A DNA stretch of 32,808 nucleotides from Ignavibacteriota bacterium (lineage in GTDB: Bacteria > Bacteroidota > Ignavibacteria > UBA10030 > UBA6906): positions 42,726 to 75,533 of the forward strand of contig PMBF01000018.1 in NCBI GenBank assembly GCA_003152875.1, in the 5' to 3' direction. The position numbers and the translations under genes were made by a program. Under the pieces are notes generated by a model, which did no database searches, was not told where the DNA came from, and saw nothing but the letters and a program-made list of their open reading frames with translations. Each line of letters starts with the position of its first letter. Positions within the stretch are counted from its first letter, which is position 1. Below, piece after piece: positions 1-32,808 of the stretch.

Positions 1-422
1 TGCCGGAGATGCTCATTCTCGGAAGGAGCCGGGTGAAGGCTTCCGTTTCCACGCTGATGATGATAGACAGCCTGGATATGAACGATGAGCACCGACTGCG
101 GATCCTCAAGGCGTGCCGGGTGGCAGCTGAGAACCGGATCGTGGTCACCCATGGAACCGACACGATGGAAGTGACCGCCCGCGTCCTCGGGGAGGCTGCA
201 ATTGGAAAGACAATCGTCCTGACCGGAGCGATGGTGCCATACAAGTTCGGAAGCTCCGACGGCCTTTTCAACCTTGGAAGCGCACTTGCCCTAGTCCAGA
301 TGCTGCCTGCGGGGGTGTTCATAGCCATAAACGGCCGCTGCTTTACCTGGGACAATGTGCACAAGGACCGGAAGAAGGGGGTGTTCGAAGAAGGGATGAA
401 GAGGCCAAGGAGCGGAGAATGA
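1..422 (+). CDS. Asparaginase/glutaminase-like protein, 5'-truncated by window edge
   Basis: The reading frame is open from the window edge, so the N-terminus lies upstream; the first ATG in the window (position 9) is probably internal. The visible 139 residues carry the core signature of the asparaginase/glutaminase superfamily: THGTDTM (the second catalytic threonine plus Asp), then an LTGAM strand and a GSDG-like FGSSDG segment. The protein ends soon after that, without the C-terminal domain of the 320-340 aa enzymes. It therefore looks like the small single-domain asparaginase-like family of about 160-170 aa, whose substrate is not firmly established. The TGA stop is at 420-422. The gene converges on the LiaF-like operon across a 72-bp spacer. 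Confidence 0.85.
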   Translation, partial: PEMLILGRSRVKASVSTLMMIDSLDMNDEHRLRILKACRVAAENRIVVTHGTDTMEVTARVLGEAAIGKTIVLTGAMVPYKFGSSDGLFNLGSALALVQMLPAGVFIAINGRCFTWDNVHKDRKKGVFEEGMKRPRSGE

Positions 423-441
423 TCGGAGGATCCCACTCACC

Positions 442-460
442 GGAGGGGGGTGGGGGGGGG
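442..460. other. G-run in the convergent spacer
   Basis: The plus strand has GGA, then runs of six and nine guanines separated by a single T. It lies between the converging asparaginase-like and LiaF-like genes. Such a tract could fold as a G-quadruplex or slow a polymerase, but the run length may also be a sequencing or assembly artefact. No hairpin with a T-tract was found here. Confidence 0.35.
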
Positions 461-494
461 ATCATCAAAACGATCTTCAATAAAGAGGGAGCCT

Positions 495-1394
495 TCAGTA
501 CCGCACGACGGTAAGGTTTGAGATCCCGGACTGGAGGCTGATGAATACCTTCTTCGCGGACGAGGCGAAGTTCTCCGTCCGGTAGGTTCCCTCGTTGGTG
601 CGTGAAAAATCCTTGAAGCTTTTACGGGATAGCGGGGAGTCCGCGTTGATCTCACACGCCGAGCTGTGAGGGACAAGTATGCGGACCGAGGAGACTCCGG
701 ACGATACAGCCAGACGCATCTCGTCTGAGCGGTCTCCGAGTCTGACACGGACCTGAGATGCGCCGGCTTCCAGGCTTACTCGCTCCACCAGGAGAGGGGA
801 AAAGTCGAGATCGAGACGGGACGCGCCTACCGCGAATTTCATGTCCCAGGGTACCAAGGGGTTGAACCGGAGTGTCACGCGGTTGCCTGAGCGGCTGAAC
901 GTCCACCCTCTCCTTTCTCCTTCAAGCCTCAGACTGACATCTTCGCTTTGCTCTATCCGGTCACCACGCATCACGTAGCGTCCGAAACCAGAATACACGG
1001 TCGCTTCCACGAGCTGTGCGGTTGTCCCCTCAAGATTGAAGCTCCCGGCACCGGATTCGAACCGGAAACTCGCACGGCGGACCCCCTCATCGAACGGTTG
1101 CGCGAACTCCTGAGTCCGCGCCGGGCGGTCCACATAGCCTCCCCCATCGAAATCAAGACCCCAGTCGATCAAGGCCGCGCCAAGAGCAGCGAGGATGAGC
1201 CCGGCGAGGGCGGCAGCGACAGGGGCGAATTTCGATCCGCGGGAGAGGATTGCTCCGCCCCAGAGGACCAGCATCAGGGGCCAGAACCGCCATATCGCCT
1301 GCCACTCGGGAACGAAAAGGGAGAAGCGGCTCAGGAGCAAGATTGCTCCGAGGCAAATAAGGAACGACGCCCAGAAGAACCGGCCGGATTTCAT
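495..1394 (-). CDS. LiaF-like cell-envelope membrane protein with C-terminal beta (toast-rack) domain
   Basis: The 299 aa protein has three predicted membrane helices in the first ~80 residues (FFWASFLICLGAILLL, a WRFWPLMLVLWGGAIL segment and a VAAALAGLILAALGAAL segment). A beta-rich extracytoplasmic domain follows with repeated G-A-S/G-x-L/V-x-L patterns, typical of the DUF5668/LiaF-like 'toast rack' fold. In Firmicutes, LiaF-type proteins modulate envelope-stress two-component signalling; the role here is inferred only from architecture. The start at 1394 was chosen because AAAGGAGGT sits 6 nt before it. An upstream in-frame extension to 1445 would overlap the preceding gene and lacks a ribosome-binding site. 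The Shine-Dalgarno sequence overlaps the stop codon of the upstream gene, so the pair should be translationally linked. Confidence 0.8.
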   Translation of the reverse strand: MKSGRFFWASFLICLGAILLLSRFSLFVPEWQAIWRFWPLMLVLWGGAILSRGSKFAPVAAALAGLILAALGAALIDWGLDFDGGGYVDRPARTQEFAQPFDEGVRRASFRFESGAGSFNLEGTTAQLVEATVYSGFGRYVMRGDRIEQSEDVSLRLEGERRGWTFSRSGNRVTLRFNPLVPWDMKFAVGASRLDLDFSPLLVERVSLEAGASQVRVRLGDRSDEMRLAVSSGVSSVRILVPHSSACEINADSPLSRKSFKDFSRTNEGTYRTENFASSAKKVFISLQSGISNLTVVRY

Positions 1395-1407
1395 CAGGAT
1401 ACCTCCT

Positions 1408-1611
1408 TTAGGAGCCTCTTCGCGATTTCCACAACAGGACCACACCGATGGCGATCAGGATGACCGGCCAGTAGTCCTCAAATTGGAACCAGGGATAGAG
1501 GTTTCGGAGCAAAAACAGGATGCCCAGGACTATGAGGATGACACCGCCCATGAGGCGGCCGCGCCGGGCATCGGAATCCCGCTTGGGTTTGCTAGGTGCG
1601 TTGTCGATCAT
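1408..1611 (-). CDS. Small DUF5668-type two-helix membrane protein
   Basis: A 67 aa protein with a basic N-terminus (KPKRDSDARRGR), then two hydrophobic segments: GGVILIVLGILFLLRNLYPW and YWPVILIAIGVVLLW. The intervening FxxYWPVIL turn is typical of the LiaI/LiaF-like transmembrane region (DUF5668). The ATG at 1611 is preferred. The longer frame begins with TTG at 1668, which lies next to the -10 region of the promoter candidate at 1672-1697 and so would fall upstream of or at the transcript start. Thirteen bases separate it from the downstream LiaF-like gene. The two probably form a small envelope-stress operon in which this protein duplicates the N-terminal membrane region of its partner. 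Confidence 0.75.
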   Translation of the reverse strand: MIDNAPSKPKRDSDARRGRLMGGVILIVLGILFLLRNLYPWFQFEDYWPVILIAIGVVLLWKSRRGS

Positions 1612-1671
1612 GGCTGCAGCAGTCGGAAGTAAGGGGATTGAGGGGATGCTGTTTTGGAGATGACCCAATAG

Positions 1672-1697
1672 TATACGAGAGTTTTTCGAAAGAGTTC
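1672..1697 (-). promoter_or_regulatory. ECF-sigma-type promoter candidate of the LiaF-like operon
   Basis: On the minus strand GAAC (1697-1694) is followed after exactly 16 nt by CGTATA (1677-1672). This resembles known ECF promoters (GAAC-type -35 with CGT-type -10; Bacillus SigW is TGAAAC-N16-CGTA). The same arrangement, including the flanking CTGAAC and TCTCGTATACT, recurs before the RsbU gene at 13020-13045. It places the transcript start about 50 nt upstream of the ATG at 1611. Confidence 0.5.
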
Positions 1698-1809
1698 AGC
1701 AGCTGGTGTCCAGAAGAAGTTGAAATCGACAACATCACAAAAATCCTCTAACGTGCATATGTCAAACATCTTGCCGGCTTGCTCAGGCAAGACAACCGGA
1801 CACCACCGG

Positions 1810-1848
1810 GTCTGAACGAACTGTCTGACTTAACAGTCTGACTGATTG
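1810..1848. repeat. Three phased 13-bp GTCTGA(C) repeats
   Basis: GTCTGAA (1810), GTCTGAC (1823) and GTCTGAC (1836) begin exactly 13 bp apart, just beyond the stop of the alpha-2-macroglobulin gene. The stretch GTCTGACTTAA plus a second GTCTGAC two bases later is matched almost exactly on the minus strand of the repeat cluster at 32144-32216. The rest of the 1612-1863 spacer, apart from the promoter, shows no gene. Confidence 0.6.
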
Positions 1849-1863
1849 GTTTGCCTTCACAGG

Positions 1864-4800
1864 TTAACGGGATACGGTAATGGTGCCTCCGCCGTTTGCG
1901 GAATAGTAGTCGCCGTTGTACATGGCCTCCGCCACGATCGGCGCATATCGGTAACGGCCGGGAGTTACCGCACGCATCGCATAGAAGAACACCGCTTTCT
2001 TTGTCCCGTGGAATCCTGTATAGAAGTTAATCCTGTCATCACGCACATCCAGGTACTCGGGCGCCGTTGCGTCTTTCACGAAGGAGTACCCGGTCATTTC
2101 AGAGAGACGGGGGTTCTCGATCTCGAAGCCGGCCGGGAGCAGGTCGCTGACGGCGATGTGCTCGAGGAGGTCGACAGACGAGCGGAGAGTTACTCTGACA
2201 ACCACAAGATCGTTCTGATGTGTGCCGGCGATGTTCACCGGGTTCCCGCCGCGGTCGAGGAATTCCCTCCGGACCTGCAGGTTCCGGTCCTCCTCCCTGA
2301 CGCCTCCATCAGTCCTTATCCCTTCGGTCACCACGGAGTAGTAGGCCCTCCCCTCCCCTTTGACGGCAATCGTCACCGCATCGCCGAAGGGATCGACGTC
2401 GAACCGCTGTGTCCCGCCCCGGTAGACCTGGTCACGCCCCCCTGAGGTCACGCTGCCGCTCAGTTTTGCCGCGGCAGCCATCCGCGCGGCTTTGCCAAAA
2501 GCCAGAAGTGTGAATGCATCGTCCTGCGTGCTGAACCACCTGTCCTGACCGTAGCGGTGCGACAGGTAATCCATATAGCGGGGGATGTTCGGATTGTTCA
2601 GGTCCGTATCGAGAAGGACGTTCAGGATGATGGCGTTCGCTCGAACGGGAGAGTCGAAGTCCTCACCCGTGGAGCGCACCGGTTCCTCCGTCCCGAAAGC
2701 TCCCGGGAGGATCTCCGTAAAAGCCCTGCGGTCGCCGCTCAGGGCATACGACGCCGCAAGCATCGTCCGCGAATCCGCGGCCAGGAGGGTCCTGTCGCCG
2801 CGGTAGAAGTCCATGACCGCCCGGTCCGGCATCCCTGCGGCTGCCAGGAGGTAGAGAGCATAGATCGTGCTCTTGTCGGCGATGCGGCGGACCACGGTTT
2901 TCCCCTCCTGCCACGAATAGTAATCAAAGGTCTTTCGGCTGCGGGCAATTACGCCGGCCGCCCCGAGGGCGGGCCTGAGCATTGCCTCGGGCACGTTGTA
3001 GCCTGCCCTGCGCGACTCGAGAAGGAAATGGGCCGCGTAGACCGTCGTCCAGGGGTTGGTGGATGAGCCTCCGGGCCAGTAGAGGAAGGACCCGTCGGGC
3101 GTCTGAAGCGCACCGAGGATGCCGATGGCCTCATTGACGTAGTAGGCGGGGCTGCCACCGGAGAGGGCGTCAGGGGCAAGGATGGCCGCGATGTCGCGGA
3201 GATAGAGCTGCGGAAAGGCCCTGGAGACAATTTGCTCCAGGCAGCCGTAGGGGTAGCCAAGAAGCTTCTTCAGGCGCCCCGCAAAGTTTCCAACGGGGAA
3301 CGGGCTGATCGTCACATACGCACGGCGTCCCTCTTTCATATAGGTATCAGGCACCGGCTGCCTGACGGACCCTCCCGCCTCGATGATGCCGGTGATTGCG
3401 TCGGCGGCAAAGGCGGAAGGAGGACGGACAGGGAGGTCGGTGGAGGACTCCAGTGTTCCCTCGGGAGTCGAGGTTCTCACCGTCACAGTGGCCTTGCCCG
3501 GCTGGCCCGCAGCACGAAGCCCGGCCAGAGCGAAGCCCTCGCGGTCCGGACCGACGGTGAGTACGCCCGGCTTTGCCGTGAGACCGATGCTCCCTGCGGT
3601 CGCCACTTCGAATTTCAACGACGCATCCCGGGCAGTGGTGTTGAACGCGGTGATCGCCATCGAGATCGAATCGCCTGGACTCAGGAATCGGGGGAGCGCT
3701 GCGGTCACCACGTAGGGATCGGCCGCCGTAAGTGCCTGCTGACTGGACCCGAACCGGTCGCCCTTATAGGCGACCGCCATCAGGCGGATCTCACCGTTGA
3801 AATCGGGGACGTCGAGCGTCACCTGCACCTCTCCTTCCGCGTTTGTCCGGCGGATCCCCGACCAGAATGCGACAGGCTTCACCCGCTGCACGCTGACCGG
3901 GGTGATCCGCTTCCCGAGTTCCGCATCGCTCCCGCCGGTGCTGCTCACCCGTTTGCCGGCCGGCTCCGGGATCAGATGCTTGAAGAAGTCGTACGTCTCC
4001 GTTTCGAGGGCTTTTCGTGCGTAGAAGTATCCGTACGGGTCGGGGGTCTTGTAGTTCTTAAGCTGGAGGATTCCCTCGTCGACCGCAGCCAGAGTCACTG
4101 CGGCGTTCTTTTCACCCGGAACGGTAATCGTCACGGTCTGTCTGGTGCGCGGTCGGATCGAAGCAGGCGCCTTGATCGCAACCTCCAGTTTATTGGAAGT
4201 CCGCTCCACCATCACCGGCGCAAAGCCGTGACCGGCGAGAAGAGGAATGTTGAGTTCCTTGATCTTCCGGAAGAGCACGGCGCTGATGTACACATTGGGC
4301 AGAAACCGCTCCTCGACCGGCAGATCCATCGACGCTGCGTTGTTCACGGCATCGAGCCACCGGTAACTCATCACGCCGTTGCGCTCGACGGAAACCAGCA
4401 TTCTCCCGTTGAACGGAGTCTGGAACAGCACCTTGGCTCTGTCACCCGGCGCATAGCGCTCCTTATCGAGCACGATGTCGACTCGCGCTTCGGGATCAAC
4501 CTGGAAGGACGTGATGTCGGTGGTCCCCCAGCTGTATGAGAAGAAGGAGAACTGGTTATACCCGCTCTCCCCTTCCTTCGATACGCGCACGAGATACTCT
4601 CCAGACCGGGGTGCGCTGTAGGAGAATTCCGCCGGCCCCCCCGCGATGGTGATGACGTCGGAGCTGACAGGAACTTCCCGGCGTTCCGATACATACCGGA
4701 GTGTCTTGTCATAGCCGTGCTGGCGCAGAATGGAATGCCATTCCAGGCGGATGATCTCAACCCGTGCCCGGAGTCCCTTGATCGGTGCGTCGGCGGGATC

Positions 4801-7290
4801 GACGGCAACAACCTGCATCTTCTGGGGGACGTTCGGACTGACATAATAGGCCCCGCGGTTCAGCACCCCCAGATAGTACTGCTTCGGATCGACAAGCGTC
4901 AGAGCGCGCTGGTACACCGGGCGCCCCGATTCGTCGAACACGGCGACCTTCCCGATTCCCCTCAGCATGCCTGAGGAGGGAAGCGGCGCGGGAACCTGGA
5001 GATCGAAGGACGCCCTGCCGTCCTGGCCGGTCTTCCCGTCAAGCAGCACGGGTTTGACGGGCGCGTTCTTCACGGCATCATCCGCGAACCTGAACGCCGG
5101 GTAGGCCTTTGAAGCGAACGGCACCGCGTCGAACGACGCTTCAAACTGCCAGGTGCGTCCCGCGGCCGGAGGCCCGAAGAAATTGTAGGCGCTCAACTCG
5201 TAGCGGACCGTTTCACCCGGCCGTGCACGATCTCTGGAAGGGGTCAGGTTGACACGGAGGCGGTCGGGGATGAAATCCTCGATGCTCGCCTTGTACCCCG
5301 TGAGATAGAGGCCCGAGCCCGTGTACAGGTCGAAATGGTATTCACCCGTCAGCCCCGAGCGGCTGATGGGGATCGTGGTTTCGAACGACCCTTCGGCATT
5401 CAGTGCGAGTTGCTGCTCTGCCACGACACTCCCGCGCGGGCTCACGACCTTCAGCTTCACCGGCATGGAGGCAGGTATCGCCTGCGTGAGATTCCGGATG
5501 ATCCCCGACACAATGACGGTCTCCCCGGGTCGATAAAGATTCCGGTCGCCGTACAGGATTGCGTCGTAGGTGCTCTGGCTCTCCCGCTTCCCTCCGACGT
5601 CATAGCGCGATGTCTCCACTCTGTAGTCGTCGACCGTCAGGAAGTTGAAATCGTTTTCCAGTTCCGCCGTGACAATCATCAGGGGAAAGTCCTTCATTTT
5701 CGCCTCAAGCCCTGAGAACCGTGCGGCCCCGTCTCCGTCGGTTTTCGCCGCCGCGATGACCTGGTTGTTGGTTGAGATGAGCGACACAGACGCCCCGGAG
5801 ACGGGCAGCGTAGTCTCGAGACTTGTCACAAACACGATGGCCCCGTCCGGGCTGCGCTTCATGATCAGACCGAGATCAGAGATCGAGACGAGCTTCGAGG
5901 TTGTCCTCCACGGCTCGGCAGTGCCGGCAATTTCGATCAGGTAGAACCCCCTATATCCCGTGTGCAGGTAGGGGTTGAGGTCGAGGACCGTCGTGATTTC
6001 CTGGTTGTCCGGACCGCCGATCTTCAGGCTGTCAAAGTTCAACTGCCGGCCGTACGTACCAAGAGTGTACCGGTATTTCCGGTTCGCGGGCGCCGATTCG
6101 TCTCCTTCTTCCCCCGGGGAGTAATCGTAGTCGTAGTACCTCCCATTCTGGATGAAGTAGACCAGATTGTTCTGGAAGACCTGGCTGACCCTGACATTGA
6201 GCTTCGGTACGTTCATCGTGAGGATCTCGAGCTTTTTCTCTCCTCCGAGGAGCATATAGACGCCCGACTCGGAAGCGAACCGGAACGAGGGCGGGATGCT
6301 CCCGATGAAGACGGCCGCTTCGTAGACATTCTGCGTCTTCCCTCCCAGGACGCTCTCCAAGCCCGCCGCGATCACCATGTTCATCGTGCTGCCGGTCGGA
6401 AACGCTCCGTGCAGCGTGAAGGAGTTCCCTCCGCCCGTGACCGTGAACTCACGGTTCGGCTCGAGGCGGACGAAGGACTTGACCGCCGCGGGGTCCACTT
6501 CCTGGGATGTCCGCACACGGATCCAGCCGCTGGAACCGTTGTACCCTGCCTCGTGGCCGTAGATTTTCAGTTCGCCGAGAGGCGGGAGGGTAAAGACGAA
6601 AGGGGCTTCCATCGTGATTCTGGTGCCGGTCTCAGGAGAGACCAGGTCGCCTTCCACGGACGCTTCGATCTTCCGCTCCCTGTCAAGCTGAGTCAGGGCG
6701 CCCATCTCGATCGCGATCACTCTATTCCTTTCGGTGGACATGACGCGGATCCCCTGCTGGGGCGACCCATCGACGGTGACCCTGAGCCGGGAGCCGATGT
6801 CCTGCGGATCGACGGCGTAGGTAAACTCCAGGTTGGCTTTGAGCCCCACCTGGCGCGATGAGGAGAGCCTGTCGTAGAAGAACTCCGCGCCCCGGAGCGT
6901 GAACCGCATCGTGGAGAACTGGAAGGACTCCGGCCCGGAGAAGCCTTTTGCGCCGGACATTCTCGCCAGCAGGCCGGTGTTTATTTTTGCGCCGATCCTC
7001 GCGTCGCCCGGGAACATGCCGTCGGGACTGAAGATGAGCCGTGTGGTATCCTCCCAGGTAAACTTGCCTGCGAGAGGCGGCGAGAAGTCGATGAACGGTG
7101 TCGTCGTCCACGTATTGAGCGACTCGGCAGGCACGACCCCGCGAGAGAAGTGGAAAGCCAGGACCGTGTCGCGCGGGATCTCGCCTGAAGGGAGCGGCGA
7201 GGTCACGCGCAGGAGCGTTGCATCCTCGGAGGAGCACGAGAGTCCGAGGACGCCGAGAAGTAAGAACCAGAGGATGCGAGAGGATTTCAT
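1864..7290 (-). CDS. Bacterial alpha-2-macroglobulin lipoprotein (YfhM-like)
   Basis: This 1808 aa protein starts with a lipoprotein-type signal (ILWFLLLGVLGLSC), then a long series of macroglobulin (MG) beta domains. The bait-region/MG2 and alpha-2-macroglobulin core lie in the middle. The thioester motif CLEQ (within PYGCLEQ) is at about residues 1350-1353, followed by the alpha-helical thioester domain and a C-terminal receptor-binding-like domain. Bacterial A2Ms are membrane-anchored periplasmic protease traps that bind attacking proteases covalently through the thioester. The intact Cys-Glu-Gln predicts a competent trap. The gene lies downstream of pbpC in the same direction, the pairing known from many Gram-negatives. 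ATG 7290 is preferred over ATG 7305 because the signal peptide starts directly there and GAAAGGCGA precedes it. Confidence 0.96.
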   Translation of the reverse strand: MKSSRILWFLLLGVLGLSCSSEDATLLRVTSPLPSGEIPRDTVLAFHFSRGVVPAESLNTWTTTPFIDFSPPLAGKFTWEDTTRLIFSPDGMFPGDARIGAKINTGLLARMSGAKGFSGPESFQFSTMRFTLRGAEFFYDRLSSSRQVGLKANLEFTYAVDPQDIGSRLRVTVDGSPQQGIRVMSTERNRVIAIEMGALTQLDRERKIEASVEGDLVSPETGTRITMEAPFVFTLPPLGELKIYGHEAGYNGSSGWIRVRTSQEVDPAAVKSFVRLEPNREFTVTGGGNSFTLHGAFPTGSTMNMVIAAGLESVLGGKTQNVYEAAVFIGSIPPSFRFASESGVYMLLGGEKKLEILTMNVPKLNVRVSQVFQNNLVYFIQNGRYYDYDYSPGEEGDESAPANRKYRYTLGTYGRQLNFDSLKIGGPDNQEITTVLDLNPYLHTGYRGFYLIEIAGTAEPWRTTSKLVSISDLGLIMKRSPDGAIVFVTSLETTLPVSGASVSLISTNNQVIAAAKTDGDGAARFSGLEAKMKDFPLMIVTAELENDFNFLTVDDYRVETSRYDVGGKRESQSTYDAILYGDRNLYRPGETVIVSGIIRNLTQAIPASMPVKLKVVSPRGSVVAEQQLALNAEGSFETTIPISRSGLTGEYHFDLYTGSGLYLTGYKASIEDFIPDRLRVNLTPSRDRARPGETVRYELSAYNFFGPPAAGRTWQFEASFDAVPFASKAYPAFRFADDAVKNAPVKPVLLDGKTGQDGRASFDLQVPAPLPSSGMLRGIGKVAVFDESGRPVYQRALTLVDPKQYYLGVLNRGAYYVSPNVPQKMQVVAVDPADAPIKGLRARVEIIRLEWHSILRQHGYDKTLRYVSERREVPVSSDVITIAGGPAEFSYSAPRSGEYLVRVSKEGESGYNQFSFFSYSWGTTDITSFQVDPEARVDIVLDKERYAPGDRAKVLFQTPFNGRMLVSVERNGVMSYRWLDAVNNAASMDLPVEERFLPNVYISAVLFRKIKELNIPLLAGHGFAPVMVERTSNKLEVAIKAPASIRPRTRQTVTITVPGEKNAAVTLAAVDEGILQLKNYKTPDPYGYFYARKALETETYDFFKHLIPEPAGKRVSSTGGSDAELGKRITPVSVQRVKPVAFWSGIRRTNAEGEVQVTLDVPDFNGEIRLMAVAYKGDRFGSSQQALTAADPYVVTAALPRFLSPGDSISMAITAFNTTARDASLKFEVATAGSIGLTAKPGVLTVGPDREGFALAGLRAAGQPGKATVTVRTSTPEGTLESSTDLPVRPPSAFAADAITGIIEAGGSVRQPVPDTYMKEGRRAYVTISPFPVGNFAGRLKKLLGYPYGCLEQIVSRAFPQLYLRDIAAILAPDALSGGSPAYYVNEAIGILGALQTPDGSFLYWPGGSSTNPWTTVYAAHFLLESRRAGYNVPEAMLRPALGAAGVIARSRKTFDYYSWQEGKTVVRRIADKSTIYALYLLAAAGMPDRAVMDFYRGDRTLLAADSRTMLAASYALSGDRRAFTEILPGAFGTEEPVRSTGEDFDSPVRANAIILNVLLDTDLNNPNIPRYMDYLSHRYGQDRWFSTQDDAFTLLAFGKAARMAAAAKLSGSVTSGGRDQVYRGGTQRFDVDPFGDAVTIAVKGEGRAYYSVVTEGIRTDGGVREEDRNLQVRREFLDRGGNPVNIAGTHQNDLVVVRVTLRSSVDLLEHIAVSDLLPAGFEIENPRLSEMTGYSFVKDATAPEYLDVRDDRINFYTGFHGTKKAVFFYAMRAVTPGRYRYAPIVAEAMYNGDYYSANGGGTITVSR

Positions 7291-7484
7291 CGGTTCGCCT
7301 TTCATTCGTCAAGAGTCCAAAGCCGTCTTGCCTCTTAGGTGCCTTCCCGGAACGCAGGCATCCCGGGAAGAAGTTCTGTGCGGGTCCGGATTCCCGCCAC
7401 GGCCCACCCCGGGGGCGGAACAGTGGGAGCACGGCCGATTGGCGCACAGCTGAACGCCCTGGCACGGGAATGGGGGGGCTGCGA

Positions 7485-9803
7485 TCATGTCCCCATAATC
7501 TTCACGGTAATCCTCACCTTGCCCACGCGCCCCCTGTCATCCACGCAGCTCACGACATGGTCCCCTTCTCCGACGCCGACAAAATACGCCCGTCCTGCTT
7601 TCGCCCGGCCGATGTATCTGTCGTCAAGGTACCAGAAGTGGACGCCGACGTCCGCCCCCGGGGCAGCCAGGAGGGAAATCTTCTGCAGCCGGGAGGCCAG
7701 ATAGTAGATCATATCGCCCGACGGACTGAGGATCGCAGGACCGTCGCCGGCGGCCACTGTTGTACAGAACGGGTTATGTTGAGGCACGGCGGTCGTGCGG
7801 ACGCCGCTGCGTTTCCAGAAATCGAGCAGTTCCGGAGGATAGGTCTCAATGGAAGCGATGCGGTAGTCGTGGCTGCCGACACACGAAGGACAGTAGGCAA
7901 CGCTGCCATCGATTGCGACCATGTATTCCCTGCATACATCGCAGCTCGAACGCTGTGTCCGCGAGACCGAGAAGAGATCATCGATCCTCCGGACACATCG
8001 CGGCGTCGGATCCTTCCCGCTCTCAGCGCACACCTCGCGCATGCTCACATCGGTGGGAGCGGGGAGGATTGCTGTTTCGCGGCCGGCGGAGACCGCGGAC
8101 AGAATATCGAACATAAGTGGGGCCGCCGCCTTTCCCCCGGCCAGCTCCGGGTTTCCGGTGTTGTCCACATTGCCAAGCCAGACTCCGACGGTGTGTGTCG
8201 CCGAGAAGCCGATGGTCCAGGCGTCGCGCCGGCCGTAGCTCGTCCCGGTCTTGAAGGCAACGGGGGGAAGCGACGAGGGATTCCCGCCCGGCAGGTCGGG
8301 ACGATCCATGCCGGAGAGGATCTGCGTCACCATGAAGGCAGCGGAAGCCGAGAATGCCTGCCGATCTTCTCCGGGCCAGCCAGGGTCTGAGTGCCCGTAC
8401 ATGAGGGGTGCGGTCATGCCTCCATTCGGGAACGCCGCATAGGCCTCCACGAGCTCTTCCAGCGTGATCCCGCAGCCGCCGAGGATCATGCTGAGCCCCA
8501 GGCGAGGCTTCTGAGCCTGAAGGGTGTGGAGTCCCGCGCCGGCCGCAAAATCGGCGAATGCTGCGGCACCCACCCCTTTCAGCAGGCGGACCATGGGAAC
8601 GTTCAGCGATCGACGGAGGGCGTCATCGGCGAAGACCGGGCCGGAGTAGGTCCCATCATAGTTCTCCGCCGTGAACCCTTCGGCATCATACGGCACGTCG
8701 AGGAGCCGGGACTTCGGTGTCAGCTCGCCCCGGTCCATGAGCATGGCATAGAGGAGCGGTTTCAATGTGGAGCCGGGGGACCGGAGGGCCCTGGCGGCAT
8801 CGACCTGCCCGTTTGCCGCGGGGTCATCAAAATCAATCGATCCCGTATAGGCCAGGACATTCCGGGACCGGTTTTCGACCACGATGACGGCGGCGTTCCG
8901 CACACCCCTTGCCCTCCACGGGAGCATATGGCTGCCCAGCAGTTGCTCCATACACTGTTGCAGCCGGAGGTCCAGTGTCCCTCGGACGTTCCCTCCCCCA
9001 CGGCTGCGTTCTTTGATGCGGAGACAGTAGTGGGGTGCGAAATTCGGCGGGGAGCCGCGGGAGACGCTCGCCGGCGTGTCCCAGATGATGAGAGAGTCGT
9101 CGCGTGTGAGGTAACCGCCTGCGATCCAGCGCCGTGCCTGCCGCCGCCGTTCGGCGAGCAAGCGGTCGGGAAACCGGTCGGGCCGGAGACCGTTGGGATC
9201 GCGGGGGATGAGGATCAGATCGAACAGGCGGGCAATATTCAGCCGTTCCGGAGGGGTTTGATAGTAGAGCAGTCCTGCCGAGGAGAGTCCCTCGATATTG
9301 CCGCCCAGGGGGACCATGGAGAGATACAACTCCAGCAGCTGTTCCTTGGAGAATTTCACTTCGAGCTGCAGCGCCCGGAATACCTCTATGGCCTTCGACC
9401 AGAGGGATCTCTCCCTCGGTTCGAGCATGCGGGCGATCTGCATAGTGATCGTGGAGCCGCCGGAGACCCGCCTGCCTGCCTTCGCATTCTGGAAGATCGC
9501 GCGGGCCAGCGCCAGGGGGTTCACCCCGGGGTGATGGTAGAACCAGCGGTCTTCCCGGCGGATCAGGATGCGTTTCAGGCGGTCGGGGATCTCGGAGGGA
9601 TCGGTCCGCAGGCGCCAGATCCCGTCAGGCGCGAGGTATGCATGAAGGAAAAGCCCGTTGCGGTCTTCGACGGCGAGCGAATACGGTTTCGGCTGAGGCA
9701 GGGGAAACGCAAGGGAGAGAAGGGCAAACGCCGCCAGCGGGAGCAGCGTTGCGGAGACCAGGAACACCCGGTGACGCAATGCAAGTGAAAGCAGCCGTGT
9801 CAT
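7485..9803 (-). CDS. pbpC: Penicillin-binding protein 1C, bifunctional peptidoglycan synthase
   Basis: A 772 aa class A PBP. A membrane anchor (residues ~12-34) is followed by the GT51 glycosyltransferase domain with EDRWFYHHPG (84-93, catalytic Glu) and GGSTITMQ (115-122). The transpeptidase domain has the nucleophile motif STLK (Ser345, Lys348), an SLN motif and KTGTS (Lys518). The C-terminus holds a Cys-containing stretch and the beta-sandwich BiPBP_C domain typical of PBP1C. It polymerises lipid II and may crosslink strands in the periplasm. Together with the alpha-2-macroglobulin 194 bp downstream it forms the recognised PBP1C/A2M module, proposed to repair the wall and trap proteases after envelope breach. 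No strong ribosome-binding site precedes the ATG at 9803. Confidence 0.97.
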   Translation of the reverse strand: MTRLLSLALRHRVFLVSATLLPLAAFALLSLAFPLPQPKPYSLAVEDRNGLFLHAYLAPDGIWRLRTDPSEIPDRLKRILIRREDRWFYHHPGVNPLALARAIFQNAKAGRRVSGGSTITMQIARMLEPRERSLWSKAIEVFRALQLEVKFSKEQLLELYLSMVPLGGNIEGLSSAGLLYYQTPPERLNIARLFDLILIPRDPNGLRPDRFPDRLLAERRRQARRWIAGGYLTRDDSLIIWDTPASVSRGSPPNFAPHYCLRIKERSRGGGNVRGTLDLRLQQCMEQLLGSHMLPWRARGVRNAAVIVVENRSRNVLAYTGSIDFDDPAANGQVDAARALRSPGSTLKPLLYAMLMDRGELTPKSRLLDVPYDAEGFTAENYDGTYSGPVFADDALRRSLNVPMVRLLKGVGAAAFADFAAGAGLHTLQAQKPRLGLSMILGGCGITLEELVEAYAAFPNGGMTAPLMYGHSDPGWPGEDRQAFSASAAFMVTQILSGMDRPDLPGGNPSSLPPVAFKTGTSYGRRDAWTIGFSATHTVGVWLGNVDNTGNPELAGGKAAAPLMFDILSAVSAGRETAILPAPTDVSMREVCAESGKDPTPRCVRRIDDLFSVSRTQRSSCDVCREYMVAIDGSVAYCPSCVGSHDYRIASIETYPPELLDFWKRSGVRTTAVPQHNPFCTTVAAGDGPAILSPSGDMIYYLASRLQKISLLAAPGADVGVHFWYLDDRYIGRAKAGRAYFVGVGEGDHVVSCVDDRGRVGKVRITVKIMGT

Positions 9804-9847
9804 GCAGAATGGAGCTCGGGGTGGGGAAAGTGTATGCCAGCGGTGAG

Positions 9848-9876
9848 AATATAGAGAAGGGGCCAGGGGAAAGCAA
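9848..9876 (-). promoter_or_regulatory. Sigma70-type promoter candidate of pbpC-A2M
   Basis: On the minus strand TTGCTT (9876-9871), a 17-nt spacer and TATATT (9853-9848) make a near-consensus vegetative promoter about 45 nt before the pbpC start. The -35 hexamer is the same as in the promoter candidates before the adenosine deaminase gene and the thiamin operon. Confidence 0.5.
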
Positions 9877-9973
9877 ATCGCCGCGACTTGCTTCTCTCCT
9901 TATTTTACAGATATTGTCAGCAAAGAGAACGTTTCCTGCTTCAAGCGCCGCCGCCTGTGGCGCTACCCTTACC

Positions 9974-11179
9974 ATGGTGGACAGACACACAGGACTGCCA
10001 TTGCCAAGTGACGGCTCCATGTTCCTCGATGACAGCGCACTCCAGTGCGCACGCGAGCTTTTCCCGCACACGGCCGAGGGGAATGTGTACCTGAATCATG
10101 CGGGAACCAGTCCGCTTTCCACGCGTGTAATCGGCGCGATGACCGGCTACCTGCACCGCCGGTCGTCGGGCGTCATCGACGCGTACCAGCGGGACATGGA
10201 GATGGCGGCGGAATGCCGGAAGCTCGCCGGGCGGATGATCAACGCCGAATCGGCGGACAGGATCGCGTTTCAGAACAACACCTCCGACGGAATCAACCTC
10301 ATTGCCGCCGGCATGCCCTGGAAGGCGGGCGACCGCGTCCTGCTGAACGACCTGGAGTTCCCTGCCAACGTATACCCGTACCTCAATCTGAAGAAGCGCG
10401 GGGTTGCCATCGACATCATCACGGCGGTGGATGGACGTGTGACGACGGAAATGGTCGAGGCCGGCCTCACTCCGGACACACGGCTCGTCGCGTTGAGCGC
10501 TGTTCAGTTTCTCTCCGGACACCGGGCCGATCTGGCTTCCATCGGCGGTCTTTGCAGGAGCCGCGGCATCGTGTTCGCGGTGGACGGCATCCAGGCCGTG
10601 GGAGCGGTCAGGCTCGACGTGCAGAAGATGAAGATCGACGCCCTCGCGGCCGGCGCTCAGAAATGGCAGATGGCCCCCCACGGGTCAGGATTCGTCTACC
10701 TGACTGAGGCATTGCAGGATCGGCTGGTCCAGACCTCACTCGGATGGCTGGCAGTAGAAGATCCCTGGGACTTTCACAACTACAACCAGCCTCTTGCTTC
10801 GACGGCCAGGCGGTATGAAGGGGGGAGCCTCAACATGCCGAGCCTGTGGGGGATGCACGCCGCGCTCTCGACGCTGGTGGAGTACTCGATGGAGGCGGTC
10901 GAGCGGCACATTCTGGGGCTTACCGGCCTTCTCCGCGACAGGTTCCTGCGGATTCCCGGCGTCCGCGTTGTGACCTCGTATCCCGATGAGGAGCGGGCCG
11001 GCATCGTCACCATCGCCCTCCCTCCAGGGGTCAGCGGCAAGTCCGTCTTCAAGCGCATGCTCGACTGCCAGATCACCACTGCGCTCCGGGAGGGGCAGCT
11101 TCGCTACTCGCCTCATTTCTACAACAGCCCCGAGGAGATGATGCTGGTCGCCGACTGCACGGAGGAAGCACTCCGGTGA
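9974..11179 (+). CDS. Class V PLP-dependent aminotransferase / cysteine-desulfurase-like enzyme
   Basis: A 401 aa fold-type I PLP enzyme. YLNHAGTSPLS near residue 37 is the N-terminal substrate-loop signature. A QNNTSDGIN segment, ALSAVQFLSGHRADL, FAVDGIQAVGA (cofactor-binding Asp and Gln) and AAGAQKWQMAPHGSG (Schiff-base Lys) follow in the expected order. The family includes cysteine desulfurases, selenocysteine lyases and isopenicillin-N-epimerase-like enzymes; the sequence does not fix the substrate. The reading frame extends upstream to 9638, but that part overlaps the start of pbpC and the spacer promoter. ATG 9974 is chosen; ATG 10019 is also possible, and neither has a clear Shine-Dalgarno sequence. 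The TGA stop overlaps the GTG start of the next ORF by 4 bp. Confidence 0.88.
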   Translation: MVDRHTGLPLPSDGSMFLDDSALQCARELFPHTAEGNVYLNHAGTSPLSTRVIGAMTGYLHRRSSGVIDAYQRDMEMAAECRKLAGRMINAESADRIAFQNNTSDGINLIAAGMPWKAGDRVLLNDLEFPANVYPYLNLKKRGVAIDIITAVDGRVTTEMVEAGLTPDTRLVALSAVQFLSGHRADLASIGGLCRSRGIVFAVDGIQAVGAVRLDVQKMKIDALAAGAQKWQMAPHGSGFVYLTEALQDRLVQTSLGWLAVEDPWDFHNYNQPLASTARRYEGGSLNMPSLWGMHAALSTLVEYSMEAVERHILGLTGLLRDRFLRIPGVRVVTSYPDEERAGIVTIALPPGVSGKSVFKRMLDCQITTALREGQLRYSPHFYNSPEEMMLVADCTEEALR

Positions 11180-11346
11180 CCCCGGTGCTCCTTGTCGCCG
11201 GCTCCACGTGGTTCGTCGCAAACACTCTGGTCAGCAGGACCGCCAAGGCGGGAGCGGGGATCCTCTTTCTCCTGCCCGGCATCCTGGTCTACTATCTCTG
11301 GAAAAAGCGAGCCGCACCCCCACACACACAGAGCATCAGCGTATGA
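11176..11346 (+). CDS. 56-aa membrane ORF resembling the C-terminus of an APC-family permease
   Basis: This ORF begins with GTG overlapping the aminotransferase stop (GTGA) and ends at TGA overlapping the next ATG (ATGA). Its protein reads TPVLLVAGSTWFVANTLVSR, then a GAGILFLLPGILVYYLWKKR segment. This two-helix pattern (an NTLVSR loop, a Gly-rich helix and a terminal VYYLWKKR) matches the last two membrane segments of amino-acid permeases of the APC superfamily. The other ten or so helices are absent. It is either a remnant left by an internal deletion that preserved the reading frame, or a retained micro-membrane protein. Third-codon positions are GC-rich, as in the neighbouring genes. The APC resemblance is from memory of the family pattern, not a search. 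Confidence 0.6.
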   Translation: MTPVLLVAGSTWFVANTLVSRTAKAGAGILFLLPGILVYYLWKKRAAPPHTQSISV

Positions 11347-11744
11347 AGCCCGGCGCGAGAATCCTTCTGGTTGATGATAATGCGGACTTCCGCGAGATCC
11401 TGAAAACCGTTCTGCAGGACAAGGGATTCCAGATTGGCGAGGCGCAGGACGGGCAGGAAGCGCTTGAACGCATGGCAAGCGAGGTATACCAGATGGCCAT
11501 CGTGGACCTCGACATGCCCCGCATGAACGGCCTGGACTTCACCCGTGCGGTGAAGCGCACAAACCCGGCGTTCCCGGTCATGATGATCACCGCCTATGCC
11601 CAGTTTTACTCGCCGGGAGAGATCCTGGCCGCGGGGGTGGATGCGTTTTTGCAGAAGCCGGTGGATTTCGGGAGGTTGTCGAAGGCGATTGAAGGCCTGG
11701 GGGAAGGGAGACCTGGAGTCAGAAACGGAAAGAAGGGAGGCTGA
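11343..11744 (+). CDS. Stand-alone response-regulator receiver protein
   Basis: A 133 aa single receiver domain. The acidic pocket is ILLVDDN (Asp11, Asp12), the phospho-acceptor is Asp55 in VDLDMPRMNG, the switch Thr is in MMITAY and the conserved Lys is in FLQKPVD. No output domain follows, so it acts as a CheY-like or Spo0F-like phospho-signal carrier. The ATG at 11343 overlaps the stop of the 56-aa ORF. The gene converges on the RsbU-type phosphatase with only 9 bp between stop codons. A functional link between receiver and phosphatase is plausible but not shown by the sequence. A short basic tail (RNGKKGG) ends the protein. Confidence 0.92.
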   Translation: MKPGARILLVDDNADFREILKTVLQDKGFQIGEAQDGQEALERMASEVYQMAIVDLDMPRMNGLDFTRAVKRTNPAFPVMMITAYAQFYSPGEILAAGVDAFLQKPVDFGRLSKAIEGLGEGRPGVRNGKKGG

Positions 11745-11753
11745 GCGCGGGCG

Positions 11754-12971
11754 TCAGGAAGCCTTCCGCTTGACCACCACCATCGTCATGTCGTCATGCT
11801 GCGGTGCATCGCCCGTGAAGAGGCGGACGTCGTTCCGGATCAGATCGATCATCTGCCGCGCCGGGACATCGGCGAGGGCCGGATCCAGGAGGAGACGCTC
11901 GATGCGCTCCACGCCGTACTGTTCCTCCTCCAGATTCATCGCATCGGTGAAGCCGTCGGTAAGCATGACCAGCGCATCACCCGGTTTCAGCAGCACTTCG
12001 CGCTGTTCGTACAGGGTATCTTCGCGCATACCGAGAGGAAAGGGAACGCCGGCCGAGTCGAGTGTCTGCAGGGTCCCGTTCGACCGGAGGATTGGACGCG
12101 ACTGGCCGGCATTTGAGAATGTCAGCCGGCCCGCGGCAGGATCAAGGCCGCCGAGCAGGAAGGCAATGAAGTGCCCGCGCTTTGAGTGATGGAAGACCGA
12201 CCTGTTCAATCTGGTCAGGATCTCGGCCGGGTTGGCCGAGAGCCGGGCCTCGCTCGAGTACGCACCGCTGGCGAAAACGGCCGACATCGCGGCCTCGATA
12301 CCCTTTCCTGACACGTCGAGCACCGCCAAGCCCAGCAGCTCTCCCGACTGGCCAAGACAGGAATAATCGTAGAAGTCACCTCCCACTTCCTGGGCGGGAG
12401 AAGACATCCCCGCAATATCGTACCCTTCGATGGCAGGCTGTTCCCGCGGCATGAGCGACATCTGGACGTCCCGGGCGAGCTCCAGTTCGGTGGCGAGGCT
12501 TTCCCTCTCCTCGCGCTCCTGAGAGAAGATCCAGACCATCAGATTCACCGCGGCGAAGACAAGCGCTCCCGAAACTACCAGGGGCATGAGCCCCGGTCCA
12601 ATGTTGGAAAATGCTGCCACGAGGCCTAAGGTAATCAGCGTGTACGAGACGACGACCAGTCTCCTGCGGTCCTCCGGAATACCCTTGAAGATCTCGTCTG
12701 AGGCGAGGAGTGAGAAGACGAAGGCATCCCGCAGGCCGACCTGCTGGGGCGACACCTCAAGACGCTTCCGGAACGCCTCTTTCCTCGCCGCAAGTCCTGT
12801 CATAATCCGTTCCCAGGTCAGATAGAGAACACCGGCAATGATCAGATCCATGGAGAAGCGTTCCCAGCCATCCCCGCGCATGCCATGCAGGAGCGCGGTA
12901 GCAAGCTCAACAATTACAAGGATTTTGAGGAGCTTGATCAGCAGGCGTCGAAAGCGGACCGGGTCGATCAT
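11754..12971 (-). CDS. RsbU-type SpoIIE (PP2C-like) serine phosphatase with membrane-associated N-terminus
   Basis: The 405 aa protein has several hydrophobic helices in its first ~170 residues (ILVIVELATALL, DLIIAGVLYLTW, LVVVSYTLITLGLVAAF, LMPLVVSGALVFAAVNLMVW). A short coiled linker follows (ATELELARDVQMSLMP, the canonical lead-in to this phosphatase class). The SpoIIE domain has the metal-binding Asp residues in GGDFYDY and LDVSGKG, and MLTDGFTDAMN near the C-terminus. Such enzymes dephosphorylate anti-anti-sigma (STAS) proteins in partner-switching pathways. No STAS protein or anti-sigma kinase is encoded next to it. An ECF-type promoter candidate lies 49 nt upstream. Confidence 0.93.
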   Translation of the reverse strand: MIDPVRFRRLLIKLLKILVIVELATALLHGMRGDGWERFSMDLIIAGVLYLTWERIMTGLAARKEAFRKRLEVSPQQVGLRDAFVFSLLASDEIFKGIPEDRRRLVVVSYTLITLGLVAAFSNIGPGLMPLVVSGALVFAAVNLMVWIFSQEREERESLATELELARDVQMSLMPREQPAIEGYDIAGMSSPAQEVGGDFYDYSCLGQSGELLGLAVLDVSGKGIEAAMSAVFASGAYSSEARLSANPAEILTRLNRSVFHHSKRGHFIAFLLGGLDPAAGRLTFSNAGQSRPILRSNGTLQTLDSAGVPFPLGMREDTLYEQREVLLKPGDALVMLTDGFTDAMNLEEEQYGVERIERLLLDPALADVPARQMIDLIRNDVRLFTGDAPQHDDMTMVVVKRKAS

Positions 12972-13019
12972 GGTATTCGGCCATTCTGCGTGATTCCGGA
13001 GGACGGGGGCTGCTATAAG

Positions 13020-13045
13020 TATACGAGAAGATCACCGCTCTGTTC
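13020..13045 (-). promoter_or_regulatory. ECF-sigma-type promoter candidate of the RsbU gene
   Basis: On the minus strand GAAC (13045-13042) is separated by exactly 16 nt from CGTATA (13025-13020). The surrounding CTGAAC and TCTCGTATACT are identical to those of the promoter candidate at 1672-1697. It lies in the short gap between the small Cys-protein gene and the phosphatase, about 50 nt from the start codon. It can also be read as a sigma70-like TGAACA-N17-TATACT. Confidence 0.5.
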
Positions 13046-13050
13046 AGTCT

Positions 13051-13251
13051 TCAGGACTGAGTAATTTCCCCGGTCCGGCGCCCGGAAAAGCCGTCGCAGT
13101 GCAGCACGGGCAGTCTGGGGTATTTGGGAAACCGGAGATCGGTCCTGGAGAGCTCACAGAGCAGGAAGACGCTCCCCCGGGAGGTCTCCACGGTGGCTGC
13201 GTGAATGCAGCGCGCACAGAGACCGGCCGGGGTGAATCCTGAAGCGACCAT
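13051..13251 (-). CDS. Small four-cysteine protein (conserved hypothetical)
   Basis: A 66 aa protein with the pattern CxxC (LCARCIH), then ETSRGSVFLLCELS and LPVLHCDGF, so four cysteines are spread like a small zinc ribbon. The segment RTDxRFPKYPRLPVL between the last two cysteines is distinctive. It resembles short uncharacterised bacterial proteins recalled with similar RGSVFxLC and RFPKYPxxPV motifs. Function is unknown; metal binding is inferred from the cysteine spacing only. The ATG at 13251 is 7 bp past the VOC-protein stop, indicating the same transcript. A longer in-frame start at 13332 would overlap that gene and is less likely. Confidence 0.65.
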   Translation of the reverse strand: MVASGFTPAGLCARCIHAATVETSRGSVFLLCELSRTDLRFPKYPRLPVLHCDGFSGRRTGEITQS

Positions 13252-13258
13252 GGTGTCG

Positions 13259-13645
13259 TCAGGTCTGAGGGGTTGACTCCATGGCTGCATCTTCGCGAGG
13301 CGACGTCTCCCAGAGAGAGAGCTTGCAGCCATCGGGTGTCATGAACTGGGCCCAGAATCCTGCGCTCCCCACGGGCTCCTTTTTCGCCAGCACTTTCCCT
13401 TTTGCCTTCTTGATTTCCTTGAGCTTTGAGTCGATGTCCTCCACCTCGATATACACGTTCACCTGACCGGACTTGCGCATCTTTTTCACCTTCACGAATC
13501 CCCCGTTCGGCAGTTGTCCGGTCTTGAAGAGCACGTACTCCATATCCGGCACGTCCTGAAATTCCCACCCGAACACTGTGCCGAAGAAACGTTTGGCCTT
13601 CTTGAAATCTGTCGTGGGGATTTCGATATGACCGAAACCGTGCAT
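13259..13645 (-). CDS. VOC-family (glyoxalase/bleomycin-resistance fold) protein
   Basis: A 128 aa protein built of two beta-alpha-beta-beta-beta units. The first opens with FGHIEIPTTDFKKAKRFFGTVFGWEF, the standard VOC start with a metal-ligand His. The second contains VNVYIEVEDIDSKLKEIKKAKGKVL and ends GFWAQFMTPDGCKLSLWE, where the terminal Glu is the usual metal ligand. VOC proteins range from dioxygenases and lyases to antibiotic-binding proteins, and the substrate cannot be told here. GGAGGTCCGCC precedes the ATG at 13645, a good ribosome-binding site. It sits between the urocanase gene (49 bp) and the small Cys-protein gene (7 bp). Confidence 0.9.
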   Translation of the reverse strand: MHGFGHIEIPTTDFKKAKRFFGTVFGWEFQDVPDMEYVLFKTGQLPNGGFVKVKKMRKSGQVNVYIEVEDIDSKLKEIKKAKGKVLAKKEPVGSAGFWAQFMTPDGCKLSLWETSPREDAAMESTPQT

Positions 13646-13694
13646 GGCGGACCTCCGTGAATGTGTGAGAGAGTTGGACCTTGGACTTGATGGA

Positions 13695-15380
13695 TTACTT
13701 CTGCTCTTGCTTGAGCATTGGGATTTTCACTCCCCACGATTTCGCGTTTTCCACGGCGCGTTCATACCCCGCATCGGCGTGACGGACGATACCCATCCCG
13801 GGATCGCAGGTGAGCACCCGTTCCAGGCGCGCGCCCGCTTCTTTTGACCCGTCGGCGACCACGACCATTCCCGCGTGAATCGAGAGCCCCATGCCCACTC
13901 CGCCGCCGTGGTGCACGCTTACCCAGCCCGCGCCGCTGACCGCATTCAGCAGTGCATTGAGAATGGGCCAGTCCGCGATTGCATCGCTGCCGTCCTTCAT
14001 GTTTTCCGTTTCCCGGTTCGGCGATGCCACGGAGCCGCAGTCGAGGTGGTCGCGGCCGATAACGACCGGCGCTTTCAGCTCGCCCGATGCGACCAGCTCA
14101 TTGAATATCCTCCCCATCTTCGCGCGTTCGCCGTACCCGAGCCAGCAGATTCTCGAGGGGAGTCCCTGGAACCGGACATGCTGGCGTGCCTTCTCGATCC
14201 AGCGGCACAGCGGGGCATTCCCGGGAAACGTCTCCAGGAGCGCCCGGTCTGTCCGGTAGATGTCTTCCGGATCGCCGGAGAGGGCAGCCCAGCGGAAGGG
14301 GCCCTTGCCGTCGCAGAAGAGGGGCCGGATGTATTCAGGGACGAACCCGGGGATCAGAAACGCATCGGCCAGCCCGCCGGCATGCGCTTCCCCGCGGATG
14401 TTATTGCCGTAATCGAATGTTACGGCACCCCGTTTCATGAAGCCAAGCATTGCCTGGACGTGCTCGACGATCGATTCCCGGGCGCGCCGGATGTATTCCT
14501 TCGGGTTGTTCTTCCTCAGGTCGAGAGCGTCCGCAAGCGGGAGATGCGCGGGGACGTAGCCGTTGAGCGTATCGTGGGCCGAGGTCTGGTCGGTAAGCAC
14601 ATCCACCCTGATCCCGCGGGCAAGGAGGTCCGGAAGCACCTCCGCTGCATTCCCCAGGAGGGCCACCGACCGGGGTTCTTTCAGTTCGCGCGCGGTCTGC
14701 AGGATAGCGAGCGCCTCGTCGAGGGTCTCCGCCGCAGTGTCGACGTACCCCGTCTTCAGCCGTTTATCGATCCTTGTCCTGTCGACCTCAACGGCAAGGC
14801 ACGCCGCGCCGTTCATGGTAGCGGCGAGAGGCTGGGCGCCTCCCATGCCGCCGAGCCCGGCAGTGACGAGCAGGCGGCCGGCGAGCGATCCTCCGAAGTG
14901 GCGGCCGGCGCAGGCCGCAAACGTTTCATAGGTTCCCTGCAGGATACCCTGAGTGCCGATATAGATCCAGCTGCCCGCCGTCATCTGTCCGTACATCGTG
15001 AGGCCCAGCCCCTCCAGACGGCGGAACTCGTCCCAAGTCGCCCATCGCGGCACGAGCATCGAGTTGGAGATCAGCACGCGCGGTGCCCCGGGATGCGTCC
15101 GGAAAACTCCCACGGGCTTGCCCGACTGCACCAGGAGCGTCTCATCGTTCCCGAGGTCCACCAGGGCGCGAACGATGGCGTGGTAGCACTCCCAGTTCCG
15201 GGCGGCCTTCCCCGTGCCGCCATAGACGATCAGCCGGTCCGGATCTTCCGCGACATCGGGATCCAGGTTGTTCATGAGCATCCGCATCGCAGCCTCCTGG
15301 ATCCACCCCTTGCATCGCAAGGCAGTGCCGTGGGGGGCCCGGACAGAGGGGATATCGGACTGATCCAGAGAAACGCTCAT
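13695..15380 (-). CDS. hutU: Urocanate hydratase
   Basis: A 561 aa enzyme of normal family length that converts urocanate to 4-imidazolone-5-propanoate, the second step of histidine degradation. The N-terminus has [13 protein letters not shown] and [16 protein letters not shown]. The Rossmann NAD+-binding loop is [14 protein letters not shown], the catalytic Cys is Cys412 in [10 protein letters not shown] (equivalent to Pseudomonas Cys410), and [20 protein letters not shown] and [13 protein letters not shown] follow. ATG 15380 is chosen; the longer frame starts with TTG 15404, overlapping the upstream stop, and adds residues outside the usual family start. No histidine ammonia-lyase, imidazolonepropionase or formiminoglutamase gene is in the window, so the rest of the pathway must lie elsewhere. 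Confidence 0.97.
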
Positions 15381-15400
15381 GGGGTCCAGGTGTTCCGCCG

Positions 15401-15820
15401 TCAATCCCGTTTGAGGAGGTAAATCTCGAGCCGGACGGACGGAGGATCATCCTCCTTGACCTGTTTCAGAGAGTTGATCATTGTGAGGGGGATGATGGTC
15501 GTTGTATTATCGTCCTCCAGCACGATGCAGTCCCGCGTGACCTCCCTGAGTGTGCCGAGGTTTGTCTTCTGGTCGATGTATTTTTTCAGCCAGGAAACAA
15601 TGCCCCCTGTGGAAGGTGTCGCCTGTTGTTGAGGCTGGGCGGCAGGTTCATCGGCATTCTCTCCTTCCTGACCCTGGTCCACCTTTTTCGGCGGCTGCTG
15701 GTGCGCCGGGGGCTTGGCCTTGCCTTTCTTCTGGGCATCGGCGGAACATGTGGCCGCGGCCGTAAAGGCGAGGGCCACGGCAAGAAGCAGGAGGAGCCTC
15801 GAGATGCGTTGGAGTATCAT
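15401..15820 (-). CDS. Secreted hypothetical protein with a Pro/Gln-rich linker
   Basis: A 139 aa protein with an N-terminal signal peptide ([22 protein letters not shown], cleaved at ADA or processed at the Cys). A low-complexity Lys/Pro/Gln/Glu-rich stretch covers about residues 30-70, and a compact C-terminal domain of about 65 residues follows ([48 protein letters not shown]). The C-terminal part has the look of a small beta-barrel that records how a value is stored, but I cannot assign a family. It ends 20 bp before urocanase and belongs to the same transcription unit. Confidence 0.75.
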
Positions 15821-15882
15821 AGCGGTTCCCTTCCAGGTAGTATGGCAGATTCAACCACAATCACACAGACGATACGGCAGCT

Positions 15883-16365
15883 CTACAGTTTGTATCCGAT
15901 TTTCCTCAGGAATTCCTTGCGGGCCTTGATGTCCGTTTCCGTTTCGATCGCCTTCGGTTTGGCGCCGTCGACAACCCCGAGAACCGCTCTCCCCTCCCCG
16001 CTCTCGGCGACGATGACCTCGAGGGGATTTGCCGTTGCGCAGTAGATCCTGCACACTTCGGGCACGGCCTTGATCGTGTTCAGGATGTTGATCGGGAAAC
16101 CGCCTTCCAGGAAGATCATGAAGGTGTGGCCGGCGCCGACGTTTAAGGCATTGGACCTGGCGATCTCCACAAGCCGCTGGTCGTTGCCTGCCCACCGGAC
16201 GAGCGCCGGACCGGACGCTTCGCAGAAGGCGAGGCCGAACTTCATCGCAGGAGCGGTCTGGACGATTGCCTCATAGAGGTCTTCGACGGTCTTGATGAAA
16301 TGAGAATGGCCCAGGATGCAATCCATGTCCTGGGGTTTGTCAATGCTGATGCTCAGGAGATTCAT
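15883..16365 (-). CDS. Adenosine-specific-kinase-like protein (DUF355 family)
   Basis: A 160 aa protein matching the family annotated as adenosine-specific kinase. It has SHFIKTVEDLYEAI, then FGLAFCEASG, ALNVGAGHTFMIFL, GGFPINILNTIKAVPEV and ANPLEVIVAE, and ends GRAVLGVVDG with a short charged tail. The annotation rests on structural work showing adenosine-site binding; the cellular reaction is uncertain. Its ATG overlaps the stop of the SixA-like gene (ATGA), so the two are translationally coupled. Adenosine deaminase is two genes further upstream in the same operon, which fits a role in adenosine handling. Confidence 0.9.
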   Translation of the reverse strand: MNLLSISIDKPQDMDCILGHSHFIKTVEDLYEAIVQTAPAMKFGLAFCEASGPALVRWAGNDQRLVEIARSNALNVGAGHTFMIFLEGGFPINILNTIKAVPEVCRIYCATANPLEVIVAESGEGRAVLGVVDGAKPKAIETETDIKARKEFLRKIGYKL

Positions 16366-16910
16366 GTGCGCTCCGGTGGAAGTGGAGGTGAGGCGAGCAG
16401 TGCGTGCATTGCCGAGGGGGGCATCAGCCAGTGCAGGACCGCCTCCGGACGCCCGCCTGTCGCGCGCATGGTCAGCCGCGCGGCCGTTCCCGGGGCCATA
16501 GCCACCGATGTCGGGGCGGACCCCGCGATCAGGAATCCGATGAAACTGCCCACATCGGGTTGGTGCCCCACCGCCACGATGCTCTGTTCCCCCGCGCGCC
16601 GCAGGACGAGGAGTTCCTCGAGGAGATCCCCGTTGCGGAACCCGGGTTCGAGCGCCATGTTTATCGCACAGCGGACCGGCGCCGGGAACGCCGAACCGAT
16701 CAGCTCTCCCGTCTGCACGGCGCGCCGGAGCGAGCTCGTGAGGATGAGCGCAGGAGGTCGTTCCAAGCGCGCCAACAGCCGGCCGACCACTCTGGCGTCA
16801 TCGGTTCCGCGGGAGGTCAGGGGGCGTTCGCCGTCATGAGGAGCGCCCGAGGTGACCCCCGCCGCCTCGGCATGGCGCACAAGCACCAGGGAAATCGTGT
16901 CGCTGTGCAT
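16362..16910 (-). CDS. SixA-like histidine phosphatase
   Basis: A 182 aa member of the histidine phosphatase superfamily. The phospho-acceptor His and its Arg are in LVLVRHAEA near residue 12. RPLTSRGTDDARVVGRLL, a LTSSLRRAVQTGELI segment and the second catalytic His in VAVGHQPDVGSFIG follow in SixA order. SixA removes phosphate from histidine-phosphotransfer domains; related proteins act on small phosphoesters. The ATG at 16910 is preferred over an upstream TTG at 16931. The stop overlaps the next start by 4 bp. A His-Ala at the RHG position (RHA) is normal for the SixA branch. Confidence 0.88.
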   Translation of the reverse strand: MHSDTISLVLVRHAEAAGVTSGAPHDGERPLTSRGTDDARVVGRLLARLERPPALILTSSLRRAVQTGELIGSAFPAPVRCAINMALEPGFRNGDLLEELLVLRRAGEQSIVAVGHQPDVGSFIGFLIAGSAPTSVAMAPGTAARLTMRATGGRPEAVLHWLMPPSAMHALLASPPLPPERT

Positions 16911-16920
16911 ACGAGCGGCG

Positions 16921-17433
16921 TCAGTCGGCAAGTTTTGGATTCCGCGGAACGAACGTTACGGACTGTTCGGCCAGCGTGCGAGCTCCGTACTTTATTCCCC
17001 GGATCGTCACCGTGAGTTCCTCGCCGGCCACGGCCAGCCAGGGGTCGGGGGTCTTCAAGACAGCGCGGCCCACCAGGGTCACCGTCCGGCTGCTCCGGGG
17101 AAGGACCGAATCGGTGGCCAGCGGAACAAACCGGTTGTTGTACTGGTAGGGAATGTTCCTCGAGGCGACGCGCGCGTAGGCATCGGTAAAGGTGAGGCTC
17201 GCCTTCCCCTCGTCATGAAACGTGAGAATGATTCGCGTAACGAACTCCTCGTCAATCTCATAGGCCGCCGCGAACTCATAGCGAACGGGCTGCAACGGAT
17301 CCCTGACCGTAAACAACTCGCACTGGCATCCTCCTGTCGTCACCCGGTACGCAATGCCGCGCGGCGTCAGGCTTGTCGAGGCGCATCCCGCCAGCAGCAC
17401 TCCCGCCGTGATGATGGGAAGAGTCAGGCGCAT
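16921..17433 (-). CDS. Putative lipoprotein of unknown function
   Basis: A 170 aa protein with a clear lipoprotein signal (MRLTLPIITAGVLLAGCAS, lipobox LLAGC). The mature part contains a CQCELF cysteine pair and alternating hydrophobic strands (VTRIILTFHDE, ASLTFTDAYARVAS, RTVTLVGRAVLKTPDP, LTVTIRGIKYG), suggesting a beta-sandwich. I do not recognise the family. ATG 17433 starts at the signal peptide. An in-frame ATG at 17478 that overlaps the adenosine deaminase stop would add 15 polar residues. Spacing to neighbours is 10 bp downstream and 41 bp upstream, so it is co-transcribed. Confidence 0.75.
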   Translation of the reverse strand: MRLTLPIITAGVLLAGCASTSLTPRGIAYRVTTGGCQCELFTVRDPLQPVRYEFAAAYEIDEEFVTRIILTFHDEGKASLTFTDAYARVASRNIPYQYNNRFVPLATDSVLPRSSRTVTLVGRAVLKTPDPWLAVAGEELTVTIRGIKYGARTLAEQSVTFVPRNPKLAD

Positions 17434-17474
17434 GATTGTGCGCCTCGGGTCACCGCCACGGGCAGATGTCCCGC

Positions 17475-18584
17475 TCATCTGCGGGACCGTTCCGTGATCT
17501 TCTCGCGGCCTTTGCGCGCCTTAGCGTAGCCCGGTTTGATCACGTCGTAGATCATCTTGATCCGCCGGTTGTAGGGGATGAAGGCGCTCTTCATGGCGTT
17601 GATGGTCAGTTTTTCGAGGTCATCGAGCCCGAGCTTGAACGCCTTGTGCGCCAGATGGAATTCCTTCGTCATCGTGGTGTCGCTCATCAGCCGGTCGTCC
17701 GTGTTGAGCGTCACGCGGAAGCGGTAACGATAATAGAGTCCGAAGGGGTGTTCCTCGACGGATTCGACGGCGCCGGTGTCGACGTTGCTCGTGAGGCAGA
17801 TCTCGAGCGGCAGGCGCTTATCCAGGATGTATTGTGCAAGGTATCCCATCTTCACGATCTTCCCGGGTTCGTGGGGGTCCAGCCCGATGTCCTCGATCAG
17901 CCGCGTAGCATGCCCGATGCGGTGAGCCCCGCACCACTGGATCGCCTGCCAGATGCTCTCCTTGCCGAAGGCTTCTCCCGCATGAATCGTGATGTTGAAG
18001 TTCTCCCGCTGGATGTAGTGGAACGCGTCGACATGTTTCTTGGGCGGGAAGCCTCCTTCCTCACCGGCAAGATCGAAACCCACGACACCCCGCTCCCGGA
18101 AGTCGACCGCAAGCTCCGCCATTTCCTGAGAGAGGTTCATGTTGCGCATGGCGCAGATGATGAGCCCGAACTCAACGCCGAAATCCTCCCTGCCGCGCTC
18201 GAGGCCCCTGAGCACGGCATTCACCACGCCGTCCCAGTGCAGACCCTTCTCCGTGTGGAACAGCGGAGAGAACCGTGTCTCAACATAGACCACGCCGTCG
18301 TTAACCATGTCCTCCATCATCTCATAGGAGACCCGTTCAAGCGCTTCCTCGGACTGCATCACGGCAGTGGTATGGGTGAACCCTTCGAGATAGAGAGGGA
18401 GGCTTCCCCTCTGGGCTCCCCGGTGGAACCAGACACCGAGCTCGCCGGGGTCTTCGGTGGGGAGCGCAGAGTAGCCGGCGTCTCGCGCCAGCTCGATGAT
18501 GGTGGTGGCCCGGAGTCCGCCGTCGAGATGATCGTGCAGGAGGACCTTCGGGATCGCGCGCAGGAGAGTCTCTGAGATCTTCAT
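17475..18584 (-). CDS. add: Adenosine deaminase
   Basis: A 369 aa TIM-barrel metal-dependent deaminase converting adenosine (or deoxyadenosine) to inosine. Zinc ligands are in the HDHLDG motif (residues ~15-20), HAGE carries the third His and the catalytic Glu, HRIGHATRL the catalytic His, and NTDD the Asp pair. LTSNVDTG replaces the more usual SNVQTG. HDHLDGGLR is the form found in one branch of the family, so AMP or a related nucleoside cannot be excluded as substrate. It is the first gene of the long minus-strand cluster. Its ATG (18584) lies about 40 nt from a promoter candidate. Confidence 0.95.
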   Translation of the reverse strand: MKISETLLRAIPKVLLHDHLDGGLRATTIIELARDAGYSALPTEDPGELGVWFHRGAQRGSLPLYLEGFTHTTAVMQSEEALERVSYEMMEDMVNDGVVYVETRFSPLFHTEKGLHWDGVVNAVLRGLERGREDFGVEFGLIICAMRNMNLSQEMAELAVDFRERGVVGFDLAGEEGGFPPKKHVDAFHYIQRENFNITIHAGEAFGKESIWQAIQWCGAHRIGHATRLIEDIGLDPHEPGKIVKMGYLAQYILDKRLPLEICLTSNVDTGAVESVEEHPFGLYYRYRFRVTLNTDDRLMSDTTMTKEFHLAHKAFKLGLDDLEKLTINAMKSAFIPYNRRIKMIYDVIKPGYAKARKGREKITERSRR

Positions 18585-18623
18585 AGGAGGCGTGCGGGCG
18601 GAGGATTGTTTGTAATTATGCCA

Positions 18624-18651
18624 AATATACAACAAGCGTGCTAAAAAGCAA
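18624..18651 (-). promoter_or_regulatory. Promoter candidate of the adenosine deaminase-led operon
   Basis: On the minus strand TTGCTT (18651-18646), a 16-nt spacer and TATATT (18629-18624) lie in an AT-rich divergent gap. No other convincing promoter is seen until 13045, so this one may serve all eight genes down to 13051. Confidence 0.5.
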
Positions 18652-18658
18652 ACAACCG

Positions 18659-18687
18659 TTGACTTTCACGTTTGGTTTGTCTATATA
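18659..18687 (+). promoter_or_regulatory. Sigma70-type promoter candidate of the NtrC-family regulator
   Basis: TTGACT (18659-18664), a 17-nt spacer and TATATA (18682-18687) form the best vegetative promoter in the window. The predicted transcript starts about 45 nt before the ATG at 18741. It is divergent from the adenosine deaminase promoter, only 7 bp away, so the two could interfere. Confidence 0.65.
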
Positions 18688-18740
18688 ACCACGGTATGTA
18701 GAAGAACGTGCGTTCATTGTACTCATTCTCCTCGGGAGCC

Positions 18741-20105
18741 ATGGCCAAGAAGGATGCGACAATACTTGTCGTAGACGACGAAGAGGCATTCCGTTACATG
18801 CTTTCATCGCTGTTGAGCCGAGCAGGGTACACGGTAGACACGGCGATCGACGGCGTCGCGGCAATCAATGCCGTGCAGTCGAAGCTTTACGACGCAGTTC
18901 TCTGCGACTTGAAAATGCCCAAGGTGGAGGGCAGCGAGGTCCTGAAGTTCATCAAGGCGAATTTCCCATCCGTGGAAGTGGTGATGTTGACCGGCGTCGC
19001 CGATGTCCGGACCGCGGTGGATTGCATCCGGGTCGGCGCATACGACTATATCACAAAACCAACCACGGCAGATGAGCTTCTGACCTCCATTGGGCGCGCG
19101 ATAGAACGCCGGCAGCTGGTGATCGACAACACCGTGATGAAAGGTGTGATCGAGAAGCTGCAGGGGCAGAACGAGATGGTGGGCGAGAGCGAGACGTTCC
19201 GGCGCGTGCTGGACGTCGCGGCAAAAGTCGCGCCCACGGAGTCCACGGTCCTGATCCAGGGCCCCAGCGGAACCGGTAAGGAGCTCATAGCGAATTTCAT
19301 ATACCAGCACAGCGACCGTCAGGGCGAGCCGTTTGTCGCGTTGAACTGCGCCTCGATTCCCGACACGCTGATAGAGTCGGAGTTGTTCGGGCATGAAAAG
19401 GGAGCTTTCACCGACGCCCGGGCAATGAAGCAGGGAATCGTAGAGATCGCCAACAAAGGGACGCTGTTCCTCGACGAAATCGGCGATATCAGTCCCCTCA
19501 TCCAGCCCAAGATCCTGAGGTTCATCCAGACCGGGGAATTCCGGCGCGTCGGAGGCAATACCACACTGCATGCCGACTGCCGCATCCTGTCAGCCACCAA
19601 CAAGAATTTGAAGGAACAGGCGCGGGACGGGAAGTTCCGCGAGGACCTGCTGTACCGGTTGAACGTCATCACCATCGAGCTTCCCTCTCTGCGCCAGCGC
19701 AAGGACGATATCCCCCTCCTGGTCGCATCGTTCCTTCACACGCGGATGAAGACAAAGGTCGAGACCACGATCTCGCCGGAGGCGATGGAGGTGTTGATGG
19801 GGTATGACTGGCCGGGCAATATCCGCGAACTGGAGAACGTCATCGAGCGTGCGGCGATCCTCTGCCGCAACCACGCGATTGAGCCGGCGGACCTGTCGAT
19901 CCCGAGCATGCCATCCACACAGCCCGGGTCGAACCGGGGAGACGACAAGATCGGGACGGCGATTCCGCTCAAGGAGGTCGAGCGACTGCACATTGAGGCG
20001 GTTCTCCGCTCATTCCGCGGCAACAAAGCAGAGACCGCAAAGGTCCTCGGCATCAGCCTCAAGACCCTCTACACGAAGATCCAGCAGTACCAGATGAAGA
20101 TCTGA
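18741..20105 (+). CDS. NtrC-family sigma54-dependent response regulator
   Basis: A 454 aa regulator with three domains. The receiver (1-120) has Asp12/Asp13, phospho-acceptor Asp56 in CDLKMP, a MLTG switch and an ITKP Lys. The AAA+ sigma54-interaction domain has Walker A GPSGTGKE, the sigma54-contact loop GAFTDA (a common form of GAFTGA), Walker B GTLFLDEIGD and the arginine-finger stretch FREDLLYRLNV. The C-terminal Fis-type helix-turn-helix contains NKAETAKVLGISLKTLYTKI. No sensor kinase is adjacent. ATG 18741 follows GGGAG and is preferred over a GTG at 18708. It may regulate the divergent purine/histidine operon, but no binding site was identified. Confidence 0.96.
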   Translation: MAKKDATILVVDDEEAFRYMLSSLLSRAGYTVDTAIDGVAAINAVQSKLYDAVLCDLKMPKVEGSEVLKFIKANFPSVEVVMLTGVADVRTAVDCIRVGAYDYITKPTTADELLTSIGRAIERRQLVIDNTVMKGVIEKLQGQNEMVGESETFRRVLDVAAKVAPTESTVLIQGPSGTGKELIANFIYQHSDRQGEPFVALNCASIPDTLIESELFGHEKGAFTDARAMKQGIVEIANKGTLFLDEIGDISPLIQPKILRFIQTGEFRRVGGNTTLHADCRILSATNKNLKEQARDGKFREDLLYRLNVITIELPSLRQRKDDIPLLVASFLHTRMKTKVETTISPEAMEVLMGYDWPGNIRELENVIERAAILCRNHAIEPADLSIPSMPSTQPGSNRGDDKIGTAIPLKEVERLHIEAVLRSFRGNKAETAKVLGISLKTLYTKIQQYQMKI

Positions 20106-20120
20106 GCAGCGGAGGGGGAG

Positions 20121-20327
20121 TCACTTCCCTGCCGCCCTCTCTTCCCCCTCCCTTGCTGCCTTCGGCAGAAGCTTGGCCCTGTCCGCACGCACCGGCATGC
20201 CCTGCGGGAAACGGTCAAAGGACCGCACTATCTCCCAGGAGTCATCCGGCCACACCACCTCGGCGACATCCGGCACGTAGAGCGTCGCGAACCCCCTCAC
20301 GATGAACCAGAGCGGCAATTCCAGCAC
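20121..20327 (-). CDS. Small ORF of unknown function downstream of the symporter gene
   Basis: A 68-codon frame with GTG start and strongly GC-biased third positions, typical of real genes here. The protein includes PLWFIVRGFATLYVPDVAEV, then WPDDSWEIVRSFDRFPQGMPV, and a charged tail. I do not recognise it. It may be the last gene of the thiamin transcript or the C-terminal fragment of a lost gene; an in-frame stop lies only 6 bp upstream of the GTG. It converges on the regulator gene with 15 bp between stops. The 106 bp between it and the symporter gene hold nothing recognisable. Confidence 0.4.
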   Translation of the reverse strand: MLELPLWFIVRGFATLYVPDVAEVVWPDDSWEIVRSFDRFPQGMPVRADRAKLLPKAAREGEERAAGK

Positions 20328-20433
20328 TGCAAATCAGCCATCCACAGGATTCGGTATCACACCACCGGAGTAGTGCGGCTTGCCCAGGCAAAGGAACTCG
20401 CCGCGTGATTCCAGACAGCCTGCCGGACTGGAT

Positions 20434-21951
20434 TCATTGAGAGGCGCCGGGGGAGTCCGGCGAACGGGCAACCAGACCTGTTCCCCAGACGAGGAGCGAC
20501 GCCGCGAGACCCGGGTACATCGGCTCGATTCCCAGAGGATAGGAGGCGGATGCCCCCAGCTGCTGTGACCACCCGGCAAGCAGCCAGAAGAGGGAGACCA
20601 GCCAGCCTGAAAGCATGCAGAAGAAGGCGTAACGGGGCTTCACCATGAGGCGCGGGAAATACGCCGTCACGAGCGGGATCAGGAGTCCCGGAATGATGAC
20701 CGTGCCGATCGTGTACCAGATCTTGATGACCGACGGAACGGCGAGCGCAAGTGCCACCGATACAACTCCCGCAATCAGGAGTCCCCGCTGGGTCCAGAGG
20801 CGCTCGAGGTCCTCACGAGGTACACCTCCTGACGGCAGGACCGATCCCACAGGGGGAGACTCTCCCTTCATGTTCCCGGCGGACGGGGAGCGTCCCGGAG
20901 CGGGAACCCCGGTTGTTGTGTGCACGCTGAGCCTCCAGATGATGTCACGGCCGAGTGTCGTCGCCGAGACGAATGCCAGCGTGTTCAGGGTGGACATAAT
21001 GGTCGCGAGCATGCCGACATAGAATAGCCCTTTGGCCAGGGGTGGGAGAATTGCCTCCGCGAGCAGTGGATACGCCATGACAGGCTGTTCCAGGCCGGGG
21101 AGTGCCGCGCGGGCATAGAGCCCCGCTGTTGCGGTCATGGCGTCGAAGAGGATCCAGAAGAGGATGGAGATGAGGATGCCGCGCTGTGCCACCGCCGGCG
21201 TTTTGGCGGCGTAACACCGCTGATGGAATGACGGATCAACGAGGGTCCAGAGCGCGATGAAAAACCAGACCACCACGAACTGCACCGTGTTCCCTCCGTT
21301 CCAGGTCAGGTGGAGCGGCGGGACATGTCCGCGGATGAATTCCCAACCGCCGAACTTCGCGTAGGCAAACGGGAGGATCACAGCGAAGCCGATAAACATC
21401 AGGAAGAACTCGAGGATGTCCGTGTTCACGTCGGAACGGAAGCCGCCGGCGTACAGATAGGCTGTCGTGGCAAGCGTCCCCAGCACGACGCACAGGAGGT
21501 AGCTCCACCCCGTCACGAGCTGCAGCAGGACGGCGATCATCAGAATGTACGGGGCCGGCGTCATCAGCAGGAATGTGAGAATGCCGCCGAGGACGGCGGT
21601 CGGGCGACCGTAGGCATCCTGCAGCTTGTCGGGGATGGTTGCAAAGCTGGTAGCGCGGACACGCCGGGCGAGGATCAGCGCGAACACGAGGGCGAAGATA
21701 TAGTAGGGAAGTCCCTGGATGAACCAGTTGGAAATCCCGTAGAGATAGGAGAATTCGCCAACGCCGAGGATCCCCCCGTACCAGGTGGAGACGAGGGTCA
21801 TGACGAACACCGGCGTGGTCAGTGAACGTCCGGCAAGGAGGTATTCCGCAATGTCACCGCTCTTCCGTGCCGTGAGAAAACCGATGAGGAGCACTGCCCC
21901 GAAATAGACGACAATCACGGCCATGTCGGCCGGAGCCAGATGAACTGCCAT
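20434..21951 (-). CDS. Sodium:solute symporter (SSS family), probable thiamin or thiamin-precursor transporter
   Basis: A 505 aa polytopic membrane protein with about 13 helices. SSS-family features are KSGDIAEYLLAGRSL after helix 1, WYGGILGVGEFSYLYG, TIPDKLQDAYG, the AGGFRSDVNTDILEFFLMF stretch, a DPSFHQRCYAAKT loop and STLNTLAFVSATTLGRDI. SSS proteins couple Na+ entry to solute uptake. The substrate is inferred from context: the gene starts 2 bp after the thiamin pyrophosphokinase stop, in an operon under a TPP riboswitch. SSS transporters regulated by TPP riboswitches have been described before as ThiV. A loop near residues 350-380 is unusually long and Gly/Ser/Pro-rich. Confidence 0.9.
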   Translation of the reverse strand: MAVHLAPADMAVIVVYFGAVLLIGFLTARKSGDIAEYLLAGRSLTTPVFVMTLVSTWYGGILGVGEFSYLYGISNWFIQGLPYYIFALVFALILARRVRATSFATIPDKLQDAYGRPTAVLGGILTFLLMTPAPYILMIAVLLQLVTGWSYLLCVVLGTLATTAYLYAGGFRSDVNTDILEFFLMFIGFAVILPFAYAKFGGWEFIRGHVPPLHLTWNGGNTVQFVVVWFFIALWTLVDPSFHQRCYAAKTPAVAQRGILISILFWILFDAMTATAGLYARAALPGLEQPVMAYPLLAEAILPPLAKGLFYVGMLATIMSTLNTLAFVSATTLGRDIIWRLSVHTTTGVPAPGRSPSAGNMKGESPPVGSVLPSGGVPREDLERLWTQRGLLIAGVVSVALALAVPSVIKIWYTIGTVIIPGLLIPLVTAYFPRLMVKPRYAFFCMLSGWLVSLFWLLAGWSQQLGASASYPLGIEPMYPGLAASLLVWGTGLVARSPDSPGASQ

Positions 21952-21953
21952 CG

Positions 21954-22706
21954 TCAGACCTCGCGTTTGGAGCTACGGCCTGCCGGTCGGCGCCCGGTGG
22001 TCGGGGGACTGGCGGGATCCTGCCGGGACGGAAGAAGGGAATCCTGGACGATGATCAGGAGGCTGCCGCTCCTCACCTTCACAGAGAAGGGGGACCGGAT
22101 CACCACATTGCTAACGGCAACCTGCCCCTTGTTGAGTGTCCCGTCGCGCAACGGATAACGGAGGCCGCCGAGGGTGATCCCGTTTACCCTTCCGAAGGGG
22201 ATGAGGCTCACGGTCGTGCCCCGGGGCGACACAATCCTGTTGACGCGCCGGGCGGGGATTGCGCGCCACCCGTCGCCCACGACCGTCAGATGAAAACGGG
22301 AAACGTAGCGCCAGAGGAGCGACAGGTTCGCAAGCGTGAAATCGATCCTGCGGCCAACCGCGCCAACGACGATGACATCCCTCACACTCCCCTTCTTCAA
22401 GAAGTCGAGCGCTTTCTCGAAATCGGTGTTGTCCTGCCTGCTTACGTGGACGAAGAGCGATGAGGCAAAGTACCGGCGGGTTGCCGGCGTGACAGAATCA
22501 AGATCGCCGACGATGACCTCCGGTCTGATCCCAAGCGCGCGGGCGGAGTTTGCGCCTCCGTCCGCAGCGACGATGAGGTCTGACAGGCGCGCCAGCTTCC
22601 GGGCCAGCGTGCGTGAAGGGGGCTCGCCGCTGCAGATCAACAACGCCGTGGCGGGTGCCCTATACCGGGCGGAGGCGATGTTCTTGATATCCAGAGGACG
22701 ATTCAT
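21954..22706 (-). CDS. thiN: Thiamin pyrophosphokinase (ThiN-like)
   Basis: A 250 aa enzyme transferring pyrophosphate from ATP to thiamin to give TPP in the cytoplasm. Family motifs are AADGGAN (47-53), VIVGDLDSV (65-72), DNTDFEKAL (92-100) and GAVGRRIDFTLANL (115-128). The C-terminal half holds the thiamin-binding beta-sandwich (GTTVSLIPFGRV, LRYPLRDG) followed by an Arg/Ser/Pro-rich tail of about 25 residues that normal family members lack. ATG 22706 is chosen because family similarity starts just after it. The open frame runs back to 22895 but overlaps the TonB receptor gene. Its product represses the operon through the riboswitch, closing a feedback loop. Confidence 0.93.
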   Translation of the reverse strand: MNRPLDIKNIASARYRAPATALLICSGEPPSRTLARKLARLSDLIVAADGGANSARALGIRPEVIVGDLDSVTPATRRYFASSLFVHVSRQDNTDFEKALDFLKKGSVRDVIVVGAVGRRIDFTLANLSLLWRYVSRFHLTVVGDGWRAIPARRVNRIVSPRGTTVSLIPFGRVNGITLGGLRYPLRDGTLNKGQVAVSNVVIRSPFSVKVRSGSLLIIVQDSLLPSRQDPASPPTTGRRPAGRSSKREV

Positions 22707-22818
22707 GAGGAATTGACCTTCAATGAACGAGACCGTCATTGTCCCGGGGTAAGCCGGCCGGCATTGGCGACGCCGGGAGATCGCCCAGGCCCTGGGGTCC
22801 GGGTTCCCGGGCGGCCAT

Positions 22819-25092
22819 TCAGAGCTTGACTCTTGCCCCCACAACGATGTTTCGTTCGGCCCCGGGAAAGAAGGCGTTTCCCTCCCCGCTGGCAAAATAG
22901 AGCACGTTGAAGATGTTGCGCACCTCGGTTCGCAGCTCCACTTCCGTCCCCGCCACGGGGGGGAGAACGTAGAGGAGCTCCGCGTTGCAGAGCGTGTACG
23001 CGTCGTTACGGTTTGCGGGGTTCTTGAAGTTGTCAGTATAGAAGGGGCCGACGTATTTCAGGACCAACGATCCCGTGAAGTTGTTGTCACGGTACGTCAG
23101 GCGGAGGTTGCCGAGAATGTCCGGGAATCCGGCGATCGGATTGCCGTCGAGCGTGTCCAGCTTCCCCGAGTCATCGAGCATCTTGTAGTGTACCAGGCGG
23201 TTGGACGAGAGCGTGAGGTTGCCCGAGAGCTGGAGGTTCCATGGGAGCGCCGCCGATCCTTCCATCTCCACACCGAGATGGCGTGTTCGGCTTGCATTGC
23301 CCGTGACCGGTTGGCCGAAGATATCGACTTGTCCGCTCTTGATCAGCTCGTCGGAGAACTCCATCAGGTAGAAGCTCACGCCACCCTCAAGTGCTGCCGC
23401 ATGGTAGCGTCCTCCTATCTCCAGATCGAGGAGCCTTTCGGGTTTCGCCAGGGGATCCCCGAAATCGTACCGGATCCGTCCCCCGCTCGTGTCTGCGACG
23501 CGGAACTGCGGCGTCGCTCCGAAGTATGAATCTTCCGCCGCGTAGAGGTTCCGCATCGTCGGTTCGCGCGAGGTGAAAGCGGCGGACAGATACATGCTCG
23601 CCTCCGGGGTGATATTGTAGTTCAATCCCAGCCGGGGGTTGGCAAAAAGGTACGGGACATCGAACTGGTTTCCGAGGTATTTCTCGTTGCGTATGCCATA
23701 CCGGTTCCGAACAACCTGCAGGCTTGCCATCACCGAGAGATCTTCGCGAACACGGTAGATCTCATGCGCGTAGAGAGAGAAGATATCCCGCACGCCGTTA
23801 TACTCATAGAAATGGTAGTCGGGATCAAATCCGGAGGGCAGGTTTCCGGCATAACTGATTTTCCCCCAGTGAGTGGACCTGTGGATCCGAACTTCGGCCC
23901 CTACGGTGAGCATACCCGTCCCATGGTCGATCTCCGCCCGCGGGAGCCATCCCCACTGCCGGTTCCCCACATACCCCCGGACGAGCGCATCGACCGGATT
24001 GCCCTGGACCGGGATGCCGTACGCGGAACCCAGTCTCAGGGCCGTGGTATCGGCCCAGGATGCATCGTAGTCAAAGTATCCTTCCCCGGTGTAATAGAAG
24101 AGCGTATTGTAGAGCGTCAGGGTGGGCGAGAGTTTCCATTCATGGATGAGCTCATAATGGGGCTGGCTGAAGGCCTCGGTTTCCTGGGGACGACGCTCGG
24201 TGAACGACGCGTACCCCTGGCCGTCCGGTGCCGTCTCCCAGGAGGCGAGATTCTGGCGCCTGAGCCTGGGATCCCCCTTGACGAATTTCGGAAGACCGGT
24301 GTAGGCGAGGCCATCCTGAAGGGGGCCGCCGAAAAAGTGAAAGCGGGTGGTCATGGTGGGATCGATCCTGACGGCGCCGAAAAAGAATGAATTCAGATCG
24401 ACCCAGGAGTTCGTGCGGTAGCCGTCGCTGGTTATCGTTCCGAGCCGTCCGTACAGCATGTACCGGCCCCCCACGAGTCCCGAAGTGAAGGAGGCCGCGA
24501 GTTTCCGGGAATTCAGGGGGAATGACCTGGTGCTGTCGCCGAACTGCTGGAATCCAAAGTATGATTCGAGGGTGATGCCGGGCTCGCCGCTGAACGGGTT
24601 GGTGACGAGGTTGATCGAACCGCCGATCGCGGCGGGGCCATAGAACGCCGTGCCGGCGCCCCGCTGAACCTGGATTTCACCCGTGCTGGCGAGGAGGTCG
24701 GGGAAATCGATCCAGTACACGCCGTGATCCTCCGGGTCATTCTGGGGAATGCCGTTGACCATGACTGAGACGCGGCGTTGATCGAATCCCCGCAGGTTGA
24801 CATAGTTGTACCCGATTCCGTTGCCGTTCTCGGAGTAGGTGGTAATGGAGGGGAGCTCGGAGAGCAGGACAGGGACATCCTGCATTGAATAGCGCTCGTG
24901 CAAGTCGCGGGGTTTCAGGTCGGTGAATGTCACCGGGGTTTCCCGTTCGCGTGCCTGGGTGGCAGTAATGATGACGGGCGACATCTGATAGACCGTATCT
25001 GGTACGGGTCTCTGCTGAGCGAGCCCAGGAGGGGGCGGGAACGAGAGGAGCATGAAGACGAACAGAGATATTCCAGCGGACCATTTTACCAT
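22819..25092 (-). CDS. TonB-dependent outer-membrane receptor, thiamin-regulated
   Basis: A 757 aa receptor with signal peptide (to GLAQQ, ~residue 26) and a TonB-box-like segment SPVIITATQ (37-45). The plug domain has LLSELPSITTYSENGNG, RGFDQRRVSVMVNGIPQNDP and GEIQVQRGAGTAFYGPAAIGG. A 22-strand beta-barrel ends with a GARVKL C-terminus. It moves a ligand across the outer membrane using TonB energy. Placement behind a TPP riboswitch and before thiN makes thiamin, its phosphates or precursors the likely cargo, as for the thiamin-related receptors known in Bacteroidota. AAAGGAG 8-9 nt before ATG 25092 fixes the start; the longer frame begins with a TTG inside the terminator region. Confidence 0.95.
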   Translation of the reverse strand: MVKWSAGISLFVFMLLSFPPPPGLAQQRPVPDTVYQMSPVIITATQARERETPVTFTDLKPRDLHERYSMQDVPVLLSELPSITTYSENGNGIGYNYVNLRGFDQRRVSVMVNGIPQNDPEDHGVYWIDFPDLLASTGEIQVQRGAGTAFYGPAAIGGSINLVTNPFSGEPGITLESYFGFQQFGDSTRSFPLNSRKLAASFTSGLVGGRYMLYGRLGTITSDGYRTNSWVDLNSFFFGAVRIDPTMTTRFHFFGGPLQDGLAYTGLPKFVKGDPRLRRQNLASWETAPDGQGYASFTERRPQETEAFSQPHYELIHEWKLSPTLTLYNTLFYYTGEGYFDYDASWADTTALRLGSAYGIPVQGNPVDALVRGYVGNRQWGWLPRAEIDHGTGMLTVGAEVRIHRSTHWGKISYAGNLPSGFDPDYHFYEYNGVRDIFSLYAHEIYRVREDLSVMASLQVVRNRYGIRNEKYLGNQFDVPYLFANPRLGLNYNITPEASMYLSAAFTSREPTMRNLYAAEDSYFGATPQFRVADTSGGRIRYDFGDPLAKPERLLDLEIGGRYHAAALEGGVSFYLMEFSDELIKSGQVDIFGQPVTGNASRTRHLGVEMEGSAALPWNLQLSGNLTLSSNRLVHYKMLDDSGKLDTLDGNPIAGFPDILGNLRLTYRDNNFTGSLVLKYVGPFYTDNFKNPANRNDAYTLCNAELLYVLPPVAGTEVELRTEVRNIFNVLYFASGEGNAFFPGAERNIVVGARVKL

Positions 25093-25120
25093 GGCTTCTT
25101 CTCCTTTCCCCTGGCATCGC

Positions 25121-25153
25121 AAAAAAAACCGCTCTCGGGCAATGCCGAAGCGG
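25121..25153 (-). terminator. Intrinsic terminator of the TPP riboswitch expression platform
   Basis: On the minus strand CCGCTTCGG (25153-25145), a 6-nt loop, CCGAGAGCGG (25138-25129) and eight Ts (25128-25121) form a strong hairpin with one bulged base. It lies 25 nt downstream of the riboswitch P1 helix and before the receptor start. CTCCTTCCC (25160-25152) can pair instead with GGGAA-AAC-GGAG (25188-25177) at the 3' edge of the riboswitch. That pairing shares two bases with the terminator stem and includes the P1 3' arm, so it is a likely antiterminator. Confidence 0.85.
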
Positions 25154-25177
25154 GAAGGAGAACGCGAAAGTCCGTGC

Positions 25178-25266
<89 letters not shown>

Positions 25267-25274
25267 ATAGGTGG

Positions 25275-25303
25275 AAGATAGAAGGAAAGGACAAAGGAAG
25301 CAA
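25275..25303 (-). promoter_or_regulatory. Promoter candidate of the thiamin operon
   Basis: On the minus strand TTGCTT (25303-25298), a 17-nt spacer and TATCTT (25280-25275) would start transcription a few bases before the riboswitch P1 helix, as expected for a leader RNA. Confidence 0.45.
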
Positions 25304-25575
25304 ACATCCATCTGCTCAACGGCACGGGATTGGCAGGATTCACGCGCCCGTTCTGTGTACCCGTCCTGCAAGAATGGTATTGCAGGCGGGCAGAAACGGG
25401 GGGGGTGAAAAAAGCCGTGACATTTCGAGCGTTAATAGCGATATTGAATGCCGGGAGGATCAGCCCGCGAATACCCATGCTGGGGTAGAGACAACAGGCT
25501 GCTCACGATCCCTCCTTTCCCATCGCCCCGCCGGTCGGAGGATGACGATCGCGGGCACACTCATCCAGACGCTCG
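25304..25575. other. Divergent spacer with no recognised gene
   Basis: This 272-bp stretch separates the thiamin operon promoter from the Fpg-like gene. It has a run of eight Gs near 25400 and no open frame with coding character. I could not pick a convincing promoter for the plus-strand gene. Confidence 0.5.
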
Positions 25576-26457
25576 ATGCCGGAACTTCCGGACATTGTCT
25601 ATATCGCCGGAAAGCTGACCGGGGCGGTCACGGGAACGCCGGTCAGAGAGTTCACCGTCAAGCAGCCCGTTGTTCTGCGCAATACCTTTGACCGTCCGCC
25701 CGGGGAGTTGCTCACGGGCAGGGAGATCAGCACTGTAGGGTTCAAGGGTCCCTTCTTCATTTTCGGCTTCGGAGAGACGACGGAGCTGGTAGTGAACCTG
25801 ATGTACTCCGGCAGATTCCAACACCAGCGCCAGGGTGAAAAGCAGGACGGGCATCTCTGTCTTGCCATATCGTTTGCAGACGGCTTCCGGCTCAATCTCT
25901 GCGACGAGAACAAGATGGCAAAGGCGTATCTCGTCCCCGGGAACGACCATACCCACGTGCCGGGAATTGCCAGCCTGGGGATCGATATTGAGAGCCCTGC
26001 TTTTACGGCGGAGGCGTTCCGAGCTGTCGCAGCCCGGAACGGGCGGAAGCAGGTCCGCGTCATGATCAATGATCACACGATTCTGAGCAGCATCGGCAAT
26101 GCTTACGCGGACGAGATCCTGTTCGAGGCGGGCATTCACCCAAAAACGCTTGTGTCACGAATCCCGGCTGCGGATATCGATCGTCTGCACGGCGCGATCT
26201 GTTCTGTTATGGCATGGGGGATTGAGGAGGTCCGCCGGGCCGCCCAGCCCATCCAGGTGAAGGTCCGCGGCCATATGCGGGTGCGCAATCGTCACGGCCA
26301 GCCATGTCCGCGATGCGGCGCCACGATCAGGCGTGAAGGAGTGCGCGGATACGACGTCTTTTTCTGCCCTCGCTGCCAACCGGCAACGCGGCGGCATTTT
26401 ATCGACTGGAACAGGCCGCCCGCCGGTGACTCCGGACAAGATGCGGCCCGAGGGTGA
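25576..26457 (+). CDS. Fpg/Nei-family DNA glycosylase with divergent key residues
   Basis: A 293 aa base-excision-repair-type protein. The N-terminal catalytic Pro2-Glu3 is in MPELPD, the helix-two-turn-helix in SSIGNAYADEILFEAGIHP, and a C4 zinc finger in CPRCGATI...FFCPRCQ. Family members excise oxidised bases with lyase activity through Pro2. Several residues differ from E. coli Fpg: the hairpin Lys57 position is Pro (FKGPFFIF), the zinc-finger Arg258 position is Tyr (GYDVFFC), the DPRRFG loop is DENKMA and HLGMSG is NLMYSG. It may belong to a divergent branch with different specificity. It has a polar 20-residue tail after the finger. No strong ribosome-binding site is visible. Confidence 0.9.
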   Translation: MPELPDIVYIAGKLTGAVTGTPVREFTVKQPVVLRNTFDRPPGELLTGREISTVGFKGPFFIFGFGETTELVVNLMYSGRFQHQRQGEKQDGHLCLAISFADGFRLNLCDENKMAKAYLVPGNDHTHVPGIASLGIDIESPAFTAEAFRAVAARNGRKQVRVMINDHTILSSIGNAYADEILFEAGIHPKTLVSRIPAADIDRLHGAICSVMAWGIEEVRRAAQPIQVKVRGHMRVRNRHGQPCPRCGATIRREGVRGYDVFFCPRCQPATRRHFIDWNRPPAGDSGQDAARG

Positions 26458-26556
26458 AGCTCGTGGATGCCCCCGGGGTGGGACCCGAGACGGCGCCTGC
26501 CGAAACGGCGGGACGCGGTTATATCGACCGGCCGCTCCGCGGAGCGCCCGTCCTCA

Positions 26557-26586
26557 TTGCGATTCAACACCGAACGATGTTATATT
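26557..26586 (+). promoter_or_regulatory. Promoter candidate of the RsbRD-N protein gene
   Basis: TTGCGA (26557-26562), an 18-nt spacer and TATATT (26581-26586) lie about 30 nt before the ATG at 26615. The match is moderate. Confidence 0.35.
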
Positions 26587-26614
26587 GCAGCAACAACCTG
26601 GTGCGAGATCTGCC

Positions 26615-27076
26615 ATGACGATCCAGGAGCTTCTCGAGACGCATGCGGCCGCGATCATCAATGAGGCCACGGAATCGATTCGGTCTGCTCATGCGAAACA
26701 TTACGAACAGGCCGGGCATGAGCACCTTCACCAGCGTCTCAAGGCGCTCTATACGCTGACCACCAGGGGGGTAAAGGAGCGGAATCTCGGCCCGATGATC
26801 GCCCACGCGGAGACGGTTGCACGGGAACGGTTTTCCAGCGGATTCGATCTGTGGGAGGTCCAGACGGCATTCAACGCCCTCGAAGAGGCCATCTGGCGGC
26901 GCATCCTGACTGAGCTCCCTTCCGGGGAATTCGCCCAGGCGCTCGGTCTGGTGAGTACCATACTGGGCGCAGGGAAGGATACCCTGGCACGGCGGTATGT
27001 CGCTCTTGCCACGAAAGCAAGAGTCCCATCGCTCAACCTGCAATACCTCTTCAGCGGCACGGAACCTGGCGAGTGA
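26615..27076 (+). CDS. RsbRD N-terminal-domain protein (globin-like helical bundle)
   Basis: A 153 aa, almost entirely helical protein: ELLETHAAAIINEATESI, a YEQAGHEHLHQRLKALYTLTTRGV region, MIAHAETVARERFSSGFDLWEVQTAFNALEEAIWRRIL and a last helix ending TLARRYVALATKA. The FSSGFDLWEVQTAFNALEEAIW segment is typical of the RsbRD N-terminal family found at the front of stressosome sensors and some histidine kinases. Here it stands alone, without a STAS or kinase domain, so it may be a signalling subunit that works through a partner. The frame extends back to 26333 through the Fpg-like gene, but ATG 26615 fits the family start and the promoter position. Confidence 0.8.
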   Translation: MTIQELLETHAAAIINEATESIRSAHAKHYEQAGHEHLHQRLKALYTLTTRGVKERNLGPMIAHAETVARERFSSGFDLWEVQTAFNALEEAIWRRILTELPSGEFAQALGLVSTILGAGKDTLARRYVALATKARVPSLNLQYLFSGTEPGE

Positions 27077-27136
27077 TTCTCCCCGCCGAGCCGCGCCATT
27101 CCGGCGGGCCGCTGTCCACAATGAAAGGAGCCACTC

Positions 27137-27637
27137 GTGTTCTCTACCATCAAAGATTTCATCTTCATCTGGTCTCAGGAATTCGAATCGACGCAGAAGG
27201 TGTTCAAGCATTTGACGAACGGGAGCCTGAGCAGGGAAGTGGTGCCGGGCGGGAGGACACTCGGACGGCTCGCCTGGCATATTGTCACCACGATCCCCGA
27301 AATGCTCAACCGGACGGGACTGACGATCCCGGGTCCCGAGCACACCTCGACTCCTCCGGCATCTGCGAAGGAGATCTTCGACACGTATAATAAGGCAGCC
27401 GAGGCGCTCTTGAACCAGGTCAGGGAACTATGGAACGACGCTTCCCTGCAGGTTGAGGACGAAATGTACGGCGAGAAGTGGAAACGCAGCAACACCCTGA
27501 CGGCGCTTGTCTTTCACCAGATCCACCACCGGGCGCAGATGATGGTCCTGATGCGCCAGGCCGGCCTTGGCGTCCCGGGAATTTACGGACCCTCGAAGGA
27601 AGAGTGGGCAACCATGGGCATGCCGCCCCAGGAGTAG
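27137..27637 (+). CDS. DinB-like putative metal-dependent protein
   Basis: A 166 aa four-helix-bundle protein of the DinB/YfiT superfamily. Putative metal ligands are the His in GRLAWHIVTTIPE and the His pair in FHQIHHRAQMMVLMRQAG, the usual three-histidine arrangement. Family members include thiol transferases (bacillithiol or mycothiol S-transferases) and many uncharacterised proteins; the substrate here is unknown. The GTG start at 27137 is supported by AAAGGAG about 8 nt before it. The segment GLGVPGIYGPSKEEW at the end is common in one DinB branch. Confidence 0.9.
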   Translation: MFSTIKDFIFIWSQEFESTQKVFKHLTNGSLSREVVPGGRTLGRLAWHIVTTIPEMLNRTGLTIPGPEHTSTPPASAKEIFDTYNKAAEALLNQVRELWNDASLQVEDEMYGEKWKRSNTLTALVFHQIHHRAQMMVLMRQAGLGVPGIYGPSKEEWATMGMPPQE

Positions 27638-27664
27638 CGAATCGAAATCAGAAAGGAAATACCA

Positions 27665-27991
27665 ATGAAACATATCGCTCTGGCGTTGCTCCTCGCGGCG
27701 GCTTTCAGCACCTCGGGCGCAGGAGAAATCTACGGCACGCTGGCTGAAGGGACCAAGCCTCTTGCGGCCGGTACGAAATTGGAGATCACCGCGGGAGACA
27801 AGTCGTACGGCGGAGAGACAGACAAGTTCGGCGCGTACCGGGTGTTCGTGAAAGAGAAGGGAAAGTGCACGCTGAAGGTCCACATCAAGGACCAGACCGC
27901 AGCGTTCGATGTCATTTCGTTCGAGAAATCCACGCGCTACGACCTCGTCCTCGAAGCGAAGGACGGCAAATACAGTCTACGCCGCAAATAA
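27665..27991 (+). CDS. Secreted small beta-domain protein (carboxypeptidase-regulatory-like)
   Basis: A 108 aa protein with signal peptide (HIALALLLAAAFSTSGAG). A single domain follows with EIYGTLAEGTKPLAAGTKLEI, GAYRVFVKEKGKCTLKVHI and a closing strand YDLVLEAKDGKYSLRRK. This follows the beta-sandwich pattern of carboxypeptidase-regulatory-like (CarboxypepD_reg/Cna-B-type) domains. No catalytic residues are evident; it probably has a binding or structural role in the periplasm or outside. AGAAAGGAAA precedes the ATG by 5-6 nt. It lies 27 bp after the DinB-like gene and likely shares its transcript. Confidence 0.78.
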   Translation: MKHIALALLLAAAFSTSGAGEIYGTLAEGTKPLAAGTKLEITAGDKSYGGETDKFGAYRVFVKEKGKCTLKVHIKDQTAAFDVISFEKSTRYDLVLEAKDGKYSLRRK

Positions 27992-28018
27992 CGGACGGCG
28001 CAATCCTCCGGGGCAGCT

Positions 28019-28960
28019 ATGGCAGAAGAACAACGTGACCTGTGGGGCCGCCTGAGCCTCATGCTCCAGGCGGGAGGGGGTCTGTTCACCGCCGTCACGG
28101 TGGCAGTGATCGGGTTTTTCGGGTCAAGCTATCTGAAGACCAAGGAGCTGGCCGACACCGAATCCCGCGAACGGATGCAGGCCTACGAGACGAACGTCCG
28201 CATCTACACGGAGCTGATGAGCAAGCGGGAAGAAGCCGAAAGCGCCCTACGCAAGGACATGTTTGTCTCAATCATTCAATCGTTCCTGCGTCCCGGATCC
28301 GGTTCGATGGATGAGAAGGTGCTCAATCTTGAGCTGCTCTCCTACAACTTCCACGAATCGCTGAACCTCAAGCCTCTCTTTGTCTACCTGGAGAAGCAGG
28401 TCCAGGCATCCACGGATGCGAGGAAAAAGGGATACATTGACCGGCTCTACACCGTTGCCACGGAGATCTCGCGCAAGCAGATGCTTGTTCTCGAAAGCGC
28501 CGGAGCGAAAGTCGACCGGATGATCGACCTCGGTGATTTGAAGGACAACCCCGGCGGTCTCACGATTGAACCGGCCAAAATGATGCTGGACAGCATCCCG
28601 CGCACCTTCCAGCTTGTCTTGCTGGAGGCCGACACCAGGACGAAGAACCTCCGGTTCAGGCTGGAGATCCGGACGCCGCTCGACACCGCGGGAACGGTTG
28701 AGACGAACTCGGCGGAGTTCTGGGTCGGGTACTTCGACTTCCCCATGATCGACAACACCCGGCTCACGCACGACCAGCGGTGCGCCGTGGTCCTGAACGC
28801 GTTCGAGGACGGCGCGGCAGATATCACCCTGTCGTATTTTCCCGGCTCATACGCCAGCCTCAAGGAGAAGCCCTACTACTCTGAGGTGGTCGAGAGCCTG
28901 ATGCGGACGAATGCCCAGATGTCGCCCAGGATGGGAAAGGCCGTCGGGGCCGGAGAGTAG
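28019..28960 (+). CDS. Membrane-anchored hypothetical protein
   Basis: A 313 aa protein with one N-terminal membrane segment (GGGLFTAVTVAVIGFFGSSYL, ~21-41), then a long charged helical region (ELADTESRERMQAYETNVRIYTE) probably forming a coiled coil, and helical repeats to about residue 165. The C-terminal half is beta-rich: FQLVLLEADTRTKNLRFRLEI and FWVGYFDFPMIDNTRL look like a beta-sandwich. I do not recognise a family. It starts 27 bp after the preceding stop, which suggests an operon. Its in-plane topology (short cytoplasmic N-terminus, large periplasmic part) is an inference. Confidence 0.7.
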   Translation: MAEEQRDLWGRLSLMLQAGGGLFTAVTVAVIGFFGSSYLKTKELADTESRERMQAYETNVRIYTELMSKREEAESALRKDMFVSIIQSFLRPGSGSMDEKVLNLELLSYNFHESLNLKPLFVYLEKQVQASTDARKKGYIDRLYTVATEISRKQMLVLESAGAKVDRMIDLGDLKDNPGGLTIEPAKMMLDSIPRTFQLVLLEADTRTKNLRFRLEIRTPLDTAGTVETNSAEFWVGYFDFPMIDNTRLTHDQRCAVVLNAFEDGAADITLSYFPGSYASLKEKPYYSEVVESLMRTNAQMSPRMGKAVGAGE

Positions 28961-29037
28961 GAAATCCTCACGCGGCAATCGCCGCAACGCGGCAGCCGCC
29001 GCACACTCCGACACACGCAGTCCCGGGAGTCACGCGG

Positions 29038-30024
29038 ATGAGAACCATCTTCCTCTTCTTCCTTGCAGGTTATGCAGCCCTTTCTGCGCAGGCGCAGCAG
29101 CAGCCTCACATGCGCCCGGTCCACACGTTTTCGATCGTCGCGCGTGACTCAGTCACCGGAGAGATGGGCGTGGCGGTGCAATCCAACTGGTTCTCGGTGG
29201 GATCGCTTGTCACCTGGGCCGAGGCGGGCGTCGGAGCGGTCGCAACGCAGTCGTTTGTGGACCCCGCATACGGACCCCTCGGCCTTGATCTGATGCGCGC
29301 GGGCAAGAGTGCGCAGCAGGCGCTCGAAGGTCTGCTCTCCTCCGATCCGGGCAGGGACGTCCGGCAGGTGGCGATGGTCGACGTCCATGGGAATGTTGCG
29401 GCGCATACGGGATCGAAATGCATCCAGGCTGCGGGCCACCATGCGGGGAGAAACTACTCGGCGCAGGCGAACCTCATGCTGAATGAGGCGGTCTGGCCCG
29501 CGATGGCGAAGGCCTTCGAGGCTGCGCAGGGTGACCTGGCAGATCACCTGCTGGCAGCGCTCGATGCTGCGCAGGCGGCAGGGGGCGATATCCGGGGAAA
29601 ACAATCGGCCGCGATCCTCATTGTGCGCTCGACATCGAGCGGCCGCCCGTGGCTCGACAGGGTGATGGACCTGCGAGTGGAGGATCACAGCGAGCCTCTG
29701 GCCGAGCTGCGCCGGCTGGTCGTGCTTCAACGCGCCTATCAGCACATGAACAACGGGGACCTTGCAGTGGAGAAGAACGATGTGGATGGTGCTCTGCGCG
29801 AGTACAGTACTGCCGAGGCGATGGTTCCCGGAAATCTCGAGATGAAGTTCTGGCACGCGGTGGCGCTGGTGAACGCCGGACGCGTCGACACGTCCCTTCC
29901 GCTGTTCCGGGAGGTCTTTGCAAAGGACCGCCACTGGGCCCTCCTCCTCCCCCGCCTTCCTGCGAGCGGCACGCTCACGGCCAACGAGAAGACCCTCTCT
30001 CGCATTCTCTCGGAGGCCAAGTGA
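29038..30024 (+). CDS. DUF1028 family secreted Ntn-hydrolase-like protein
   Basis: A 328 aa protein with signal peptide (FLFFLAGYAALSAQA). The DUF1028 domain spans about residues 28-235: HTFSIVARDSVTGEMGVAVQS, FSVGSLVTWAEAGVGAVATQ, YGPLGLDLMRAG, VAAHTGSKC and GGDIRGKQSAAILIV. DUF1028 proteins have an Ntn-hydrolase-like fold; their reaction is not established. The usual autoprocessing nucleophile cannot be confirmed here. The C-terminal ~85 residues (YQHMNNGDLAVEKNDVDGAL, AEAMVPGNLEMKFWHAVALV) read like two TPR-type helical repeats. Rho starts 49 bp downstream. Confidence 0.88.
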   Translation: MRTIFLFFLAGYAALSAQAQQQPHMRPVHTFSIVARDSVTGEMGVAVQSNWFSVGSLVTWAEAGVGAVATQSFVDPAYGPLGLDLMRAGKSAQQALEGLLSSDPGRDVRQVAMVDVHGNVAAHTGSKCIQAAGHHAGRNYSAQANLMLNEAVWPAMAKAFEAAQGDLADHLLAALDAAQAAGGDIRGKQSAAILIVRSTSSGRPWLDRVMDLRVEDHSEPLAELRRLVVLQRAYQHMNNGDLAVEKNDVDGALREYSTAEAMVPGNLEMKFWHAVALVNAGRVDTSLPLFREVFAKDRHWALLLPRLPASGTLTANEKTLSRILSEAK

Positions 30025-30073
30025 CGGCCTTTTCACCTGCACTCCCAGGCATGCTCCCGGCAAAGGGGGCACG

Positions 30074-31168
30074 ATGAACGTCGCGTTTTCGGGGATTCTG
30101 GAAATCGATCAAAAGCGGTTTGGATTCGTCCGGACGCCATCGCTGACGCTTGCGCGCCAGACAACCGACCCTTTCGTCCCTCCATCGCTCATTGCAGAGT
30201 TGAATCTGAGGGCCGGGGCCAGCGTGGAGGGGCAGGCGGAACAGCGCCACGGGAAGAGCCCTGAGGTGAGGTTGATCAGCAGGATCAACGGCATGGGACC
30301 TGAACAGTGGAAGGGCGTGCGGGACTTCAGCTCCCATGATGTCGTGTCTCCGAACCAGCCGCTGAAGCTTGAAGGACCGGGCGCCAACGTGGCAATGCGG
30401 ATCGTCGGGCTGTTCTGCCCTATCGGGAAGGGGCAGCGCGCTCTGATTGTCTCCCCTCCCAAGGCGGGGAAGACCATGCTCCTTCAGCAGCTCGCGCACG
30501 CGGTCAGCGAGTTTAACCCATCGGTGGTCCTCCTGGTGCTCCTGATCGACGAGCGACCCGAAGAGGTCACCGACATGCGCCGGAGCATTCGCGGGGAGGT
30601 CTTCGCCAGCTCGAGCGACACCGACCGGGGCAACCAGGTCAGGCTCGCCCAGCTCGTGCTCGAATACGCCAGGCGCAAGGCGGAAGCGGGAAGCGATGTG
30701 GTCCTTCTGCTCGATTCGCTGACGCGGCTCGGCCGCGCGTTCAATATTCATCAAAAAAGCAGCGGCAAGACGCTCTCCGGCGGCGTCGACGCCCGTGCTC
30801 TCGAAATCCCGAAGCGCATTTTCGGCGCTGCGCGGAAGCTCGAGAACGGAGGATCGCTGACGATCCTCGCCACGGCCCTTATCGAGACCAACTCCAGGAT
30901 GGATGAGCTGATCTTCCAGGAATTCAAAGGGACAGGCAACATGGAGCTGGTTCTGGACCGGAAGCTTGCGGACGAACGCATTTTCCCCGCGATCAATCTC
31001 GGCCTCTCGGGGACCCGCCGCGAAGAGCTGTTGTTCGGCGTTGACAGCGGCCACCACCAGAACCTCAGGCGGGCGATCGCACGGCTCACTCCGCGCGATG
31101 CAATGCTGGCGGCGCTGAAGCTCACGGACCAGTATCCAACCAACGACCTCCTGCTGGGAAAATTCTGA
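30074..31168 (+). CDS. rho: Rho transcription termination factor, short form without the N-terminal helical domain
   Basis: A 364 aa RecA-type hexameric helicase. The protein begins directly in the cold-shock RNA-binding domain (FSGILEIDQKRFGFVRTP, then DPFVPPSLI) and lacks the ~50-residue Rho N-terminal helical bundle. The motor is intact: PIGKGQRALIVSPPKAGKT with Walker Lys133, DERPEEVTDM (catalytic Glu), LLLDSLTRLGRA (Walker B), Q-loop SSGKTLSGGVDARAL, R-loop FKGTGNMELVLDRKLADERIFPAI and SGTRREELLFG. Deviations from canonical Rho are SSDTDRGNQV in place of the STFDEPAxRHV segment and SSHDVVSPN in place of FENLTPLYPN. It could be the only Rho or a paralogue. Its stop overlaps the glycosylase start. 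Confidence 0.95.
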   Translation: MNVAFSGILEIDQKRFGFVRTPSLTLARQTTDPFVPPSLIAELNLRAGASVEGQAEQRHGKSPEVRLISRINGMGPEQWKGVRDFSSHDVVSPNQPLKLEGPGANVAMRIVGLFCPIGKGQRALIVSPPKAGKTMLLQQLAHAVSEFNPSVVLLVLLIDERPEEVTDMRRSIRGEVFASSSDTDRGNQVRLAQLVLEYARRKAEAGSDVVLLLDSLTRLGRAFNIHQKSSGKTLSGGVDARALEIPKRIFGAARKLENGGSLTILATALIETNSRMDELIFQEFKGTGNMELVLDRKLADERIFPAINLGLSGTRREELLFGVDSGHHQNLRRAIARLTPRDAMLAALKLTDQYPTNDLLLGKF

Positions 31169-32109
31169 TGGCGGGATCGTCTCCGGTGCCAGCCGGCTCA
31201 CCTCACCACATCCGCCTGACTCTAGCTCCGCCGCCGGGCTTCAACTTCTGGCGGACTGCCTTCAGTCATGGCTGGTGCGCACTTCCCCCTTTCATTCACG
31301 ACCCGGCAACCGAGACGCTTGAGCGGACGCTGGAGCTTCCGGACGGCATGCTCGTTCACACGGAGCTCCGGGCAGCGCCTAAGGGCATCTCCGTGTCGGC
31401 CCGATCCTCAACACCGTTCACCGCCTCCGCTCGCCGGGCAATACTGGGTCAGATCCGTACCTGTCTACGTCTGGATGAAAACCTCGAAGGGTTTTACGGT
31501 GAGGCAGACCGTCATCCCCGGTACCGCTGGATCCGGAAGGCTGGGGCAGGCAGGATGCTCCGCGCTCCTACGGCATTTGAAGACGCCGTCAAGATCATTT
31601 GTACGACCAACTGCACATGGGCTCTTACCACGATCATGGTGACTAACCTCGTCCGTGCCGCAGGGAGGACGACGGACGGCGTGCGGTATGCTTTTCCTGC
31701 GCCTGAAGCACTGGCCTCGCTCTCCGAGCGAGACCTCCGGCTGCGCTGCACCACCGGCTACAGGGCACCGTACATCCGAGAGCTCGCCCGCCGGGTCGCA
31801 TCCGGCGAGTTGACCATAGAAGGATGGCGCAGTTCGCCTCTGACCACAGAGGAGCTTGACAGGGAGATGCGGAACGTCAAGGGGATGGGACCGTACGCCG
31901 TGGGGAATATGCTGCGGCTCGTGGGCCGATGCGATTCGCTGGCCCTGGATACGTGGGTGAGGGGACAGTTCTTCCGGATTCACAAGAAAGGGCGAAGGGT
32001 CTCGGATGCGGTCATCCAGAGACACTACGCCCCGTATGGGTCCTGGCGCGGACTGTTTTTCTGGCTGGAGATGACGCGCGCCTGGCACGACGGTAAGTTC
32101 AAGCTGTGA
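31168..32109 (+). CDS. HhH-GPD DNA glycosylase (AlkA/OGG1-like)
   Basis: A 313 aa base-excision-repair glycosylase. An N-terminal beta domain (to about residue 100) precedes the helix-hairpin-helix superfamily domain. The hairpin is VKGMGPYAVGNMLRLVG and the catalytic Asp lies in SLALDTWVRGQFF. The Lys of bifunctional OGG1 enzymes (G-x-K) is replaced by Tyr (GPYAVGN), so a monofunctional AlkA-like activity is expected. A C-terminal YAPYGSWRGLFFWLEMTR helix ends the fold. TGATG overlap with the rho stop shows translational coupling. It is the second DNA glycosylase in this part of the window, after the Fpg-like gene. Confidence 0.9.
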   Translation: MAGSSPVPAGSPHHIRLTLAPPPGFNFWRTAFSHGWCALPPFIHDPATETLERTLELPDGMLVHTELRAAPKGISVSARSSTPFTASARRAILGQIRTCLRLDENLEGFYGEADRHPRYRWIRKAGAGRMLRAPTAFEDAVKIICTTNCTWALTTIMVTNLVRAAGRTTDGVRYAFPAPEALASLSERDLRLRCTTGYRAPYIRELARRVASGELTIEGWRSSPLTTEELDREMRNVKGMGPYAVGNMLRLVGRCDSLALDTWVRGQFFRIHKKGRRVSDAVIQRHYAPYGSWRGLFFWLEMTRAWHDGKFKL

Positions 32110-32143
32110 TCACGGCAACCAACCGGCTACCCGGGATTACCGG

Positions 32144-32216
32144 GTCAGACCTTTAAGTCAGACCATCGGGTCAGACCTCGAAGGACCGTTTAGTCTGACC
32201 GTTCTGACCCGTCTGA
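32144..32216. repeat. Cluster of phased GTCAGACC repeats with inverted copies
   Basis: GTCAGACC begins at 32144, 32157 and 32170, exactly 13 bp apart. Inverted TCTGA units follow at 32194, 32203 and 32212, spaced 9 bp. The two halves could form a cruciform or RNA hairpin. The minus-strand text GTCTGACTTAA and a following GTCTGAC match the repeats at 1823-1842. It fills the convergent gap between the HhH-GPD glycosylase and phosphofructokinase genes and might act as a terminator or REP-like element. Confidence 0.6.
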
Positions 32217-32220
32217 GGGG

Positions 32221-32808
32221 TTAGTCGCCGATGCAGGTGCCGACTGCGCGCGCTGCGAAAAGAAGCTGCGAATCCGGGGGCACAACCCTCTGCTTGCCGA
32301 TTGCGTCTTTCAGAAGGACCGTGCACACCTCATCGTGCTGCAGACTGGTCATCACGCCGAATTCCCCCCGGGAGGCCGCCTGTAAGGCAACGCATCCGAA
32401 CCTTGTGGCAAGGATCCGGTCGTAGGGAGTCGGACTTCCGCCGCGCTGCACATGGCCCAGCACGGTGACGCGCGTTTCCAGACCGGTCTCGTCCTCGATC
32501 CTTTTTGCGACGAGTTCCCCGATGCCCCCAAGGCGGACGGGATCCGTACGCTTGATGTCCATCTCTTTGACAGCAATCTGTCCATCCGCGGGGCGGGCCC
32601 CTTCAGCAACGCATACGATGCTGAACTTTGCACCCTTGCTTCTCTTGAGCACCGTTTCGAACACCTTGTCCCAGGAAAAGGGGATTTCCGGCAGGAGGAT
32701 GATATCTGCTCCGCCGGCCACACCTGCGCCCAGGGCGATCCACCCGGCATAGCGCCCCATGGTTTCCATCACCATGACCCTGTGATGCGCTGAAGCCGTC
32801 GTCTGGAG
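32221..32808 (-). CDS. pfkA: 6-phosphofructokinase, N-terminus beyond window
   Basis: The frame is open to the right edge, so the first ~150 residues are missing. The 195 residues present include TASAHHRVMVMETMGRYAGW (the substrate-binding VMExMGR motif), DIILLPEIPF, SIVCVAEGAR and the effector/substrate Arg loop TRVTVLGHVQRGGSPTPYDR, followed by the C-terminal helices. The enzyme phosphorylates fructose 6-phosphate in glycolysis. Whether ATP or pyrophosphate is the donor depends on the missing GGDGT/GGDGS loop. The C-terminus ends AVGTCIGD, 5 bp from the repeat cluster. Confidence 0.93.
   Translation of the reverse strand, partial: LQTTASAHHRVMVMETMGRYAGWIALGAGVAGGADIILLPEIPFSWDKVFETVLKRSKGAKFSIVCVAEGARPADGQIAVKEMDIKRTDPVRLGGIGELVAKRIEDETGLETRVTVLGHVQRGGSPTPYDRILATRFGCVALQAASRGEFGVMTSLQHDEVCTVLLKDAIGKQRVVPPDSQLLFAARAVGTCIGD

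Follow-up and report, generated by a model that had tools for sequence, protein, structure and literature searches.

The locus described here is best set against three known systems: the SigW regulon of Bacillus subtilis, the LiaIH-LiaGFSR and PSP systems, and the RsbU/RsbV/RsbW modules of the SigB pathway. ECF promoters carry AAC at -35 and CGT at -10 as their hallmark (PMC8103513), and the motif of B. subtilis SigW has been given as TGAAAC-N16/17-CGTA(T) (PMC2375139). The SigW regulon comprises core and secondary members, with pspA-ydjGHI and yvlABCD among them (PMC3498285). Moreover, an operonically linked sigma factor has been proposed for some toast-rack contexts (PMC11237479).

Two sites of similar appearance are present in the window, by which we mean the whole stretch of DNA that was analysed, 32,808 nucleotides in length. 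One precedes a LiaI/LiaF-like operon and the other a gene for an RsbU-like phosphatase; the predicted promoter elements and the genes behind them are as follows.

1694..1699, minus strand: -35 element CTGAAC of the putative LiaI/LiaF-operon promoter; 10 of 16 orthologous loci have AAC at this spacing
1670..1680, minus strand: -10 element TCTCGTATACT of the putative LiaI/LiaF-operon promoter; core CGTATA at 1677-1672
1408..1611, minus strand: small LiaI-like membrane protein of 67 aa, encoded by the operon's first gene (Pfam PF18917 E=2.2e-11, PF22570 E=1e-8)
495..1394, minus strand: LiaF-like protein, 299 aa, LiaF TM region and toast-rack C-terminal part (Pfam LiaF-TM)
13042..13047, minus strand: -35 element CTGAAC of the putative rsbU promoter; AAC-N16 kept in 10 of 15 orthologous loci
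13018..13028, minus strand: -10 element TCTCGTATACT of the putative rsbU promoter; core CGTATA at 13025-13020
11754..12971, minus strand: RsbU-like PP2C/SpoIIE-type phosphatase, 405 aa, N-terminal half hydrophobic (Pfam SpoIIE PF07228 E=7.9e-44)

Site 1 (minus strand, 1699-1670) reads CTGAAC TCTTTCGAAAAAC TCTCGTATACT and site 2 (minus strand, 13047-13018) reads CTGAAC AGAGCGGTGATCT TCTCGTATACT. Both are correctly oriented, site 1 lying 58 nt 5' of the LiaI-like start codon (ATG, 1611) and site 2 lying 46 nt 5' of the RsbU-like one (ATG, 12971). The first-pass annotation had placed GAAC and CGTATA exactly 16 nt apart at 1697-1672 and 13045-13020, and these coordinates and this spacing are correct. 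It had also called the two promoters identical, which is true of 17 fixed positions but not of the 13-base spacers, these being unrelated to each other.

The products encoded behind the two sites belong to recognisable classes. In its C-terminal two thirds, a LiaF family profile matched the toast-rack structure 4QRK (E=2.7e-24), and among 12 members of the LiaF family LiaF-TM and LiaI-LiaF TM1 were found in all 12, LiaF-like_C in 7 and Toast_rack_N in 4. The RsbU-like protein has orthologues of about 45-64% identity in the family, and its closest named relatives come from Ignavibacteriae/Ignavibacteria metagenome-assembled genomes (55-58% identity). Elsewhere the genome encodes RsbW-like kinases and STAS proteins, five of the latter in all, so that partner switching is possible, and the RsbU-like gene stands apart from their genes. 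At G000:C43:6300-9700 (G000 being the window's own genome) two SpoIIE-type domains, an RsbW-like HATPase and a STAS protein lie together, possibly as a full partner-switching module.

Two features of the neighbouring DNA were also observed. Upstream of LiaI-LiaF, bacterial alpha-2-macroglobulin and PBP1C-type genes occupy 1864-9767 of the window (minus strand), and several relatives likewise seem to have an alpha-2-macroglobulin-like C-terminus ahead of LiaI or LiaF. In addition, a 66-aa open reading frame (13051-13251, minus strand; CxxC, ...FPKYPRLPVLxCxGF) lies between a glyoxalase-like gene and rsbU, and several relatives show a comparable peptide 5' of their rsbU.

The likeness of the two sites was compared with chance expectation. 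GAAC-N16-CGTATA matches twice in the window and in none of 100 dinucleotide shuffles, and the 17-base form CTGAAC-N13-TCTCGTATACT is likewise found twice when up to 3 mismatches are allowed, against 0.02 expected. Across the whole 3.96 Mb genome the only exact copies of the 17-base form are the two window sites; seven further matches, all with 2-3 mismatches, compare with 5 in the reversed control. The looser GAAC-N15-18-CGTATA gave a weak excess (15 matches against 11 in the control, with spacing 16 in 8 of the 15), and the strict strings GAAC-N15-TCGTATA and GNAACA-N15-CGTAYA gave nothing convincing genome-wide beyond the reversed control. Similarly, a string resembling GAAC-N16-CGTATA was not convincingly enriched across 21 family genomes. 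The genome-wide motif count proposed in the first-pass annotation is therefore negative or weak, the strings not exceeding the reversed control. This whole-genome outcome would fit two unrelated upstream regions being alike through chance, but two exact 17-base matches within 33 kb, so far above expectation even at 3 mismatches, together with the spacing-specific conservation at three loci described below, make a coincidence exceedingly improbable. Since the strict strings are not enriched genome-wide, the regulon must instead be small or degenerate; it is probably small, which would account for the failure of raw string counts.

The promoter class was examined by comparison with the housekeeping promoter of the same genome, which was learned by two-block EM on 400 upstream regions from about 0.8 Mb. 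Runs from three different seeds, including GAAC/CGTATA, all reached one motif, TTG(A/C) followed by TA(T/C)nTT at a TTG-to-TA distance of 23 nt, and TTG-N20-TAnnT was counted in 61 upstream regions, the reverse giving 23. A C or G usually stands just before the TA of this motif. At the two window sites TTG-N20-TAnnTT is absent: their -10 elements could pass as housekeeping, but their -35 elements cannot. Housekeeping promoters whose -10, TATACT, has CG in front by chance would thus have some resemblance to draw on, TATACT being near the genome's TATATT with C or G often preceding it. However, TTG is missing at the housekeeping distance from both sites, the -35 conserved across genera is AAC and not TTG, and many orthologous sites carry CGTACA, without the housekeeping terminal T, all of which renders this explanation very improbable. 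Measured against the SigW motif, the window sites match in AAC, spacing and CGTAT, with CTGAAC one A short of TGAAAC. Assignment of both sites to the ECF class is, as far as sequence can establish it, well supported.

Conservation was assessed by footprinting, across the family, the loci that hold LiaF-like and RsbU-like genes, with the window itself left out. Within 400 nt 5' of LiaF (16 loci), AAC-Nx-CGTA was present with x=16 in seven and x=17 in three, against 0-2 at other spacings and about 0 on the reverse strand. Within 950 nt 5' of RsbU, AAC-N16-CGTA was present at 10 of the 15 loci, with 0-3 for other spacings and again about 0 on the reverse strand. If another gene comes ahead of RsbU in its unit, the site takes a more distal position, such as -910, in front of that gene, in four genomes; about one third of the orthologous loci have no site. 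Rough binomial values of 6e-12 and 6e-10 for the two operons, uncorrected for relatedness, are too optimistic because the ten genomes with sites for each operon represent five genera besides the window's own. The footprinting was performed without alignment, and alignment bias is consequently not an issue.

The family consensus is approximately (S)NAAC-N16/17-CGTAYA. The motif first noted in the window is therefore retained as an architecture, at one spacing before both operons, but not as an exact string, which differs from the consensus. The reading of the sites as ECF-type promoters is borne out by the AAC and CGT boxes and by this one-spacing conservation before the orthologues of both operons. 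Furthermore, the comparison with SigW stands, given the closeness to the published motif and the fact that the genome encodes, at another place, a SigW-like ECF sigma whose locus bears the motif.

The flanking DNA examined at the LiaF and RsbU loci of the family contained no ECF gene, and the statement in the first-pass annotation that the window holds no sigma gene is correct. Among 18 sigma-70-type matches in the genome, the candidate is a SigW-like ECF sigma outside the window, at G000:C7:42432-42938. Among NCBIfam models SigW fits it best (E=3.9e-45); the score of 154 bits is below the cut-off of 209, and hence it is named SigW-like and not SigW. The best PDB match is 5WUQ, the B. subtilis SigW (E=1e-33). 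A further 17 genomes of the family encode proteins of 70-82% identity, and additional ones contain fragments; the gene is present in nearly every genome of the family.

Directly 3' of this ECF gene lies a toast-rack-like gene with a secreted product, whose Pfam toast-rack match is weak (E=0.009). Between the ECF stop and this gene, AAC-N16/17-CGTA was found in 18 of 18 genomes (0-2 at other spacings, 0-1 in reverse), compared with 1 of 40 directly behind other ECF genes. The sigma's own promoter is conserved and housekeeping-like, and does not have the appearance of autoregulation. The idea that an ECF gene would carry the same motif at its own promoter is hence sustained for the locus but not for the position, the motif preceding the partner gene. 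An RsiW-type transmembrane anti-sigma was not recognised beside the SigW-like ECF, and the secreted toast-rack-like protein is encoded in 18 of 18 readable loci. It is from these sequence relations that we infer the pairing of the sigma with the promoters.

Another widely shared ECF sigma, the RpoE-like L026 (G000:C17), was excluded as cognate, since the promoter conserved at its own gene is different, reading TTAAAC-N16-GTCTAA or near. The element upstream of L026 and its orthologues L260-L273, with GTCCAA in G000, is probably autoregulatory. When the upstream regions of all 18 sigma-70-type genes were screened for AAC-N17-CGTA, only that of the L029 gene contained it. Genes of this type (L029/L244 at G000:C93:5771-6334, L245 and L247) are patchy ECFs with TTTAAC-N16/17-CGTATC upstream, and in G000 a zinc-finger-type partner follows next downstream.

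In Bacillus, the regulons of different ECF sigmas often overlap. The relatives have other ECFs with AAC-CGTA-like self-promoters, and overlap, or the action of a different sigma, may therefore occur here. The sites could accordingly be real ECF promoters served by different or several ECF sigmas, such as the L029 type. AAC-N16/17-CGTATC upstream of L029-type genes in G000, G013 and G005 is consistent with such an arrangement, as is the dissimilarity in detail of the LiaF and RsbU sites in G014 and G015 (in G014, CAACA/CGTACA and GAACA/CGTATA). However, L029-type genes (at least ~46% identity) were detected in only 7 of the 21 genomes, whereas the promoters are spread far wider, and the motif stands directly behind the SigW-like ECF in 18 of 18. 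We therefore judge different or several sigmas to be unlikely, and take the SigW-like ECF as the preferred candidate.

Further members of the putative regulon were sought with the family matrix in about 0.8 Mb of stretches sampled from the window's own genome. Four upstream sites reached at least 14 bits, compared with none in reverse. Two of these are the window sites, scoring 14.1 and 15.8 and thus below most relatives, which reach 22.5; the two new sites precede genes whose products start with a likely signal peptide. In other family genomes the motif was found before PspC-LiaF-TM genes (G005 and G011) and before a LiaF-LiaF-kinase operon (G002). Matches within coding regions were discarded, and those before ArsR genes in G007, G008 and G010 were not counted, as they overlap a palindrome. 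A copy of GAAC-N16-CGTATA (with TCGTATA) was also observed in G000 at G000:C106:25553-25578, about 48 nt 5' of an exported esterase-like gene; a look-alike exists at the apparent orthologue in G008, where the stretch may alternatively be coding.

Taken together, it is likely that the two sites are SigW-type ECF promoters, that the cognate sigma is most likely the product of G000:C7:42432-42938, and that an envelope-stress regulon (toast-rack, LiaI-LiaF, PspC) is joined in this way to an RsbU-type phosphatase. The notion of a common regulon survives in that the motif lies before the orthologues of both operons and at the SigW-like ECF locus. Under this model, envelope damage would free or activate the SigW-like sigma, which would switch on membrane protection proteins of the toast-rack, LiaI, LiaF and PspC types and would also raise the level of the membrane phosphatase RsbU. 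RsbU would in turn dephosphorylate an anti-anti-sigma (STAS) protein, and the envelope signal would thus be passed to a second, partner-switching layer. Here we infer the stimulus, the means by which the sigma would be held inactive, and the role and output of RsbU. A more elaborate version is offered tentatively, and we hold it to be rather doubtful as a whole: a SigW-like sigma without a recognisable anti-sigma, paired throughout the family with a secreted toast-rack protein, would direct a compact regulon that co-induces Lia/Psp proteins and RsbU and hands the envelope signal to partner switching. Feedback on the sigma might then come from toast-rack and LiaF proteins, which would take the role of an anti-sigma.

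A search of literature titles and abstracts, with most subscription papers lying outside it, found none joining ECF sigma factors with RsbU- or SpoIIE-type phosphatases. Compared with the RsbU/RsbV/RsbW modules of the SigB pathway, the system has in common a SpoIIE/PP2C phosphatase and, within the genome, an RsbW-like kinase and STAS genes; it differs in that the phosphatase gene is apart from the RsbW-like and STAS genes and has its own ECF-type promoter. A SigB-type sigma was not noticed among the sigma-70 matches listed for the genome. With the LiaIH-LiaGFSR and PSP systems (PMC11237479) it shares the same domain set, LiaI-LiaF-TM and Toastrack, although the lia operon described there is under the two-component LiaRS, while the operon in the window has a conserved ECF-type promoter.

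The closest parallel is with the SigW regulon of B. subtilis. The promoters are alike, TGAAAC-N16/17-CGTA(T) (PMC2375139) corresponding to (S)NAAC-N16/17-CGTAYA here, the candidate sigma is closest to SigW both by profile and by solved structure, and the targets are drawn from the same Psp/Lia-type membrane protection set. In contrast, the sigma here scores 154 bits, short of the 209 set for the SigW equivalog, and it is accompanied by a secreted toast-rack-like protein with no recognised RsiW-type anti-sigma. Moreover, an RsbU-type phosphatase is a putative target here and is absent among the SigW targets given in the excerpted text of PMC3498285. The connection of SigW with Psp/Lia proteins, through nearly the same promoter, would thereby extend from Firmicutes to a distant, largely uncultivated phylum, and such closely similar wiring in both points to an arrangement that is either old or repeatedly chosen. 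For organisms with little regulatory data, one candidate sigma and a few putative targets can now be named, and with rsbU among these targets an ECF sigma may pass its signal directly, at the level of transcription, to partner switching.
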